DNA from: Halovenus carboxidivorans
GTDB lineage: Archaea; Halobacteriota; Halobacteria; Halobacteriales; Haloarculaceae
Assembly (NCBI RefSeq): GCF_009831575.1
Contig: NZ_WUUT01000005.1
Coordinates: forward strand, 1-64,000
DNA: 64,000 nucleotides
Direction: 5' to 3'
Part shown: piece after piece, positions 1-64,000 of the stretch
How the letters are laid out: the number at the start of each line of letters is the position of its first letter
Numbering within the stretch: the first letter of the stretch is position 1
Notes under the pieces: model-generated
Database searches by the model: none
Seen by the model: the letters and a program-made list of their open reading frames with translations, nothing else
Told to the model about the DNA's origin: nothing
Translations under genes and position numbers: made by a program

Positions 1-70
1 GTTAGTGTACTCGTTCAATTAAATTACGGTCGTCACTGGACGTTCCCGTCGAGAGCGCTGAAAAACGAGC

Positions 71-355
71 CTATTCGCTCGATGGGAGTAGACCGCCGTA
101 GTACAGCAGGTGTGCCCCCGCGGCGATCAGCCCGACGCCGAGTACCTGCACCCGGTTCGACGCCTCCGGGAGCGGATCGAACTCGACTTTGAGCACGGCG
201 TGATACACCCGTGCGGCGATATCGAGCAGTCGAGTCGGGACGGCGAGGTGTGCGACCCCGGCCAGGATGAGCAGTACGCCGGTGATCCGGGGAAGGTCCA
301 CGTCTGCGCCGGTCGCTCCCGATTCGTCCCGTCTGTCGCTGGGTGGCTGTTTCAT
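71..355 (-). CDS. Small two-helix membrane protein, hypothetical
   Basis: A 94-residue protein with an acidic, hydrophilic N-terminus (residues 1-22) followed by a hydrophobic segment at about 23-45 (ITGVLLILAGVAHLAVP) and a second at about 68-90 (VQVLGVGLIAAGAHLLYYGG). The topology suggests a two-pass inner membrane protein. I recognise no catalytic motif and assign no function. It lies 45 nt downstream of another leftward membrane protein gene and may share its transcript. The start is an ATG at 355, and the acidic N-terminus is typical of haloarchaeal proteins, which supports this frame over the overlapping arginine-rich frames. Confidence 0.7.
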   Translation of the reverse strand: MKQPPSDRRDESGATGADVDLPRITGVLLILAGVAHLAVPTRLLDIAARVYHAVLKVEFDPLPEASNRVQVLGVGLIAAGAHLLYYGGLLPSSE

Positions 356-400
356 TGGGTTAGGAAAGTCGATACAGCACCAACAGCCTGACGACTTCTC

Positions 401-877
401 TCAGCCGAGTAGCTGGTTGCCGAGCGTGACAGCCGGGACGAGGACGAGCAGATAGCCGGCCGCCGAGAGTGCCCAGTCGCGAGCGGTGGTCTTCCGGCGG
501 TCGGAAGACAGCCCGGGCGCTCGGGGCAGCGGAACGAGTACGAAGAACCCGACCATCAGCACGTACAGGACGACTCCGGTCGCCGCTGCGGTCAGCAGCG
601 ACGCAGTGCCGGCGACGGCTTCCGTCGCCAGCGAGAGCCAGACGAACAGAAGGCCCGTCCCGGCACCGGCGAGGTAGTGCGCGACAGTCGCCAGCCGACC
701 GGGCGCCCTGTCCGGGTGTGTCTCGGTCAGGACCCCAGCGGCGACGGAGGGCGGAGTCGCGCCTTCCGGCAGGCGGCCCATGAGCAGATCCATTCCGAGC
801 GTCGCGAGCACTCCGCCGACGAGTCCGATCGGAAACCGGACGACTGGTGCCGGTGTTGCGACAGTTTCAGTGACCAT
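401..877 (-). CDS. Multi-pass membrane protein, hypothetical
   Basis: A 158-residue protein with about four hydrophobic segments: near residues 15-32 (FPIGLVGGVLATLGMDLL), 62-82, 87-112 and 135-155. No enzymatic motif is visible, so the function is unknown. I chose the ATG at 877 instead of a TTG at 901, because a TATA-like stretch (CTTTTGATC on the coding strand) lies at 897-905, about 25 nt upstream, which fits a leaderless transcript. It is divergent from the poly-gamma-glutamate hydrolase-like gene at 960 and upstream of the small membrane protein at 71-355. Confidence 0.7.
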   Translation of the reverse strand: MVTETVATPAPVVRFPIGLVGGVLATLGMDLLMGRLPEGATPPSVAAGVLTETHPDRAPGRLATVAHYLAGAGTGLLFVWLSLATEAVAGTASLLTAAATGVVLYVLMVGFFVLVPLPRAPGLSSDRRKTTARDWALSAAGYLLVLVPAVTLGNQLLG

Positions 878-959
878 AGGCGTGGTTACGAGCGTGATCA
901 AAAGAGGATACTGGTCGGAGACCCGGTACGGTTATTGTGCTGACAGCCGAGTCCTAGCT

Positions 960-1547
960 GTGAGTCGACGGTTCATCTCGACACAGCCGGTGGAAGTCAG
1001 CGCGACAGCCCATCTCATCGAACTGCTGTACGACGACGGAACCCACGACGAGACGGTGATCTGTGCCGGACACGGCGGTGCGGTCGAACCGGGGACGGCG
1101 GAACTCGCAGTCGAGTTGGCGACAGCGACGGAGGACGCGGTGTGCTGGGCGACGCTCGGCTACGACGGGGAGGGGAGCGCTTTCGAGCGATTTCACCCGC
1201 CCTCGACCGCTCTCGGCCCCGACGAGTATCCCCTGCTGGGCGAGATTGCAGACCGGGGGTTCGACCGCGTGCTCAGCCTGCACGGATTGGCCGACGACGA
1301 GGTGCTCGTCGGCGGTGCGACGGACGACGGAACGAAAGACGAGATTGCAGAGCGACTCGACTCCGCGCTGTCGGTGCCCGTCGATGTCGTCACGGAGGGA
1401 CAGTACTCTGGGACACATCCGGAGAACTTCGTCAACTGGCTGGCCGAAGGGAACGGTGGGATCCAACTCGAACTCGGGCCGACAGCGAGATCGGACGCTG
1501 CGGAGACACTGAGAGAGACGCTTCAGACGTGGCTCACCGAGCAGTAA
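960..1547 (+). CDS. Poly-gamma-glutamate hydrolase family protein
   Basis: A 195-residue protein with the three signatures of the PghP/YmaC-like poly-gamma-glutamate hydrolase family: an ICAGHGGAVEPGTAELA block near residue 38 (metal-binding His and Glu), a SLHG block near residue 102, and a C-terminal GGIQLELGPTAR block. Characterised members are zinc amidases that cut gamma-linked polyglutamate; some haloarchaea make this polymer, so a capsule-trimming or scavenging role is possible but inferred. No signal peptide is visible, so it is probably cytoplasmic. The start is placed at a GTG (960), about 28 nt after a TATA-like GGTTATTGTG at 928-937; a second in-frame GTG at 990 is possible. It converges on azf, with 3 nt between the stops. 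Confidence 0.72.
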   Translation: MSRRFISTQPVEVSATAHLIELLYDDGTHDETVICAGHGGAVEPGTAELAVELATATEDAVCWATLGYDGEGSAFERFHPPSTALGPDEYPLLGEIADRGFDRVLSLHGLADDEVLVGGATDDGTKDEIAERLDSALSVPVDVVTEGQYSGTHPENFVNWLAEGNGGIQLELGPTARSDAAETLRETLQTWLTEQ

Positions 1548-1550
1548 GGA

Positions 1551-2339
1551 TCAGTCGACGTTGACTGCTTCGGCCGTCCCGTCGATGCGCTCGGCACCGT
1601 CCCACTCCGCGGAGTTGTCCTGCGGGTCGTAGCCGAGCACCTCCCTGGCTCGCTCTAGGGAGTAGTACTTGCGGTCGTTGTCGGAGATACCGTAGACGAT
1701 CTCGAAGTCGTAGTCGGCTTCGAGCGCGCGGGCGTGGATCTGTGCACAGTCTCGCGGCGAGAGCCACATCGCCTGTCCGCGCTCGTAATCGATCGGGGGG
1801 TGGTCCTCGTTCAGGTTTCCGATCCGGATGTTACAGACCGAGATGTCGTACTCGTCGTGGAAGAAGCGGCCGATCACTTCGCCGGTCGCCTTGCTGATGC
1901 CGTAGCGGTTCCCGGGCCGGGGGAACTCGTCGCCCTCCAGGCGGAAGTCGTCGTGGGCGCGGTACATCTCGGGGGTTCGCTCGTCGGTTTCGGCGGCCCC
2001 GACGGCGTGATTCGAGGAGGCGAAGACCATCTTGTCGACGCCGGCCTCGACTGCACACTCGTAGACAGTGTGCGTGCCGTCGATGTTGTTCGAGAGCACG
2101 CTCTCCCACGGGGCGTCCGGACGCGGATCACCGGCGAGGTGGATGACCGCGTTGACGTCCTCCATCGCCGGCCGAACGTCGGCGTGGTTTTCCACCTCAC
2201 CAGTCCAGTAGGGAAACTCGGGTTCGTGGGCCGGCTGACTGTGAAACATGAGCCGCCAGTCGTACTCCTCGCGCAACCCATTCAGGACTGTGCGTCCGAC
2301 GTGGCCCCCTGCTCCAGTGAGTAATACCGGCTCGTCCAT
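1551..2339 (-). CDS. azf: NAD-dependent glucose-6-phosphate dehydrogenase, Azf type
   Basis: A 262-residue Rossmann protein of the extended SDR/epimerase group. The NAD-binding motif TGAGGHVG is at residues 8-15, a HLAGDPRPDAPWES block is near 68-81, and the catalytic YGISK (YxxxK) is near 146-150. The C-terminal block GISDNDRKYYSLERAREVLG and the overall length closely match the haloarchaeal Azf described from Haloferax volcanii, which oxidises glucose-6-phosphate with NAD in the oxidative pentose phosphate pathway. Assignment rests on remembered family similarity; other haloarchaeal NAD-dependent epimerases share the fold, so a paralogue with another sugar substrate is possible. It is cytosolic and apparently monocistronic. 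Confidence 0.75.
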   Translation of the reverse strand: MDEPVLLTGAGGHVGRTVLNGLREEYDWRLMFHSQPAHEPEFPYWTGEVENHADVRPAMEDVNAVIHLAGDPRPDAPWESVLSNNIDGTHTVYECAVEAGVDKMVFASSNHAVGAAETDERTPEMYRAHDDFRLEGDEFPRPGNRYGISKATGEVIGRFFHDEYDISVCNIRIGNLNEDHPPIDYERGQAMWLSPRDCAQIHARALEADYDFEIVYGISDNDRKYYSLERAREVLGYDPQDNSAEWDGAERIDGTAEAVNVD

Positions 2340-2477
2340 TCAGTTCGCACAAGCACTGGCAGTAATAAGTAGCATACGATTCCGCTCGGCGCTGCTGACA
2401 GATCCGAGACAGAACGGCGGGTAGTCACCGCTTGCCGGGATCGACGGGTCGTTTATACTCGGCCGGGAACGATCAGT

Positions 2478-2849
2478 ATGAGCGAACGAGCGCCAGCGGA
2501 GACGGAGGCCGCCTGTTTCGAGGCCGGGATCAAGTTCGGGACGTTGTATCACCAGTTCGCCGGGACGCCGATCAGCCCCGACAGCGCCGCCTCGCTCGCG
2601 GCGGCGATGGAGGAAGCGATCGAAAACCAGCCGCACTGCCGGGCGGTCCGAATCGATATCGACACCGACAGGCTCGCCGCGGCAATCGAGGAGGGGCCGG
2701 CCGAGTATACCGAACTCACCGGGGAGTTCATGGACGTGGAGATGGAGATCGCCTACGAGGACACACTCGTCGTGGCGGAGATGCACCTCGAAGACGGCTA
2801 CCCCCTGATGGAGGTCACGGGCGTTCGGGGGTCCGGCGTCGAACGGTAG
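2478..2849 (+). CDS. mptD: Archaeal dihydroneopterin aldolase (MptD family)
   Basis: A 123-residue single-domain protein with the family core FEAGIKFGTLYHQFAGTPIS near residues 15-33 and an acidic central part. Archaeal MptD (formerly DUF372) converts 7,8-dihydroneopterin to 6-hydroxymethyl-7,8-dihydropterin in the pterin branch that feeds methanopterin or folate-type cofactors; haloarchaea use it for folate. The length agrees with the family. No other pterin genes are adjacent. The start ATG at 2478 begins MSERAPAETEAA and is the first plausible acidic N-terminus. Confidence 0.82.
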   Translation: MSERAPAETEAACFEAGIKFGTLYHQFAGTPISPDSAASLAAAMEEAIENQPHCRAVRIDIDTDRLAAAIEEGPAEYTELTGEFMDVEMEIAYEDTLVVAEMHLEDGYPLMEVTGVRGSGVER

Positions 2850-2926
2850 GTCGACCGGATTCCGTCCCCGGGCTCAGGTCACGAGAGTGATAAAGAATTT
2901 AGTCATCGACAGTCGAACGGATGCAC

Positions 2927-3265
2927 ATGACAGAGTATACCGTCGAGTTCGTCGGAACTGGCGAGAGCATCACAGTGTCGGACAAGGAGACAATCCTGAG
3001 CAAGTGCATCGAGGAGGGCATCGCTCAGGAGTTCTCCTGTCGGGTCGGCATGTGTCTGGCCTGTTCCGCGAAAATCGAGGAGGGAGAAGTGACACAGCCC
3101 GCCGCCCGTGGCCTGACCGACGCCGAACGCGAGGAGTACGCCCTCACCTGCATGGCCCGCCCGCAGTCCGATCTCAAACTCGACCGCGGCAAGTACCCGC
3201 CGAGCATCGACGACGAGTATCCCGCCGCTGACGATAGCAACGACACAGCCGCCGCCGACGACTGA
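2927..3265 (+). CDS. Plant-type [2Fe-2S] ferredoxin
   Basis: A 112-residue ferredoxin with the cluster ligand pattern CRVGMCLACSAKIEEG plus a later Cys in ALTCMARP, giving the Cys-x4-Cys-x2-Cys...Cys arrangement of plant-type [2Fe-2S] proteins. It lacks the N-terminal insertion of the abundant halobacterial ferredoxin and is shorter, so it is a minor electron carrier of unknown partner. A TATA-like AAGAATTTAG lies at 2893-2902, close to two possible starts (2921 and 2927); the ATG at 2927 (MTEYTVEF) is preferred because it begins directly at the beta-strand. The C-terminus is an acidic, alanine-rich tail. Confidence 0.85.
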   Translation: MTEYTVEFVGTGESITVSDKETILSKCIEEGIAQEFSCRVGMCLACSAKIEEGEVTQPAARGLTDAEREEYALTCMARPQSDLKLDRGKYPPSIDDEYPAADDSNDTAAADD

Positions 3266-3420
3266 TCTCTTCCTGTCGTCTCGCCGGTGCCGCAGTCACC
3301 CACGGATCGGAGCCTCGACCCGTTCACGAAGAGTAGACCCTATATGGGTGGGGGCCATAGTAGAGGGTGAACACTCGGCGCCAGTGCAGGGCTGACGACC
3401 GAACTCGAACTCCTCAAACC

Positions 3421-4008
3421 ATGACCAGCCGCGTATACAGACTTCATTCGACGTTGGAACTCCCGCTCGAGGATGTCCACGAGTATTTCGAGGACCCCGA
3501 CTTGCCGGACGGAATCGAGGGTGTTGATATCACACGACGAAACAATACGCTCATCATCAGCGCAGTGCCCGATGATGATAGTATCAGCAAGTACACGCCG
3601 ACCGCACAGCTCAAAGCGAGCGTGACGGAAAACCGCGTGTACGAGGAAGACCCCGACGCGGGACCGGGTGGCCCCTCGGGCGGTGGCGGCGGCCCGCAGT
3701 GGGGTGCGCTCGAAGAGGAAGAAGAGATCGAATCGGAACTCGTCGAGTACGCCTGTTTCAAGGGGGACCGAGAGACTGTCCTGCAGAACACGGCGCTGCA
3801 GTACGAGATGTTCCAGGTCCTCTGTCAGATCGCCAGCCGAGCGGAGAAGGGAACCCTGACCGCCGTCGCCGCGACGGAAGACGATATCGAGGCCGTCCGA
3901 ATCGTCGACGGCGAACGGCGGCCCGCGTCGGTCACAGTCGCCGAGGACCCCGGTGAAGCCGACGAGGACGACGGGGTCGACTGGCGAAACAACGAGTTTA
4001 TCAGCTAA
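3421..4008 (+). CDS. Conserved haloarchaeal protein of unknown function
   Basis: A 195-residue acidic protein. Residues 1-75 form a domain beginning MTSRVYRLHSTLELPLEDVH. A glycine/proline-rich linker (GPGGPSGGGGGPQ, about 83-95) and an all-Glu stretch follow, then a second domain containing YACFKGDRETVLQNTALQYE. I recognise it only as a type of protein recurring in haloarchaeal genomes and assign no function. The ATG at 3421 is chosen because the upstream in-frame extension is arginine-rich and unlike the rest. A TATA-like CTATATGG at 3340-3347 would give a leader of about 50 nt. Confidence 0.65.
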   Translation: MTSRVYRLHSTLELPLEDVHEYFEDPDLPDGIEGVDITRRNNTLIISAVPDDDSISKYTPTAQLKASVTENRVYEEDPDAGPGGPSGGGGGPQWGALEEEEEIESELVEYACFKGDRETVLQNTALQYEMFQVLCQIASRAEKGTLTAVAATEDDIEAVRIVDGERRPASVTVAEDPGEADEDDGVDWRNNEFIS

Positions 4009-4037
4009 TTACTCGACGGGAGTTCGCCGCGCCCGAA

Positions 4038-4799
4038 CTAGCTCGTCCGGTAGCCGCCGTCGACGACCAGCCCGTGGCCCGTCACCCACGAGGCCTCGTC
4101 GCTAGCGAGAAAGAGAATACAGTTGGCAATCTCTTCGGGTTCGCCGAGCCGTTTCAGCGGGTAATCCTCGCGGAGTTTCTGACGTGCCTCTTCCGGGTCG
4201 TCGGCAGCGGCGAGGAACTGGTCCAGAAGCGGCGTGTCGGTAAAGCCCGGACAGACGGTGTTCGCACGGACGCCTTTCGGCCCGGCTTCGGCCGCCACGG
4301 CGCGCGTGAAGTTCAACACGGCACCCTTGCTGAGGGAGTACGCGGCCTGCTTGGGGAGTCCGAAGATACTCGCGAGCGAGCCGACGTTGACAATCGAGCC
4401 GGAGCCCTGTTCTTTCAGGTGTGGCAGCGCCGCGTGACAGCCGTTCCAGACGCCTTTGATGTTGACGTCCATGACGAAATCCCGCATCGACGTGTCCGTC
4501 TCCTCGACGTATGCAGACGGGTGGCCGGTCCCGGCGTTGTTGACCAGAATATCGAGCCCGTGCTCGTCGTATACGTCCGCGACGAGTTCGTCGAATCGGT
4601 CGGCGTCGGTGACATCGAGTTCGTAAAACGTCGCGTCGCCGCCGGCTTCGTCGATCTCGTCGGCGATTTTCGGCCCCTCGTCGCTGTTGATATCCGTCAC
4701 GATGACCTCTGCCCCCTCCTCCGCGAACCGCAGGGAAGTCGCTTTGCCGATTCCGGACGCCGCACCCGTGATAAGTGCTGTCTCGTCTTCGAGTCGCAT
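4038..4799 (-). CDS. Short-chain dehydrogenase/reductase (classical SDR)
   Basis: A 253-residue classical SDR with the cofactor motif TGAASGIG (residues 11-18), NNAG near 88, a catalytic Ser in VNVGSLAS, the YSLSKGAV (YxxxK) active site near 153, and the NTVCPGFTDTPL and VDGGYRTS motifs at the C-terminus. Such enzymes reduce 3-oxoacyl groups or oxidise secondary alcohols and sugars; the substrate cannot be read from the sequence. An acidic residue follows the second beta-strand (TDINSD), which favours NAD(H). The ATG at 4799 is supported by a TATA-like GTTATTTT at 4824-4831, about 27 nt upstream; an upstream frame extension to 4925 is rejected for that reason. Confidence 0.85.
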   Translation of the reverse strand: MRLEDETALITGAASGIGKATSLRFAEEGAEVIVTDINSDEGPKIADEIDEAGGDATFYELDVTDADRFDELVADVYDEHGLDILVNNAGTGHPSAYVEETDTSMRDFVMDVNIKGVWNGCHAALPHLKEQGSGSIVNVGSLASIFGLPKQAAYSLSKGAVLNFTRAVAAEAGPKGVRANTVCPGFTDTPLLDQFLAAADDPEEARQKLREDYPLKRLGEPEEIANCILFLASDEASWVTGHGLVVDGGYRTS

Positions 4800-5125
4800 G
4801 GTACACACGGGACCACCGACGCCAAAATAACTGTCCCTTTCAATCGGGCCTCTCAGCCGTCGATTCGGCCAGATTCGGGTATTGCCACCGAAGCAGTCGC
4901 TACGTGAGTCCCCAGCGGTAACCACCGACTCCCTGCGGTCGACGGTCGCGTCGGGCTACTGCGATGGCCAACCGCAGGTGACGTATCGGTTGGGGATTCG
5001 TCGAGTCGTAAGCCACCGTTCGGCCGTGAGTACAGTTATATACTGGCAAATTCCCGGCTAGTTTACCGGGGTTTCCGAGGCCGGGCGCGCTGACCCGGCC
5101 GCCGCGCCGTTTCGGCCCGACCACG
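4800..5125. other. Intergenic region, 326 bp, no gene seen
   Basis: No acidic, haloarchaeal-looking frame spans this stretch. It holds the TATA-like element of the SDR gene (4824-4831), a short dyad CAGT-TATAT-ACTG at 5033-5045 that resembles a TATA box readable in either direction with no obvious gene to serve, and two hairpins near its right end that are listed separately. I see no tRNA or known ncRNA. Confidence 0.5.
5053..5100 (-). terminator. Tandem hairpins downstream of the flavoprotein gene
   Basis: Reading away from the leftward flavoprotein gene that ends at 5126, there is a perfect 7-bp stem GGCCGGG/CCCGGCC (5079-5085 with 5094-5100, 8-nt loop), then a 5-bp stem CCCGG/CCGGG (5053-5057 with 5066-5070). 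No strong T-run follows, so intrinsic termination is uncertain; a 3' end processing or stabilising role is an alternative. Confidence 0.3.
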
Positions 5126-6208
5126 TCAGTCTGTCACGCCGAGCGGGAGAGAGATCGGTTCGTCGCCGTCGAATCGCCCCGGGTCGAACCCGGTGATCCC
5201 GTCCCCGCCGAGCATCTGGTCCGCGACGGCACGCCCCAGCGCCGGCGAGCGCATCAGACCGTGCCCACAGAGGCCGGTTGCGACGTACACCCCGCCGTCG
5301 AGTTCGCCGACCAGCGGGTCACGGTCGGGGGTCGCCGTACAGAGTCCAGCCCACGACCGCTCGACCGACTGCTCACCGGAGAGTCGCTGCCGGAGTGCCG
5401 CCAGCCGGTCAGCGAGAAAGGCGTCGTCTGCCGAGCGGTCGTAGCCGTCGGCGTCGCCGTGATACATCTCCGAGCCGTCGCCCGCGAGAACCCCGTCGTC
5501 GGTCGGCCGTGCGTACCGCTCCGTCGACGCGTTGTAGTAGATCGGCACGTCCCCGGCCTCGCCGGCGACCAGCGCCTGGGTGCGGTACAGCCCGAGGGCG
5601 AGGTCAGCGCCGAAGTCGACGAGCGCATCTGCGGTTCCCGCACCGGCGGCGACGAGGACGGCATCGCTGTCGATCAGTTCCCCGTCGACGGCGACTGCGC
5701 CGGAGCCGGTTACCGTCGCCGGGGCCCCGGTGTGCACGGAGACACCGGCTGCCTTGGCCCGGGCGGCGAGATGGGAGAGATACGCGTCGGTGTCCACGTA
5801 GCCGGCGTTGTGCGCGATGGCCCCGCGTTCGATATCGTCGGTGCGAAGCGCCGGGAACCGAGACGCAATCGCCTCCTCGTCGACGCGTTCGACATCCCGG
5901 CCGCGGTCGGCCATCCGGGCGGCCTGTGCGTCGATGGCGTCCGCAGTTTCTGCGTCACAGGCGAACCACAGGTACGGGCACTCGGTCAGGAGGTCGTGCT
6001 CACGGAAGTACCGGAGCGATTCGGCGGCGATGCCGGCGTCTCGGCGGTCGGCGTACGCGTCGTAACAGATCCCCGCGGCGCGGCCGGACGCACCGCTACC
6101 GAGTCGTCCCGCCTCGAACAGCGATACGGAGACGCCCCGTTCCGCGAGCGTACTGGCGGCCTGGAGGCCGACTGCACCGCCGCCGATGACGCTCACCCTG
6201 TCGACCAT
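5126..6208 (-). CDS. FAD-dependent oxidoreductase, DAO family
   Basis: A 360-residue flavoprotein with an N-terminal dinucleotide motif (VIGGGAVGLQAAS, residues 7-19), an acidic residue after the second strand (LFEAG) and the C-terminal FAD-contact block VYVATGLCGHGLMRSPALG. The organisation is that of the D-amino-acid oxidase/glycine oxidase/sarcosine oxidase group, so it probably oxidises an amine or amino acid, but the substrate is not determinable. It is cytosolic, without signal or membrane segment. The start (6208) lies 2 nt after the stop of the luciferase-like gene at 6211-6996, so the two are probably co-transcribed. Confidence 0.8.
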   Translation of the reverse strand: MVDRVSVIGGGAVGLQAASTLAERGVSVSLFEAGRLGSGASGRAAGICYDAYADRRDAGIAAESLRYFREHDLLTECPYLWFACDAETADAIDAQAARMADRGRDVERVDEEAIASRFPALRTDDIERGAIAHNAGYVDTDAYLSHLAARAKAAGVSVHTGAPATVTGSGAVAVDGELIDSDAVLVAAGAGTADALVDFGADLALGLYRTQALVAGEAGDVPIYYNASTERYARPTDDGVLAGDGSEMYHGDADGYDRSADDAFLADRLAALRQRLSGEQSVERSWAGLCTATPDRDPLVGELDGGVYVATGLCGHGLMRSPALGRAVADQMLGGDGITGFDPGRFDGDEPISLPLGVTD

Positions 6209-6210
6209 AG

Positions 6211-6996
6211 TTATTCGAGGAGCGGATCGAGACCCCGTGCCGGGTAGCCGACGATCCGGTCGACGCCGGCGGAGCGAAGTCGTTCGACCCGGTCGGCGAC
6301 CGTCTCCGGCCCGCCGACGAGTCCGTACGCCCGGCAGCCACGGAGGAGTTCCGACCTGGCGTCGCCGGTCGCACCGCTGTCACGGGGGGCGTCCTCGGGC
6401 AGGCGCTCGCGGACGGGCTCGCGCCGGGCGGCATACTCGCCGACGCTATCGAGAACTGTCGACTCGTCCGTCGAGAGAACGACTGGTGCGTACACCGCGA
6501 TGCTATCGGAGACCCCGGCTTCCCGGAGCGCCCGGACCGAACTGACGGTTCCGGGACCGAGCAACTCGAACTGCGTGCCGCCGATTGCGAGTGCGAGCCG
6601 TTCGATTCCCTCGGTGCCGATCCAGGGATCGTCGGCCGAGGCCGCGGCGGCGGAAAGCCGCGGGGCGACCGCTCGCTTCTGTTCGTCCTCGTCGAGATAG
6701 GCCTGATGGCCGGCGACGAGCACCTCACGGACCACCGATGGAAGCGCCTGCCGGTGGCGTTGGTTCCCACGGGGGTCGAACCCGTCCGCTCGGACCGGGA
6801 CCGTCAGACGAACCTCGAACTCCTCGGCGAGCGTCCGCAGCGTCTCCGGGTCCGGGACGTGTTCTCTCCCCTCGAAATCGATCGTCACGGTGTCGACGGC
6901 GAGTCCGCGGGCGCGCTCGACGGCGACCTCTGTCGGCTTGAGGGCCACGGCGTCGATTCCGACATCAGTCAGCGTCGCCCCGGTGAGCGCAGTCAT
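6211..6996 (-). CDS. Conserved haloarchaeal protein, luciferase-like
   Basis: A 261-residue protein. The segments VDTVTIDFEGREHVPDPETL and, near the C-terminus, GLVGGPETVADRVERLRSAG followed by VDRIVGY resemble the barrel strands and the C-terminal helix of F420/FMN-dependent luciferase-like monooxygenases. The usual N-terminal substrate strand is not obvious, so I do not claim catalytic activity. The start may be the ATG at 6996 or a GTG at 7014; the ATG is used here. Tight coupling (2 nt) to the downstream flavoprotein suggests a shared oxidative pathway, which is an inference from position only. Confidence 0.6.
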   Translation of the reverse strand: MTALTGATLTDVGIDAVALKPTEVAVERARGLAVDTVTIDFEGREHVPDPETLRTLAEEFEVRLTVPVRADGFDPRGNQRHRQALPSVVREVLVAGHQAYLDEDEQKRAVAPRLSAAAASADDPWIGTEGIERLALAIGGTQFELLGPGTVSSVRALREAGVSDSIAVYAPVVLSTDESTVLDSVGEYAARREPVRERLPEDAPRDSGATGDARSELLRGCRAYGLVGGPETVADRVERLRSAGVDRIVGYPARGLDPLLE

Positions 6997-7052
6997 GTTG
7001 CCGGTTTTCGACACCGGAGGGGCTTAGCCCTGTCGTTTGCCCGCCCGCCGGC

Positions 7053-7652
7053 TCAGACGGGGTAGTCGGCGTCGGGGCCGACCTCGCGGTCGGGTTCCGG
7101 CGGGACCGTCCAGTCCGTGGCGAGTTCGAGAAACTGCACGAGCATCCGGGCCGTCGCACCCCAGACCGTGTAGCCGTCGACGTAGAAGTAGTGGAGTCGG
7201 ATATCGCCGTAGTAGGGGTGCTCGCGGCGCTCGCTCTGGTAGTTCTCCAGGTCGGTCAGCTCCGCGACCGGGAGAATCGCCACCTCGGCGACTTCGCCAT
7301 CGTGCGGTTCGTACACCCTGTCCGGCACTTCGGCGACGAACGGGCGAACCGAGTATCGCGTGATCGTCCGGATATCGTCGAGACGGCCGACGATCGAGAC
7401 CTCCGAGGGATCGAGTCCGATCTCTTCGTTGCCCTCGCGTTTGGCGGTCACTTCGAGCGACTCGTCCTCGGGTTCGTGACCGCCGCCCGGGAAGCTCATC
7501 TGCCCGGGGTGGTCCGAGAGGTGTTCGGCACGCTTGGTAAAGAGGACGTGCGGGCCGCTCTCGCGGTCGATCACCGGCACGATGACGGCCGCTTTTCGTT
7601 CCTGATCGTCGACTGTCGCCGGCTCGAACGCACGGACGGCCGCGAGATCCAT
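7053..7652 (-). CDS. Nudix hydrolase, CoA pyrophosphatase-like (NudL group)
   Basis: A 199-residue protein with the Nudix box running from GGGHEPEDESLEV to TAKREGNEEIGL (Gly, Glu and REGNEE residues in place, near 62-86) and immediately upstream SDHPGQMSFPGG, the extra signature of the CoA/NudL subfamily that cuts CoA and acyl-CoA to 4'-phosphopantetheine and 3',5'-ADP. The central part (FYVDGYTVWGATARML) also matches that subfamily. It is cytosolic. The ATG at 7652 gives a short N-terminus typical of the group. It sits in a leftward run and precedes the luciferase-like gene by 56 nt. Confidence 0.82.
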   Translation of the reverse strand: MDLAAVRAFEPATVDDQERKAAVIVPVIDRESGPHVLFTKRAEHLSDHPGQMSFPGGGHEPEDESLEVTAKREGNEEIGLDPSEVSIVGRLDDIRTITRYSVRPFVAEVPDRVYEPHDGEVAEVAILPVAELTDLENYQSERREHPYYGDIRLHYFYVDGYTVWGATARMLVQFLELATDWTVPPEPDREVGPDADYPV

Positions 7653-7701
7653 CTACTGCGGATGGACGGCGTCCAGAATCTTAATTTGTTGGTCTCGCGG
7701 C

Positions 7702-8160
7702 CTAGGCCCGCTCGTCGAGATACGTCCGGAGGTCCGCGACATCGACCGGTGCCCACGACTCGATCTCGTAGCTCACGTCGATCAGCGCCTCGATCGTGTC
7801 GGTATCGCCCATCTCGACGGCCAGTGCCGCCTCCTCGCGGACCCGTTCGACCGCCGCCTCGCCCGCGCGCTCGCGGTCGATGTCACGGTCCTCGACATCG
7901 AGAATATGCTGGAGGTCAGCGGTCCCCTCCGGACGGACCGGAAAGGCCGCGGGGCCGACGACGAGCAGCGATTGCTCCCCCTCGATCCGGATCAACTGGT
8001 AGGCCCGGATCGCCTCGTCGATCACCTCGTCGAACTCCCCAGGCTCGGCGTCTTCGCCGCGTTTGAAGGCGAGTTCTGCGAGCGCCTGTCGTAGCTCCGC
8101 CCGGGTGAGCGCCTCGAAAGAGTCGACGACACCGGCCACCTCGTCGCCGGAGTACTCCAT
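7702..8160 (-). CDS. Conserved haloarchaeal protein of unknown function
   Basis: A 152-residue, highly acidic, apparently all-helical protein with no signal peptide or membrane segment. It contains the blocks ALTRAELRQALAELAFKRGE and WAPVDVADLRTYLDERA. No catalytic or metal-binding motif stands out. It lies 36 nt downstream of the glycosyltransferase gene and 49 nt upstream of the Nudix gene on the same strand. I recognise the type as recurring in haloarchaea but give no function. Confidence 0.65.
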   Translation of the reverse strand: MEYSGDEVAGVVDSFEALTRAELRQALAELAFKRGEDAEPGEFDEVIDEAIRAYQLIRIEGEQSLLVVGPAAFPVRPEGTADLQHILDVEDRDIDRERAGEAAVERVREEAALAVEMGDTDTIEALIDVSYEIESWAPVDVADLRTYLDERA

Positions 8161-8196
8161 ACTGAATCCTCTCCCGGTTGCCTCTTAGGCGTTGGG

Positions 8197-9288
8197 TCAC
8201 CGGCGCTGTGCGAGCGCGGTCTCCGAGCGCGCCAGCACATCGTTCGGCGCCAGTGCAGTCTCCTCCCACGCGGGGAGTCTGGTGTCCTCGCCCGGCGGGG
8301 AGACCGACGGCGCGTAGGTGTCGATCTGTTCGCGTTCGCGCTGGGGGTCGTACTCGAAGCCGTTGAACGACGCGTCTCCGGCGTACTGGCGGACGAGTCT
8401 GGTTGCGTGATCGCGGTACGCCGCCCGCAGTCGGTCGTAGTCCGGGTCGAGTCCCCGCTCTTCGATGACGGTGAACAGCGTCGCCGCAACCTCGTCGCAC
8501 ATCTCGCCCAGACCACCCGATCCCTCAACAGAGCGGTGTTCGTGCTCGTGAATCCCGAGATCCACCTGTGCGCTGCCGGAGAAGCCGGCGTGGTCGAAGG
8601 CATCGCCCAGGGTGCCGAGTTCGAGGCCCCAGCCCCGCGGGGCGCGGATCCCGTGTGCGAGGTCGCCGGTCGTGGCGAACTCGCCAGCGAGCGCGTACCG
8701 GAAACTCCCGAGGTAGGTGACAAACTCCGCCGTCGAGGCCTCGCTGAGGGCGCTGATCAGCGGCCGATAGAAGAGCCTGAACAGTCGGCCGTAGAGTTGC
8801 TGATCCTCGACCCGTGCGTAGTAGCCTTTCGTGAAGTCGTATCCCTCCGCGAGCGGTGCGAGCAGTTTCGGGACGTGCCGTCGGTCGTAGGTCAGCGCGT
8901 CTGCGTCGTGGACGGCCACGTACGGTGACTCGCCGGCGACGCCCAATCCGAGCCAGACGTCTCTCCCTTTGCCGGCCGCACCGTCGAGGCCGTGATCGGC
9001 AAGCAACGACTCGACCGCCGGTGCGGTACACCACAGCACCGTCAGATCGAGATCGAACGACTCCAGCCAGGCGGCGACCTCTCCGACCGCCGACTCCGCC
9101 GCCCGGAGTGGCACCAGAACCCGACCCGGGTCGACCGATTCCAGCGTTCGGAGGACGCCCTCCGTCGCGGGACTGCCCTGATCCCGTTCGGCCAGCGGAA
9201 CGACGACCGTCGCCTGGTCGACCGGCGCTGACGGATCGGCACCCCCGTAATCGTGGAAGGTGCTGATCCGCTCCTGAACGTATTCCAT
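8197..9288 (-). CDS. gpgS: Glucosyl-3-phosphoglycerate synthase-like glycosyltransferase (GT-A, GT81 type)
   Basis: A 363-residue GT-A fold transferase. Features include the start MEYVQERISTFHD, a strand-loop at ATVVVPLAERDQGS, a GKGRDVWLGLGVA segment (nucleotide-sugar binding), the metal-binding AVHDADAL (DxD-like) near residue 137, and LGIHEHEHRS (His-rich loop) near 240. This pattern fits glucosyl-3-phosphoglycerate synthase, which transfers glucose from NDP-glucose to 3-phosphoglycerate toward glucosylglycerate, a compatible solute. No matching phosphatase gene lies nearby, so the final product is uncertain. I rejected the long upstream in-frame extension because it is arginine-rich and unlike haloarchaeal proteins. 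Confidence 0.62.
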   Translation of the reverse strand: MEYVQERISTFHDYGGADPSAPVDQATVVVPLAERDQGSPATEGVLRTLESVDPGRVLVPLRAAESAVGEVAAWLESFDLDLTVLWCTAPAVESLLADHGLDGAAGKGRDVWLGLGVAGESPYVAVHDADALTYDRRHVPKLLAPLAEGYDFTKGYYARVEDQQLYGRLFRLFYRPLISALSEASTAEFVTYLGSFRYALAGEFATTGDLAHGIRAPRGWGLELGTLGDAFDHAGFSGSAQVDLGIHEHEHRSVEGSGGLGEMCDEVAATLFTVIEERGLDPDYDRLRAAYRDHATRLVRQYAGDASFNGFEYDPQREREQIDTYAPSVSPPGEDTRLPAWEETALAPNDVLARSETALAQRR

Positions 9289-9474
9289 CGAGTAGACGTA
9301 GGGAAGGAGAGGAAAAAGCACCGCGATTCCCGGGGTATACTGCCGGGGACACTCGGAACGCTCGTGACTCCGCACGCAGATCAAGAACCCGTCGGTAGCA
9401 CCGTCACGCGTGTCGGTTGCACGGGCAGAAACGGCGACCAGATCTTCATATGACGCGGCGACATATCTGCACAC

Positions 9475-9681
9475 ATGAACATCGAACAACTCTTCGGTCG
9501 AAGCCAGTCGCCGCTGGCCACGGGGATCGGGCTGGTCGTCGCCGGCATCGCCTTCGTCGGGACGCAGTTTCTCGGCTGGGAGTGGGGATCCGGGCGGCTG
9601 ATCCCGACGATTCTCGGTGTCGCCGTCGCAGCAATCGCCGTGGTCTTCGTCGCGCGTCGGCGTCTCGGGGTCGGGGATTAG
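9475..9681 (+). CDS. Small two-helix membrane protein
   Basis: A 68-residue protein with two hydrophobic segments (about residues 15-35, ATGIGLVVAGIAFVGTQFLG, and 42-60) and a basic/charged end (ARRRLGVGD). Function unknown. A TATA-like CTTCATATG at 9444-9452, about 28 nt upstream of the ATG, argues that it is expressed as a leaderless transcript. Its TAG stop overlaps the TAA stop of the convergent alcohol dehydrogenase gene by 3 nt (9678-9681 shared). Confidence 0.65.
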   Translation: MNIEQLFGRSQSPLATGIGLVVAGIAFVGTQFLGWEWGSGRLIPTILGVAVAAIAVVFVARRRLGVGD

Positions 9682-10715
9682 GGTTTCACGAGTACCTTGA
9701 TCGCGTCGCGCTCGTCCATCGCCCGGTAGCCCTCCGGGACCCCGTCCAGGTCGACCGTTTTCGTGAAGATAGGCGACGGATCGAGCGTCCCCTGTAGCAC
9801 GTCCGCCAGGAGGTCGTCGACGTACGCGCGCACCGGCGCGACACCGCCGGCCAGCGTCACGTTGTCCCCGAAGGCCGTTTCGAGGAACGCCGCCTCGTCG
9901 ACGCCGGCGGGCACGCCGACGTAGCCGACCGTGCCGCCGGGGCGGGCGACCTGGAACGCGGTGTCCATCGACGACTCCGCGCCGACGCATTCGAGCACGT
10001 GGTTGGCACCGCCGTCCGTGAGATCCAGCGCGGCGTCGACGGCCTCGTCGCCGCGTGCGGCGACCGTGTCAGTCGCGCCGAACTCCTCGGCGATCTCCAG
10101 TCTGTCCTCGTGGTGACCCAGGGCGATGATTCGCTCGGCGCCGAGTCGGCGGCAGGCGAGGACGCCACAGAGACCGACCGCGCCGTCACCGACGACGACC
10201 GCCGTATCGCCCGCCTCGACGCCCGCGCTGACCGCCGCGTGGTGGCCCGTACACATCACGTCGGTCAGCGGAAGGGCGGCTTCCAGTACGTCCTCGTCGT
10301 CGGCGTAGCGATCCGGGATCCTGACGAGCGTGCCGTCGGCGTGTGGAGCGCGGATCATCTCCCCCTGTGCACCGGTCATCTCGCCGCCCCAGCTATCCCC
10401 ATCGACACAGGAGGTGTGCAGTCCTTTCCGGCAGAACTCACACTCTCCGCAGGAGATCCAGAAGGGCGCGAGCACGCGGTCGCCGGGCTGGACGTGTGTC
10501 ACTTCCGAGCCGACTTCCTCGACGACGCCCATCGGTTCGTGGCCGACGCGACCGGGGGTCGGGAACTCCCGCTGGCCGCGGTAGAACCACAGGTCGGAGC
10601 CACAGATCGCCGTGTGCGTGATTCGAACGACCGCGTCCGTCGGCTCCTCGATTGTCGGGTCGGGGACATCTTCGACAGCAATCTCTCCTTCACCGTGAAA
10701 CAGTGCGGCTCTCAT
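9678..10715 (-). CDS. Zinc-dependent alcohol dehydrogenase (MDR family)
   Basis: A 345-residue medium-chain dehydrogenase. The catalytic zinc site is CGSDLW (Cys near residue 36) with GHEPMG, and the structural zinc lobe is CGECEFCRKGLHTSC, with all four cysteines present. The nucleotide-binding motif VVGDGAVGLCGVL is near 170. The family oxidises alcohols or polyols with NAD(P). I chose the ATG at 10715 (MRAALFHGEGEIAV) because it is the canonical beginning of the fold. A winged-helix regulator gene ends 62 nt upstream on the same strand and may control it. Substrate unknown. Confidence 0.88.
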   Translation of the reverse strand: MRAALFHGEGEIAVEDVPDPTIEEPTDAVVRITHTAICGSDLWFYRGQREFPTPGRVGHEPMGVVEEVGSEVTHVQPGDRVLAPFWISCGECEFCRKGLHTSCVDGDSWGGEMTGAQGEMIRAPHADGTLVRIPDRYADDEDVLEAALPLTDVMCTGHHAAVSAGVEAGDTAVVVGDGAVGLCGVLACRRLGAERIIALGHHEDRLEIAEEFGATDTVAARGDEAVDAALDLTDGGANHVLECVGAESSMDTAFQVARPGGTVGYVGVPAGVDEAAFLETAFGDNVTLAGGVAPVRAYVDDLLADVLQGTLDPSPIFTKTVDLDGVPEGYRAMDERDAIKVLVKP

Positions 10716-10777
10716 GGGTGCGAGTTCGCCGCGACGGCACAAAAACCCGGCCCTGACGGCGAATCCTTCGGAGGCGT

Positions 10778-11161
10778 TCACTCCCGGTTCGGGATCGACG
10801 GCCGGTCGGCGTCCCCGTCCTCCTCTGTTTCGACGGTAACCGAGACATCCCCGCCGCCGAAGGCGAGGTCGATTGTCTCGACGACCGCGTAGAACTGCTC
10901 GTGGTGGTGGCCGTCCGGGTCGAAGACCGTCTCCGACTCGACCAGTCCCGCCGCCTCGAGGTCGTCGAGTCGGCGGTAGGCGGTCGCCTTCGAGACGTCC
11001 GCCGTCTCTGCGACCTCGTTGCCGCTCATCGCCTGATCCGTCACCGCGAACAGCACGCGCTGGGTGTACTCGTCGCCGAGAAGTTCGAGCAGCGAACGGG
11101 GGTCGTCGCTGTCCTCATCGTCGCCACAGGGGTTGTCCGTGACCGAAATCTGCGTTGCCAT
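10778..11161 (-). CDS. Winged-helix transcriptional regulator (ArsR-like)
   Basis: A 127-residue protein with a winged-helix core at about residues 22-75: LLELLGDEYTQRVLFAVTD, SGNEVAETADVSKATAYRRL (recognition helix) and LEAAGLVESETVFD (wing). The N- and C-terminal tails are acidic. HHHEQFYAV after the wing could be a ligand- or metal-contacting strand, but this is not established. It is probably a DNA-binding regulator of the alcohol dehydrogenase immediately downstream on the same strand, inferred from adjacency. It is divergent from grpE. Confidence 0.78.
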   Translation of the reverse strand: MATQISVTDNPCGDDEDSDDPRSLLELLGDEYTQRVLFAVTDQAMSGNEVAETADVSKATAYRRLDDLEAAGLVESETVFDPDGHHHEQFYAVVETIDLAFGGGDVSVTVETEEDGDADRPSIPNRE

Positions 11162-11272
11162 ATCTAATCCATGTCGGGCGTGGTCGATGGAACGATATGC
11201 TAGCTATACAGACGGTCGGGTGGACACGTTCTAGCTATGAATAACCGGCCGCTCTGGCTCCGGATGTCGCGT

Positions 11273-11282
11273 GCTTTTTATT
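11273..11282 (+). promoter_or_regulatory. TATA-like element of grpE
   Basis: GCTTTTTATT at 11273-11282 is centred about 27 nt before the grpE ATG at 11305, the normal position for a haloarchaeal TATA box of a leaderless gene. It supports the start at 11305 over an in-frame start at 11281. Confidence 0.6.
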
Positions 11283-11304
11283 GACGAACAGGCTTGGTAC
11301 GGAT

Positions 11305-12102
11305 ATGAGCAGGCAGGACGCGGACGACGACTCACCCGAACCGACAGCGGAGACGCCCGACGAGACGGGTGACGAGCAGGAGTCGGACGGACAGGCGACG
11401 GCTTCGGACGAGACGGACGGTGAGTCCGAGGAATCGACCGAAACCGAAGAGGAGTCGCTCGAAGAGATCGCCGAGGAGCCGAGCGAGGACCCGGATGCGC
11501 TTCTGGAGGAGATCGTCGACGACGACTCACGGGACGAGGATCTCACCGAGTTCGTCGAGGAACAGCCGACCGAGACGGTAGCGGAGCTAATCGCGGCGCT
11601 ACGGGCGGAACGTGCCGAACTCCGGGCCGAACTCGAATCCGAGCGCGAGCGGGCCGACGATCTGGAGTCCCGGCTCTCGCGCAAGCAGGCGGACTTCCAG
11701 AACTACAAGAGACGGCAGAAGGAGCGCATGGAAGAGGAGAAACAGCGCGCGACGGAGGATCTCGTCGAGCGCCTGCTCGACGTGCGGGACAACTTGGCTC
11801 GCGCGCTCGATCAGGACGAGGACAGCGACATCAGGGGCGGCGTGGCGTCCACCCTCGAACAGTTCGACGAGGAACTCGATCGGGAGAACGTCGAGGTGAT
11901 CGAGCCCGACCCCGGCGCCGAGGTCGACCCACAGCGCCACGAGGTGCTAATCAAAGTCGAGAGCGACCAGCCCGAGGATACGGTCGCACAACTGCACCGA
12001 CCCGGCTACGAGATGGCCGGAAAGGTGCTCCGCCCGGCCCAGGTCGCCGTCAGTGACGGCTCCGATGCGGACGCCGTCGAGGAGACGGATAGCGCGGAGT
12101 GA
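11305..12102 (+). CDS. grpE: Nucleotide exchange factor GrpE
   Basis: A 265-residue protein. Residues 1-95 are an extremely acidic, Glu/Ser/Thr/Asp-rich tail with no structure of its own. A long coiled coil follows at about 100-165 (ALRAERAELRAELESERERA and ADFQNYKRRQKERMEEEK), then the four-helix bundle, and the C-terminal beta domain with HEVLIKVESDQPEDTV and GYEMAGKVLRPAQVAVS, the hallmark of GrpE. It promotes ADP release from DnaK. It lies 171 nt upstream of dnaK and both genes have their own TATA-like element, so they may be separate heat-shock transcripts. The long acidic N-terminus is usual for haloarchaeal GrpE. Confidence 0.95.
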   Translation: MSRQDADDDSPEPTAETPDETGDEQESDGQATASDETDGESEESTETEEESLEEIAEEPSEDPDALLEEIVDDDSRDEDLTEFVEEQPTETVAELIAALRAERAELRAELESERERADDLESRLSRKQADFQNYKRRQKERMEEEKQRATEDLVERLLDVRDNLARALDQDEDSDIRGGVASTLEQFDEELDRENVEVIEPDPGAEVDPQRHEVLIKVESDQPEDTVAQLHRPGYEMAGKVLRPAQVAVSDGSDADAVEETDSAE

Positions 12103-12237
12103 CCGGAGGCCTCCAGTCTGGCCCAGTATCCGGTTGATTTGTGGTCGAACATAAATCCCTAGATTATCGGGGAGCGAGACGGCAAAACTCCGTTGCTTGC
12201 GGTGTGTGGCTGTGGTTCGGGGGGAGGTGATCTAGCA

Positions 12238-12246
12238 ACTTTTAAC
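12238..12246 (+). promoter_or_regulatory. TATA-like element of dnaK
   Basis: ACTTTTAAC at 12238-12246 is centred about 31 nt before the dnaK ATG at 12274. It supports a separate dnaK transcript and excludes the longer frame that begins at 12193. Confidence 0.6.
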
Positions 12247-12273
12247 CGACCGAATCGGGTATGTTCTGGTAAC

Positions 12274-14184
12274 ATGACGAGCAACAAGATTCTTGGAATC
12301 GACCTCGGGACCACGAACAGCGCGTTCGCGGTCATGGAGGGCGGCGACCCGGAGATCATCGTCAACAGCGAGGGCGACCGGACGACCCCGTCAGTCGTCG
12401 CGTTCTCCGACGGCGAACAGCTAGTCGGGAAGCCGGCGAAAAACCAGGCGGTCCAGAACCCCGACAACACCGTCGAGTCGATCAAGCGGCACATGGGGAA
12501 GGAGGATTACACGGTCGAACTCGAGGGTGAGGAGTACACGCCCGAGCAGATCTCGGCGATGACCCTCCAGAAGATCAAACGAGACGCCGAGGAGTATCTC
12601 GGCGAGGAGATCGAACGCGCCGTTATCACGGTCCCGGCGTACTTCTCGGACCGACAGCGCCAGGCGACCAAAGACGCCGGCGAGATCGCCGGCTTCGAGG
12701 TCGAGCGGATCATCAACGAGCCGACCGCCGCCGCGATGGCTTACGGCCTGGACGACGAGTCCGACCAGACCGTGCTCGTCTACGACCTCGGGGGCGGGAC
12801 GTTCGACGTCTCGATTCTGGAACTCGGCGGCGGCGTCTACGAAGTCGTCGCAACCAACGGTGACAACGACCTCGGCGGAGACGACTGGGACCAGGCGATC
12901 ATCGATTATCTCGCCGACGAGTTCGAGGACGAACACGGCATCGACCTCCGCGAGGACCGACAGGCGCTACAGCGGCTGCACGAGGCCGCCGAGGAGGCGA
13001 AAATCGAGCTCTCGAACCGGAAAGAGACCTCGATCAATCTCCCCTTTATCGCGGCGGACGACGACGGGCCGAAGGATCTCGAAGCCTCGCTCACCCGCGC
13101 GAAATTCGAGTCTCTCACCGAGGATCTGGTCGAGCGAACCGTCGACCCGACCGAGCAGGCACTCGCCGACGCCGGCCTGAGCAGCGACGACATCGACGAG
13201 GTCATCCTCGTCGGCGGATCGACGCGGATGCCGATGATCCAGGAGAAAGTCGAGGAGATGACGGGACAGGAGCCCCAGAAGAACGTCAACCCCGACGAGG
13301 CCGTCGCGCTCGGTGCGGCGATCCAGGGCGGTGTGCTCTCCGGCGACGTCGACGACATCGTGCTGGTCGACGTGACGCCGCTCTCGCTGGGCGTCGAGGT
13401 CAAGGGCGGACTGTTCGAGCGACTCATCGAGAAGAACACGACCATTCCGACCGAGGAGTCGAAGGTGTTCACGACCGCCCAGGCCAACCAGACCTCGGTC
13501 CAGATCCGCGTCTTCCAGGGCGAGCGTGAGATTGCCGAGGAGAACGAACTGCTCGGGGAGTTCATGCTCTCGGGAATCCCGCCGGCGCCCGCGGGCGTCC
13601 CGCAGATCGAAGTCACCTTCGAGATCGACGAGAACGGCATCGTCAACGTCAGCGCCGAGGACCGCGAGTCCGGGAACAAAGAGGATATCACGATCGAGGG
13701 CGGCGTCGGTCTCTCCGACGAAGAGATCGAAGAGATGCAGAAAGAGGCCGAGAAACACGCCGAGGAAGACGAGAAACGCCGCAAGCGAATCGAGGCGCGC
13801 AACGAGGCCGAGTCGACGATCCAGCGCGCGCGGACGGTTCTCGACGAGAACGAGGAGGCCGTCGACGACGACCTCCGCGAGACGATCGAAGGCTACATCG
13901 AGGACGTCGAGGAGGTCCTCGAAGACGAGGATGCCGACCGCGAGGAGATCGAAGAGGCGACCGAGACCCTGACCGAGGAACTGCAGGAGATCGGCAAGCA
14001 GATGTACCAGCAGCAGGCCGGTGCCGCGGGCGCGGGCGGTCCCGGCGGCGCGGCCGGTGCCGGACCCGGCGCTGGCGCGGCCGGTGCAGGTCCCGCTGGC
14101 GGCGCGGGTCCGGGCACCGGTGCGGCCGACGACGAGGAGTACGTCGACGCAGACTTCGAGGACGTTGACGACGACGAGGAGTGA
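12274..14184 (+). CDS. dnaK: Molecular chaperone DnaK (Hsp70)
   Basis: A 636-residue Hsp70. The ATPase domain (1-360) shows [56 protein letters not shown] and [12 protein letters not shown]. The substrate domain contains [10 protein letters not shown] and ITVTFEI-like strands. The helical lid is rich in Glu. The tail has a long Gly/Ala/Pro stretch and ends acidic ([16 protein letters not shown]). DnaK binds unfolded peptides in an ATP cycle with DnaJ and GrpE. GrpE is immediately upstream, but no dnaJ lies downstream before the convergent livM gene, which is unlike several haloarchaea. Confidence 0.98.
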
Positions 14185-14187
14185 CGG

Positions 14188-14244
14188 GTCTGCGCAGCAG
14201 ACGACAGAACGAGCCCACTCGGAATCTCGAAGCGTGACCGAGTG
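14188..14244 (+). terminator. Tandem hairpins just after dnaK
   Basis: Four nucleotides after the dnaK stop there is a perfect 6-bp stem GTCTGC/GCAGAC (14188-14193 with 14197-14202, 3-nt loop), then a 7-bp stem CACTCGG/CCGAGTG (14216-14222 with 14238-14244, 15-nt loop). No T-run follows, so these may be 3' UTR structures or part of a terminator. The rest of the gap to 14437 shows no gene. Confidence 0.3.
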
Positions 14245-14437
14245 AGCGGTCCGAGCCTGTGGACGACGGGAAGCCGTTCCGCTTCCTGCCGTTCCGGCGA
14301 GGAATTCGGGGACGGACGACTGTTCTGGTCGAGTATTGGCCCGGATCGGTAGGACCTACTGGCTGTTTGCGAGCGCGCGAGCGCCGGTACGTTCCGGAAG
14401 CCGTCGAAGAAAACGACCGGGTCGGGCGACAGCGTCG

Positions 14438-15637
14438 CTAGCTCCCGATCCCGACACGTCGCATCAGCGAACGAGCGCCCCCTCGGAGCGTCGTCCAGAC
14501 CAGCCTGACGTACTTCATGATCGTCTCTCTGACGAGCGAGACGACACCACGGACCCCGCCCTTGTGGTAGCGGTTGACAGCGACGCCGATCCACGCGCGG
14601 AAGCGGTTGACTCCGCCGGCGACGCCGTTGTTGAAGAACAGCACGACGACCAGAAGCAAGAGCCCGAGGCTGATCTGCCAGTTAGCCTCCAGGGCGGGGA
14701 ACTGCCTGATAAACCACCGGAGGTACTCGTAGGTGAACGCGCCGATAGCCGGTCCGAGGAAGGCGTATGGTCCCCCGATGACGGTCATGATGACCGGTCG
14801 CGCCGAGAACGTCCAGTAGGCGTACTGCGGATTGACGTTGGTGTACAGCGGGATCAACAGCGCGCCGGCCAGACCGGAGAACGCGCCGGAGATGATGAAG
14901 GTGATCCAGCGGTGGAACCTGACGTTGATCCCGAGCGATTCGACGCGCTCCGGGTTCTCCCGGATGGCGAGACAGATCATCCCGAACGGCGACCGGGTGA
15001 TCCGCCACAGCGTGAACATCGCGATGGAGACGACGACCAGCGTCAGGAAGTAGTAGGCCAGCGGATTGAGGATGTCGACGAGTCGGAACTCCCAGCCGAA
15101 CAGCTCGACGAAGCCCATGATGAAGGTCAATCCGTCAGAGCCGTTGGTGATCTCCTGTCCGAGCAACGAGCCGACTGTGTCCTGGAGGACGATCACGTAG
15201 ATCGCCATCGAGAACGACAGCGTGATGATCGCGAAGTAGATCTCCTCCAGTCGGACGGAGAGGAAGCCGATGAACACGGCCAGCAGGGTCGCCGCGACGA
15301 CACCGACGACCAGCGCGAGGAACCACGTCGCGAGCGGGGCCGCGCCGCCGAACGTCCCCGCCACGCCGAGCATCGGCGAGAGGTCGGTGACGGTCAACGC
15401 GACGGCGTAGCCAGCGATCGCGACGAACATCGCGTGTCCGAACGACAGCAGGCCGGTGTACCCGTACAACAGATTGAACGCGGTCGCGAACAGGACGAAA
15501 CACAGCGTCTCGGCCAGCAGATTCACCTGGTATCCACCGAGGAGAAACGGCGCGGCGACGAGAGCGACCGCTACGAGGATGGCCGCGCCGGTCGCGTTTC
15601 GCCTGTCCTGTAACCGCTCCGTGAACCCATAGCTCAT
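14438..15637 (-). CDS. livM: Branched-chain amino acid ABC transporter permease LivM (cluster 1)
   Basis: A 399-residue integral membrane protein with roughly ten hydrophobic segments. It has the LivM signatures NLLYGYTGLLSFGHAMFVAI near residue 55 and, after the cytoplasmic coupling region (PFGMICLAIRENPERVESLG), FSGLAGALL. The last 60 residues are a basic cytoplasmic tail longer than usual (RYHKGGVRGVVSLVRETIM). It pairs with LivH of the divergent arm. Its start lies 4 nt after the livK stop, so the two form a two-gene leftward operon. Substrate class: branched-chain or other hydrophobic amino acids, or related carboxylates. Confidence 0.9.
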   Translation of the reverse strand: MSYGFTERLQDRRNATGAAILVAVALVAAPFLLGGYQVNLLAETLCFVLFATAFNLLYGYTGLLSFGHAMFVAIAGYAVALTVTDLSPMLGVAGTFGGAAPLATWFLALVVGVVAATLLAVFIGFLSVRLEEIYFAIITLSFSMAIYVIVLQDTVGSLLGQEITNGSDGLTFIMGFVELFGWEFRLVDILNPLAYYFLTLVVVSIAMFTLWRITRSPFGMICLAIRENPERVESLGINVRFHRWITFIISGAFSGLAGALLIPLYTNVNPQYAYWTFSARPVIMTVIGGPYAFLGPAIGAFTYEYLRWFIRQFPALEANWQISLGLLLLVVVLFFNNGVAGGVNRFRAWIGVAVNRYHKGGVRGVVSLVRETIMKYVRLVWTTLRGGARSLMRRVGIGS

Positions 15638-15641
15638 GATC

Positions 15642-17000
15642 TTAGAGACCCGGTGGGAGACCGCTGCCGTCCAGCAGTTCTAGCGAGGTTTCGCGGTCGA
15701 GCGTGTACGTCTGCGTGTTCACCTGTCCGGCGCCGTCGTAGGGCACGTCCGCGTCGAACGAGGATTCCCCGATCACACAGGAAGCCGTCGCCTGGTGGGT
15801 CTCGGCGTCCAGCGTGACCGAGCCGCGCGGGTCGTCCTCGTACGTGTACCCCTCCATCTCGGAGATGACGTCGTCTGGGTTGGTGCCGCCGGCGGCCTCT
15901 ATCGCGTCCTTGTAGATCTGAACCGCCGCCCAGGTGCTTCCACCGGTAAAGGTCGGGTAGGCCAACACCTCGCTGTCGTCTTCGTAGGTGCTCTGGTAGA
16001 GATCGATGAAGTTCTGGTCGGCCTCGGTCCCGTATGCGCCCGGCCAGTACCAGCCCGAGAAGTGAAGCCCCTCGGGCATGGTGTCGCCCAGCGCCTCGAA
16101 GTTCGTCGGATCGGCACCGATGGTGTCGAAGACATCGTCGACCTGATCGAATAGACCCTGCTCGGCGGCCTGCGAGACGAACGTGACGGTGTCGCCGGCC
16201 CAGAAGCTCGTGAACAGGAGGTCCGGATCCGCCGAGATGACCGAGTTGATCTGCGGAGTCATGTCCGTCGCACCCAGTTCGGGGAACTCGGAGGCCACGA
16301 CCTCGTAATCGACACCGAGTCCGTCCATGTACGCCTGGACGTACTCCCAGGTCTGCTCGCCGTACGCGTAGCTTGGCCCCATGTTTGCGATGCTGAGGGT
16401 GCCAGTATCCGCGTAGTTCTCCTGGATGAACCTGGCAATCGCGTAGGTCATGTGGCTCGTGTTCGAGTTCGTCCGGAAGAGATTGGGCAGTCCGGCCGCA
16501 GTCCCGTTGTCCTCGTAGTAGTCCCCGTAGGTCTCCGTGTCCGGTTCGGTGATATACGGCGTACCGATGTCAGTGAGGGTGAACGGCACCCGGAGCTGTT
16601 CGATTGTCGGTCCCGAGTTGAGCGTCACCCCCGACGACGTGAGTCCGATCATCACGTCGGCACCGAACTCCTGGACGAGGCTCCGCATCTGCCGTTGCGG
16701 ATTATCTCCGTGGTCCCGGATCTCGATTTCGACGTCGTTACCGTTGATTCCCCCCTCCTCGTTGATCGCGTCGACGGCAACCTCGGCCGCGGCGGCCGAA
16801 CCGGCACCGAGGGCCTCGGCCAGGCCCGAGAGAAGGTATACACCTCCGATCCGGACCCCCTCGCCGCCTCCTCCCCCGAGACAGCCTGCGAGGCCGACTG
16901 TCGCCCCGGTCCCCGCCGCTGCGAGAAATGTCCGTCGGTCGACGGCACGTGATTGAGTGATCTCTACTCCCCCCTCTGCCGGCGAGTCATTCGCTGGCAT
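15642..17000 (-). CDS. livK: ABC transporter substrate-binding lipoprotein LivK-like (cluster 1)
   Basis: A 452-residue secreted binding protein. The N-terminus has a twin-arginine signal with lipobox (DRRTFLAAAGTGATVGLAGC), so it is exported folded by Tat and lipid-anchored at the Cys. The mature part begins with a Gly-rich linker and has the type I periplasmic-binding fold: VRIGGVYLLSGLAEALGAGS, EVAVDAINEEGGINGNDVEI, and MIGLTSSGVT. I start at the ATG at 17000 because a TATA-like ATATATAC (17026-17033) sits about 30 nt upstream; an in-frame extension to 17102 is not credible. Ligand cannot be read from sequence. Confidence 0.9.
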   Translation of the reverse strand: MPANDSPAEGGVEITQSRAVDRRTFLAAAGTGATVGLAGCLGGGGGEGVRIGGVYLLSGLAEALGAGSAAAAEVAVDAINEEGGINGNDVEIEIRDHGDNPQRQMRSLVQEFGADVMIGLTSSGVTLNSGPTIEQLRVPFTLTDIGTPYITEPDTETYGDYYEDNGTAAGLPNLFRTNSNTSHMTYAIARFIQENYADTGTLSIANMGPSYAYGEQTWEYVQAYMDGLGVDYEVVASEFPELGATDMTPQINSVISADPDLLFTSFWAGDTVTFVSQAAEQGLFDQVDDVFDTIGADPTNFEALGDTMPEGLHFSGWYWPGAYGTEADQNFIDLYQSTYEDDSEVLAYPTFTGGSTWAAVQIYKDAIEAAGGTNPDDVISEMEGYTYEDDPRGSVTLDAETHQATASCVIGESSFDADVPYDGAGQVNTQTYTLDRETSLELLDGSGLPPGL

Positions 17001-17156
17001 TGTGTGTCTTGTGCACACATGCCCAGTATATATCTTCGAGTTTATATGTAAATATTGCCTGGAACACCACACAGGATGGCCGAACTGTATGCCAGTATTC
17101 ATAAATCAAACAGAATACCCCGAAACTTTTAATCAGATAGTGTGTCATTCGCATGC
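17001..17156. promoter_or_regulatory. Divergent promoter region between the two liv arms
   Basis: A leftward TATA-like ATATATAC (17026-17033) serves livK, and a rightward ACTTTTAAT (17125-17133) serves livH, each about 28 nt from its start. Between the leftward TATA and the livK ATG there is a TGTGCACA palindrome (17009-17016) over the expected transcription start, a position suited to a repressor. The middle part is AT-richer than the flanks. Confidence 0.5.
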
Positions 17157-18035
17157 ATGGTAGATCCAGGCCTTCTGATCGATCAGTTGATCACCGGTAT
17201 CAGCATCGGGAGCACACTGTTTCTGATCGCAGTCGGCCTCAGTCTGATTTTCGGGGTGTTAGAGGTGCTCAACTTCGCACACGGAGCCCTCTACATGGTC
17301 GGGGCGTACGTGGTGATCGTCACCATAAACGACTTCCCGGGGGGATTCTGGGTCGGCGTACTGCTGGCAACACTGGTTGTCGGATTGATCGGTGTCGTCA
17401 TCGAAATGGGCTTTCTCAGGCGCGTGTACGACCGTGAGGACCTCGACCAACTGCTGTTGACCTTCGCGTTCGTTCTCATTATCACTGACAGCGTACGCAA
17501 CATCTTCGGTTCCGGGTCGAACGTCGTCGACCCACCCGCGTTGTTACGCTTCGATCTCACCCTGGCGGAGGGTATCTCGATTCCGGGCTACCGGGCGTTC
17601 GTCATCGTGATGTCCCTCGTAGTGATGGGGGCCATCCTGCTGACCCTCCGGGTTACCAACTTCGGGCGAATTGTCCGCGCCACGTCGAGCGACCGCGAGA
17701 TGGCGGGGCTCCTCGGTATCAACGTTCCCAGGCTCTACACCATCGTGTTCTTTATCGGTGCCGCACTGGCAGGACTCGGCGGCGCTCTCGTCACGCCGTT
17801 GCAGTCGGTGACACCGGAACTCGGTAATCAGGTGATTATCAACGCCTTCGTCGTCGTCGTCATCGGCGGACTTGGCTCGTTCACCGGTGCGTTCGTCGGC
17901 GCGTACCTCATCGGTATCATGATCGCCGTCGGGAGCCTCTTTACCGCTGGTGCGGGACAGTTGTTCCCGTTCGTCGCGCTGATCGCCGTGCTCCTTCTCA
18001 GACCTGAGGGGCTGTTCGGAGGTGTCGAAGCGTGA
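17157..18035 (+). CDS. livH: Branched-chain amino acid ABC transporter permease LivH (cluster 1)
   Basis: A 292-residue permease with about eight membrane segments. Signatures: GISIGSTLFLIAVGLSLIFG, then VLNFAHGALYMVGAYVV (the LivH NFAHG motif), a coupling loop around RATSSDREMAGLLGINV, and ALAGLGGALVTP. It forms the translocation pore with LivM. The ATG at 17157 gives MVDPGLLIDQLIT. It overlaps the start of livG by 4 nt (GTGA), indicating translational coupling. Downstream genes livG and livF complete the arm. Confidence 0.92.
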   Translation: MVDPGLLIDQLITGISIGSTLFLIAVGLSLIFGVLEVLNFAHGALYMVGAYVVIVTINDFPGGFWVGVLLATLVVGLIGVVIEMGFLRRVYDREDLDQLLLTFAFVLIITDSVRNIFGSGSNVVDPPALLRFDLTLAEGISIPGYRAFVIVMSLVVMGAILLTLRVTNFGRIVRATSSDREMAGLLGINVPRLYTIVFFIGAALAGLGGALVTPLQSVTPELGNQVIINAFVVVVIGGLGSFTGAFVGAYLIGIMIAVGSLFTAGAGQLFPFVALIAVLLLRPEGLFGGVEA

Positions 18036-18802
18036 CGACCGTACTCGAAACCGAAGACCTGGAGCGCCAGTTCGGGAAGCTCATGGCCGTCGACGGCGTC
18101 AGCGTCAGCATCGACAGCGACGACGTCACGAGCATCATCGGCCCGAACGGGGCCGGGAAGACCACCTTCTACAACCTCCTGTCGGGTCGGCTCGACCCCA
18201 CCGGCGGATCGGTCAAACTCCGCCCGCGGGACGGGACGGAACTCGTCGACGTGACCGGACAGACGCCGTACGAAATCAACCGCCTCGGACTCTCGCGAGC
18301 GTTCCAGATCAACAACGTCTTCGAGGGGCTGTCGGTCATCGACAACCTCCGGGTGGCACGGATCAGCCGAACCGACCGCTCGCTCAATCTGAGCGACATT
18401 GCCCGGAGTGACCCCGAACTCTCCGAAGAGGCCCGCGAGATCATCGAGATGGTCAACCTCGAAGGACTGGAACAGACGAAGTGTGCAAACCTATCCCACG
18501 GTGACAAGCGGAAGGTCGAAGTGGCGCTGGCGCTGGGAACGGACCCGACAGTCGTGTTGCTCGACGAACCCACCGCGGGGATGAACGCGACGGAAACGGA
18601 ACGAATGGTGAACCTCGTCGAGGAGATTAACGAGCAGACGGACACGACGTTCGTGCTTACCGAACACGATATGGAGGTCGTGTTAGGTATCTCCGACCGG
18701 GTCCTCGTGCTCGACAACGGCGCACTGATCGCCGATGGAACGCCCGACGAGGTGATGGCCGACGAGCGCGTTCGTGAGGCCTACCTCGGAGGTGAACTAT
18801 GA
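18032..18802 (+). CDS. livG: Branched-chain amino acid ABC transporter ATPase LivG (cluster 1)
   Basis: A 256-residue ABC ATPase. Walker A is GPNGAGKTTFYNLLSG near residue 37, Q-loop around FQINNVFEGL, signature LSHGDKRKVEVALAL near 155, Walker B VVLLDEPTAGMNATETERM, and the switch His in LTEHDMEVVLG. The C-terminal DERVREAYLGGEL is typical of LivG. GTG start at 18032 overlapping the livH stop. It energises the LivHM pore together with LivF. Confidence 0.93.
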   Translation: MTTVLETEDLERQFGKLMAVDGVSVSIDSDDVTSIIGPNGAGKTTFYNLLSGRLDPTGGSVKLRPRDGTELVDVTGQTPYEINRLGLSRAFQINNVFEGLSVIDNLRVARISRTDRSLNLSDIARSDPELSEEAREIIEMVNLEGLEQTKCANLSHGDKRKVEVALALGTDPTVVLLDEPTAGMNATETERMVNLVEEINEQTDTTFVLTEHDMEVVLGISDRVLVLDNGALIADGTPDEVMADERVREAYLGGEL

Positions 18803-19515
18803 GTCTGCTCGAATTCGAGAACGTGAACGGCTTCTACGGCAACAGTCACGTGCTCTTCGACCTCGACATGACCGTCGAGCAGAACGAGGTCGTCGCCCTG
18901 CTGGGCCGCAACGGTGCGGGCAAGACGACGACCTTCCGGGCGATCACGGGGACGATTCCGCGCAGAGAGGGCCGCATCGAGTATCGCGGCGAATCGATCG
19001 CTCGGAAGTCGGTCGAAGCCATCAGCAACAGCGGCATCAAACTCGTCCCGGAGGAGCGCCGGATCTTCCCGACGCTGACCGTCCAGGAGAATCTCGTGGT
19101 CGCCCGCGACGCCGCTTCCGGCACTCCCCGCGACATCGAAGAGATGTACGAGATTTTCTCCGTGCTGGACGATCTGCGGGAAAACCGCGGGCAGAACCTC
19201 AGCGGCGGCGAACAACAGATGTTGTCGATCGCCCGCGCACTCGTGCAGAATCCCGACCTCCTCCTGCTCGACGAACCGACCGAGGGGCTGGCCCCCGTCA
19301 TCGTCGAGGACCTGACCGAGATTCTCGAGGACATCGTGAGTCGGGACGTGACCGTCATCATCGCCGAGCAGAACGTCGAGTTCGCCCTCTCGCTGTCCGA
19401 GCGGGCCTACATTATCGAGAGCGGCGAGAACGCCTGGGATGGCACCATCGAGGAACTCCGCGACCGCGAGGACCTCCTGGAGCAGTACCTCTCCGTCGGG
19501 GTCGCGTCTGACTGA
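18799..19515 (+). CDS. livF: Branched-chain amino acid ABC transporter ATPase LivF (cluster 1)
   Basis: A 238-residue ABC ATPase. Walker A LLGRNGAGKTTTFRAITG near residue 35, signature LSGGEQQMLSIARAL near 135, Walker B LLLLDEPTEGLAPVIVED, switch region IIAEQNVEFAL, and a RLF-type beginning (NVNGFYGNSHVLFDLDM). It pairs with LivG as the second nucleotide-binding subunit. It overlaps livG by 4 nt (ATGA). The arm ends here; the next gene is convergent. Confidence 0.93.
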   Translation: MSLLEFENVNGFYGNSHVLFDLDMTVEQNEVVALLGRNGAGKTTTFRAITGTIPRREGRIEYRGESIARKSVEAISNSGIKLVPEERRIFPTLTVQENLVVARDAASGTPRDIEEMYEIFSVLDDLRENRGQNLSGGEQQMLSIARALVQNPDLLLLDEPTEGLAPVIVEDLTEILEDIVSRDVTVIIAEQNVEFALSLSERAYIIESGENAWDGTIEELRDREDLLEQYLSVGVASD

Positions 19516-19582
19516 ACCACAGCCCAGCGCGTTCGGACGCTCTGAGGGTTAGAGACACGGAATCGGGGTAATTCGGACCTAC

Positions 19583-20359
19583 TCAGGACTGTGCCGACCG
19601 TTCGGTTTCGATCGTCGCAGTGAGCGTCACAGCCGATTCCAGCGCCCCCGTCAGCGGGGCGACGACCGGGTACGTCACCGGCAGGTTCGTGTAGAGATAC
19701 GACGGGATGTCCGGTTCGGTGATCGGCAGCGACAGCGCCCGACGGCCGTCGACGATCTCTGACTGCCGCTGGTCGATGAGGTCGTGACAGCGGGATTCGA
19801 GCACGCTGAGCCGTCTCCGATAGCTATCGAGAAGCTTCGGTGTCTCCTGCGTCGTCGCGGCGCTGTCCAGGCTAGCGATCCCGTCGACGACGGACTCGAC
19901 CGGGTCTCGGAACCGCTGGATCGACTCTCGCTCCTCGAGAAGTGCGTCCCGGAGGCGTTCGCGCTGGTCGATCAGATCCTCCGTCGCGACGACGACAGCC
20001 TGCTTGTGATGTCTCTCGAAGACCTGTCCGGTGGTCAGAAGCGTCGCGATGTCGGGGCCGTACTCCATGCGGACACTTTCCTCGAAGGACTCGCCGTACT
20101 CCTCGTCGTAGTGTGCGAGATCCATCACCGTCGCCTGGTAGGCTTCCCGGACCGAGCGAAACGGATCTTTGCGGGCGGATTGTGAACAGAGATGGGGGGC
20201 CCCGCCAGTAGACGGGGCGGATACGGAAAGCTCCTCGACGTGGCGGAGAAACGCTCGGAACGCATCCGCTTCGGCGGCGAGAATCGATTGCTCCGATTCG
20301 ATGAGTTCGAGAGCGTCGTCGAAGTACAGGTCTGGAGCCGAACCGCTCTGAGTGGCCAT
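19583..20359 (-). CDS. Haloarchaeal helical protein of unknown function (DUF7260-like?)
   Basis: A 258-residue acidic, mostly helical protein with likely coiled coils around residues 15-45 (ALELIESEQSILAAEADAF) and 125-185 (LIDQRERLRDALLEERESIQ). A moderately hydrophobic C-terminal segment (YPVVAPLTGALESAVTLTAT) is too polar to call a membrane helix with confidence. It resembles a lineage-specific haloarchaeal family often present in multiple copies, possibly the one catalogued as DUF7260, but I cannot verify this. It converges on livF. Apparently monocistronic. Confidence 0.6.
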   Translation of the reverse strand: MATQSGSAPDLYFDDALELIESEQSILAAEADAFRAFLRHVEELSVSAPSTGGAPHLCSQSARKDPFRSVREAYQATVMDLAHYDEEYGESFEESVRMEYGPDIATLLTTGQVFERHHKQAVVVATEDLIDQRERLRDALLEERESIQRFRDPVESVVDGIASLDSAATTQETPKLLDSYRRRLSVLESRCHDLIDQRQSEIVDGRRALSLPITEPDIPSYLYTNLPVTYPVVAPLTGALESAVTLTATIETERSAQS

Positions 20360-20644
20360 GTCTCACCGGACGGTCATCCGGATATTAACCGCTTCTAGGA
20401 GAATTACTTGGGGTTTACCGGAGCTATGGAGCGGTATATATCCGGGCGACAGCAACCGGTCTCCATCTGCGTGTGACGCAGTGGAGACGAGTACGGGGTG
20501 GTGTCATTCGATACAGACGGTGTCGCGTCGCGAACCGATCAGAGACCCGTTCGTAACCGCACACGTCAGTTTTCTGGTGATGTTTCGATCACGTCTGTCG
20601 AGCGGGGTCGCTGGATACGGGACGGCTATGCTCGGTGAAACCGG

Positions 20645-20833
20645 TCAGGAGTCGCCGGCTTCTTCGAGGACGACCGCCGCGAGTCGACTCTTCCGGTGGG
20701 ACGTCTGGAGGTGGACGTAGACATCGTCACGCTCCTCGGCGCCGAACTCGCAAATCGGGCAGGTTCGGGGGGGATCCGCGGATTGGTCGGAGTGTGGGCT
20801 CGATCGTTCGCGGGGGACGGCCGGGTGTGACAT
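20645..20833 (-). CDS. Small C2H2-like zinc-finger protein
   Basis: A 62-residue protein with one finger: CPICEFGAEERDDVYVHLQ followed by TSHRKS, giving Cys-x2-Cys ... His-x4-His spacing suited to one zinc. Such small zinc-finger proteins are numerous in haloarchaea and mostly uncharacterised; regulation by nucleic-acid or protein binding is plausible but unproven. The ATG at 20833 (MSHPAVPRE) is preferred to a GTG at 20839. It lies alone in a gene-poor stretch. Confidence 0.6.
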   Translation of the reverse strand: MSHPAVPRERSSPHSDQSADPPRTCPICEFGAEERDDVYVHLQTSHRKSRLAAVVLEEAGDS

Positions 20834-21204
20834 ACACACGTTCGTTGCGAAGCCGGCAGTAAAGCCGTTTCTAGGAGGGTAACGGGAGCGAACAGAGTGG
20901 TCCGAACCGCTCGGTAGCGGCAGTTAGGCGTGCACTCGGTCGGTGACGAAAACGGCGGCACCGGGGCGGGTGCCGGGACGTGTCCGCGAAAGCGACGAGA
21001 GGTGACCGGTGAGTGGCTGGAATGGAAGGTCGATGTCGACGAGACACTGTCGTGACACGCAGTGGTCTGGAGACGCGTCGCCAGAGATTGGCTGTACTGC
21101 GGACACGCCATCACCAACTGCTCCGGGGAGTATAATAAACGCCACTAGTTGGTGTCCGTAATCGTACGTAGTCACCTGTCCCGCTGGGTGTGTCTGTGAA
21201 GCGA
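20834..21204. other. Intergenic region, 371 bp, no supported gene
   Basis: Open frames cross this stretch but are Ser/Thr/Arg/Pro-rich and lack the acidic bias of neighbouring proteins. A good TATA-like TTTATTATA (leftward, about 21129-21137) stands about 20-25 nt before a possible ATG at 21111, so a short transcript or very small gene cannot be excluded. No RNA gene recognised. Confidence 0.4.
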
Positions 21205-21873
21205 TTATTCGGTTCGCTCGCCCGGGATGATCCGCCACGTGTCGACGATCACACCGTCGACGCCGCCGGCCTTCAACCGCCTGACCCCCGCCTCGGTCGG
21301 AACCGTCCACGCGTTGACCGACATCCCGTGTTCGTGTGCCCGCCGGATGTCGGCCGCATCTGTGATGGCGTACCGCGGATGGACGAACGCACACCCGAGG
21401 TCCAGCGCCGTCTGCAGTCCTGCCTCGAAGGAGTGGGCGAACAGGAATGCGGTCGGGATCGAGTGCCCCTGAAACGGGGCAAGTGCAGCGGGATCGAACG
21501 ACGAAACGATCAACTCGGCGTCCGAGTCGGCGAGGGCATCGAGGACAGCACCGGCCACGTCCGCCCGCTTGAGTTCGACGTTGACTCCTGTATCCTCCGG
21601 AAGCGCGTCGAGTACCTCCCCCAGCGTCGGAATCGACTGATCGCTGTCACCGACTGTCAGCGTCGTGAGTTCCTCGTAGTCGAAGTCGGCTACGGCTCCG
21701 GTCGCATCCGTCAGTCTGTCGACGGTGTCGTCGTGAAAGACGACGAGTTCCCCGGAGCGACAGCGTTGCACGTCGATTTCGATCAGGTCGACGTGGGGAG
21801 CACAGCCGCGGATCGCCGCCAGCGTGTTCTCGGGGAACTCGGCCGCACAGCCACGGTGACCGATGACCTGCAT
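21205..21873 (-). CDS. Glycerophosphodiester phosphodiesterase family protein
   Basis: A 222-residue TIM-barrel phosphodiesterase with the family's opening motif GHRGCAAEFPENTLAAI (catalytic His near residue 5), LIEIDVQRCRSGELVVFHD (Glu-Asp metal ligands and second catalytic His), NVELKRADVAG, and the closing SVNAWTVPTEAGVRRLKAGG. It hydrolyses glycerophosphodiesters to glycerol-3-phosphate and an alcohol; in archaea the natural substrate could be a lipid headgroup derivative. The start ATG at 21873 puts the first motif at the N-terminus. There is no signal peptide, so it is cytosolic. Confidence 0.88.
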   Translation of the reverse strand: MQVIGHRGCAAEFPENTLAAIRGCAPHVDLIEIDVQRCRSGELVVFHDDTVDRLTDATGAVADFDYEELTTLTVGDSDQSIPTLGEVLDALPEDTGVNVELKRADVAGAVLDALADSDAELIVSSFDPAALAPFQGHSIPTAFLFAHSFEAGLQTALDLGCAFVHPRYAITDAADIRRAHEHGMSVNAWTVPTEAGVRRLKAGGVDGVIVDTWRIIPGERTE

Positions 21874-21906
21874 ATCTGTACCCAGTCGACTCGGCGAGAA
21901 GTATCT

Positions 21907-22083
21907 GTGGATCAGACCGAACGGGAGCCCTCTGGTGCGGAGTCCGAAGTACAGTCTGACCCGCGACAGGACATCGAACCGGGAGACACCGTGACGCTCT
22001 CCTGGGACCCGGACAGCGGCGAGGCGAGATACCACTCCGCCGAGACGGAACCGGCGGATCGAGAACTGCAGACGGGCCGGTGA
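21907..22083 (+). CDS. Small acidic protein, hypothetical
   Basis: A GTG-initiated frame of 58 codons beginning VDQTEREPSGAESEVQ and ending with REL-QTGR. It has 16 Asp/Glu against 5 Arg, and the core GDTVTLSWDPDSGEARYHSA looks like a small beta-hairpin domain. The acidic bias matches real haloarchaeal proteins, whereas the other frames here are basic. It starts 33 nt from the divergent GDPD start and ends 40 nt before the FMN-binding gene. No function proposed. The start codon is uncertain. Confidence 0.5.
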   Translation: MDQTEREPSGAESEVQSDPRQDIEPGDTVTLSWDPDSGEARYHSAETEPADRELQTGR

Positions 22084-22123
22084 GAGCCACAAGCGTCGAG
22101 TACGAACAGGCCAACTTCGCGAC

Positions 22124-22579
22124 ATGAGCGACACGGACGGCGACTCACCGAAGACCACGGCAAAGACGCTACTGGAGGAGACACGGACCTGTACGCTCGC
22201 GACGGCCTCGCCCGACGGCGTCCCGGAGGCCGCGACTGTTCGCTTCGTCTCCGACGACGACCTGGACCTCTACGTCACCACGGAGTCGATGTACCGGAAG
22301 TGCGACAATATGCGTGCGAACCCGGCCGTTGCGGTCGTCGTCGACGGCACGCAGGGAAACCTGCAACTCTCCGGGACGGCGACGGAAATCGGCGGCCGGG
22401 CTGTCGACGAGTTCGAGCGGCGGTATCTCGACAAGTACGGCCCGAGTCCGTATCTGACCGACGAGGAGAGCGTCTTCTTCCGAATCGAAACAGACTGGGG
22501 GCGACTCCTCGTCGACGGGACTTACCCCCCGACGTACGAGATGATCCTCGGCGACGGACAGACCGACCCGCTCGGGTAG
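22124..22579 (+). CDS. Pyridoxamine 5'-phosphate oxidase-like FMN-binding protein
   Basis: A 151-residue split-barrel protein of the PNPOx-like/general stress FMN-binding group: TCTLATASPDGVPEAATVRF near residue 23, MYRKCDNMRANPAVAVVVDG near 63, and LQLSGTATEIGG. These match the flavin-binding strands of small pyridoxamine-phosphate-oxidase-like proteins. True PNPOx is longer with an extra C-terminal motif that is absent here, so the reaction is likely another flavin or F420 reduction. Single gene; stop at 22579 is 81 nt before the M24 peptidase. Confidence 0.78.
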   Translation: MSDTDGDSPKTTAKTLLEETRTCTLATASPDGVPEAATVRFVSDDDLDLYVTTESMYRKCDNMRANPAVAVVVDGTQGNLQLSGTATEIGGRAVDEFERRYLDKYGPSPYLTDEESVFFRIETDWGRLLVDGTYPPTYEMILGDGQTDPLG

Positions 22580-22660
22580 CGCCCGTCGCACTCTCGTCGC
22601 TCGGATCGGTCCCGCGAGCGCTACCGCTCGTTTTATGACGAATTGTGCGCTACCGCAACT

Positions 22661-23839
22661 ATGACCACCAGCGTTCCTGCAAGCGAGTTCGAGTCTCGTA
22701 TCCAGGCGATTCGAGAGCGTCTCGACGCGGCCGAAGCCGACGCGGCCGTCTGGTTCAACGCGACCAGCATCGAGTACGTCACCGGCTTTCATCACATCCA
22801 GACCGAGCGGCCGGTCGTGCTCGGAGTGTCGACTGATCGCATCGAACTCACCGTCCCACGGCTGGAGGTCGAACGAGTCGAGGGGAACCCGCGTATCGAC
22901 GAGGTGCACAGCTACTTCGACTATCCGGGGGGCGACCCGATCCAGACGGCCGCCGAGATGCTCTCGGAGATGGGCGTCGAGTCCGTACTCGCGGACATGG
23001 ACGGCGCTCCGGGCGTGATGGGCTACGAGGGGCCGCCACTCAGCGAGTTCCTCACCGTCGACGATCAGGACTGGGTCGGGGAGATGCGCGAGGCGAAATC
23101 AGAGACGGAGATCGAACTGATCCGGGAGTCCGCGAAGTGGGGGAACCTCGCCCACCGGTATCTGGCCGACCTCACGGCGGTCGGTGCCCACCCGGTCACC
23201 GTCAGCCAGGAGGCGTCGACGAAAGCCTCCCGCGCCATGCTGGATACGCTCGGCTCGGAGTACGCCGTCCGCGAACGCGGCGACGGACCGGTCCACGCCG
23301 GGTACATCAGCGGCGAGGAGACGGCACTGCCACACGGACACACCCCCAACGAACGGCTCTCCCGGGGCGACGTGCTCATCACCGGCACGACGGCGAACGT
23401 CGACGGCTACTACTCAGAACTCGAACGGACGATGTTCGTCGGCGAGGCCTCCGACGAGGACGAGCATTACTTCGAGTTGATGCTCGAAGCCCAGGAAGTC
23501 GCCTTCGACGCGATGGGGCCGGGCGTCCCGGTCAGCGACGTCGACGAGGCCGTGTGGGAGTACTTCGAGGAGCAGGGGATCACGGAGTTCGCGCGACACC
23601 ACGTCGGTCACAACATCGGCCTGGGGGCCCACGAACCGCCGTACATCGACCGCGGGAGCGACGCGACGATGGAACCGGGCCACGTCTACACCATCGAACC
23701 GGGCATCTACACCGAGGACGCCGGCTACCGTCACTCCGATACCGTCGCGATCACCGAGGACGGACTCGATTTCCTCACGCAGTTCCCGCGTGATCTGGAG
23801 TCGAACATCGTCCGAGACGAGTCGACGTATCTCGACTGA
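22661..23839 (+). CDS. M24 family metallopeptidase (Xaa-Pro aminopeptidase-like)
   Basis: A 392-residue protein with an N-terminal creatinase-type domain (1-140) and a C-terminal pita-bread fold. Metal-ligand regions are visible as GDVLITGTTANVDGYYSE (where the first Asp pair is expected), FARHHVGHNIGLGAHEPP (His ligands) and HVYTIEPGIYTE with the final Glu. The usual Asp-x10-Asp of dinuclear M24 peptidases reads poorly in the first region (TANVDG), so catalytic activity is likely but not certain. The ATG at 22661 follows a TATA-like GTTTTATGAC at 22630-22639. Probably a dipeptidase or aminopeptidase acting on Xaa-Pro. Confidence 0.85.
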   Translation: MTTSVPASEFESRIQAIRERLDAAEADAAVWFNATSIEYVTGFHHIQTERPVVLGVSTDRIELTVPRLEVERVEGNPRIDEVHSYFDYPGGDPIQTAAEMLSEMGVESVLADMDGAPGVMGYEGPPLSEFLTVDDQDWVGEMREAKSETEIELIRESAKWGNLAHRYLADLTAVGAHPVTVSQEASTKASRAMLDTLGSEYAVRERGDGPVHAGYISGEETALPHGHTPNERLSRGDVLITGTTANVDGYYSELERTMFVGEASDEDEHYFELMLEAQEVAFDAMGPGVPVSDVDEAVWEYFEEQGITEFARHHVGHNIGLGAHEPPYIDRGSDATMEPGHVYTIEPGIYTEDAGYRHSDTVAITEDGLDFLTQFPRDLESNIVRDESTYLD

Positions 23840-23921
23840 CGGATCGACCCGGAACAGACTGAGAGGGGCGGTCGGCTGTCCCCAGAAATGCTTTTCATCC
23901 GGTGGCTGCATAGATCAATCC

Positions 23922-24503
23922 ATGTACGTCCGGGATGCGAAAAACCGTGATGAGGTCTGGTTACTCGATCAGATCGACGCAATGGAGCTCGACGAGACAG
24001 CGTTTCGGTCCCGGGATTACGTCATCGCCGTCGACGAACACACCGGCGAGCGGGCGGGCTTCGGTCGCATCCGCATCCACAAGACCGACGACGAGGAATA
24101 CTGCGAGCTGACCAGCATCGGCGTGATCCCCGAGTGGCGTGAACAGGGAGTCGGGGCGCACGTCGTCGAACGGCTGGTCACCACGGCCCGCGACAACGGC
24201 TTCGAGACCGTCTACTCGCTGACGAGCGAAACCTCGTATCTCACGCAGTTCGGGTTCTCTCCCGTCGAACCGGCACGGCTACCCGACCCGCTCCAGCGCC
24301 GACTCGAAGCGAAACAGGACGGCATCGATCCGGGCGCTGTCCCCCTCCGGATCGATGTCGAGCGGTTCAGGATGCCCGGTCACCTCCGGGAGGCGTTCAA
24401 AAACGCCCGGTCCGAACCGGAAGAGGAGCAGGAACCACAGGAAGGCCCGGAGGACTTCGGGATCGATCCCGAGGAGACCAGCTACAAGTACGATACCGGG
24501 TGA
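23922..24503 (+). CDS. GNAT family N-acetyltransferase
   Basis: A 193-residue acetyltransferase with the GNAT core at residues 1-115: ELTSIGVIPEWREQGVGAHV carries the acetyl-CoA loop (Arg/Gln-x-x-Gly-x-Gly/Ala form), followed by VERLVTTARDNGFETVYSLT. The C-terminal 70 residues are an acidic extension (EEEQEPQEGPEDFG) without recognised function. Substrate unknown. The ATG at 23922 is preceded by a TATA-like GCTTTTCATC about 30 nt upstream. Confidence 0.82.
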   Translation: MYVRDAKNRDEVWLLDQIDAMELDETAFRSRDYVIAVDEHTGERAGFGRIRIHKTDDEEYCELTSIGVIPEWREQGVGAHVVERLVTTARDNGFETVYSLTSETSYLTQFGFSPVEPARLPDPLQRRLEAKQDGIDPGAVPLRIDVERFRMPGHLREAFKNARSEPEEEQEPQEGPEDFGIDPEETSYKYDTG

Positions 24504-24565
24504 GTCCGGCCCGGGCTGGCGGCGTGTGGAAACACATATTTTCTCGGTCGCCCATTGGCTAACGA

Positions 24566-27106
24566 ATGGTCTCGTCGGAGCGGTCACAGTCCGAAACAGT
24601 CGGGATCGTACTCCTGACTGCGGTCGTCGTCGTGACCGCGACGACAGCCGGGCTGTTCGTCCTCTCCGATACCGACGACCGACGGGAGGGAGACCCCCTC
24701 GCGAACGTCGAGGTGACGCCGACGGCCTCGGGGATCGAACTGGCACACCAGGGCGGCGACGAGTTCAACGCCAGCCGGATTCGGGTGGTCGTCGAACGCG
24801 AGTCCGGTCCCGACCAGCGGTTCGTCCTCGCGGAGGCGTTCGATCCGGTCGACGGCGATGGCGACCAGTTCGCTCCGGGACAGCGGTGGGTGCAGTCGAC
24901 CGGCGACAGCTATCAGGGGAGAGTCGACGTGACCGTCGTCGCGGTCGACCGCGGTCAGATCCTCGCTCGGGCTACCGCGGTCGTCGGTTCCGCGGGGCTC
25001 GAACTCGATGTCGAGGAGACGACAATCAGCGACGCCGGATCGACGAACTACACGGTGACACAGCTGTTCGAGCAGGCCGAGCCCGAGGATGTCACAGCGA
25101 ACGCGACGGTGACAGTCGGCAACGAGTCCGTTCTCGATGTCGACGCGGCGAACGCGACGCTCGTCGGCAACAACACCGGGTCGACGACTGTCACGGCCAC
25201 GTACGACGGTGAAACGAGCAACACCATCGAAGTCGATGTCGTCGAAGACGGCTCGCTCGAAGTCGTCGCCTTCGAGCACGACAATCCCGTCGTGCCCGGA
25301 GACGTACTGAACATCACCGTGACCGTCCGCAACTCGGGCGCGACGGCGGCGAGTGGGACGGTCAGCATCCAGCGCAAACGCGGCAGAGCCGCGGGGTTCT
25401 CGCCGTCTGGACTCTCCGAGGAACTGCGTCTCGATGGGGGCGAGACGACCGACGTCGAGTTCGACTACCGGGTGGTCCGGGCCGATGCGGTCGTCTCGCT
25501 GTTCAGACTGCGAGCCGTCACCGCCGACGACCGCAGAGGCAGAGGGGACGACATCGAAGCCAGACTCCCGACGGCGAACGTTCAGGTCGATGCGCTCTCA
25601 CTCTCGGACACTCCGCCGTACGTGGTCGGTGAGCCACTCACCGCGGAGGTGACGCTCCGAAATGCCGGGGAACGGGCCGCGACGGGCGACCCGGTCAACC
25701 TGACTCTCGGCTCGAAGCGAACACGGGCCACAGTGTCGGGACTCGCACCCGGACAGACCGATACCGTCTCGCTGTCAGTGACGCCGACAGCCCCGGGTCG
25801 GGACAGGAGGCTCACCGTCCGCACGCCCGACGACGCGCAGAATCAGACCGTCGACGTGTTCGAGCCAGCGAGCTTCGAGGTGGCCGCCCTCACGGTGGTC
25901 GAAGACCAGGTGCTCACCGGCGAAAACCTGACCGTCCGCGCGGTGATCGAAAACACCGGCGGCCTCGACGGGACCCAGACCGTTGTGCTCGATACGGGGA
26001 GTGCGATCAGCCCGGTAGACGGGACGGAGACGGTGACTCTCAGCGGCGGCGAACAGACGACAGTGACCCTGACGGCGACGGGGACCGCTCCCGGGACCGC
26101 ACCGATCAGCGTCGAGACCGCCAACGACAGTGCCGGAACGAGGGTAACGGTACTCGATCCTCCCGAGTTCAGCCTCGAAGAGGTGCCGGACCGAGTGACG
26201 GTGCTCGCGGGAGAGCCGGCGAGCATCGCGTTCACCGTCGTGAACGCCGGCGACGTGGCACAGACCCAGCGTATCGAACTCACGCTCGGCGGTCAGACAG
26301 TCGACCGGACGACGGCGCGACTCGCCGGCGGCGAACGCCGCTCCGTGACGCTCAACTGGACCACAGGAGACGACGACGTCGGAACGCAGGCGCTGACTGT
26401 GTCGACGGCGAACGAAAGCGAATCCGTCGCCGTCGTCGTGCAGGATCCGATCGGGGACGTGACAATTCTCTCGACGAACGCCCCAATCGAAGAGGGCGAG
26501 CGACTCGACGTGACCGCGACGACCGGCGGCGTGTACGGTGACGCGCTTCAGTTGTCCGTCGATGGCTCTCCCGTGAACGCGACCACGGACACTGACGACG
26601 AGGTCACACTCTCGTGGGAGGCGGCCCGAGGTGACGCGGGCCGACGGACGGTGACGGTGACGCTGTACGAACTCATCGACCTCGGATTCGTCCAGATTCC
26701 GGTGTTCGTCGGCGAAGACAGTACCACGGTGACGGTCGAACCGCCGGTGTTCTCCGTCGGGAACCTCTCCGCACCAGACCGAGCAGCGACTGGTGGCTCC
26801 ATCACGGTCGGTACGAACGTGGCGAACGAGGGGCTGGTGACGAGCGAGCAGTCCGTCGAACTCCGAATAGGGTCGGATCTGAACGGGACCGCGGGCGAGA
26901 GTTACACGGTCCTCGCGGATCGAACGGTCGAGTTAGCGGCTAATACGAGCGAGCGCGTCGCGTTCGCGAACGTGACAGTACCGGACGACACCGACATCGG
27001 ACGGCGGGAGATCGGAGTCTACACCGAGGACGACGGGGTTACCGCGGAGATTCAGGTTCGTCCCGGGTCGCAGCCGCTGGTCGGTACGGATCAACTCGGG
27101 CGTTGA
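24566..27106 (+). CDS. Pilin-anchored CARDB/Ig-repeat surface protein
   Basis: An 846-residue protein. The N-terminus (MVSSERSQSETVGIVLLTAV, then VVVTATTAGLFVL) looks like an archaeal type IV pilin class III signal followed by the pilin helix, so PibD-type processing and pilus or membrane anchoring are plausible. Residues about 45-145 form the pilin head; 155-230 resemble a BIG2 Ig-like domain; 231-835 hold about six CARDB-like modules with repeated NxGxxxx(T/S)G-type turns (VRNSGATAASG, LRNAGERAATG, IENTGGLDGTQ, VVNAGDVAQTQ, VANEGLVTSEQ). There are many N-x-S/T sequons. Most haloarchaeal pilins are under 200 residues, so this is an exceptionally long one. Probably an adhesin or surface fibre. 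Confidence 0.75.
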   Translation: MVSSERSQSETVGIVLLTAVVVVTATTAGLFVLSDTDDRREGDPLANVEVTPTASGIELAHQGGDEFNASRIRVVVERESGPDQRFVLAEAFDPVDGDGDQFAPGQRWVQSTGDSYQGRVDVTVVAVDRGQILARATAVVGSAGLELDVEETTISDAGSTNYTVTQLFEQAEPEDVTANATVTVGNESVLDVDAANATLVGNNTGSTTVTATYDGETSNTIEVDVVEDGSLEVVAFEHDNPVVPGDVLNITVTVRNSGATAASGTVSIQRKRGRAAGFSPSGLSEELRLDGGETTDVEFDYRVVRADAVVSLFRLRAVTADDRRGRGDDIEARLPTANVQVDALSLSDTPPYVVGEPLTAEVTLRNAGERAATGDPVNLTLGSKRTRATVSGLAPGQTDTVSLSVTPTAPGRDRRLTVRTPDDAQNQTVDVFEPASFEVAALTVVEDQVLTGENLTVRAVIENTGGLDGTQTVVLDTGSAISPVDGTETVTLSGGEQTTVTLTATGTAPGTAPISVETANDSAGTRVTVLDPPEFSLEEVPDRVTVLAGEPASIAFTVVNAGDVAQTQRIELTLGGQTVDRTTARLAGGERRSVTLNWTTGDDDVGTQALTVSTANESESVAVVVQDPIGDVTILSTNAPIEEGERLDVTATTGGVYGDALQLSVDGSPVNATTDTDDEVTLSWEAARGDAGRRTVTVTLYELIDLGFVQIPVFVGEDSTTVTVEPPVFSVGNLSAPDRAATGGSITVGTNVANEGLVTSEQSVELRIGSDLNGTAGESYTVLADRTVELAANTSERVAFANVTVPDDTDIGRREIGVYTEDDGVTAEIQVRPGSQPLVGTDQLGR

Positions 27107-27192
27107 TTTGTCCGGAGAGCGCGGGTCCGTCAGCCGCCTTTCGGTGTACCCGAGACTGAACTGTTAAGGCCGCGGATCCGCACGGTAGAGGT

Positions 27193-28875
27193 ATGTTCGA
27201 TCCCGAAGAACTCGAAGAGATCCAGTCGGCGAAATCGGAGTGGGAGGCCGAGGAAGTCGACCCGACGCTCGAACGGTTCGGGGAGCGAAAGGAGCAGTTC
27301 GAGACCGACACGGGCGGTCGACCGGTCAAGCGACTCTACACACCGAACGACATCGCTGACCTCGATTACAACGAGGATCTCGGATTTCCGGGCCGGGAGC
27401 CGTACACCCGCGGCGTCTATTCGACGGGCCATCGCGGTCGGCTCTGGACGATGCGTCAGTACGCCGGGATGGGGACCGCCGCCGAGACGAACGAGCGATT
27501 CCACTACCTCCTAGACGAGGGCCAGACCGGGCTGTCGATGGCGTTCGATCTCCCGACGCAGATGGGCTACGACTCCGACGACGCGATGGCGGCCGGTGAG
27601 GTCGGCAAGTCCGGCGTCGCAATCGACTCGCTGCGGGACATGGAGCGCGTGTTCGAGGGGATCCCCCTCGACGAAGTCTCGACGAGCATGACGATCAACG
27701 CGCCGGCGTCGGTTCTGCTCGCGATGTACATCGCCGTCGGCGACCAGCAGGGCGTCGACCGCTCGGAGCTCCGCGGGACGATTCAAAACGACGTGCTCAA
27801 GGAGTACATCGCGCGGAACACCTACATCTACCCGCCGGAGCCGTCGATGCGGATCATCACCGACATCTTCGAGTTCTGCGCCGAGGAGACGCCGAAGTTC
27901 AACACCATCTCGATCTCCGGCTACCACATCCGCGAGGCCGGCGCGACCGCCGCCCAGGAGATTGCGTTCACGCTCGGCGACGGCATCGATTACGTCCAGG
28001 CCGCGGTGGACGCCGGGCTGGACGTCGACGAGTTCGCGCCGCAGTTGTCGTTTTTCTTCGCCGCCCACAACAACATCCTCGAAGAGGTCGCGAAGTTCCG
28101 GGCCGCCCGGCGGATGTGGGCGAAGATCATGGACGAACGCTTCGGCGCCGAGAACCCGGCCTCCAAGCAGTTGAAGTTCCACACCCAGACCGCCGGGTCG
28201 ACGCTGACCGCACAGCAGGTCGAGAACAACGTCGTTCGGGTGGCCTACCAGGCGCTTGCGGCGGTGCTCGGCGGCACGCAGAGCCTGCACACCAACGGCA
28301 AAGACGAGGCGCTGTCGCTGCCGACCGAACAGTCCGTCCGGACGGCGCTGCGAACACAGCAGATTCTCGCCCACGAGTCGGGGGCCGCGGACACTATCGA
28401 CCCGCTCGCGGGAAGTTACTACGTCGAGTCGCTGACCGACGAACTCGAAGCCGAGGCCTTCGAGATCATCGACGAGGTCGACAGCCGCGGCGGGATGACC
28501 AAAGCCATCGACAACGGCTGGGTCCAACGGCAGATCCAGGACACGGCCTTCGAGCGCCAGCAGGAGATCGAAAGCGGCGAGCGGATCATCGTCGGCGTCA
28601 ACGAGTTCCAGGTCGACGAGGAGGAGGAAGTCGACATCGAGGAGGTCTCGAAAGAACAGCAGGAGCGCCAGAAGGAGCGACTGGAGAGCATGCGCGAGGA
28701 GCGCGACGACGGACTCGTCGACGAGCGACTGACCGCGCTGGAGGAGGCCGCCCGCGGCGACGAGAACCTGATGCCGTACATCATCGACGCGGTGAAAGCC
28801 TACGCGACGACCGGCGAGATCTGTGACGCGATGCGGGCGGTCTTCGGTGAACACAACCAGGGTGGGGCGATGTGA
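27193..28875 (+). CDS. mcmA: Methylmalonyl-CoA mutase large (alpha) subunit, catalytic part
   Basis: A 560-residue protein matching the catalytic TIM-barrel chain: [40 protein letters not shown], the active-site region [20 protein letters not shown] and [20 protein letters not shown]. It stops before a B12-binding domain (no DxHxxG motif), so the cobalamin-binding chain must be encoded elsewhere, as is usual for archaeal two-gene mutases. It interconverts (R)-methylmalonyl-CoA and succinyl-CoA in propionyl-CoA catabolism or acetate/propionate assimilation. The downstream epimerase gene overlaps by 4 nt, a functional pair. Confidence 0.95.
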
Positions 28876-29255
28876 GCGTCGATCACGCCGGAATCGCGAC
28901 CGACGACGCCGAGGCGATGATCGAACAGTACACCGCGCTGTTCGACTGCACGGTCGCCCACGAGGAGACCTTCGACGGGATGGAGATCAGTTTTCTCGAC
29001 CTCGGGAACTGTTATTTCGAGGTGATCGAACCGGTCGAGGACGGCGCAATCGCCGCTTATCTCGACGAGAACGGCCCCGGGATCCACCACCTCGCCGTCG
29101 AGACGGAAGACATCGAAGCGAGCCTCGAGACGGCCCGTGAACTCGGGATCGATCTCATCGACGACCAGCCCCGACCCGGCGCGTGGGGCCACGACGTGGC
29201 GTTTCTCCACCCGGGATCGACCGGCGGCGTTCTTATCGAGTTCGTCGAACACTGA
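28872..29255 (+). CDS. mce: Methylmalonyl-CoA epimerase
   Basis: A 127-residue VOC-superfamily protein with two beta-alpha-beta-beta-beta repeats. Likely metal ligands are His in SVDHAGIAT (residue 4), His in [10 protein letters not shown] near 75, and Glu in VLIEFVEH at the C-terminus. It epimerises the (S)- and (R)-methylmalonyl-CoA forms and hands the product to the mutase, whose stop codon overlaps this GTG start by 4 nt. Length agrees with the family. The start is a GTG. Confidence 0.92.
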
Positions 29256-29258
29256 GTG

Positions 29259-30254
29259 TCAGGACTCGCGGTCCTCGCTCGGCCGGGCCGGTCCGGGCGG
29301 TCGAGCGTCGAACTCGAACTCCCCGGCGTTTGACTCCGTGACGGCGGGCGTACTCAGTGACTCCTGAGTGTCCTTCCACTCCCCGACGCCCGAGGGATCG
29401 AGATGGATGTGGACATCCCGCACGTCGTCGAGGGTCTGTGCGCTGGTCACCAGCCTCGTCTCCAGGTCGTGGGCCTGCCTGAGTGTCAGGTCGCCGTCGA
29501 CCTCGACGTGGGCCTCGACTTCGAGTACGGAGCCGTCCCAGAAGACCGCGAGGTCGTGGACACCGTGTACCTCGTCGTGATCGAGCAGCGTCCGGCGTAC
29601 GTCCTCCCGGCGGTGTCCCGGAGCGGCCTTCCCGGAGAGGTAGGTCAGGTTCTCCCGAGCGATCGAGATTCCCTGGTAGACGACGAGCAGGCTGACGACG
29701 CCGCCCGCGACGGCGTCGAGCACTGGGTAGCCGAAGGCGATGCCGGCGACGCCGACCAGCGCCGCGACGGAGGTGTACAGATCGTTGAGGCAGTCGACCG
29801 CGAGCGCGTCGAGCGCCGTCGAGCCGATGTCGGCGTTCGTGCGCTCGGTGTACCAGTAGACGAGGTACATGTCGGCCATGGCGAACAGAAGCGCCGCGAT
29901 CATGTACGGGCTGAACGTGATCGTCGGACTCTCGACGAGACCCAGCACCGACTCGTACAGCAGATTCGCGCCGAGCAAAACGATCACCGCGCCGACGAAC
30001 AGCGCAGTCAGCGGTTCGATCCGGGCGTGGCCGTGGGGGTGGTCGATGTCGGGGTCGTCGAACCGACTGCCGCCCCACAGCAGGACGACCAGACTCGCGA
30101 TCAGGTCCGCAATCGAGTGCGCGGCGTCTGCGACCAGCGCCACGCTGCCGAACAGCAGCCCTACCGCGCCCTCGACCAGAATTTTGGCCGCGTTTCCGAG
30201 GACGTTCACCCAGGCCGCGCGGGCGAACCGTCGCCTGCTGGCCGCCTCCTCCAT
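29259..30254 (-). CDS. Cation diffusion facilitator (CDF) metal exporter
   Basis: A 331-residue CDF transporter with about six hydrophobic segments in residues 10-200 and a C-terminal cytoplasmic domain. The transport-site motifs are VADAAHSIADL (Asp, His-x-x-x-Asp) in TM2 and LAVDCLNDLYTS (Asp-x-x-x-Asp) in TM5. A histidine-rich loop DHPHGHARIE follows TM2. The cytoplasmic part (DEVHGVHDLAVFWDGSVLEV) resembles the metal-regulated dimer domain. The Asp/His pattern fits Zn, Fe or Mn export; specificity is not certain. A dyad at 30262-30276 overlaps the region before the start. Confidence 0.92.
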   Translation of the reverse strand: MEEAASRRRFARAAWVNVLGNAAKILVEGAVGLLFGSVALVADAAHSIADLIASLVVLLWGGSRFDDPDIDHPHGHARIEPLTALFVGAVIVLLGANLLYESVLGLVESPTITFSPYMIAALLFAMADMYLVYWYTERTNADIGSTALDALAVDCLNDLYTSVAALVGVAGIAFGYPVLDAVAGGVVSLLVVYQGISIARENLTYLSGKAAPGHRREDVRRTLLDHDEVHGVHDLAVFWDGSVLEVEAHVEVDGDLTLRQAHDLETRLVTSAQTLDDVRDVHIHLDPSGVGEWKDTQESLSTPAVTESNAGEFEFDARPPGPARPSEDRES

Positions 30255-30261
30255 AGTCGAT

Positions 30262-30276
30262 TTAGACTGAATCTAA
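30262..30276. promoter_or_regulatory. Dyad upstream of the CDF exporter
   Basis: TTAGA-CTGAA-TCTAA, two perfect 5-bp arms with a 5-nt centre. It lies 8-22 nt before the CDF ATG (30254), where the transcription start would be, a repressor-like position. Its shape (T-T-A-G ... C-T-A-A) recalls DtxR-type metal repressor sites. Confidence 0.35.
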
Positions 30277-30373
30277 CCTTCAATGTTGTCATTAGGCCGG
30301 TCGAAACACTGGCTTCGACGGCTCTGGATGAGAGATAGAAAGTTACTAACAAGCCGCAACAAAAATCGAAGTT

Positions 30374-32248
30374 ATGGGTGACGGCGAGGGGTTCGAGAGC
30401 TGGCTCGGCGCGGACCTGACCTATCTCGTCCTCGCTCTCCTCTCGCCGGTTGCGGTCGTCCCGCTTTTGATCCTCGGCGTGATCTGGGTACTGGTGTTCG
30501 GCATCCCCTTCCTCATCGTCGACTGGCTGCTGTCGACGCTGCTCGGGGAAGGACTCGTCTACACGCTCGTCACGTTCGTCGCGCTGCTCGTCTTCGTCGG
30601 TGTCTACTTCGGATTCATAGCGGCCTATCTGTGGGGATTCGTCCTGATCGCCCCCTCGGACTTACCGTCTGCGCCGCTCCGACGTGCCCTGTGGGCCGGT
30701 GTTCCGGTCGTTCTGGCGGTAGCAATCGGATACTGGATACTGACCGGTGCCGAGATCACCACGCGCACCGAGTTTATCCTCATGTTCACCGCAGTCGGCT
30801 TCGCAGCGATGGTGATCGTCAGTCGGGCGCGGGTGATACTCACTCGGCTGGCCGGAGCCGTCGGAACCGAACCGGTCGGGTTGTCGGGATATTTCTCCAT
30901 GTTCGCCGTCGTCGCCGGCGTCATCGAGGTCGTGACGCTGTTTTTCGATCTGCCGGGGCTGGTCGGGCAGGATCCCTCCGACTGGGCCGGGATGATCCTG
31001 GTGTACATCCTCCCCTTGCTCGTGGTCGGGCTGTTTCAGGAACTCGGGGTCGTCGCAGAATCGAGCGACAGCGTCTCGCTCTCCGAGTTCGCGGACCAGA
31101 CGCCGCTGTTTTTCGACGCGACCACCGGCGAGGGGATGTTCGTCTCGCTGGTGATCGCGTTCGTCGGGCTCCCGCTCGCGCTGTCGGCGCTCGAACTCTC
31201 CTGGTACGGGGGTCGACTCGGCGTTCGGGCGGCCCGCGGCGGCGAGTTGGATCTGCCCACGTTCGCCCGAAGCGACGGGTCGGCCGATAGCTCGGGGAAG
31301 CAGGACGACCCTTCCCTCGGGACTCGAATCGTCTCTCAGACCAGCAGCCTCCTCGGAAACCGGGAGGAACCTGACCGGACACAGCGGGAGACGACGACAC
31401 AGCAGCCGACGGCGGACCGCGGGCTGTCGGAATGTTACCCCGAACTGTTGGCAAGTGACGGGAGCCTCGACGTGGGACAGGTCGAGGACAGCGCATCGTA
31501 TACGGCGAGTGACGCTGTCGCGGTGTACACCCGCAGTCGAAGCGGGCGTGACGGGACTCGTCTCCTCACGCCGAATCCGGAGCGGCGGGTCACGGATGCC
31601 GTCGAGGAGGCGTTTCTCGACCGGGTCCGAACGTGGCAGACCGTCAGTTCACATCCGAACGTCTGTACCGTCTACGAGTTCGGACGCGACCCGCAGCCGT
31701 GGGTGCTGGCCGAAAACCCCGCCGGAGTGCGGTTGGCGGAGTCGCTACTCGAACTGGACGTCGAGAGAGGTCTCGACGTCTTGCAGGACACCGCCGAGGC
31801 AGTTCGCCAGATTGGGCTGTACAACGAGGTTCACTCGAACGTCTCTCCGAGTCACATCTGGCTCGTCGACGACGACGGCCCCTCCGTCCGCGTCGACGAC
31901 TGGGGAGTCGAACGGGCGGTCCGCTGGGCGCTCGGGGAAGATTTCCTGACGCCGTACACCGCCCCGGAACAGATCCGCGGGACGGCCGTGAACGAGCGGA
32001 CCGATGTCTACGGGCTCGGGGCCGTTGCCTACCACGTTCTCAGCGAGCGACCGCCCGTCAATCGGGATCGGGACGCAATCTTAGCCGGAGAGTTCGACCC
32101 GCCGAGCGCGGTGGCGTCCGGGGCCGAGCGCGAACGGATCGAGCCGTTCGACGAGCCGATCATGACCGCGTTACGGAGAGACGCCGACCAGCGCCACCGG
32201 ACGGTCCAGGCGTTCAAGCAGGCGCTACTGCGCGCGGAGCGGGGTTAA
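30374..32248 (+). CDS. Membrane-anchored protein kinase-like protein, probable pseudokinase
   Basis: A 624-residue protein. Residues 1-290 hold about six to eight membrane segments (for example LTYLVLALLSPVAVVPLLIL, LVYTLVTFVALLVFVGVYFG). Residues 300-365 are a polar linker. From about 370 the sequence follows the protein kinase fold: HSNVSPSHIWL stands where HRDLKxxN is expected, VRVDDWGVERA where DFG is expected, YTAPEQIRG is the APE segment, and RTDVYGLGAVAYHVLSERPP the helix F Asp. The VAIK lysine is not identifiable (TASDAVAVYTRSR), and catalytic Asp and Asn are replaced by Asn and His. So it is likely catalytically dead or very unusual. Monocistronic; shares 4 nt with the convergent glutaredoxin-like gene. 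Confidence 0.75.
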   Translation: MGDGEGFESWLGADLTYLVLALLSPVAVVPLLILGVIWVLVFGIPFLIVDWLLSTLLGEGLVYTLVTFVALLVFVGVYFGFIAAYLWGFVLIAPSDLPSAPLRRALWAGVPVVLAVAIGYWILTGAEITTRTEFILMFTAVGFAAMVIVSRARVILTRLAGAVGTEPVGLSGYFSMFAVVAGVIEVVTLFFDLPGLVGQDPSDWAGMILVYILPLLVVGLFQELGVVAESSDSVSLSEFADQTPLFFDATTGEGMFVSLVIAFVGLPLALSALELSWYGGRLGVRAARGGELDLPTFARSDGSADSSGKQDDPSLGTRIVSQTSSLLGNREEPDRTQRETTTQQPTADRGLSECYPELLASDGSLDVGQVEDSASYTASDAVAVYTRSRSGRDGTRLLTPNPERRVTDAVEEAFLDRVRTWQTVSSHPNVCTVYEFGRDPQPWVLAENPAGVRLAESLLELDVERGLDVLQDTAEAVRQIGLYNEVHSNVSPSHIWLVDDDGPSVRVDDWGVERAVRWALGEDFLTPYTAPEQIRGTAVNERTDVYGLGAVAYHVLSERPPVNRDRDAILAGEFDPPSAVASGAERERIEPFDEPIMTALRRDADQRHRTVQAFKQALLRAERG

Positions 32249-32559
32249 AAGAACACCGACAGCAGCCGCCCGATAACGCCGGATGGGGGCGGCGATTGCC
32301 CGTCGCCGTACTCCTCGTAGAGATACTCGACGATGTCGTCGCTTTCGGGCATGCCTTCGATCCCGTTGGTTCGGTCGACCAGCACCGGGACCTGATACTG
32401 ACCGCTGACCTCGTAGACCTCGCTGCGCTGGCTCCGCGAACTTGGCACCGACCGCGACTCGTACGAGAGGTCGAGATCGGAGAGCGCACGGCGCACTTTC
32501 GCACAGTAGGGGCAACTCTGGAGTTCGTACAGGACCAGATCGGGATTGCGCTCGCTCAT
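32245..32559 (-). CDS. Glutaredoxin/GST N-terminal-like thioredoxin-fold protein
   Basis: A 104-residue protein with a thioredoxin fold: YELQSCPYCAKVRRALSDL contains the CPYC redox pair near residue 16, and QVPVLVDRTNG the cis-proline loop near 56. Haloarchaea use gamma-glutamylcysteine or other thiols instead of glutathione, so the reductant is unknown. Cytosolic. The ATG at 32559 gives MSERNPDLVLYE; longer upstream frames are basic and rejected. It converges on the pseudokinase gene with a 4-nt overlap of the stops. Confidence 0.82.
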   Translation of the reverse strand: MSERNPDLVLYELQSCPYCAKVRRALSDLDLSYESRSVPSSRSQRSEVYEVSGQYQVPVLVDRTNGIEGMPESDDIVEYLYEEYGDGQSPPPSGVIGRLLSVFF

Positions 32560-32740
32560 ACTCGTACGGACGGCCGCCTCGTACAAAAAGAAAAACCGGG
32601 CGTGCCCGCCGGCCGCACAGCGGAGTGAGTCGCTTCGCTGAGACGACTGCGGGACGACACAGAACGGCCGTACGCAGTCTGAACGCGGCCGGTCGGAACG
32701 ATACCAACAGCCCTTATTCGCTCGACCGGGTAGTACGAGT

Positions 32741-33832
32741 GTGACCGATTCGCTGTTTAGTTCGTTTTCGCTGCGTGGCACCGAGTTCAGAAACCGAGTG
32801 ATGCTCTCGCCGATGTGCCAGTACTCCTCGGAGGACGGACTGGCCAACGAGTGGCACCGCGTCCACCTCGGCACGCGCGCGGTCGGCGGTGCAGGAATGG
32901 TGATGATGGAAGCGACCGCGGTCGAACCTGACGGCCGGATTACGCCCCACGACCACGGCATCTGGTCCGACGAGCACGCCGAGGCGCTCGAACCGATCAC
33001 GGAGTTCATGCGCTCGCAGGGGGCGATGCCGGGCATTCAACTCGCCCACGCGGGCCGGAAGGCCTCGACGAGACGACCGTGGGAGGGGCGCGGACCGATC
33101 CAGCCCGAGGACGGCGGCTGGGAAGTGCTCGCGCCCTCCGAGAAGCCGTATCCCCACGAGGAGGGGACAGTGCCGACTCGTCGGATGGACACCGGCGACA
33201 TCGACGCCCTCATCGAGCAGTTCGGCGCGGCCGCCGAACGCGCCCTCGATGCCGGCTTCGAGGTGGCCGAGGTCCACGCGGCCCACGGCTATCTCCTCCA
33301 CGAGTTCCTCTCGCCGGTGACGAACGACCGCGAGGACGAGTACGGCGGGAGTTTCGAGAACCGAACGCGGCTGGTACGGGAGGTGACCGAGCGCGTTCGG
33401 TCGGTCTGGCCGGACGACAAACCCGTCTTCGTCCGGATCTCGGCGAGCGACTGGCTTCCCGACCGGCCCTCCTGGGACATCGAGCAGTCCGTCCGTCTGG
33501 CCGACCAACTGGACGACCTCGGCGCGGATCTGATCGACGTTTCCGGCGGCGGCATCCACCCCGATCAGCGGATTCCGAGCACCGGACCGGGCTATCAGGT
33601 GCCATACGCAGAGGAGATCCGTTCGGAGACGGACATCCCAGTTGCGACCGTCGGCGGAATCACCGAACCGGAGCACGCGGACGCGCTGGTACGCAACGAG
33701 CGGGCCGATCTGGTCGCGCTCGGCCGGGAGATGCTCCGGAACCCGTACTGGCCGTTGCAGGCCGCTCACGAACTCGGCGAGGAGATCGAGTGGCCGCCGC
33801 AGTACCGCCGCGGCCGGTTCGACCGCGCCTAG
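32741..33832 (+). CDS. Old-yellow-enzyme NADH:flavin oxidoreductase (YqjM type)
   Basis: A 363-residue FMN barrel enzyme. It shows the YqjM-like blocks NRVMLSPMCQYSSEDG (Cys modulating FMN), GMVMMEATAVEPDGRI, IQLAHAGRKASTRRPWEG, AAHGYLLHEFLSPVTN, and YGGSFENRTRLVREV. The C-terminus has DLVALGREMLRNPYWPL. Such enzymes reduce activated C=C bonds of enals, enones and some nitro-compounds using NAD(P)H. GTG start at 32741. It overlaps the convergent hypothetical gene by 4 nt. Physiological substrate unknown. Confidence 0.9.
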   Translation: MTDSLFSSFSLRGTEFRNRVMLSPMCQYSSEDGLANEWHRVHLGTRAVGGAGMVMMEATAVEPDGRITPHDHGIWSDEHAEALEPITEFMRSQGAMPGIQLAHAGRKASTRRPWEGRGPIQPEDGGWEVLAPSEKPYPHEEGTVPTRRMDTGDIDALIEQFGAAAERALDAGFEVAEVHAAHGYLLHEFLSPVTNDREDEYGGSFENRTRLVREVTERVRSVWPDDKPVFVRISASDWLPDRPSWDIEQSVRLADQLDDLGADLIDVSGGGIHPDQRIPSTGPGYQVPYAEEIRSETDIPVATVGGITEPEHADALVRNERADLVALGREMLRNPYWPLQAAHELGEEIEWPPQYRRGRFDRA

Positions 33833-34440
33833 GAGTCCCACGACCCCTCGGGCGGAGTCGTAGTCACGGCGCTCGTATCCAGCGGCAACCACTCGCGGGC
33901 GCGTTCGACGCCGGCACTGACCGATTGTCCGTCCCCGCGGAAGTGCGCGGGGCCACAGAGCGGATTGACACTGGAGAGTTCCGCGTGTGCGTACACGTCG
34001 GTCGTCCCGTCGCCGTTCTCGAAGAGCATGAGGTGAAGTTGCCGGGGTGCGAGCGGTGACTCCCGGTAGACCCACGAGCCGTCTTCCGGACGGCCGTCGA
34101 GCGTTTTCAGCCGCGCCATGGGATTGCGGATGAATCCCTCGCCGTAGAGTAGCCGTTCGGTCTCTGCGAGCGAATAATCGAGCGTGCCGGCGTACTCGCC
34201 GTCGGTGATCGGACGGGGGCCGCCGTTCTCGTCGACGAGGCCGAAGCTCCGAGAACTCACCCGGCGCAGCGACTCCCACCATCGAGCCTCCGGACCGCGG
34301 GTCCACCGAACGGGGAGGGCATACGAGACGACGAACCCGACCGCCGCCCCGAACGCGAGGACGACCGTCGAGAGCCAGCGAGCGAGCACGTGGCCCACTT
34401 TCCCGCGGGGCCAGTTAGAACCGGCGGAATAACGAGCCAC
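33829..34440 (-). CDS. Hypothetical protein with one N-terminal membrane segment
   Basis: A 203-residue protein: residues 16-42 are a probable membrane anchor (GHVLARWLSTVVLAFGAAVG), and the remainder is a soluble domain with conserved-looking aromatic and charged blocks (GSWVYRESPLAPRQLHLMLF, TTDVYAHAELSSVNPLCGPAH). It carries no recognised motif. The membrane anchor and outer domain suggest a surface or membrane-associated role. It converges on the old-yellow-enzyme gene (stops overlap at 33829-33832). Confidence 0.6.
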   Translation of the reverse strand: MARYSAGSNWPRGKVGHVLARWLSTVVLAFGAAVGFVVSYALPVRWTRGPEARWWESLRRVSSRSFGLVDENGGPRPITDGEYAGTLDYSLAETERLLYGEGFIRNPMARLKTLDGRPEDGSWVYRESPLAPRQLHLMLFENGDGTTDVYAHAELSSVNPLCGPAHFRGDGQSVSAGVERAREWLPLDTSAVTTTPPEGSWDS

Positions 34441-34487
34441 GGTTACACGTATTCACTTTTAACCCACCCCGGGGCGAACCGGGTAGT

Positions 34488-35684
34488 ATGGTAGTCGACA
34501 TCGACGACATCGAGACGATCACAGTCATCGGCGCAGGACAGATGGGTCGCGGCATCGGCGCTGTCGCGGCGCTGGCTGGCTACGACGTGTACCTGCAGGA
34601 CATCGACGAGTCCCAGCTCGAGGAGGCCGAGGAGAACATCGAGTGGTCCTACGGCAAGGCCGTCGACAACGACGCGGCGACAGAGGTGGAGACCGAGGCC
34701 GCGCTGGACCGGATCACGTTCACGACCGACCAGGAAGCCGCGGTCAGCGACTCGGAGTTCGTCACCGAAGCCGCCGTCGAACAGCAGGAAGTCAAAGAGG
34801 ACATCTTCGAGACGCTTGACGAGGTGGCGCCGGAGGAGGCGATTCTGTCGACGAACACCTCGGGGCTGAACATCACCCGGCTGGCGGAGGTGACCGACCG
34901 GCCGGAGCAGGTCGTCGGCACCCACTGGTTCAACCCACCGATGTTGATGGATCTCGTCGAGGTCATCATGACCGAGTACGCCCCCGAGGAGGTCGGGGAC
35001 ACCGCCGAGGCACTCGTCGAGTCCTTCGGCAAGACGCCGATTCGTTGCAAGATGGACATCCCCTCGTTCATCGTCAACCGGCTCATGCGGCCCTACGGCG
35101 AGGGGCCGGCGTGGATGGTCTACCGCGGCGAACACACCATTCGAGAGATCGACTCGGCCATGAAGTACAAGGAGGGCTTCCCGATGGGGCCGTTCGAACT
35201 CGCCGATTACACCGGCGGGATTCAACTTCGCGTCGAGGGCGAACAGGACCACCTCGAAGACGACCGACCGATGTCCTACGACACGGAGGTCTGTCCGATC
35301 GTCCACCAGCTCTACGACAAGGGCCGATACGGGCAGAAAGCCGACGCCGGTTACTACGATTACAGCGACGACGACGAGCCGGATATCCCCGTCGACGCCG
35401 GACAGGGCTTCGACACCCTGCTGGTCTGGGCACCCATCGTCAACGAGGCCGCGAAGATGGTCGAAAACGACGTCGCGACGCCGGAAGATATCGACACGGG
35501 CGCGAAACTCGGCGGGAACTGGCCGCAGGGCCCTCTTGAGAAGGCCGACGAGGTCGGCGCAGACACGATTCTGAAGAAACTGACCGAGGTGGCGAGCCGT
35601 CACGAGGACACGAAGAAACTCGCCGAGACGCTGCCCTGTGATCTACTGGTCGAGAAGGCGAAGACCGGCGACACGTTCTACTGA
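34488..35684 (+). CDS. 3-hydroxyacyl-CoA dehydrogenase
   Basis: A 398-residue enzyme. NAD-binding domain: ITVIGAGQMGRGIGAVAALAG near residues 9-28 and an acidic residue in YLQDIDESQ. The catalytic His-Glu region is visible as VGTHWFNPPMLMDLVEVI and IPSFIVNRLMRPYGEGPAW. After about residue 285 there is a second, C-terminal dehydrogenase C-domain repeat (VWAPIVNEAAKMVENDVATP and NWPQGPLEKADEVGADTI). It oxidises 3-hydroxyacyl-CoA in beta-oxidation or related carbon catabolism. Monofunctional, without a crotonase domain. The ATG at 34488 lies 48 nt from a divergent gene. Confidence 0.92.
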   Translation: MVVDIDDIETITVIGAGQMGRGIGAVAALAGYDVYLQDIDESQLEEAEENIEWSYGKAVDNDAATEVETEAALDRITFTTDQEAAVSDSEFVTEAAVEQQEVKEDIFETLDEVAPEEAILSTNTSGLNITRLAEVTDRPEQVVGTHWFNPPMLMDLVEVIMTEYAPEEVGDTAEALVESFGKTPIRCKMDIPSFIVNRLMRPYGEGPAWMVYRGEHTIREIDSAMKYKEGFPMGPFELADYTGGIQLRVEGEQDHLEDDRPMSYDTEVCPIVHQLYDKGRYGQKADAGYYDYSDDDEPDIPVDAGQGFDTLLVWAPIVNEAAKMVENDVATPEDIDTGAKLGGNWPQGPLEKADEVGADTILKKLTEVASRHEDTKKLAETLPCDLLVEKAKTGDTFY

Positions 35685-35742
35685 TCGACGGCGACCCGGG
35701 CAACGAAGCACATTTGCCTCCGGCGGGTCTCGCTTCGGACAC

Positions 35743-36492
35743 GTGCAGTACTTCCCGATTGCGAACGAGGACGAGCGGGAGCGCCACTGGCGCGAGCAAC
35801 TGCGAGCCGAGGGGTTCGATGTCGTCGAGGAGTACGACCCCTCGGCGGTGATCGTCACCATCGGTGGTGACGGGACGATTCTGTACGCGGCGCGACGCTA
35901 CCCCGACCCGACGATCCTGCCGGTGCGAGCCGGCACCTCGAAGGGGAACCGAGCGGCCTTCGATGTCGAGGAGTTGCTCGGGAAACTGACCCGACTCGAA
36001 GACGGGCGAGCGACCCTCACCTCCCGGAGTTTTCGAACGTTGACCGCGTGCGGGGACGGGAAACAACTGACAGACGAGTTTCGCGCGCTGAACGAGATCA
36101 GCCTCCATCACCAGTCGCCCGTGCTGGCGGCGACGTTCGCGGTGCGGATCGACGACGTTGGATTCAGCCGGAGATTCCCCGAACTGATCGGCGACGCCGT
36201 CCTCGTCGCGACCCCCTTCGGATCGACCGGCTACTTCAAGGCGATCACGAAACAGACGTTCACCGACGGGCTTGGCATCGCGTTCAACAACATTCACACG
36301 CCGGAGGAGACGCCGGAGATGATCCGGTGCAGCGAAGACGCCACCGTCGAACTGGAGCTTCTGACGACGAAACGCTCCTCCGGTGCCGTCCTCACCCGGG
36401 ACGACGACAGCGCGCCGTACGAACTGTCCGCGGAGGAGGTCGTCACCGTCCGGGCCGGTGATCGAACCGTCGAACTGCTCGATATCGAGTGA
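35743..36492 (+). CDS. nadK: NAD kinase family protein
   Basis: A 249-residue kinase with the NAD-kinase motifs VTIGGDGTILYAARRY near residue 37, LNEISLHHQSP (NE motif) near 120, and LVATPFGSTGYFKAIT near 150. It phosphorylates NAD(H) to NADP(H). The start is a GTG at 35743, leaving only about 36 residues before GGDGT, shorter than usual, so this may be a compact divergent NADK paralogue. It is 58 nt downstream of the hydroxyacyl-CoA dehydrogenase gene on the same strand. Its stop abuts, without overlap, the stop of a convergent gene. Confidence 0.82.
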   Translation: MQYFPIANEDERERHWREQLRAEGFDVVEEYDPSAVIVTIGGDGTILYAARRYPDPTILPVRAGTSKGNRAAFDVEELLGKLTRLEDGRATLTSRSFRTLTACGDGKQLTDEFRALNEISLHHQSPVLAATFAVRIDDVGFSRRFPELIGDAVLVATPFGSTGYFKAITKQTFTDGLGIAFNNIHTPEETPEMIRCSEDATVELELLTTKRSSGAVLTRDDDSAPYELSAEEVVTVRAGDRTVELLDIE

Positions 36493-37254
36493 TTACCGGC
36501 GTTCCATCCGGTGTGAACAGCGCATGCAGAGCACGTTGTCGCCGGTCCAGTTCACGTCGTGACTGCCGCAGTCGGGGCACTCGTACTGGTCGTTGTTGTA
36601 CTCGGTGGTCCCCCGTGGCGCGGCGAAGTATCCCGACTCACAGACGCTGTCGAGAAGGCTCGGCAGCCGCGAGCGCTTGTACCGCGCTCGGTGCGCCAGA
36701 AACTCGCCGGGCTGGTCCGGATCCGCGCCGTGGAGGTCCTCCCAGGCGATTGCGATTTCGCCGTTTGCGGTGCTGCGAGCGAGCTGTTTGATCGGCTCGG
36801 CGGCCGCCTCGAACAGCGGGGTCGTCCCCCAGGTCTGTGGGGAGTCGATCGCTCCCTCTCGGTAGGCCGTCGCCGCCGTCTCGTATGCTTCCGTCGCGCC
36901 GCTGAGATCACCGATCACGTGAAAGTCAGCGACGAACTCCAGAAGACAGGCCTGCTGTGCCGGTTCGGTCAGCGCGTTTCTGAGGTCTTTCGCGACGGCC
37001 ACGCCCTCGATACTGCGGCGCGTGGCACGGGACTGCTCGCCCGCGACGCGGTAGGCGATTGCGCCGACGGCCAGCGAGCGGAGCCCACGGCCCACCCAGC
37101 CTTTCTCGTCCTCGTCGAAGGGGCTCAGCTCCGCCCGCGGTTCGGCCAGCAGCGACCAGCCGGAACGGCTGTAGGCGTCCCCAGCCTGCTCGTACTGCCG
37201 GTCCGATAGCGCCGCGATGGCGCGTTCGAGATGTGCCTTGTCGCGTTCAGCCAT
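36493..37254 (-). CDS. Haloarchaeal protein with C-terminal zinc ribbon, unknown function
   Basis: A 253-residue protein. Residues 1-190 are helical and repetitive in style (AERDKAHLERAIAALSDRQY and CLLEFVADFHVIGDLSGATE), possibly a TPR-like scaffold. The C-terminus has a zinc ribbon: ECPDCGSHDVNWTGDNVLCM then RCSHRMERR, giving Cys-x2-Cys ... Cys-x2-Cys. The combination suggests a protein- or nucleic-acid-binding adaptor, but I cannot name a role. Monocistronic. Confidence 0.65.
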   Translation of the reverse strand: MAERDKAHLERAIAALSDRQYEQAGDAYSRSGWSLLAEPRAELSPFDEDEKGWVGRGLRSLAVGAIAYRVAGEQSRATRRSIEGVAVAKDLRNALTEPAQQACLLEFVADFHVIGDLSGATEAYETAATAYREGAIDSPQTWGTTPLFEAAAEPIKQLARSTANGEIAIAWEDLHGADPDQPGEFLAHRARYKRSRLPSLLDSVCESGYFAAPRGTTEYNNDQYECPDCGSHDVNWTGDNVLCMRCSHRMERR

Positions 37255-37605
37255 CGGTCATCACACTCATGAACACGGCCCGTAGTTGGCCGGGAGCCTC
37301 GAAAAGGCTACGACTGGCGAGGTCGTCGGCTGACCCCTCCGCGGACAGTCCGCCAAGCGGGGTCCGTCTGCGTCCCCGACACGAACGGTGGCACACCGGA
37401 CCGATTCATACTAATCAGTCACGGCGAGGTCGGCCAGTGAACTCCCGTCGCGTTAGCCACTTCTCGACGAACGACTCTATCGGGGCCTCGTAATGCTATT
37501 ATCCAGACGGGTCGCGCTCGGGAAATAATCGAGAGGGCGAAGCCTACTCGAGCAGACTCAAAAAAAAAAGCCACAACCGGTCACGTCCGCAGTCGTTCGT
37601 TCGGA
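37255..37605. other. Intergenic region, 351 bp, no gene seen
   Basis: It separates two leftward genes. No acidic frame or RNA gene is recognisable. It contains the oligo-T terminator of the rhodopsin gene near its right end and is otherwise featureless to me. Confidence 0.5.
37560..37569 (-). terminator. Oligo-T terminator of the rhodopsin gene
   Basis: A run of ten A on the plus strand, hence T10 on the coding strand, lies 36 nt after the rhodopsin stop. Archaeal RNA polymerase terminates at T-runs without needing a hairpin. This is the clearest terminator in the window and rare in such GC-rich DNA. Confidence 0.75.
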
Positions 37606-38442
37606 TCAGTCGTCGGCCGTCGTCGCCTCACCGCTCGGCGCGGCGCTGGACTCGAGGATGCTGTGGCTGCGAAGCAGGATGATACCGAACCCGACCTTCG
37701 CAGTCAGGTCGAGCACCGCGAACCCGGCAGTCTCGATGGTGAGACCGACCACACCGAGACCCTCGCTGCCGATGAGCCACCAGACGGGGTAGGCGGACCA
37801 CAGCAGGAGGATCAGGTATCGAAGCAGGTTGAACGTGCCCTGGGTCTCGCTGTCGAGCTGGGACACCTTGTCCGAGAGGCCGGCGAACAGGAAGTACACC
37901 AGCACCACGAAGAAGCCGGTGCTGACGCCCCACCAGAGCACGCGGTGGCCGTCGGCATCGAGGCCGAGAATGTCGACCGGTGAGACGGCCAGCGTCGCGA
38001 TCACGCCCGTGATGATCATCATCACGTCCAGGCTGATCAGCGTCGCGATGTCCTCCGTATCAGCGCCTGCGAGCAGCGCCAAGTCGTACAGCAGCAGCGG
38101 CGTCGTCAGGATCCAGTCGGTGTACCGGGCCCAGTAGATGGGCTTCTCGTCGACGCCTTCGAGCAACGGCGCCAGGTCGACGACACCGAACCCTGTCGCC
38201 ATCGCGAGGTAGTTACTGAACGCGATGGCGGCGATCATCGTCGTCACGATGTAGAACTTCTTCATCCGGGAGTCAGTGACACCCCATCCCGTCGCGATGA
38301 AGTACAGCATCCCGAGGAACATCCCGGCCGTGCCGATCCAGAGGAAGGCGCCTTCGCTCCCTGGAGTGTGGCCGAACGCACCGGTTCCGAACTCTACTGA
38401 TAGTACGGTACTCGCGAACGCGTCGACTACAGACCAATGCAT
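37606..38442 (-). CDS. bop: Bacteriorhodopsin (cruxrhodopsin-like light-driven proton pump)
   Basis: A 278-residue seven-helix retinal protein. The pump residues are in place: [20 protein letters not shown] aligns with Halobacterium bacteriorhodopsin so that the Schiff-base counterion Asp85 and the proton donor Asp96 are both Asp; [18 protein letters not shown] retains both proton-release Glu residues (194, 204); and [19 protein letters not shown] has the retinal Lys216 and Asp212. Leu at the position of residue 93 suggests green absorption. The sequence is nearest to Haloarcula-type cruxrhodopsins. The ATG at 38442 gives an N-terminus about 25 residues longer than usual ([20 protein letters not shown]). 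No brp/blh or carotenoid gene is near. Confidence 0.95.
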
Positions 38443-38460
38443 TGCATACGACACTAAGGA

Positions 38461-38471
38461 ATAATATGTAA
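38461..38471 (-). promoter_or_regulatory. TATA-like element of the rhodopsin gene
   Basis: TTACATATTAT on the coding strand is centred about 24 nt before the ATG at 38442, in an unusually AT-rich patch. It supports a near-leaderless transcript and the chosen start. Confidence 0.6.
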
Positions 38472-38636
38472 TAATAGTTTGGACGGCATCAGTATAAGAA
38501 ATCATATACAAGTCTCTAATAACTACAGCGGAACCGATCTATCTGACCTCTAAAGCGTATTTAGGTCGGTATTACCACAGACGCTGACAGATAGTTTTCT
38601 GGTATCTTCGGCTTTTGTTGTGTTAGGTGATATCTT

Positions 38637-38691
38637 GTTCGCCCGCCTGGATGGGCGTCAGGCGCGGGGTGGCTGTCAGCCGAGCGCGAAC
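38637..38691. other. Structured 55-nt segment, possible RNA fold
   Basis: Outer 6-bp stem GTTCGC (38637-38642) with GCGAAC (38686-38691) encloses two hairpins: CGCCTG/CAGGCG (38644-38649 with 38659-38664, 9-nt loop) and GGCT/AGCC (38671-38674 with 38678-38681, 3-nt loop). The nested arrangement forms a three-way junction. It does not match a tRNA or any RNA family I know; chance pairing in GC-rich DNA is possible. Confidence 0.3.
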
Positions 38692-39059
38692 CGACCGGGA
38701 GATGTGCGAGTGTCCTCGATTCACTCGCAGCAGCTCTCATTCTACACGTATTCATTAGGATAAGAATGATAAAAACGCACTTCCTGATTTTGCAGGTATA
38801 CCGGCGTTTGAGGGTCGTTTTTCCGCGTACCGTCCACCCGGGGAATCGGCCTATTCATGCTGATACGTATGGTGGTACACACGAGACAACGCTGTCACCC
38901 GTCGAATCCTAACATAATGGGGTCCGCGACGGGAGCCCGTACAATCTACCGTGGATATACCTGACTAGTATGGACAGTCGTCGGGGTTACGTATGATCGC
39001 AACCGCGGGCCGGACAGGACGACCGCAATCCTTTCTTTGGGTCGTTTCCATATCCCGGT

Positions 39060-39869
39060 ATGCCGATCCTGACAGCCGCTGGAAAGAAGAGCCGGCGGAA
39101 CCGTCTGCGTGATTTGGTCCGCGCCAGCCTCATCCGCGGAACGGTGCTTATCGTGCCGCTCGTGCTTACACTCATCATTCTCGGATTCGTGGCGAATTTC
39201 ATTTTCAGCCGCATCAACCCGCTGGTCAGCATCGTCGAGTCCCTGCTCGGGCTACCGAACATTCCGACGTGGCTCGTCGAGATCACCGTGCTGATCTGTC
39301 TCGTCGGACTCATTCTGCTGATCGGTCTGGTCTCTCTCGAATGGAAGAGCTTCGACCGAGTCGAAAACGCCTTCGACGACCTCATGACCAGCATCCCCGG
39401 TGTCGGACCGATCTATTCGAGTTTCAACGAGATGAGCGAGTTGCTTCTCGATAGCCAGAGTCAGAGTTTCAAGGACGTCAAACTCGTCGAGTACCCGACT
39501 GACGACTCGTACGCGCTCGCGTTCGTCACTGCCGACACCCCCGATTACATCGAGGAGGGAGCGGGTCACGAGGAGATGGTCACGCTGTTCATGCCGATGG
39601 CTCCGAATCCGGTCATGGGTGGGTTCGTCATCAGCGTCGACCGCGAGCGAGTGGTCGATGTCGACATCTCGGTCCAGCAGGGGATTCAGGCCATCGTAAC
39701 CAGCGGTGTCAGCCTCGGGTCCAAGTCGATGGTGCCGGAAGACGGTGACGCACTCTCGGATTTTCAGGTCGAACAGGACGCACAACCCCCGGTAGTCAAC
39801 GCGGCAGAACAGATCGACGGATCGGCCGATTCCGCCGAGGGGACCGACGGGTCGACCGACGACTCCTGA
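39060..39869 (+). CDS. DUF502 family membrane protein
   Basis: A 269-residue protein with two membrane segments at about residues 24-52 (LIRGTVLIVPLVLTLIILGF) and 71-97, followed by a soluble domain bearing the DUF502 landmarks SIPGVGPIYSSFNEMSELLL, FKDVKLVEYPTDDSYALAFV and VTLFMPMAPNPVMGGFVISV. The family is widespread in archaea and bacteria and has no established function. The C-terminal 50 residues are an acidic tail. It is divergent from the rhodopsin gene across a 617-bp gap. Confidence 0.85.
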   Translation: MPILTAAGKKSRRNRLRDLVRASLIRGTVLIVPLVLTLIILGFVANFIFSRINPLVSIVESLLGLPNIPTWLVEITVLICLVGLILLIGLVSLEWKSFDRVENAFDDLMTSIPGVGPIYSSFNEMSELLLDSQSQSFKDVKLVEYPTDDSYALAFVTADTPDYIEEGAGHEEMVTLFMPMAPNPVMGGFVISVDRERVVDVDISVQQGIQAIVTSGVSLGSKSMVPEDGDALSDFQVEQDAQPPVVNAAEQIDGSADSAEGTDGSTDDS

Positions 39870-39877
39870 TATCGTCG

Positions 39878-40036
39878 TCACTCGGGCGTGACCGTCTCGT
39901 TACACCGCGGACAGTAAAACGAGCCGTCGTCCTCCTGTGCGGCCGTCTGGTCTATGGAATCGTCGTACTGGCCCGCCGGCCGTCCGCGCTCGTCGGTACT
40001 CCCGTGCAGATAGCCACACTGTGGGCAGGTGAGCAT
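39878..40036 (-). CDS. Small CPxCG zinc-ribbon protein
   Basis: A 52-residue protein read on the minus strand: it begins MLTCPQCGYLHGSTDERG and ends with FYCPRCNETVTPE, so two Cys-x2-Cys knuckles separated by an acidic linker form one zinc ribbon. It falls below common gene-length cut-offs. Small CPxCG proteins are a recurrent haloarchaeal class; a few have been tied to motility, biofilm or stress phenotypes, but most are uncharacterised. It lies 42 nt downstream of the HTH-10 regulator gene on the same strand and may be co-transcribed with it. Confidence 0.75.
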   Translation of the reverse strand: MLTCPQCGYLHGSTDERGRPAGQYDDSIDQTAAQEDDGSFYCPRCNETVTPE

Positions 40037-40078
40037 ACGCCCGTGTTAGCGTCGAGCAACTTGACAGTGCCGACGGCG

Positions 40079-40789
40079 CTACTCGGGGTCGTCGAGGTGT
40101 TCGAGCGCACCAGCCACACTCTGGGTGATCTTGCGCTGACCTCGCCGGAGGTTCTTCGAGACTCCGGGCTTGGAGATGTCGAACTCCTCGGCGAGATCCG
40201 ACAGCGTCGTCTCCCGCGGCGACTGGAAGTAGCCGGACTCGAACGCCGTCGCAATCGTCTTCCGCTCGGTCGCGGTCAGGCTCTGGCTGCCCCGGAGGAG
40301 TTCGATTGCGGCGTCGCGTTTCTCGATTAGCTCTTGCATCTCGGCGAGCGCCGTCTGACGCCGGGAGATGATCGTAAACTCGTTGTTACGGTCGAGATCC
40401 GACAGCGTGTTGTCCGCGGAATGAGTGGAATCGAAGCCGACGTGCCAGGTCTCCGAGCCCCCCTCGATGTGGAACGGACCGGTCACGTAGCCGTCGTATT
40501 CACGAATTGTCTCCATCGCGTCTGTCTCGTCGATTGTGGTTCGGATGTGTGCCGTGTTCCCCATCCGCTTGCGGAGCGTGCAACTGTACATGTTCCGGTG
40601 ATCCTGCAGCGCCTGCAAAGCGTTATCCAGAGCTTCCCGGCTCTGGCCTTCGACGACCATCCGCGTCTCGAGTTCGCGGTCCCCACCGTCGAAGTTCCAC
40701 TGAAACGACGAGAACGATACATCGTAATCCGCGGTCGTATCGATGAATGGACAATCCTGTTGCTCCATCTCCATCGAGATATCGATCAC
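40079..40789 (-). CDS. HTH-10 (bacterio-opsin activator-type) transcriptional regulator
   Basis: A 236-residue protein whose C-terminus is the haloarchaeal HTH-10 domain: LTATERKTIATAFESGYFQS (residues about 171-190), then TTLSDLAEEFDISKPGVSKN (recognition helices) and RRGQRKI. The N-terminal 165 residues are a Bat-like sensor region with conserved Cys and His (DCPFIDTT, YSCTLRKRMG, TWHVGFDSTH) but no visible PAS or GAF domain. It could sense redox, metal or ligand; signal unknown. GTG at 40789 and ATGs at 40774 and 40768 are alternative starts. It sits two genes from bacteriorhodopsin, so control of bop is an attractive but unproven idea. Confidence 0.8.
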   Translation of the reverse strand: MIDISMEMEQQDCPFIDTTADYDVSFSSFQWNFDGGDRELETRMVVEGQSREALDNALQALQDHRNMYSCTLRKRMGNTAHIRTTIDETDAMETIREYDGYVTGPFHIEGGSETWHVGFDSTHSADNTLSDLDRNNEFTIISRRQTALAEMQELIEKRDAAIELLRGSQSLTATERKTIATAFESGYFQSPRETTLSDLAEEFDISKPGVSKNLRRGQRKITQSVAGALEHLDDPE

Positions 40790-40921
40790 TGGTAACCCCC
40801 CTTGATCAGTCTATCGTAGTTGTTCGTGATAAATCCTGGCATTACTCGCCGCTTTTGGGACAGATCAGGCCGTACAGTGGTGGCACGTGGGTTTTAGTAC
40901 CGACGGCTCCCAGGTGTTGCT

Positions 40922-41782
40922 ATGCCAACTGTCCAGCGTGATGGCGTCCAGTTGTACTACGAGTACGACGACGGTGCGACAGACGCCCCGCCAGTGGTGT
41001 TCGTCCAGGGGTTAGGAGTCGGTCGGTGGTCCTGGCACTGGCAGCACCGTGCCTTCGAGGCGTACGATCTCATCTTTCCGGACAATCGGGGGACGGGCGA
41101 CTCGGAGGCGGGACTGCCTCCTCTCGTCGGTCGACTCCCACAGAGTCTTCGAGTTCTGCTGTTCACGAAGCTACTCGGCTACTCGACGGAGGGACTGGCG
41201 GCCGACCTCGACGCGGTGCTCGCGGATGCGGGGGTCGAACAGGTCCACGTCGTCGGCGCGAGTCTCGGCGGGATGATCGCACAGCAGTACGCCCTCGATC
41301 ACGACCGAGCGATCTCGCTGTCGCTTCTCTGTACGACCCACGGCGGCGAGGAGGCGATCCCGATTCCCGACGAGACGCTCGAACAGATGTTCGACGTGCC
41401 GGAGGGCGCAGACGAGCGCGAGACGATCCGCCATCGGATGGACCCGGCGATCAACGACGAGTTCGCCGAGCGCAACCCCGAGGTGATCGAACAGATCATC
41501 GACTGGCGGATCGAACAGGACGCTGGCGAGGTGGCCCGCGAGTCACAGGGGGCGGCCGGCGTCAACTTCGACGCGAGCGACCGGGTACACGAGATCGATC
41601 TGCCGACGCTGATCCTCCACGGCACCCACGACCGCGTGCTCCCGGTGAAAAACGGCGAGTTGTTGGCCGAGAAGATTCCTGACAGCCGCTTCGAGCGGAT
41701 CGACGGCGGCTCACACCTGTTCATGATCGAGGACAGCGAGGAGGTAAACGGCCACCTGCGGGAGCTCTTCGAGTCGGTCTAA
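40922..41782 (+). CDS. Alpha/beta-hydrolase
   Basis: A 286-residue alpha/beta-hydrolase with the nucleophile elbow VVGASLGGMIAQQYAL (Ser near residue 112), an acid residue in LHGTHDRVLPV (Asp near 240), and the His in DGGSHLFMIED (near 265). The oxyanion region is FVQGLGVGRWSW. Substrate unknown; the family covers esterases, lactonases and C-C hydrolases. A TATA-like GGGTTTTAGTAC lies about 28 nt upstream. It converges on livM2 with a 4-nt stop overlap. Confidence 0.85.
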   Translation: MPTVQRDGVQLYYEYDDGATDAPPVVFVQGLGVGRWSWHWQHRAFEAYDLIFPDNRGTGDSEAGLPPLVGRLPQSLRVLLFTKLLGYSTEGLAADLDAVLADAGVEQVHVVGASLGGMIAQQYALDHDRAISLSLLCTTHGGEEAIPIPDETLEQMFDVPEGADERETIRHRMDPAINDEFAERNPEVIEQIIDWRIEQDAGEVARESQGAAGVNFDASDRVHEIDLPTLILHGTHDRVLPVKNGELLAEKIPDSRFERIDGGSHLFMIEDSEEVNGHLRELFESV

Positions 41783-43140
41783 TCCGACTCGTCGGCACCC
41801 GCCTCCGTCTCGGTCTCGGCAGGTGGATCGGTGTCGACCTCACCGGTCGTGTCGTCGGCACGGAGCCGGCCGATCCGCCGTGAGACGGACCTGGCGACGG
41901 TCTCGGAGCCGAGTCGGAGTCGCAGCGTCCCGAGCATCCCGACCGGCACGTAGAGGACGAAGACGACGAAGATGATCCCGGCGTAGAACTCCCCGTGGCC
42001 GGTCATGAACGCGTCCATCGCTCCGTCGACCGTGATGCCGCCGATAGTCGCGGTCAGCACCGACTCCGGGAGTACCTCCTGCAGCCACGGCTGGAGGCCG
42101 CCGCCGCTGGCCTCCCGCGTGAGGAACTCGTTGACGCTTTCGAGGAAGATATAGCCGAAGAGTGGCCCGGCGAGCGTCCCGAGTCCGCCGATGATCGTCG
42201 CCACCAGCGCAAACCCCGTCACGAGGAAAAACAGCGTCGTGTCCGGCGATGCTGTCCCCTCGATGACGATGAGTAGCGCGCCCGCGACAGCGCCGAAGAA
42301 TGCGGCGATCATGAACGCGCCAATCTTGTAGTAGAAGACGTTGTAACCGATTGCCTTCGCGCGCTCCTCGTTTTCCCTGATCGCGATCATGACGCGACCA
42401 AACGGGGAGTGGATGATCCGCTGCATCAGGAAGTAGCAGATCAACACGAGCAGTCCGACGAGGAGATAGGCGACGATCACCGAGTCACCGAACTCGATGC
42501 CGAGAATCGACGTGTCTCCGAATCCGGGATGGACGTTCGCGTTCAGCGGGTCGATGAAGGGAATCCCGATCATCGGCTCGAAGTCCGCCAGATTCGCTCC
42601 CCCGGCGGTCGTTCCCGTCGCCGGATCGGAGTTGCCCGGCGTCAGGTAATCCCAGTGCTGTGAGATGACGTACATAATCTCCGTGATACCGAGCGTAATC
42701 ATCGCGAAGTAGACGCCGCTGAGGCGGAACGCGAGCAGGCCGACCAACAGCGCGAACAGCGCGGCGACGACCGCACCCAACAGCAGTAGCGCCAGGAAGG
42801 GGAACTCCGCCGGAACGATCGGTAGCTGGCCGTTGTACCCCAGGACGACGAAGTACGCCCCGATGCCGAAGAAGGCAGCGTGACCGAAGGAGAGATAGCC
42901 CGTGTAGCCGCTGACGAAATCGAAAGACATCGCGAACAGCCCGAGGACGAAGACCATCAACATCGTGTCCGGTTCGGGGAGGATCATCTCCGCCGTCAGC
43001 GCGAACAGATCGACGAGCACGTCGTACGCGAACGGGTACGCGAGAAATACCAGGACGACGGCGATGTGAATCGCGTGATCCTGCAGGTACTGGACGGGCC
43101 AGCTATCCGGCTCGTACTGGTGTGCCGCGTCTGCGCTCAT
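41779..43140 (-). CDS. livM: Branched-chain amino acid ABC transporter permease LivM (cluster 2)
   Basis: A 453-residue permease with about ten membrane segments: VSGYTGYLSFGHAAFFGIGA (LivM motif) near residue 80, then SPFGRVMIAIRENEERAKAI (coupling loop) and FFGAVAGALLIVIEG. The C-terminus is an acidic cytoplasmic tail (about residues 405-453), opposite in charge to the basic tail of LivM in cluster 1, so the two are clearly different paralogues. It overlaps livH by 4 nt and is the last gene of this operon. Confidence 0.9.
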   Translation of the reverse strand: MSADAAHQYEPDSWPVQYLQDHAIHIAVVLVFLAYPFAYDVLVDLFALTAEMILPEPDTMLMVFVLGLFAMSFDFVSGYTGYLSFGHAAFFGIGAYFVVLGYNGQLPIVPAEFPFLALLLLGAVVAALFALLVGLLAFRLSGVYFAMITLGITEIMYVISQHWDYLTPGNSDPATGTTAGGANLADFEPMIGIPFIDPLNANVHPGFGDTSILGIEFGDSVIVAYLLVGLLVLICYFLMQRIIHSPFGRVMIAIRENEERAKAIGYNVFYYKIGAFMIAAFFGAVAGALLIVIEGTASPDTTLFFLVTGFALVATIIGGLGTLAGPLFGYIFLESVNEFLTREASGGGLQPWLQEVLPESVLTATIGGITVDGAMDAFMTGHGEFYAGIIFVVFVLYVPVGMLGTLRLRLGSETVARSVSRRIGRLRADDTTGEVDTDPPAETETEAGADESD

Positions 43141-44165
43141 CCGTGATCACCCTGTCCTTCGACGCCGAAGAGCCCGCGCGGTTGCAGGATCAGCATGACG
43201 ACGAGGATACTGAAGATCATCAGTTCTTCCAGCCCGGTGAACTCGATGACACCGGTGGTGAACGCCCACGTTCCGAGCGCGTCGATCATGCCGACCAGAA
43301 GCGAGGCGACGACGGTGCCTTTGAACGAACCGAGGCCGCCGACGATCACGATGACAAACGCCGGCAACAGGACATCCAGCGCGAGCGGGACACTGACGCT
43401 CCACAGCGGGTCCCACATCAGAACCACACCCGCCGCGCCGGCGATACCCGAACCGACGGCGAACACCACCGTAAAGGTCCGCTGGACGTTGATGCCGAGT
43501 GCTTTGGCCATCTCTTCGTCCTCGACGCCCGCGCGCACGAACAGCCCGTAGCGGGTCCTGTTGAGGAAGGCCCAGATCCCGACGGCGGTGAGGACACCGA
43601 GGAGAATCTCGAACAGTTGGAGGTTGGTGAACTCGACGAACAGCAGTTCCGAATCGCCCAACTCCGAGGGGAGTGTCTGACGCCGCGGTGAGGCCCAGTC
43701 GAGATTCCACTGGCCGTTGTTGATGTCGCGGAACTCGACGATCATCCGCATGAACTGTTCCATCGTGATCGTGATTCCGAAGGTGAGCAGTATCTGGTAG
43801 ATCGGCGGGTACTCGTAGAGCTTTCTGACCAGCGTCACCTCGAAGATGGTTCCCAGCGCCGCCAGCAGCGCGAAGACGACGACGAGCACGAACAGGAAGA
43901 CGAGCATCACCGTCGCCCACCCCATGCTGGCGGTGACCAGTCCTAACATCAGCCCCGCGGCGATGTACGCCCCGTACATCGTGAAGGCACCGTGGGCGAA
44001 GTTGATGACATCCATCAGCCCGAAGATCAGCGTCAGGCCGCTGGCGATCATCAGGTAGAGACTCGCCTTGGCGAATCCCTCGATCAGGACGCTCGAAACG
44101 TCCCCCGGCGAGGTCAGCAGGTCGAGCACATCACCGACGAACAGCGGATCGACTGTCGGGATCAT
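43137..44165 (-). CDS. livH: Branched-chain amino acid ABC transporter permease LivH (cluster 2)
   Basis: A 342-residue permease. Motifs: ASGLTLIFGLMDVINFAHGAF (NFAHG near residue 55), a coupling loop around RAGVEDEEMAKALGINVQRT and VVIVGGLGSFKGTVVASLL. It is longer than LivH of cluster 1 owing to an inserted loop near residues 130-185 (DINNGQWNLDWASPRRQTLP). It pairs with LivM and is coupled by 4-nt overlaps to both neighbours. ATG start at 44165. Confidence 0.9.
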   Translation of the reverse strand: MIPTVDPLFVGDVLDLLTSPGDVSSVLIEGFAKASLYLMIASGLTLIFGLMDVINFAHGAFTMYGAYIAAGLMLGLVTASMGWATVMLVFLFVLVVVFALLAALGTIFEVTLVRKLYEYPPIYQILLTFGITITMEQFMRMIVEFRDINNGQWNLDWASPRRQTLPSELGDSELLFVEFTNLQLFEILLGVLTAVGIWAFLNRTRYGLFVRAGVEDEEMAKALGINVQRTFTVVFAVGSGIAGAAGVVLMWDPLWSVSVPLALDVLLPAFVIVIVGGLGSFKGTVVASLLVGMIDALGTWAFTTGVIEFTGLEELMIFSILVVMLILQPRGLFGVEGQGDHG

Positions 44166-44860
44166 GCCGAGAGATACCTCCTGAGTCGTTCGTCGTCGGT
44201 CGAAACCGCGCTCGTCTCGCCCTCGTCGATGATCTGGCCGTGGTCCATGACGTAGAACCGGTCAGCCAGATCCAGCGCGAGGCCGAGTTTCTGCTCGACG
44301 AGCAGGATGGGAATCTCCTCGGCGGCGTCCATCAGCGCCCGCCCCACGTCGGTGACGATCTGCGGAGCCAGTCCCTCGCTGGGTTCGTCGACGAGCAACA
44401 GGTCGTTGTCACCGACCAGTCCGCGAGCGATTGCGAGCATCTGTTGTTGGCCGCCTGAGAGATCACCGGCGCGCTGGTCGGAGCGCTCCTTGAGAATCGG
44501 GAACGTCTCGTAGGCCGTCTCCAGCGCCTCCGGCACACGCTGGCTGTCCGGCACCGCGGCCCGAATGTTCTCTTCGACGCTCAGCCGGGTGAACATCCGG
44601 CGTTCCTCGGGAATCCAGCCGATACCGGCCTCGGCCACCTCGTAGGTGTCCTTGCCGACGAGTTCCTCGCCGTCGAAGGTGATCGTCCCCTCGACCGGCG
44701 GCGTTAGCTGGAGGATCGACCGCATCGTCGTCGTCTTCCCGACACCGTTGCGCCCGAGCAGCGCGACGACTTCGCCCTCGTCGATCTCCAGAGAGACTCC
44801 CTCGAGGATGTGACTCTCGCCGTAGTAGGTGTGGATGTCAGAGACGTCGAGCAGCGTCAT
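44162..44860 (-). CDS. livF: Branched-chain amino acid ABC transporter ATPase LivF (cluster 2)
   Basis: A 232-residue ABC ATPase: Walker A LLGRNGVGKTTTMRSIL near residue 35, signature LSGGQQQMLAIARGL near 132, Walker B LLLVDEPSEGLAPQIV, switch region LLVEQKLGLALDL. Overlaps livG by 4 nt upstream and livH by 4 nt downstream. It is the LivF-type ATPase of the second transporter. Confidence 0.93.
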   Translation of the reverse strand: MTLLDVSDIHTYYGESHILEGVSLEIDEGEVVALLGRNGVGKTTTMRSILQLTPPVEGTITFDGEELVGKDTYEVAEAGIGWIPEERRMFTRLSVEENIRAAVPDSQRVPEALETAYETFPILKERSDQRAGDLSGGQQQMLAIARGLVGDNDLLLVDEPSEGLAPQIVTDVGRALMDAAEEIPILLVEQKLGLALDLADRFYVMDHGQIIDEGETSAVSTDDERLRRYLSA

Positions 44861-45648
44861 ACGATCCCCCCGTCTGTCGCCGCCTGTCGTTCGAGATCAC
44901 CAGCCTCGTAGCCGCCGAGATACGCTTCCTGTACGTCGGGATCGCCCCGGACGTTCTCGGGCACGTCGTCGGCGATGATCGCGCCCTGATTGAGAACGAC
45001 GACCCGCTCGGAGACATCCATGACGATGTCCATATTGTGCTCGACCAGCAGGACAGCGTGGTCGGTCGCGACGTCCTCGATCAGCGCCTTGATGTCGTCG
45101 ACGTTCTCCGACGAGACGCCGGCGTTTGGCTCGTCTAACAGCAACACGTCCGGATCGCCCGCCAGGGCGATTGCGACTTCGAGTTGGCGTTTCTCGCCGT
45201 GGCTGAGGTTCTCCGCGGTGACCTGCTCCTGGCCGTCCAGCCCGACCCGTTCGAGAATCCGGCGGGCCTCCTCGTAGTGTTCCTCGAAGGCGTTGACGTT
45301 GCGCCAGAGCCGCAGCGAGTTCTCGCCGTGTGCCTGTGCGGCCACGCGGACGTTCTCGAGGACCGTACTCGTCGGGAAGATATTCGTGATCTGAAACGAA
45401 CGGTGGATGCCGAGTTGGGCAGTCTCCTGTGGCTCGGCGTCGGTGATGTCGATCCACTGGCCGTCGCGCTCGAACTCGACGGTTCCCTCCGAGGGCGTCA
45501 GCGCCCCGGTGAGGAGATTGAAAAACGTCGTCTTCCCGGCCCCGTTCGGCCCGATCAGCGAGGTCAGTTCCTCACCGAGTTCGAAATCGACGTGATCGGT
45601 GGCAGTGATCCCGCCGAACCGTTTCGTGAGTCCGGTCGTGCGAAGCAT
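44857..45648 (-). CDS. livG: Branched-chain amino acid ABC transporter ATPase LivG (cluster 2)
   Basis: A 263-residue ABC ATPase: Walker A LIGPNGAGKTTFFNLLTG near residue 32, signature LSHGEKRQLEVAIAL near 150, Walker B VLLLDEPNAGVSSENVDD, switch His in LLVEHNMDIVMDV, and the LivG-type C-terminus (DVQEAYLGGYEAG). It starts 2 nt after the binding-protein gene stop and overlaps livF. It is less related to the cluster 1 LivG than paralogues from a recent duplication would be, by eye. Confidence 0.93.
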   Translation of the reverse strand: MLRTTGLTKRFGGITATDHVDFELGEELTSLIGPNGAGKTTFFNLLTGALTPSEGTVEFERDGQWIDITDAEPQETAQLGIHRSFQITNIFPTSTVLENVRVAAQAHGENSLRLWRNVNAFEEHYEEARRILERVGLDGQEQVTAENLSHGEKRQLEVAIALAGDPDVLLLDEPNAGVSSENVDDIKALIEDVATDHAVLLVEHNMDIVMDVSERVVVLNQGAIIADDVPENVRGDPDVQEAYLGGYEAGDLERQAATDGGIV

Positions 45649-45650
45649 CG

Positions 45651-46997
45651 TTATGACAGGTCACAGCTCATTTCGCTGGCCGGGATCGTCACGTCGTCGG
45701 CCGGGACCGTCTCGATCGGCTCGCTGGGCTGGATCGCGGCCGGCCAGTTCTCCTGATCGTCGGGCGTCACTTCGACGTTCGCGACGGTCATCGGCGAGCG
45801 CGCCTGGTTGTTGTACTCCTGGAAGGTGTAGGCGTTCTCGCCTTTCGGGGTCTCCTCGACGGTCATGCCGCGCAGTCCCGAGACGATAGCGTCGCGGGAG
45901 ATCTCGCCTTCCTCTTGGACGGCCTGGATCGTCGCCGAAGCGGCCGTGAACGCGCCGCCGGTGAACAGGTCCGGCACGACGCCGTAGGCGCTGGTGTGGC
46001 GGTCGATAAAGGCGTCGTTGATCTCGTTGTCGTACTGGTTCCAGTGGTATCGGGTCGTGAACGGCCCGAAGTCGGCGTTCGCGAGCCCCTCGTTCGTGAA
46101 GTTGTCCCCGAGCACGTCTCTGAGCGTATCGCCGACGATACTGAGGGTGACTCGGGAGGCGAAGCCGCCGAACAGTTGCATGTCGTAATCACCGGTGAGG
46201 AACTCGGTGGCGAAAAACGGCAGCGTCGAGGCGGTGAACCCACCGACCATCCCCTGTGCGCCCGCGTTTTCGGCCGTTTCGAGTAGCCCCTGCCACTCCT
46301 GCTGGCCGCTCGCAACCGACCGTTCGAGCACGATTTCGACGCCGCGGTTCTCTAAAACGGTCCGGTAGTTGTTGATGACCGACTGCCCGAAGGTGTCGTC
46401 TGCGCCGAACAGCGCCATCCGCTCGACATCCGTCGAGTCGGCGATGTAGACGCCGCCGCTGCGGGCGTCCATCGCGGTGTTCTCGTTCGCCCGGAACACC
46501 TGTTCGCGGCAGGTCTCTTCGTTCGCCGTCAGCCCCGCCGAGGCCGCCGGTCCCATGATGTAGGGCACGTCCGAGCGGTCGACGACCTGCGTGATGACAC
46601 GCTGTGCGCCCCCGGAGTTCCCCACGCCGAACAGCAGGTCGACTTCGCTTTCGGTCGTCAGGTCCTCCGCGAGAGACTGTGCCTCCTGTGGGTTGAACTG
46701 CGTGTCCCGAACGAGCAGTTCGACATCGATGTCTCCGACGGAGTACGAGTACTCCCCCGCGTCGACGCTCTCCTCGCCGAGCGGATCGGTTCCGGCTTTC
46801 TGTGCGAGTCCGTTGTAGAAGCCGGCGGTCCCCTGCGCGCCGTACTGCGGGAGCGGGCCCGAAAAGTCCTGCAGGACGCCGATACTGAGCGCCCCGCTCA
46901 GTCCCTCGTCGTCACCGACGGCACAGCCGGCGAGTGCGAGCGCACCTGTCGTCCCCATCGTTCCGAGTAGCTGTCGTCTCGTGAGATTGGATCCCAT
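45651..46997 (-). CDS. livK: ABC transporter substrate-binding lipoprotein LivK-like (cluster 2)
   Basis: A 448-residue binding protein with a twin-arginine lipoprotein signal (LTRRQLLGTMGTTGALALAGC), so it is Tat-exported and lipid-anchored. The mature part opens with SIGVLQDFSGPLPQYGAQGT and continues with the type I binding fold (LLFGVGNSGGAQRVITQVVD and MALFGADDTFGQSVINNYRT). Substrate unknown; amides, short-chain carboxylates and urea are bound by relatives as well as amino acids. It is the first gene of the livK-G-F-H-M operon and lies 172 nt downstream of an acyl-CoA synthetase gene. Confidence 0.9.
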   Translation of the reverse strand: MGSNLTRRQLLGTMGTTGALALAGCAVGDDEGLSGALSIGVLQDFSGPLPQYGAQGTAGFYNGLAQKAGTDPLGEESVDAGEYSYSVGDIDVELLVRDTQFNPQEAQSLAEDLTTESEVDLLFGVGNSGGAQRVITQVVDRSDVPYIMGPAASAGLTANEETCREQVFRANENTAMDARSGGVYIADSTDVERMALFGADDTFGQSVINNYRTVLENRGVEIVLERSVASGQQEWQGLLETAENAGAQGMVGGFTASTLPFFATEFLTGDYDMQLFGGFASRVTLSIVGDTLRDVLGDNFTNEGLANADFGPFTTRYHWNQYDNEINDAFIDRHTSAYGVVPDLFTGGAFTAASATIQAVQEEGEISRDAIVSGLRGMTVEETPKGENAYTFQEYNNQARSPMTVANVEVTPDDQENWPAAIQPSEPIETVPADDVTIPASEMSCDLS

Positions 46998-47039
46998 GAC
47001 TGGATAAGACTACAGTGTCAGACCATGAAAACCGGGATG

Positions 47040-47051
47040 TTAACATGTTAA
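47040..47051. promoter_or_regulatory. 12-bp palindrome upstream of livK cluster 2
   Basis: TTAACATGTTAA is a perfect 12-bp palindrome centred 48 nt before the livK start (46997), just upstream of a weak TATA-like TTTTCAT (47025-47031). The place and symmetry fit an activator site or an overlapping second promoter; unproven. Confidence 0.35.
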
Positions 47052-47169
47052 ATTCGATGAGAGACGGGTGGCCGTTCACGAATACGGCCTTCAGGGCGGC
47101 TGATCGAGAGATGAGTAGACGGCTGTCAGTGTCGACCGTCCGGGCCGGCGGGTCTCGGAGTCCTTCTCG

Positions 47170-48780
47170 CTATCCTTCGCCGACCATCCGGTCTTCGTCC
47201 TCCCACTCCTGCTCGCGCAACTCGAACTTCTGGACCTTTCCGGTCGCGGTCGTGGGAAGATCCTCGACGTACTCGATCCGCCGGACTGTCTTGTAGTTCG
47301 CCAGATTCTCGCGGGTGAACTCCGTCAGCTCCTCCGCCGAGACCGGCGGGTCCTCCGGATCGCCGTTCGCGGGAACGACGAAGGCCTTGGGCGTCTCGCC
47401 CCACTCGTCGTCCGGTGCGGGGATGACGGCGACGTCGTTGACGGCCTCGTGCTCGAAGAGGGTGTCTTCGAGTTCGATGCTGGAGATGTTCTCGCCCCCG
47501 GAGATGATGATATCCTTCTTGCGGTCCTGAATCGAGATCATCCCGTTCTCGTCGACCGTGGCGAGGTCCCCGAGGTGGTAATAGCCCTCGGCGCGGTCGT
47601 TGAACGCCTCCTCGGTCGCCTCGGGTTTGTTCCAGTACTTCTCCATCACCTGGTTGCCTCTGACGACGACCTCACCGATGGTCTCGTCGTCCCGGGGCAC
47701 GTCGTTGCCGTCCTCGTCGACGACGCGGATTTCGGTGCCCAGATAGCCGAAGCCCTGGCGTTTCTTCACGCGGAACCGGTCGCTGCTGTCGTCCTCGAAG
47801 AACCGGCGGGCGTCGGAGGTGGTAATCAGCGGTCCGGTTTCAGTCGCGCCGTAGACGTGTTTCAGATACCAGCCGAACTCTTCCTCGACCGTTCGGATCG
47901 TCGCCTCCGGTGGGGCGGCGCCTGCGGTGGCGATCCGAACGTCGTTGTTGCCGGTCGTCTCCGGTTCGTGCTCGTCGTAGTAGTCGATGAGCATGTTCAG
48001 CACGGTCGGCGCACCGCACATATAGGAGACGTCCTCGGTCTGGACGGCCTCGAATATCTCCTCGGCCTCCACACCGCGCGTGCAGATGTGCTTCGCACCC
48101 ATGCCGGTGACGGCGTAGATGTGTCCCCAGCCGTTGACGTGGAACATCGGCAGCGTCCAGAGGTAGACGTCGTCGTCGCTGATCTCCTGGTGGACCGTAG
48201 TGAGATAGGCGTGAATCGTCTCGGCCCGGTGGGTTCGACAGACTCCCTTCGGATCGCCGGTCGTTCCGGAGGTGTAGTTGATCGTGATGATCTCGTCTTC
48301 GCTCATCTCCGGGCGGTCGTACTCGCCGCCGTTGTCGACGATCTCGTCGAAGGACTCCCAGTCGCCGTCGACGGCCGCCGCGTCGTTCGTGATGAACGTC
48401 TCCGTCGGAACCTCGTCGCGGATCGCCTCGATCTTCTCGGCGAAGTCGTAATCCGCGTAGATCGCGTCCACGCCGGCATCTTCGAGGATGTACGAGAAGT
48501 CGTCGGGCGTCAGTCGATAGTTCAGCGGCGTGTGGACGGCCCCGGCCTGCATCGCTCCGAAGGCCGCTTCGAGGTGGTAGTGCGTGTTCGGATCCAGCAC
48601 GGCGACGCGGTCCCCCTTCTCGATCCCCCGATCCTGCAGGGCAGCAGCGAAGCCGTCGGCACGCTCGCCGAGTTCCTCGTAGCTGTACCGTTCCCCCGTC
48701 GTCGCGACGACCGCTTCCTCGTCCCCGTAGTGGTCTCGCGCACGGTCGAGAAACTCCGTGACAAGCAGTGGCTTGTGCAT
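47170..48780 (-). CDS. AMP-forming acyl-CoA synthetase (fatty-acid-CoA ligase-like)
   Basis: A 536-residue ANL-superfamily ligase. Motifs: INYTSGTTGDPKGVCRTHRA (P-loop, near residue 180), VYGATETGPL, YWNKPEATEEAF, YHLGDLATVDENGMISIQDR and RKKDIIISGGENISSIELE, and the catalytic Lys in PTTATGKVQKFELREQ. It activates a carboxylic acid to its acyl-CoA via an acyl-AMP. The short-to-medium substrate pocket cannot be read from sequence. It precedes the second liv operon on the same strand, so it may activate the imported ligand. The ATG at 48780 is chosen over a longer, unlikely extension. Confidence 0.92.
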   Translation of the reverse strand: MHKPLLVTEFLDRARDHYGDEEAVVATTGERYSYEELGERADGFAAALQDRGIEKGDRVAVLDPNTHYHLEAAFGAMQAGAVHTPLNYRLTPDDFSYILEDAGVDAIYADYDFAEKIEAIRDEVPTETFITNDAAAVDGDWESFDEIVDNGGEYDRPEMSEDEIITINYTSGTTGDPKGVCRTHRAETIHAYLTTVHQEISDDDVYLWTLPMFHVNGWGHIYAVTGMGAKHICTRGVEAEEIFEAVQTEDVSYMCGAPTVLNMLIDYYDEHEPETTGNNDVRIATAGAAPPEATIRTVEEEFGWYLKHVYGATETGPLITTSDARRFFEDDSSDRFRVKKRQGFGYLGTEIRVVDEDGNDVPRDDETIGEVVVRGNQVMEKYWNKPEATEEAFNDRAEGYYHLGDLATVDENGMISIQDRKKDIIISGGENISSIELEDTLFEHEAVNDVAVIPAPDDEWGETPKAFVVPANGDPEDPPVSAEELTEFTRENLANYKTVRRIEYVEDLPTTATGKVQKFELREQEWEDEDRMVGEG

Positions 48781-48793
48781 AGCGTCTCTTTCT

Positions 48794-48819
48794 ACCTGTC
48801 GTCTTATCAAACTACAGGT
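48794..48819. promoter_or_regulatory. Inverted repeat spanning the acyl-CoA synthetase promoter
   Basis: ACCTGT (48794-48799) and ACAGGT (48814-48819) are perfect 6-bp arms separated by 14 nt. The spacer contains TTTGATAAG, a TATA-like element about 25 nt from the ATG at 48780. A dyad around the TATA box is a typical repressor position. Confidence 0.35.
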
Positions 48820-48862
48820 TAATATATGTACGCGGGGTCGGCCCGCCTCCCGGGGCCGGGTC

Positions 48863-49069
48863 TCAGGGGTGGTCGTACGCGACGCTGGCCGCGATCAGCA
48901 CACCGATCAGACCGGTGATCGCCGAGATCGTACCGATGGCGAACACGCCGATCTGGAGGATCCGGCCGTCGAGCGTTTCCGCGGCCGTGAGCACGAACAG
49001 CGCAGTGACGAACGCGATCAGTGCCAGCAACCGGCCCAGGCGTCCGAACTCGATTGCGTCAGTCACCAC
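48863..49069 (-). CDS. Small two-helix membrane protein
   Basis: A 68-residue protein with two hydrophobic segments (about 13-33, LLALIAFVTALFVLTAAE, and 40-63, ILQIGVFAIGTISAITGLIG). Function unknown. It overlaps the preceding membrane protein gene by 11 nt, so the two are very probably co-transcribed and translationally coupled. They lie downstream of the nitric oxide reductase gene on the same strand. Confidence 0.65.
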   Translation of the reverse strand: MVTDAIEFGRLGRLLALIAFVTALFVLTAAETLDGRILQIGVFAIGTISAITGLIGVLIAASVAYDHP

Positions 49070-49307
49070 GGTTTCTCACCACGCTGAGGACTCCCTCGTA
49101 CTGCGGATTTCCGAGAGCGTGAATCGACTGGCAGATCCACATGCCCGCCGTGAAGTTCACGAAGGCGACGAATGACACCTGACCGAGTTCCCCCTCTAGA
49201 ACCAGCGCCGACAGGAGCGCACCCACCAACGTGATGGCCATGATAGCGTGCGTAATAAGTGACCGAACGCCGAACGGCCGGAACGACTCCAGTAGCTTGT
49301 TCGTCAC
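49059..49307 (-). CDS. Small membrane protein near the nitric oxide reductase
   Basis: An 82-residue protein with two or three hydrophobic segments (SLITHAIMAITLVGALLSAL, VSFVAFVNFTAGMWICQSI). GTG start at 49307, preceded by a TATA-like GTTTATCC about 27 nt upstream, so it has its own promoter 125 nt from the end of norB. No known domain. Possibly an accessory or regulatory partner of a respiratory complex; inference from position only. Confidence 0.65.
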   Translation of the reverse strand: MTNKLLESFRPFGVRSLITHAIMAITLVGALLSALVLEGELGQVSFVAFVNFTAGMWICQSIHALGNPQYEGVLSVVRNRGD

Positions 49308-49432
49308 GATTAGGTAGTGTTTCCTACAGGGATAAACCCCCGGAATCGGTCACAAACGCGTCTGAAACGCCTGTTTTTGATTATCCGGGAAACTGCTCGT
49401 CAGTGCGGGAACCTACTCCGGACCGGCCGGGT

Positions 49433-51718
49433 TCAGTCGTCGTCGAGCACCCCTTCTGCGACGGCCATGTCCTCGGTCGTCGGATCGGGTTCCGTCGAGC
49501 GGAGGACCGAGCGCTTGCGGACGATATCCGCGGCGTAGATGACCGTCCCGAGGATGATGAGCGTGTCACCGGGAAGCCGCGCCCAGAACAGCGTCTGTAC
49601 GATCCCCTGTTCGTAGAAGGCCAGACTGCGAGCGGCCGCGTACCCCTCGGTGAACGCCGCCTCCAGTTGGAGGAACCCGACCGGGAGGACGGAGACGAAC
49701 ACCATCAGCGCCAGCCCGACGTTCCAGCACCAGAAGGCCGCCCGCAGCCAGGAGCCGTCCCACTGCTCGGGTTCGATGGCCAGCTGGAGCATGTACGCGA
49801 CCATCCCCAGCGCGAGGAAGCCGAAGGCTCCGAACATCGCGGCGTGGGCGTGCCCGACCGTGAGGTAGGTGCCGTGTTCGTAGTAGTTGATGATCGGGAG
49901 GTTGATGAAAAAGCCGAGCACGCCCGCCCCGACGAAGTTCCAGACACCGCTGGCGACGATGAACATGAACGGGATCTTGTAGGGGAACCCGCCTTCCTCG
50001 GTCATCGCGGTGTACTGCCCCAGCGCTTCGTAGAGGATAAAGACCAGCGGCAGCAGTTCGAGCGTCGAGAAGACGCTCCCGATCGGGATCCACACGTCGG
50101 GCATCCCGACCCACCAGTAGTGGTGGGAGACGCCGATGACGCCGGTTCCCATCACCAAAAGCGCCTGCAGCATGACCGCCTTCTCCGCGCTCTGGCGACG
50201 GAGCAGATTCATCGAGACCAGCGTCACCCCGACGATGGCGACGATGAAGAACTCGAAGGCGCCCTCGACCCACATGTGGACGACCCACCAGCGCCAGAAC
50301 TCCGTCACGGCGATGTTGGTCTCGGGCGTGAACAGGAATCCGGCGGTGAACAGCAATGCAATCGACCCGCCGGCGTAGAGAATCATGTGTGCCAGGCCGA
50401 AGATGGGCTCGCGGTCCAAAAGCGGCTTGAGCCCGCGGACCGCCAGCCAGGCCCACAGGCCGAAGCCGACGAGCAGGCCGAACTGCCAGAGTTTGCCGAC
50501 TTCGAGGTACTCCAGCCCCTCGTTGCCGAGAATCCACCAGAGTTCACTCTCGAAGAAGCCGTTGGAACCGAGCCAGATGCCACCGAGTCCACCGACGGCG
50601 ACGACGACCAAAGCGCCGAGGAGGACGTTGACGTACGTCGACTGCCGCTTCGGTTCGTGACCCGTCAGAAGCGGCGGGAGGAACAGCCCCGCACCCAGCC
50701 ACGTGGCCGCGATCCAGAGGATCCCCAGATCGATGTGCCACGTCTTCGCCATGGCGAACGGGAGCAACTGGAGGATATGGGTGCCGAACAGTTCCTCGAT
50801 TCCGAAGAAGCCGGCCCGCTCGATGTAAAAGTGTGCGAGCAGACCGCCGAGGAACACCTGCGCGAGGAACAATCCCGCGGCGACGGGGACGAACCGGAGC
50901 GCGGCCCGCTGGCTGGGGACGATCTCGACGTCTCCCGGATCCGGAACGGAGATGCCCTCCGAGGACGGCTCCGGAAGTTCGACCGAACGGTACAGCCAGA
51001 TGCCGCCGCCCGCGGCGGCGACCAGCAGCACCATCGCGATTACGCTCCAGATCATCACCGGCCCCGTCGCGTCGTTACCGGCGGCGGGGTTGTACGGCCA
51101 CTCGTTGGTGTAGGAACTCTCCCCGTCGGGTCGGTCGGTGTGGGAGAACCACGCGGTCCACATCGCAAAGTCCGCGAACCGTCTGGCGTCCGCCTCGCTG
51201 TCGATCATCCCCTCCGGGACGCCCCGCTGGTGGTCACCTTCGTGGTACCGGTTGACGTACTCCTGGCGGACCTGTTCGTGGGCGTAGACCTCCGCCGCGG
51301 TGTACTCGATCGGACCGCCGTCGTAGCTCCTGTCGAGGTCGTTTTTGACACGTTCGGAGATAGCCGCCTGTTGCTCCGAGTCGAGTTGAGCGAACGACGC
51401 GTTGTACTCGCGCTGTGCGTAGTACTCGCGCATGTACTCGGTTTTCAACGACAGGGCGTCGGAGGTGTAATCGACGCCGTAGTACGCGCCGTTGCCCAGG
51501 ATGGAGCCGTGGTTCATCAGGCCGTCTTTCTGAAACTGTTCTTTGCCGTCGCGGATGTCTTCGCCGGTCATGACCGTCTCACCGTCCGGTCCGACGGCAC
51601 GGTCCGGTATCGGAGGCGACTCCTGGTAGGCGAACCACGCGCCGCCACCCATCACGATGAGATTGAACACGAATACGACCGCGATCACCTGTGCGATTCT
51701 CTTGCGACGAAGCTTCAT
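49433..51718 (-). CDS. norB: Quinol-dependent nitric oxide reductase (qNOR)
   Basis: A 761-residue membrane enzyme with about 14 membrane segments. The N-terminal extension (residues 30-255) with a large extracytoplasmic loop replaces the separate NorC cytochrome, the qNOR hallmark. Heme and FeB ligand regions: KTWHIDLGILWIAATW, VVHMWVEGAFEFFIVAI (His plus the qNOR Glu), VIGVSHHYWWVGMP (two His), and VGHAHAAMFGAFGFL. It reduces 2 NO to N2O using menaquinol/quinol electrons, detoxifying NO or serving denitrification. No norC, nirK or nosZ is in the window. ATG at 51718 with TATA 24-29 nt upstream. Confidence 0.96.
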   Translation of the reverse strand: MKLRRKRIAQVIAVVFVFNLIVMGGGAWFAYQESPPIPDRAVGPDGETVMTGEDIRDGKEQFQKDGLMNHGSILGNGAYYGVDYTSDALSLKTEYMREYYAQREYNASFAQLDSEQQAAISERVKNDLDRSYDGGPIEYTAAEVYAHEQVRQEYVNRYHEGDHQRGVPEGMIDSEADARRFADFAMWTAWFSHTDRPDGESSYTNEWPYNPAAGNDATGPVMIWSVIAMVLLVAAAGGGIWLYRSVELPEPSSEGISVPDPGDVEIVPSQRAALRFVPVAAGLFLAQVFLGGLLAHFYIERAGFFGIEELFGTHILQLLPFAMAKTWHIDLGILWIAATWLGAGLFLPPLLTGHEPKRQSTYVNVLLGALVVVAVGGLGGIWLGSNGFFESELWWILGNEGLEYLEVGKLWQFGLLVGFGLWAWLAVRGLKPLLDREPIFGLAHMILYAGGSIALLFTAGFLFTPETNIAVTEFWRWWVVHMWVEGAFEFFIVAIVGVTLVSMNLLRRQSAEKAVMLQALLVMGTGVIGVSHHYWWVGMPDVWIPIGSVFSTLELLPLVFILYEALGQYTAMTEEGGFPYKIPFMFIVASGVWNFVGAGVLGFFINLPIINYYEHGTYLTVGHAHAAMFGAFGFLALGMVAYMLQLAIEPEQWDGSWLRAAFWCWNVGLALMVFVSVLPVGFLQLEAAFTEGYAAARSLAFYEQGIVQTLFWARLPGDTLIILGTVIYAADIVRKRSVLRSTEPDPTTEDMAVAEGVLDDD

Positions 51719-51741
51719 ACTCGGGGGTTCTCGATACGGGG

Positions 51742-51747
51742 ATATAA
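51742..51747 (-). promoter_or_regulatory. TATA-like element of norB
   Basis: TTATAT on the coding strand (51742-51747), 24-29 nt before the norB ATG. Fits a leaderless transcript. Confidence 0.6.
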
Positions 51748-51779
51748 CCCGCGTCCAGTTTCTAAGATTTTGAGAATTA

Positions 51780-51807
51780 ATTTAGATTGATAAACTATAA
51801 TCTAAAT
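51780..51807. promoter_or_regulatory. Perfect 9-bp inverted repeat upstream of norB
   Basis: ATTTAGATT (51780-51788) and AATCTAAAT (51799-51807) are perfect 9-bp arms separated by 10 nt (28 bp overall). Its near edge lies about 32 bp upstream of the norB TATA element and about 62 bp from the norB ATG, a position suited to an activator or repressor of NO-responsive transcription. It also lies between norB and the divergent histidine kinase gene. Confidence 0.6.
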
Positions 51808-51976
51808 CCCGTCGTCGCGATCGAACGTCCAGCCGTCCAGTCGCCGTCGGGGTGTTATACGAGTATACGCCGTTCGACACAGAGAACGAGCGTGGCGAAT
51901 ATCTTCCCGAGCGCGCATTAAGTACGAACGGTGAGAATACTTAACCGCTCAGTACATACCCCGAATTGTAAGCAGC

Positions 51977-53047
51977 ATGAGCGAGGAGAGTCGGGGACTG
52001 ACCGAACTCAGTGCCGAGCAGTACCGGACACTCATCGAGGAGACATCGGACATCATCTCGGTCGTCGACGAGGACGGCACGGTGCTGTATCAGTCCCCAA
52101 ATTCGGAACACGTCAAAGGCTGGTCGCGCAAGGAACTTCTCGGGGAGAACATCCTCGATTACATTCATCCTGACGACCGGGAGCGGGTGACCGACGCCTT
52201 CCGGGCGCTCTCCAACGGTGACGACGTCGAGGAAGAGGTCGAGTTCCGGCTGGAACAGAAGAACGGGGAGTGGATCTGGCTGGCGACTACCGGGACGGTT
52301 CCGGACCCGGACAGCCCGATCGACGGGTACATCACGACCAGCCGAAACATCACCGAGCGAAAGGAGACCGAACAGAAGCTCAAGTCCCAGCGAGACGACC
52401 TGGAACTGCTCAATCAGGTCGTCCGCCACGACATCCGAAACGACCTGCAGGTCGTCTCGACGTACGCCGAACTGCTCGAAGAGCACGTCGACGAGGCGGG
52501 ACAGAAACACCTCGAACGGCTGAAAGAGAGCAACGAACAGGCCGCCGAACTGACGATCACTGCGCGGGATCTGACGGACGTGATCCTCCGCTCGGAGGTC
52601 GAACTCGAACCCGTCCCGCTGAAGAGCGTGATCGACAGCGAAATCTCCGAAATTCAGCCCGCGCACGCGGACGCGACGTTCACCGTCGATCAGTCCCTGA
52701 CGGAACTCTCGGTACTCGCAGACGAGATGCTCAATACAGTGTTCAGAAACCTCCTGAAAAACGCCGTCCAGCACAACGACAAGGAACAACCAGAGGTACG
52801 GATCACGGCGGAGGAGGACGGCGACACCGTGCTCGTCCGAGTCCGAGATAACGGCCCCGGTGTTCCGGACTCACAGAAGGAGACAATCTTCGGCAAAGAG
52901 GAGAAAGGGCTCGAAAGCGAGGGGACAGGTATCGGGCTGTATCTCGTGCGAGAGATTGTAACCGGTTACGGCGGCGAGATCTGGGTGGAGGATCCGGAGG
53001 ACCGAAACGACGGCGCGGTGTTCGTGCTCGAACTGGAACGGGCCTGA
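51977..53047 (+). CDS. PAS-domain histidine kinase, cytosolic
   Basis: A 356-residue sensor kinase. A PAS domain occupies about residues 15-125 (SDIISVVDEDGTVLYQSPNS and TTSRNITERKE at its end). The kinase core follows: H-box QVVRHDIRNDLQVVSTYAEL (phospho-His near residue 153), N-box MLNTVFRNLLKNAVQHN, G1 VRDNGPGVP and G2 GTGIGLYLVREIV. No membrane segment, so it senses an internal signal, perhaps redox, NO or a metabolite. No response regulator is adjacent, which is common for orphan haloarchaeal kinases. It is divergent from norB, with the inverted repeat between them. Confidence 0.9.
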   Translation: MSEESRGLTELSAEQYRTLIEETSDIISVVDEDGTVLYQSPNSEHVKGWSRKELLGENILDYIHPDDRERVTDAFRALSNGDDVEEEVEFRLEQKNGEWIWLATTGTVPDPDSPIDGYITTSRNITERKETEQKLKSQRDDLELLNQVVRHDIRNDLQVVSTYAELLEEHVDEAGQKHLERLKESNEQAAELTITARDLTDVILRSEVELEPVPLKSVIDSEISEIQPAHADATFTVDQSLTELSVLADEMLNTVFRNLLKNAVQHNDKEQPEVRITAEEDGDTVLVRVRDNGPGVPDSQKETIFGKEEKGLESEGTGIGLYLVREIVTGYGGEIWVEDPEDRNDGAVFVLELERA

Positions 53048-53094
53048 CTCCGAAGAACGACGAGACTTTCCTTCGCCGACTCCTATTCGGTCGT

Positions 53095-53724
53095 ATGAGT
53101 CAACAGGCAACCGACGCCGTCGTCGTCTACGCGGATTACGTCTGTCCGTTCTGCTATCTCGGCTACGAGTCGCTCGACCAGTACCAGGACCAGCGCGAGC
53201 AACCGGTTCCGACGGACTGGCATCCGTTCGATCTCAGGAGCCGACAGCGCCGCCCCGACGGAACGATCGACCACTCCGTCGACAACGGCAAAGACGAGGA
53301 GTACTACGAACAGGCCAAACAGAACGTCGAGCGACTCGCCGACGAGTACGGCGTCGAGATGGACGAACCACTGAAGAAGAACGTCGACTCCTACGACGCG
53401 CAGCGAGTCGCCTACCGGGTCCGCGAGGAGCACCCGGAACAGTTCGAGCAGTTCCACCGGAGTGTCTTCGACGCGCTGTGGGAAGACGACCGAGATATCG
53501 GCCGCCAGGACGTTCTCGAAGACCTCGCCGAAGCGGCCGACGTGCCCCCGGAAGTCGTCTCCGAAACGCTGAACGACGAATCGAGCGCACAGCGGCTGGA
53601 ATCCGCCTTCGAGGCGGCACAGAAGCAGCGTATCACCGGCGTCCCGACGTTCGTCTACGGCGAGCACGCGGCCCGCGGCGCCGTGCCTCCGGAGCAGTTG
53701 CGTCGACTGATCGAAGGGAACTGA
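53095..53724 (+). CDS. DsbA family oxidoreductase (FrnE-like)
   Basis: A 209-residue thioredoxin-fold protein of the DsbA/FrnE group: YADYVCPFCYLGYESL contains the redox CPFC near residue 20, a long helical insertion follows, and ITGVPTFVYGEHAARGA is the cis-proline loop. No signal peptide, so it acts in the cytosol, unlike bacterial DsbA. Role: thiol/disulfide exchange or isomerisation, perhaps under oxidative stress. It ends 48 nt before a pilin-like gene on the same strand. Confidence 0.85.
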   Translation: MSQQATDAVVVYADYVCPFCYLGYESLDQYQDQREQPVPTDWHPFDLRSRQRRPDGTIDHSVDNGKDEEYYEQAKQNVERLADEYGVEMDEPLKKNVDSYDAQRVAYRVREEHPEQFEQFHRSVFDALWEDDRDIGRQDVLEDLAEAADVPPEVVSETLNDESSAQRLESAFEAAQKQRITGVPTFVYGEHAARGAVPPEQLRRLIEGN

Positions 53725-53772
53725 CCGCGATCCGGCCGAGAGTTTATATACGACCGTCGGGCCAACGCCCGT

Positions 53773-54216
53773 ATGTCAGGTCGCACACTCTGGCAGGACG
53801 AACGGGCAATCGAAGGATTACCGATTCGCCTCGTCATCGCACTCGTCGTCGGGGTCGCGTGTCTCGGTGTCATGATGAGCGTCGTCGGCGGCTTCAGTTC
53901 GTTGAACGAGACGGAGTTAGACACGAAGCCGGACCCCGACGTGATCGACGAGGGGAATCAGACTGTCAACGTCACCGTCGTCAGCCCGGATAACGAACCA
54001 ATCGAGGATGCCACGGTCATCGCACGGAGCGATACGGCACAGTTGGACTCGCTCGCGCGCGCGGAGACGGACGGGGACGGTACCGCACAGTTGACTATCG
54101 ATCCGGAGCTACGGCCCAACCAGGAGGACGGCCGGATCGAACTGAAGATCCAACCGCCGCAGGGCGAGTACATCGACAAGCAGGAGAACACCGGGATTCT
54201 CGTCGTCGAGAACTAA
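53773..54216 (+). CDS. Pilin-like membrane-anchored protein with carboxypeptidase-regulatory-like domain
   Basis: A 147-residue protein. The N-terminus (DERAIEGLPIRLVIALVVGV, then ACLGVMMSVVGGF) has a charged segment before one hydrophobic helix, the layout of a type IV pilin or archaellin precursor; a prepilin peptidase site is plausible but not certain. Residues 65-140 form a small beta-sandwich (VTVVSPDNEPIEDATVIARS) like carboxypeptidase regulatory domains. Probably a surface structure component. It overlaps the convergent methyltransferase gene by 4 nt. Confidence 0.65.
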   Translation: MSGRTLWQDERAIEGLPIRLVIALVVGVACLGVMMSVVGGFSSLNETELDTKPDPDVIDEGNQTVNVTVVSPDNEPIEDATVIARSDTAQLDSLARAETDGDGTAQLTIDPELRPNQEDGRIELKIQPPQGEYIDKQENTGILVVEN

Positions 54217-54944
54217 TCCCAGTCGATCCAGTCCAGTTCCCACCCTTTCCGGCGTCGGGCATCCCGCTCGGCGAACTCGCGGTCCTCGCGGTGGGTCCGG
54301 TTGCGCTCGACGGTGTTGGCCTGCTCGCCCTCGACGAGCATCGGATCGAACGCACAGCTACCCAGCCGCTCGACATCGCCGTCGGAGTCGACGACGGAGA
54401 TCGACTGCTGTGTGGTGCCGAGCGGCATGACCAACCGTCCGTCCTCGGTGAGTTGGTCGCGAAGTGCGTCCGGCGGGCTGACAGCGGCGGCTTCGAGGAG
54501 GATCCGGTCGTAAGGGGCGTATTCAGGCAGCCCGTCGGCACCGTCGCGGCAGTCGACCAACACCTCCGCGTAGCCGGCTTCGGAGAGATTATCGCGGGCT
54601 TCGTAGACGAGTTGGCGGTTGATATCGACGGCCTGGACGTGTCGGCCGCCCGCAATCTCCGCGAGCACTGCGGTCGTGTAACCGACACCGGCGCCGACGA
54701 CGAGCACGGAGTCTCCGGGCCTGGGAGCGAGCGCTTCGAGCAGTCGGCCGGCCGTGCTCGGGGCCAAGACGCGGGTTCCCAGCCGCTCGAACGGCCGGTC
54801 CGCGTACGCCCCGCGCTCGTCTTCGACGAAGACGTCCCGAGGAACAGTCCGCATCGCGCCTGCAACGGCGTCGCTCTGGACACACCCTTTACTGGGGTGG
54901 ACCAGGCTGTCGACCATGTCGTCGCGGAGTACCGCAGGGTCCAT
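54213..54944 (-). CDS. Protein-L-isoaspartate O-methyltransferase-like (second paralogue)
   Basis: A 243-residue class I SAM methyltransferase: SVLVVGAGVGYTTAVLAEIA (SAM-binding GxGxG) near residue 79, VQAVDINRQLVYEARDNL, and DRILLEAAAVSPPDALRDQL. It resembles PCMT overall (PRDVFVEDERGAYADRPF) but lacks the canonical GxGQTIS block: LGTRVLAPSTAGRLLEAL stands in its place. So the isoaspartyl substrate specificity is questionable, and it may methylate another target. It follows the canonical pcm gene by 41 nt in the same leftward run and has a C-terminal basic tail (RRRKGWELDWIDWD). Confidence 0.75.
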   Translation of the reverse strand: MDPAVLRDDMVDSLVHPSKGCVQSDAVAGAMRTVPRDVFVEDERGAYADRPFERLGTRVLAPSTAGRLLEALAPRPGDSVLVVGAGVGYTTAVLAEIAGGRHVQAVDINRQLVYEARDNLSEAGYAEVLVDCRDGADGLPEYAPYDRILLEAAAVSPPDALRDQLTEDGRLVMPLGTTQQSISVVDSDGDVERLGSCAFDPMLVEGEQANTVERNRTHREDREFAERDARRRKGWELDWIDWD

Positions 54945-54985
54945 GTGCTCTCCTTGTGCCGAGCAGTAATGAATGGACCGCTCGG

Positions 54986-55609
54986 CTACTGCAGGGGAAC
55001 GAACCGCACGTAGCCGTGACCCTCGCGGTCACGCAGACCGTCCTCACCGACGACGCCCCGGACGAGTCGCTGTCGGCCGTCGTCGATCGGTCCGAGCACG
55101 ACACCGCCGGGACGGACCTGCTCAACGAGTGCCGGCGGGAACGATTCGCCCGCACAGGTGAGGTAGGCGGCGTCGTACGGAGCGTGGTCAGCCCACCCGT
55201 CGCGACCGTCGCCGGCCCTGACGCTGATCTCACCGTATCCCAGCCTATCGAGCGTCTCCCGGGCCCGCGCTGCGAGGTCGTCGTAGTACTCGACACTGAA
55301 GACCTCCTCCGGGCCGACGACTTCGGCCGTCACGGCGGCGTGATAGCCACAGCCGGTTCCGATTTCGAGGATTCGATCACCCGGGTCGGGGGCGAGTAGA
55401 TCGAGCATCACCCCGACCATGTGTGGGGCGCTGATCGTCTGGCCGTTTCCAATCGGCAGCGGCCGATCCTCGTAGGCGTCACTCCGGCGAGACTCCGGGA
55501 CGAACTCGTGGCGCGGGACGGCACGCATCGCGTCGGCGGTTTGCTCGCTCAGATCCGCTCGCTCGACGAGGTCCGCGACGAGTCGGTCGCGGGCCTGCTC
55601 GTAGTCCAT
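54986..55609 (-). CDS. pcm: Protein-L-isoaspartate O-methyltransferase
   Basis: A 207-residue canonical PCMT: AMRAVPRHEFVPESRRSDAY, the substrate loop IGNGQTISAPHMVGVML near residue 52, the SAM site RILEIGTGCGYHAAVTAEVV near 80, and FSVEYYDDLAARARETLDR. It methylates the carboxyl of abnormal L-isoaspartyl residues to start repair of aged proteins. It is 1 nt downstream of the zinc-finger gene and upstream of a PCMT-like paralogue. Length matches the family. ATG at 55609. Confidence 0.93.
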   Translation of the reverse strand: MDYEQARDRLVADLVERADLSEQTADAMRAVPRHEFVPESRRSDAYEDRPLPIGNGQTISAPHMVGVMLDLLAPDPGDRILEIGTGCGYHAAVTAEVVGPEEVFSVEYYDDLAARARETLDRLGYGEISVRAGDGRDGWADHAPYDAAYLTCAGESFPPALVEQVRPGGVVLGPIDDGRQRLVRGVVGEDGLRDREGHGYVRFVPLQ

Positions 55610-55610
55610 A

Positions 55611-56258
55611 CTACCACGCCGACCACGCGGAGGTCGACTCGTCGCGGACGTAGAGCCGTTTGATGTCTTTCGCGACCGCCATATCCCCCTCGAAATCCAA
55701 CTTCTCGTGCTCGTATCCGGTGGCGTCGTCCCGGAGGTAGATACCTTCGACGGTGAACTCCTCGCCGCCGAGTTCCTCGGTCTCGTCGACGACGAACTCG
55801 TAATCGCCGGGCACCTGCAGCGAGAAACTGCGGGTCTCGTCGTGTTCGCCGGATTTCGGGTGGGCCGTCACGTTGACTTTCACGTTCCCGACCGCTCGGG
55901 TCCAGATGGTCCGAACGTCTTCGACGGTGGCCTCGTCGGTCCGTCCCTCGGCCAGTTCGAGGCTCGTGATCCGGACGGTGAGAATCGCCTCGTCGGTTTC
56001 GAGGAGGAACTCCTCTCCGGTGGCGATGGTCTCGTCGACCGGCGCTTCGGTCGAGGCCGAGAACGATTCGCCGTCCTGCGAGACGACGACATCTTTCGTC
56101 ATCGTCTGTTCCTCGGGTAACTGTTCTTTGTGCACGTGGTCACACTCCGTACAGCGGATCGTCGCCTGACCGCCGGGGGAGAGCACCTCGTGGACGGTCT
56201 CGGCGTCCGGCGAACAGGCCGGACAGGCGAGTGCGACGCGCTCTGTGGGTTGGTCCAT
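55611..56258 (-). CDS. HVO_0476 family zinc-finger protein
   Basis: A 215-residue protein. The N-terminus has a zinc finger: ACPACSPDAETVHEVLSPGG followed by ATIRCTECDHVHKEQL, with Cys-x2-Cys ... Cys-x2-Cys ligands. Residues 60-215 form an acidic beta-rich domain with VNVTAHPKSGEHDETRSF and EDVRTIWTRAVGNVKV. It matches the haloarchaeal family named after Haloferax HVO_0476, whose function is unknown. It directly precedes pcm (1 nt between stop and ATG), so a role near protein repair or RNA/protein binding is possible. Start at 56258 (MDQPTERVALAC). Confidence 0.75.
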   Translation of the reverse strand: MDQPTERVALACPACSPDAETVHEVLSPGGQATIRCTECDHVHKEQLPEEQTMTKDVVVSQDGESFSASTEAPVDETIATGEEFLLETDEAILTVRITSLELAEGRTDEATVEDVRTIWTRAVGNVKVNVTAHPKSGEHDETRSFSLQVPGDYEFVVDETEELGGEEFTVEGIYLRDDATGYEHEKLDFEGDMAVAKDIKRLYVRDESTSAWSAW

Positions 56259-56414
56259 ACGAACAGTTGGATACACCGGTACAAAAGCCGTCGGTGTTGT
56301 TCGAGCCACAGTCGGGGTCACACAGTCGTCTCGTGTCCCGCCAGGCCTCCGGCGCGCTCGCGCAGTGAAAACGCTGCCGAAGTCTTTTCAGTAGTCTACT
56401 CCTACAGTACGCAT

Positions 56415-56819
56415 ATGAGAGACGACGACCGCGACGACCCCTTCGACGAGTTCTTCGACGAGATCGAACGGATGATGAACGAGATGATGGGGCCGAACGC
56501 GAACTTCCACTTCGAGCACAACTCCGGGCGGGCGGGTGAGAGCGACCACGGCGGTCACGACGTGCACCTCGACATCCACGAGCGCGACGACGAGATTCGC
56601 GTCGTCGCGGACATCCCTGGCGTCGAAAAGGAGGCGATCGATCTCCAGTGTGACGGCGAGACGCTCCAACTCGACGCCGGAAACGGCGAGCGACGCTACA
56701 GCGAGCGCATCTCACTCCCGGGTCGTGTCGACGAACACTCCGCCAGCGCGACCTACAACAACGGTGTCCTCGAAGTCGTCTTCGAGCGTCTCGACGACTC
56801 GACGAGCATCGACGTATAG
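56415..56819 (+). CDS. hsp20: Hsp20/alpha-crystallin family small heat shock protein
   Basis: A 134-residue small Hsp. An acidic N-terminal arm (residues 1-45, MRDDDRDDPFDEFFDEIERM) precedes the alpha-crystallin domain: VHLDIHERDDEIRVVADIPG, DLQCDGETLQLDAGNGERRY, then YSERISLPGRVDEHSASATY with YNNGVLEVVFER (the GVL motif). It holds unfolding proteins to prevent aggregation. ATG at 56415, with a TATA-like GTCTTTTCAG about 28 nt upstream. Divergent from the pcm operon. Confidence 0.9.
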   Translation: MRDDDRDDPFDEFFDEIERMMNEMMGPNANFHFEHNSGRAGESDHGGHDVHLDIHERDDEIRVVADIPGVEKEAIDLQCDGETLQLDAGNGERRYSERISLPGRVDEHSASATYNNGVLEVVFERLDDSTSIDV

Positions 56820-56920
56820 CCGGACCAGTTCGCACTCCGCCGTTGCCGGACCTGACAGCCACGACGGGAGTGTGTACCGATGGACGGTCTTTTGTACCGA
56901 GGAACCCTCTAGATAGAGAT

Positions 56921-57604
56921 ATGTCGATGAAAGGCTCCGGCAAGGCGGTCGAATGGCGCGAGATCGATCGATCCGAGGACGGTGTCGGCTGGATCCCGTA
57001 TCCGGACGAGGCGATGCAGCGAGCGTGTCACGCGATCCGTGGCGACGACGGCGGCGTCTGGCTGGTCGATCCCATCGACGTTCCGGACCTCGACGACCTG
57101 ATCGCGGAGTTCGGCGACGTGTCGGGGGTCGTCATCCTGCTGGACAGGCACAAACGGGACTGTGCAAAACTGGCTAACCGCCACGACGTGTCCGTCTGGG
57201 TTCCGTCGTTTATGAGCGGCGTCGCAAACGACCTCGATGCCCCCGTCGAACGGTTCGGGAACTCGCTCGGCGAGTCCGGATTCAGTCTGCACAAACTGGT
57301 CGACAACTCCTTCTGGCAGGAGGGTGCGCTGTACAACGAGGAGACGGGCGTGCTCGTCGTCCCCGAATCCGTCGGTAGTACGGACTACTTCAGAACCGAG
57401 GAGCGGCAACTGGGCGTGCATCCGATGCTCCGGCTGTTCCCCCCGAGTCGCCTGAGCGAGTTCGATCCGAGCCGTATCCGCGTCGGCCACGGAACCGGCG
57501 TGAGCGAGGGCGCACCGACGATTCTCGACGACGCGCTGTCGGGTTCGCGGGCGCGGACTCCCCGCCTCTACTTCGAGACGTTCCGGGACTTCGTGCTCGG
57601 GTAG
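56921..57604 (+). CDS. Conserved haloarchaeal protein, MBL-like fold suspected
   Basis: A 227-residue protein. Blocks: WIPYPDEAMQRACHAIRGDD, GGVWLVDPIDVPDLDDLIAE, VVILLDRHKRDCAKLANRHD. The last looks like the metal-binding stretch of metallo-beta-lactamases (HxHxDH) but lacks most His (DRHKRDC), so a metal-free or degenerate MBL relative is possible. No function assigned. ATG at 56921 (MSMKGSGKAVEW). It lies 40 nt upstream of the aminotransferase gene. Confidence 0.6.
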   Translation: MSMKGSGKAVEWREIDRSEDGVGWIPYPDEAMQRACHAIRGDDGGVWLVDPIDVPDLDDLIAEFGDVSGVVILLDRHKRDCAKLANRHDVSVWVPSFMSGVANDLDAPVERFGNSLGESGFSLHKLVDNSFWQEGALYNEETGVLVVPESVGSTDYFRTEERQLGVHPMLRLFPPSRLSEFDPSRIRVGHGTGVSEGAPTILDDALSGSRARTPRLYFETFRDFVLG

Positions 57605-57644
57605 CGGGGCCAACATACTTGGCCGCACCTGACCAACCTCCGGC

Positions 57645-58991
57645 ATGAACCGAGAGACGGCCGAACCACAGGTCAGCGACCTTCCGGGCGAACGCGCCCG
57701 GCGGGTCGTCGATTTTCACCACGAGCGCGCGGCCCCGAGCACGTACGTCTACGAGTTCGTCTGGGATCACAGCGCGCCCGCTATCGGTCCCTTCTGTACG
57801 GACGTCGACGGCAACGTCCTGCTCGATTTCACCGGTCACGTCGGCGCGATGCCGCTGGGCTACAACAACCCGAAGATCCTCGACCCGCTCTCCGAGTTCG
57901 ACATCGTCGACCCGATGAAAATCGCCGGACAGGACTTCTACCTCCCAGCGACGGGTGCCCTCGAAGACGCCGGGATCCCCGGGCCGGCCGATCTGATGGA
58001 GCGGTTGACCGCTATCTCCGAGCAGTACGAGATGGATACGGTCTTTCTCTCGAACTCGGGGGCAGAAGCGGTCGAAAACGCCCTGAAGATCAGTTACGAT
58101 CACACCCACGGCAAGTACGCGATCACCTGCGAAGGAGCCTTTCACGGCCGGACGCTCGGAACGCTCTCGCTCAATCGCTCGAAGGAAATCTACCGTCGGC
58201 AGTTCCCGGAAATCCCGAGCGTCCACGACGTGCCCTACTGTTCGGACCGGAACTGCTCGCCGGAGAGCTGCGACTGTGGCTTCTTCTTCGACGACACGTC
58301 GAGTCTGCGAAAGATGGTCGGGGAGGGGGGCTACGTCAACCCCGACGAAGTCGCCGCGCTCGTGATGGAGCCAATCCAGGGCGAGGGCGGCTATCGCTTT
58401 CCCTCGGAGGCGTTCGCAGGCGAAGTCGCAGCCGTCACCGAGGAGTACGACATTCCGCTGGTCGTCGACGAAGTGCAGTCCGGCCTCGGACGGACGGGCG
58501 AGTGGTGGGGATCCGACCACTACGCGTTCGACCCGGACGTGATCGCGAGCGCAAAGTCCGCCCGGGTCGGCGCGACGCTCTCCCGCGAGGAAGTCTTCCC
58601 GGAGGAAAAGAGCCGGCTGTCCTCGACGTGGGGCGCCGGTGATATCCTCTCCTCGGCGAAAGGGGTGCTCACTATCGACGCCATCGAGGAGCACGACCTG
58701 CTGGCGAACGCCACCGAGCGCGGCCGCCAGATGAAAGAACTGCTCCGGGACGCGGATCTCGGCGGTGTCGTCGACGTGCGCGGCAAAGGACTGATGCTCG
58801 CCGTCGAGTTCGAGAGCAAGGGAATCCGCGACGACGTGCAGGAGGCGGCGTTTTCCCGGGGCTTTCTCATCATGGGCTGTGGCACCAGAACGATGCGGCT
58901 ACTCCCGCCGCTCGACGTAACCGAGCGAGAGATCGAACTCGGTGCCGACCTGTTCGCCGAGAGCGTCCGCGCAGTGTCGGGTCAGAACTGA
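57645..58991 (+). CDS. Class III PLP-dependent aminotransferase
   Basis: A 448-residue class III aminotransferase (acetylornithine/GABA aminotransferase fold): FLSNSGAEAVENALKIS (PLP phosphate loop), CEGAFHGRTLGTLSLNRS, PIQGEGGYRFPSEAF, VVDEVQSGLGRTGEWW (Asp-Glu contacting PLP), and IASAKSARVGATLS (candidate Schiff-base Lys). An insert SDRNCSPESCDCGFFFDD near residues 198-215 is Cys-rich and unusual for the family. Donor and acceptor unknown; relatives include lysine/ornithine, GABA and racemase enzymes. Ends 10 nt into the convergent gene. Confidence 0.88.
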   Translation: MNRETAEPQVSDLPGERARRVVDFHHERAAPSTYVYEFVWDHSAPAIGPFCTDVDGNVLLDFTGHVGAMPLGYNNPKILDPLSEFDIVDPMKIAGQDFYLPATGALEDAGIPGPADLMERLTAISEQYEMDTVFLSNSGAEAVENALKISYDHTHGKYAITCEGAFHGRTLGTLSLNRSKEIYRRQFPEIPSVHDVPYCSDRNCSPESCDCGFFFDDTSSLRKMVGEGGYVNPDEVAALVMEPIQGEGGYRFPSEAFAGEVAAVTEEYDIPLVVDEVQSGLGRTGEWWGSDHYAFDPDVIASAKSARVGATLSREEVFPEEKSRLSSTWGAGDILSSAKGVLTIDAIEEHDLLANATERGRQMKELLRDADLGGVVDVRGKGLMLAVEFESKGIRDDVQEAAFSRGFLIMGCGTRTMRLLPPLDVTEREIELGADLFAESVRAVSGQN

Positions 58992-59308
58992 TAGCGGCGG
59001 TCGTCGTTTTGCTGTGGCTGTGGGAACTGGCCGCCGGTCATCTCCTCGAAGGTCATCCCCGAGAGATACTCGTCGTAGGTCACGTCGTACTGGCTGCGCA
59101 GATGAAAGTCCAGATTACCGGTGTCGACGGCCGTCTGAAAGAGCATGTGGATCCCCCGCCGGAGCAGTTCGTCGGTCTCCTCTGGTTCGAGCGCGACCGA
59201 CAGCATCGCCAGTTCGTTGCGCGTTTCGCGGTCCAGTTCGATGTCGAGTTCGTCCCCGAGGTCGGCGTACTGTGCTTCGATATCCTCGGTCAGGTCGTCC
59301 AGGCTCAT
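58982..59308 (-). CDS. Small haloarchaeal helical protein, hypothetical
   Basis: A 108-residue acidic helical protein (MSLDDLTEDIEAQYADLGDE ... EETDELLRRGIHMLFQTA) with an aromatic, Gln-rich C-terminus. No catalytic residues seen; the type recurs in haloarchaea. Convergent with the aminotransferase gene (10-nt overlap) and divergent from the MBL hydrolase. ATG at 59308. Confidence 0.65.
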   Translation of the reverse strand: MSLDDLTEDIEAQYADLGDELDIELDRETRNELAMLSVALEPEETDELLRRGIHMLFQTAVDTGNLDFHLRSQYDVTYDEYLSGMTFEEMTGGQFPQPQQNDDRRYQF

Positions 59309-59392
59309 GGCTCCGGATTCGACTGTCGGAGACAAACGACTTTCGTCCGTCGGCTCCGAAAGACTGGCTTCCGCTCGGTGCCAACGGGAGGT

Positions 59393-60139
59393 ATGACCGT
59401 TCAGTACGAGGACATCAGCATCGAGTGGCTGGGATACGCGACGGTACGCATCGAGAGCCCCGAGCAGACGATCTATCTCGATCCCGGGCGGTACGGGGTG
59501 TTGACCGGCGAGTGGGAACCGGACTCCGAACGGGGACGCGCACACCCGGAGCCGAGCGATTACCGCCCCGAAGACGGGGATCTGGTCTGTCTCACACACG
59601 TCCACCACTACGACCCCGACGGGATCGACCGGGTGCTCGACGAGGACGGAACCGTGCTCGCCTGCGACGGGATCAACACCCGAACGAGTAGCCGAGACCT
59701 CCCTCGACTCGTCGATCTTCCGTACGACGTGACCGGGATCGGGACCGAAGACCAGCGGATGATCGGAGAGACGGCGGTCTGGACGGTGCCCGCCTACAAC
59801 GAACCGGACGGCCCGCACACGCGGGCAGACGGGACGCCGATTCACCCGGAAGGCCGAGGCTGTGGGTTCCTGCTCGGAGTCGACGGTACCCGAGTGTTCT
59901 GGGCCGGCGATACCGACGTGTTGGCCGGCCACGACGAACTCGACGTAGACGTGTTCGTGCCGCCAATCGGCGGTACTTTCACGATGGATCGGGAGGCTGC
60001 GGCAAATCTCGCCGAGGCGATGGCTCCGGATCTCGTCGTGCCGATCCACTACAACACCTTCGGGGCGCTGGAAACGGATTCAGCGGCGTTCGCGGCGGAT
60101 CTCCGATCCAGGGGAATCGAGGTCACACTCGACGAGTAA
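59393..60139 (+). CDS. Metallo-beta-lactamase fold hydrolase (UlaG-like)
   Basis: A 248-residue MBL-fold protein of the UlaG group: IEWLGYATVRIESPEQTIYL, LVCLTHVHHYDPDGIDRVL (metal-binding HxHxD form), GRGCGFLLGVDGTRVFWAGD (Asp ligand), and LVVPIHYNTFG (final His). One position reads THVHHYDPD rather than the classic HxHxDH, so the metal site may be altered but is probably still dinuclear. Substrate unknown; related enzymes cleave lactones or phosphodiesters. ATG at 59393. Confidence 0.8.
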   Translation: MTVQYEDISIEWLGYATVRIESPEQTIYLDPGRYGVLTGEWEPDSERGRAHPEPSDYRPEDGDLVCLTHVHHYDPDGIDRVLDEDGTVLACDGINTRTSSRDLPRLVDLPYDVTGIGTEDQRMIGETAVWTVPAYNEPDGPHTRADGTPIHPEGRGCGFLLGVDGTRVFWAGDTDVLAGHDELDVDVFVPPIGGTFTMDREAAANLAEAMAPDLVVPIHYNTFGALETDSAAFAADLRSRGIEVTLDE

Positions 60140-60164
60140 TACGGGCGGTCTGGAGGGCCGAAGA

Positions 60165-61148
60165 CTACGAGGACAGGTCCTGGAGATTGCCGGTTCGGGC
60201 TGCCCGCTGGAGGGCGATTTCCGCGATGTTACCGCCGTGTTCTGCGGTGCGTCGTATCCGATGAGCGAGCAGATCGGGACCGCCATCGGACGCGTCGATG
60301 TCGGCACAGAGGTCGTCACGGAGTATCAGCGCCCGGTGTGCCGTCTCGGCACCCGCGTCGCCGATGATGACACTGACGGCATCAGAGACGATGTCGCGGG
60401 CCGTCTCTGCGTGGGTTTCGAGCGTGTCGAGGCAACCCTGATCGAGATCACCGCCGAGAGCCTCCGCGGCTGTCGCGATTCCGTCGGCGTGGTCGCCCAC
60501 CCGTTCTAGCTCGCGGGTGGTCTGCCAGAGATCGAACAGTTCCGGCCGCGTCACGCCGAGGGCGTCGACTTCGTCGAGGCGACGGATCGCCCGAGCGAAC
60601 GAGCGCGTGATCATCGCATCGAGTCGATCGGCCTGATCGTCGCGCTCGGCGAGTTCCGCGGGTGCCCGACCGCCGGCGAGGCTGGCAGTCGCGTCCCGGT
60701 GCAGCGAGAGGACGACGAACCGGAGTTGTCGGACCGACTGTCGGACGGAAATCTCGTCGGTATCCAGCATGGTCTTGACCGTCACGGCCCGCTCGGAGTC
60801 CTCGACAATCGAGACGCCGGTTAGCTGCCGCGTGACGCGTCTGAGAGTCTCCTGTTGCTCGGCGGTGAACGTCTCCGGGTTCTCGAGTTCGAGCCGTTTC
60901 GTCCCCGCGGCGTAGGCCGCCCGGATCGTCCGCTCGATGGTGTCGGTCTCCGCCTGCGTGAGGTGGATGGTGATCCGAGAGGGAGCCGTCCGCTCGCGTT
61001 CGGGCGCCTGGATGGCGAAGATCCCGTCGATATGTCGGTGTAACTCGACGGTATCTCCCGTCGTGATACCCTGTGCGTCCGCCCACTCCTTGGAGATCGA
61101 TACCGTGTAGGTTCCGCCACCGACTGACTGAATCTTTCTTGTCTCCAT
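60165..61148 (-). CDS. AbrB/SpoVT-PhoU fusion, phosphate uptake regulator
   Basis: A 327-residue protein. Residues 1-48 are a SpoVT/AbrB-type swapped-hairpin DNA-binding domain (TRKIQSVGGGTYTVSISKEW, then ADAQGITTGDTVELHRH). The rest is helical and carries PhoU-type metal motifs (LWQTTRELERVGDHADGIAT near 225 and RRTAEHGGNIAEIALQ). It therefore combines a DNA-binding head with a PhoU body and likely controls the pst operon. It is the last gene here, 2 nt downstream of phoU, so the operon is pstA-pstB-phoU-phoU2. ATG at 61148. Confidence 0.85.
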   Translation of the reverse strand: METRKIQSVGGGTYTVSISKEWADAQGITTGDTVELHRHIDGIFAIQAPERERTAPSRITIHLTQAETDTIERTIRAAYAAGTKRLELENPETFTAEQQETLRRVTRQLTGVSIVEDSERAVTVKTMLDTDEISVRQSVRQLRFVVLSLHRDATASLAGGRAPAELAERDDQADRLDAMITRSFARAIRRLDEVDALGVTRPELFDLWQTTRELERVGDHADGIATAAEALGGDLDQGCLDTLETHAETARDIVSDAVSVIIGDAGAETAHRALILRDDLCADIDASDGGPDLLAHRIRRTAEHGGNIAEIALQRAARTGNLQDLSS

Positions 61149-61150
61149 TG

Positions 61151-61828
61151 TCAATAGATGAATTTCGGGTCGCTTTCGACCATGTAGTAGGTCCGCGCGG
61201 CGATGTTGACCGCGTGGTCGCCTACTCGCTCGATATCTCTGATTGTCAACAACACCCGTGTGACATCGTCGAGCAGTTGTTCGACCATCCACGGACCGTC
61301 GCTCTCGGCTTCTCGTTCGATCAGATCGCGCGTGACCGTCTCGCTGGCCGTCCGGCAGAGTTCGTCGATCTGGTCGTCGCTGGCGACGACCTCGCGGGAC
61401 TGTTGGCTGTCGCTGGCCTCGTAGGCCGCGAGGCTCCGCTCGACCATCGAGAGTGCGTCTCGACCGATCTCGTCGACGGCGTCGTCGGGAATCAGTTCGT
61501 GTTTCGCGGCCAAGGCGTACTCCGAGAGGTTCGTCGCCAGGTCGCCGATCCGCTCCAGGTCGGTGATGATCTTGAACGACGCCGTAATAAACCGGAGATC
61601 ACCGGCGAACGCTTCCTGCTGACCGAACAGGTCGACGCACTGACTCTCGAGCGCGAGATACGTCTCGTTCAGTCGTTCGTCGCCCTCGATAACCTCCCGG
61701 GCCAACGTCTCGTCCCCCGTTTCCAGGCTGTCGAGCGCCTTTTCGAGTTGCGCGACGGTGTCTTTGCCCATCGCGGACACGTCGGATCGGAGCGCTTCGA
61801 GCGACTCTCGGCCTCCCTCGTCTGTCAT
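61151..61828 (-). CDS. phoU: Phosphate signalling protein PhoU
   Basis: A 225-residue protein of two three-helix bundles with metal-binding motifs ITDLERIGDLATNLSEYA (near 88) and IRDIERVGDHAVNIAARTYY (near 196), the ExxRxxD hallmark of PhoU. It modulates the PstSCAB transporter and phosphate signalling. Lies between pstB (5 nt upstream) and the AbrB/PhoU fusion (2 nt downstream). ATG at 61828. Confidence 0.92.
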   Translation of the reverse strand: MTDEGGRESLEALRSDVSAMGKDTVAQLEKALDSLETGDETLAREVIEGDERLNETYLALESQCVDLFGQQEAFAGDLRFITASFKIITDLERIGDLATNLSEYALAAKHELIPDDAVDEIGRDALSMVERSLAAYEASDSQQSREVVASDDQIDELCRTASETVTRDLIEREAESDGPWMVEQLLDDVTRVLLTIRDIERVGDHAVNIAARTYYMVESDPKFIY

Positions 61829-61833
61829 CGTCT

Positions 61834-62754
61834 TCACCCGAACTTGCCGGTGATGTAGTCTTCGACGCGCTGGCTCTGTGGGTTCTCGAAGACCTGATCG
61901 GTGTCGCCGTACTCGACGAGTTCGCCGCCCGTGAGGAAAACCGCCGTCTGGTCGGAGATACGGGCCGCCTGCTGCATGTTGTGAGTGACGATCACGACCG
62001 TGTACTCCTCCGCCAGCGACTCGATCAGATCCTCGATTTTCGCGGTCGCGATCGGGTCCAGCGCGGAGGCGGGTTCGTCCATCAGGATCACTTCGGGGTC
62101 GACGGCGAGACAGCGGGCGATACAGAGCCGTTGCTGCTGTCCGCCGGAGAGGCCGAGGGCGTTGTCTTCGAGTCGATCGCTGACCTCCTCCCACAGGGCG
62201 GCGTCCCGGAGACACTGTTCGACCAGTTCGTCCTCGGCCTCCTTCTCGTCCTGTCCGAGCAGGCGAGCGACCAGCCCGCGGTTCAGATCGCCGTGCTTGC
62301 GCGGTCCGTAGGCGACGTTCTCCCGGATCGATTTCGGGAACGGATTCGGATGCTGGAACACCATTCCGACCCGCTTTCTGAGTTCGACCAGATTCGCCGC
62401 GTCCGCGTAGATATCCTGCCCGTTGAACTCGACTGTCCCCTCGACCCGGGCCTCCTTGATCCGGTCGTTCATACGGTTGAGACACCGCAGGAACGTCGAC
62501 TTCCCGCAGCCGGAGGGGCCGATGAGCGCGGTAACGCTTTGCTCGGGAATCTCGATCGAGATGTCTTTCAGCGCGTGGTCGTCGCCGTACCAGACGTTCA
62601 GATCCTCGACTGACAGCACCGGCTCGCCCGCGAAGGAGTACTCCCGCCACTCGGGTTTGGTCTGCTCCTCGCTTTCGGCGCTCGTACGCTCGTCGACAGT
62701 CGTCTGTTCCGATTCGATGCTCCCGTCGGTCGTGGTGGTGACTGACTCTGTCAT
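61834..62754 (-). CDS. pstB: Phosphate ABC transporter ATPase PstB
   Basis: A 306-residue ABC ATPase: an acidic Ser/Thr-rich N-terminal extension (1-45) precedes the core. Walker [21 protein letters not shown] near residue 77, [20 protein letters not shown] (signature), and [18 protein letters not shown] (Walker B). Typical PstB spacing ([21 protein letters not shown]). It powers PstCA phosphate import. Overlaps pstA by 4 nt (ATGA) upstream and lies 5 nt before phoU. The extension of about 45 residues is common in haloarchaea. Confidence 0.95.
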
Positions 62755-64000
62755 TGGTGCAGTTTCCGTCTGAAGTATCGTCTTGTCGCGATGCTCAACA
62801 GGAAGAAGCCGAGGACAACCCCAAGCAGGACCAGCGCCGTCCCCCAGCCGAACGACTGTTCGGCACCGACGCCGGCGGTGATGACCGCATAGAGCTGGTA
62901 CGGGAGGGCGCTGGCACGCTCCATCAGGGCCGGGTTCGAGACGTGGATAAAGGGCGGATCCGCGCCGATGCGAACGAGGAAGCTAGAGAGGACTTTCGGC
63001 CCCGAGTTCGGGAACGCCGGGCCGTTGAGCACCAACAGTAGCGGGGCAGTCTCGCCCGCGATCCGACCGACGCCGAGGATGACGCCGGTGATGACTCCTG
63101 GCATCGACGCGGGGACGACGACACTTCGGATCGTCTGCCACTTCGAGACGCCGAGGGCGGCGCTCGCGTCGCGGTACTCGTCTGGGACGCTTTTCATCGC
63201 CTCACGGCTCGTGATCAACACCAGCGGCAACAGCATGAAGCCAAGCACCAACTGCGCGGCGAGAATCGACGGCGTGTTTCCGAACCGGGGGACGATAAAC
63301 GCGAGTCCGAACAGCCCGAAGACGATACTCGGCGTACTCCACAGACCGTTGGTGGCGATGTCGACGGCACGGGTGAAGATGCTGTCTTCGGCGTACTCCG
63401 TCAGGAAGACCGCCGAGCCGACGGCCAGCGGGACCGCAAACGTGACCGCACCGATCACGATCCAGATGGTGCCGAACATTGCGGGCATCACGCCCGGCTG
63501 GATCCCCAGCCCCTGCGACGGGTTCGTGATGAACGGCCAGTCGATCGTCCCGCTGGCGACGATGCCCGCCTGATCGAGGCCCACCGGGAACCCGGTGGCG
63601 AACACACGGAGACAGGCCAGCAGGAAGGCGGTCACCGCGACCCGCCCGAGCCAGGAAACGGGCGGAATCACCTGGTCTGACTCCGTTCGCTCGTCGGTCG
63701 GCCGCACAGCGGCGACCAACAGCGCTGCGACGACGACGCCGCCGAGCAGCACGGAGACCGCTCCGATCCCGGCGACGGCGAGTTCCAGGCCGGCGACGAG
63801 TTCGAGAACTCCGATTCCGCCGGCGACCAGCAGCGCGGCCCTGAATGCACGTCTGATCGACCGGCCGCGTCCGCTCTCGGGACGCCACTCACCGGACTCT
63901 CTAGTGAGTCCAAAGACGACCCCGCCCGCGATCAGTCCGGGAACAGCACCGACGACCGCCGTGGGTTCGACCGTGATCGAGGCGGCGGAAATCGAGAGAT
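62751..64000 (-). CDS. pstA: Phosphate ABC transporter permease PstA, partial (5' end beyond window)
   Basis: The frame reads leftward from the window's right edge to the stop at 62751 without interruption, so the gene is truncated at its 5' end. Its C-terminal 300 residues are a canonical Pst[41 protein letters not shown], and [20 protein letters not shown] (EAA-type loop). Upstream of the Met at 63752 the frame continues with further hydrophobic segments and an Arg-rich hydrophilic stretch ([20 protein letters not shown]), so the true gene is longer than the conserved part. It overlaps pstB by 4 nt. pstC and pstS are presumably to the right. Confidence 0.88.

Follow-up and report, generated by a model that had tools for sequence, protein, structure and literature searches.

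The 624-residue product of an open reading frame in the window (the whole 64,000-nucleotide stretch of DNA analysed) carries an N-terminal membrane domain and a C-terminal domain that, judging by its sequence and modelled fold, is almost certainly a pseudokinase. The protein groups with a clade of receptor-like pseudokinases from haloarchaea, apart from intact kinases, and relatives in this clade adjoin operons for the tubulin-superfamily protein FtsZ-like-1 (FtsZl1) in other species.

Gene and domain organization

The features of the gene are listed in Table 1. The ORF opens with an ATG, a start backed by the two homologues of the N-terminal domain, whose first residue aligns with it. Its GC3 equals that of the neighbouring genes, and the gene therefore looks native and intact. 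It is flanked by a cation-efflux-like gene on one side and an old-yellow-enzyme-like gene on the other, and signalling genes do not flank it.

A convergent ORF (32245-33036, minus strand) encodes a glutaredoxin/GST-N-like stretch, and its end overlaps the stop-codon region of the pseudokinase gene. Elsewhere in the window, positions 24566-27106 (plus strand) encode an 846-residue protein in which CARDB-like repeats come after a pilin-like N-terminal signal/TM (MVSSERSQSETVGIVLLTAVVVV). By eye, this gene lies directly upstream of the genes for methylmalonyl-CoA mutase and epimerase.

Table 1. Coordinates of the gene and of the parts of its predicted product
Feature	Position in window	Strand	Basis
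Gene for the predicted membrane-anchored pseudokinase, 624 aa, stop included	30374..32248	+	ORF, Pfam, fold model
N-terminal multi-helix membrane domain, residues 1-285	30374..31228	+	Hydropathy, homology to G196 kinases
Linker, acidic, rich in Ser/Thr/Gln, residues 286-365	31229..31468	+	Sequence
Predicted pseudokinase domain, residues 366-624	31469..32245	+	Pfam, PDB search, AlphaFold2, Foldseek
Pro400 in place of the VAIK Lys	31571..31573	+	Alignment to intact haloarchaeal kinases
Arg417 in place of the helix-C Glu	31622..31624	+	Alignment
Catalytic loop, degenerate, HSNVSPSHI, residues 487-495; HRD Asp replaced by Asn489, Asn by His494	31832..31858	+	Alignment
DWG, residues 509-511, usual haloarchaeal form of DFG	31898..31906	+	Alignment
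TPYTAPEQ, residues 526-533, activation-segment/APE motif	31949..31972	+	Alignment

A kinase fold without its catalytic residues

The C-terminal part of the protein matches two Pfam families, PK_Tyr_Ser-Thr and PF00069 (Pkinase), the latter with E=7e-9 and a score that exceeds the gathering cut-off. A PDB sequence search retrieved PknB (E=1e-15). An AlphaFold2 model of residues 366-624, built on an input alignment of 21 window/locus domains, reached a pLDDT of 91.9 and a pTM of 0.90 and displays the two-lobed, kinase-like order of strands and helices. Compared with the PDB by Foldseek, the model best matches PknB of M. tuberculosis and Stk1 of S. aureus (TM 0.76). The earlier note had proposed a C-terminal kinase fold from the letters alone and had named an HMM comparison and a structure prediction as checks; both returned a kinase fold, with no sign of a non-kinase one.

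Read in the register of intact haloarchaeal kinases, the VAIK Lys, helix-C Glu and HRD Asp are replaced by Pro400, Arg417 and Asn489, the catalytic-loop Lys and Asn by Ser491 and His494, and the Gly-rich loop is absent. This agrees with the same note, which had read the HRD Asp and the following Asn as replaced and had failed to find the VAIK Lys. His487, Pro492, D509-W510-G511, A530-P531-E532 and the helix-F Asp544 are retained. Our alignment departs from the note over DWG, which it had taken as a departure from DFG: the Trp is present in 57/57 active haloarchaeal kinases, and we reject DWG as a sign of degeneration.

As in pseudokinases generally, a kinase fold is combined with the loss of the VAIK Lys and HRD Asp, the DFG Asp being kept (Asp509); the VAIK Lys, HRD Asp and Asn that mark an active Hanks-type Ser/Thr kinase are all missing. 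Because the DFG Asp is kept, the domain may still bind nucleotide to some residual extent.

The membrane domain and its homologues

Hydropathy analysis places seven membrane segments at residues 31-49, 65-83, 105-123, 134-152, 173-191, 208-226 and 255-273, and a weak eighth, at about 15-33, is visible in one homologue. The N-terminal half had been described from sequence as a multi-helix membrane domain, and this description holds. A positive loop after segment 4 is at odds with a simple hydropathy count of the segments. Residues 1-365 have no Pfam match, and so neither a MurJ/MviN flippase nor any other transporter or channel domain was found there.

Among 391 genomes across the class, only two convincing homologues of residues 1-300 were found, both in G196, a genome from another family. 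Each is about 1170 residues long and aligns from residue 1 (E=2e-37 and 1e-32; 32-33% identity), with many Gly, Pro and Trp residues invariant between them and our protein. A scan of genome contigs gave no further homologues, and G196 is the only one of the 125 genomes of its family to have them. Both proteins end in intact kinases (GSGGNATVHKA, ALKEP, HLDIKPENI, ADWG), and their genes adjoin a PP2C-like gene and further kinases. Since the same membrane domain occurs in the 624-residue protein and in the intact G196 kinases, this sensor has been combined with live as well as dead kinases. Homologues with an intact VAIK Lys and HRD Asp had been named in the earlier note as evidence against a pseudokinase. 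None occurs among the kinase-domain relatives in the pseudokinase clade described below; the G196 homologues of the N-terminal domain are intact, with kinase domains that fall in the active clade of the tree.

The extent of this conservation (seven or eight shared membrane segments and 32% identity over the entire domain) also speaks for a different reading, in which the protein works through its membrane domain, as a transporter or channel, and the pseudokinase serves for regulation or recruitment. There is a precedent in mycobacterial MviN, whose pseudokinase domain recruits an FHA protein (PMC12599244). We consider this reading unlikely for the protein studied here: no Pfam transporter or channel family matches, the fold model of the membrane domain, made from three sequences, is too weak to reveal its identity (pLDDT 46), and most clade members carry single-pass or extracellular sensors.

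A haloarchaeal clade of receptor-like pseudokinases

From haloarchaeal loci we gathered 139 distinct kinase-like domains, and a tree was built on 118 of them. One branch (SH-aLRT 97) separates 52 rows, including the 624-residue protein, from 57 intact kinases and nine separately degenerate ones. Under a mixture model, applied to a 63-row subset, the clade again lies on one side of a branch (support 84). Like the other members, the protein has lost the Lys and carries an activation segment of the TPxTAPEQ type (TPYTAPEQ, 526-533). The earlier note had called a membrane pseudokinase of this design unusual for archaea, a view that does not hold for haloarchaea, where relatives are found across numerous genomes, frequently more than one in each.

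Residues were counted across clade and active rows in a global MAFFT alignment. None of the 52 clade rows has the VAIK Lys (Leu in 35, Val in 10, Ile in 3, Pro in 3, Thr in 1), which is found in 46/46 active rows covering that column, and the helix-C Glu is mostly replaced by Ala, Val or Thr. The HRD Asp is kept in 8/52 rows, the Asn in 8/52 and the DFG Asp in 28/52, with changes to Gly, Asn or Glu at that position. Both the HRD Asp and the Asn survive in only one row, which lacks the Lys, and no row has all four catalytic residues (0/52). The alignment of homologues proposed in the earlier note thus shows the loss itself to be conserved.

Other positions are under constraint. W510, G511, P531, E532 and Pro492 are near-invariant in both the clade and the active kinases. 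Specific to the clade are D472, E475 and Y483 in helix E, and T526, P527 and T529 in the activation segment, the last three being conserved among the pseudokinases and not in active kinases. This pattern suggests selection on a changed binding surface rather than decay. The 624-residue protein sits on a long branch (0.97), and its function may therefore be drifting. That branch, and the strong variability of the catalytic positions, would also fit a kinase domain that is a decaying, functionless remnant. Such a remnant is hardly credible given an intact ORF with native GC3, a confident fold, conserved positions specific to the clade, and the persistence of the whole clade across families.

Retention of a non-canonical transferase activity, through AMPylation or relocated residues as in SelO or Fam20-type atypical kinases, is very unlikely. 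The DFG Asp persists in 28/52 rows, our protein included, and a Peripla_BP_6-type member in G079 still has HLDLKPDN. Against this, the Lys is lost throughout, the Gly loop and helix-C Glu are gone, the catalytic Asp and Asn vary, and so does the DFG Asp. In the pocket region, conservation extends to no other polar residue, and the clade-specific sites map to helix E and the activation segment. The G079 member in question (G079:C19:13757, L080; 758 aa) lacks the VAIK Lys and, from its motifs, appears to be an intermediate stage of catalytic loss.

According to Pfam, clade members are fused to PBP_like_2, SBP_bac_5, Peripla_BP_6, SBP_bac_1, PQQ/beta-propeller, CARDB, PKD and CarboxypepD_reg domains, and two halocyanin-like modules were recognized by eye. 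Some members have multi-TM regions, and most have single-pass or extracellular sensor domains. The host has paralogues of this kind, a PBP_like_2 fusion at C2:487931 and a CARDB fusion at C5:272154. As predicted from sequence, the architecture of the clade is like that of receptors.

Two further groups of kinase-like genes were observed. A second family of degenerate kinases occurs in the host (G000:C3:259930 and C2:474538; L068, L071) and in G011, G012, G015, G017, G021, G023, G028, G074, G079 and G141. Its members have about 450-530 residues, possibly a HEAT-like N-terminus, and the motifs VHGGIDPxNVAYY and LLDNVGLL, with the Lys changed to Arg, the HRD Asp to Gly, and Asp residues displaced by a few positions; they could be pseudokinases, or kinases with relocated residues. 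In G120 (C1:1462000-1501800; L147, L148), at least eight kinase-like genes lie within 40 kb, most of them catalytically intact.

Kinase complement of the host genome

PF00069 has seven matches in the host genome (98% complete): five degenerate proteins, one Bud32/LPS-kinase-like protein and one UbiB/ABC1 protein. A profile of intact haloarchaeal kinases added one degenerate protein. This protein (G000:C1:218669, L209; 852 aa), with HGSLTPGHV and LDWAL, carries the sixth degenerate kinase-like domain of the host. Neither HxDxKPxN nor YxDxKPxN codon patterns were found in the genome, nor was any PP2C, and by profile and motif no intact canonical Hanks-type kinase was detected. RIO kinases are expected in all archaea, as is well established (PMC1262709). 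The kinases left in the host would be atypical ones only, Bud32/LPS-kinase-like, UbiB and, presumably, RIO.

Across genomes, HxDxKPxN occurs in 17/146 and YxDxKPxN in 61/146, the latter mostly in a YRDLKPEN/DN kinase family. On the latter count we rejected the broader proposal that active kinases are missing from most genomes with pseudokinases. We limit the statement that Hanks kinases are missing to genomes with neither motif (G000, G003, G074, G098, G099 and others).

Allosteric control of a partner kinase is a common mechanism of pseudokinases, as in HER3 and STRAD, and the 624-residue protein might likewise pair with an active kinase. G196 joins the same membrane domain to intact kinases beside a PP2C-like gene, and the YRDLKPEN kinase is present in some other clade-bearing haloarchaea. 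We nevertheless judge such pairing improbable, as the host has no canonical HRD/YRD Hanks kinase or PP2C by profile or motif, and G003, G074, G098 and G099 carry clade members with no such kinase found.

Genomic association with FtsZ-like-1 operons

Pseudokinase genes lie near an FtsZ-like-1 operon in at least 11 genomes. In G074, they flank genes for a Tubulin_2 protein of about 1052 residues (PF13809, E=3e-12), a P-loop membrane GTPase of about 482 residues and a single-TM protein. The same trio also adjoins clade pseudokinase genes in G079 (two operons), G141, G152, G159, G309, G356 and G420, and in G153, G281 and G412 a Tubulin_2 gene lies about 4-5 kb or less from clade pseudokinases. Operons of this type with pseudokinase clusters were seen at loci L058, L063, L064, L061/L243, L246-L249 and L257, and in G079 each of the two operon copies has its own pseudokinases.

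The host also carries the whole trio, at G000:C2, 392-398.5 kb. Its FtsZl1 has 1051 residues and is 59% identical to that of G074, and the GTPase and TM genes accompany it. The pseudokinase gene is not adjacent but on C5, and any meeting of the products would therefore take place in trans.

Co-occurrence was compared in two families. In the host's family, closely related FtsZl1 (57-65% identity, or the query itself) is present in 7/146 genomes and strong pseudokinase matches in 8, with an overlap of 6 (Fisher P=1.6e-8, thresholds post hoc, kinship uncorrected). In another family, FtsZl1 occurs in 10/12 clade genomes versus 23/170 overall (P=1.5e-8, again with post hoc thresholds and kinship uncorrected). 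Both P values are only indicative, because the cut-offs were chosen once the data were known and genomes that share ancestry do not count as independent. FtsZ-like-1 was not detected in G103 and G106 (88% and 79% complete) despite strong clade matches. Many single-copy clade members of about 460-500 residues also occur without it (G011, G012, G015, G018, G027 and others), and in G014 the operon is present with no clade member detected.

A comparable locus is on record. In Halorhabdus utahensis, the FtsZl1 locus (Huta_2050-2056) includes a membrane-associated GTPase and, around the 1051-residue Huta_2051, three PK genes named protein kinases by Makarova and Koonin in 2010 (PMC2875224). It resembles the G074 locus, both having an FtsZ-like-1 of about 1051-1052 residues and three kinase-like genes. 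The accessible text calls the PK genes protein kinases and does not discuss catalytic loss, whereas the G074 and other clade copies lack the catalytic residues. Unlike the PK genes of H. utahensis, the gene for the 624-residue protein lies outside any FtsZl1 locus. That FtsZl1 is the partner of this protein has, in our estimate, slightly less than an even chance.

Discussion

A signalling scaffold, as suggested in the earlier note, is our best guess for the mechanism of the 624-residue protein. It is probably a non-catalytic receptor or adaptor, and on balance we favour one that possibly feeds the FtsZ-like-1 machine in trans. We infer the cytoplasmic placement of the kinase domain, the sensing of a ligand or the membrane, signalling through binding in place of phosphorylation, and the identity of the partner. 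The N-terminal domain would sense the membrane or be anchored in it. The cytoplasmic pseudokinase domain, for which canonical phosphorylation would be impossible, would work as a protein-binding switch or scaffold and, by binding, would recruit or release a partner. The best candidates would be the products of the FtsZ-like-1 (Tubulin_2)/membrane GTPase/single-TM operon, met in trans, and they are candidates because clade members adjoin that operon in other haloarchaea. More tentatively, haloarchaea may possess a receptor system free of phosphorylation, in which arrays of receptor pseudokinases, their sensors exchanged between binding proteins, propellers and membrane domains, would relay external signals by binding to the FtsZ-like-1/GTPase membrane machine, in some species without any Hanks kinase.

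Membrane pseudokinases are known from bacteria, among them MviN and EssB (PMC12599244). Actinobacterial MviN/ActPs3 likewise joins a multi-pass membrane domain to a degenerate Hanks-type domain, but it has a MurJ-like flippase domain, other substitutions, an activation-loop deletion and a PknB partner, and it is bacterial (PMC12599244). Receptor Ser/Thr kinases of the bacterial PknB/StkP type provide the closest solved folds and share the receptor-like layout of a cytoplasmic kinase with an external sensor, whereas the haloarchaeal clade has lost the active site and has no PASTA-repeat sensors. Eukaryotic receptor pseudokinases (HER3, ROR, plant RLK) also couple an external or membrane sensor to a dead kinase domain and signal by binding. 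The likeness in architecture implies no common descent, and the host has no detected active partner kinase.

Pseudokinases as such are a known kind of protein; the haloarchaeal clade is apparently undescribed before, as far as the open literature goes. We found there, with most subscription journals lying outside it, no paper on haloarchaeal pseudokinases and no account of the receptor-like clade, of a sensor common to it and live kinases, or of the FtsZl1-associated PKs as pseudokinases. A survey from 2005 counted one Halobacterium kinase-like sequence without the catalytic Asp and, in its accessible part, gives no further analysis of it (PMC1262709).

For the proteins annotated as Ser/Thr protein kinases in haloarchaeal FtsZ-like-1 loci, phosphorylation is not to be assumed. 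The usual explanation of pseudokinases is that they regulate active kinases. Receptor-like pseudokinases that outnumber active Hanks kinases, and in some genomes occur without them, would clearly exemplify a kinase fold that serves purely as a signalling adaptor. The genomic link gives FtsZ-like-1, a tubulin-superfamily system with no known trigger, candidate inputs, and the idea is testable in cultivable haloarchaea.
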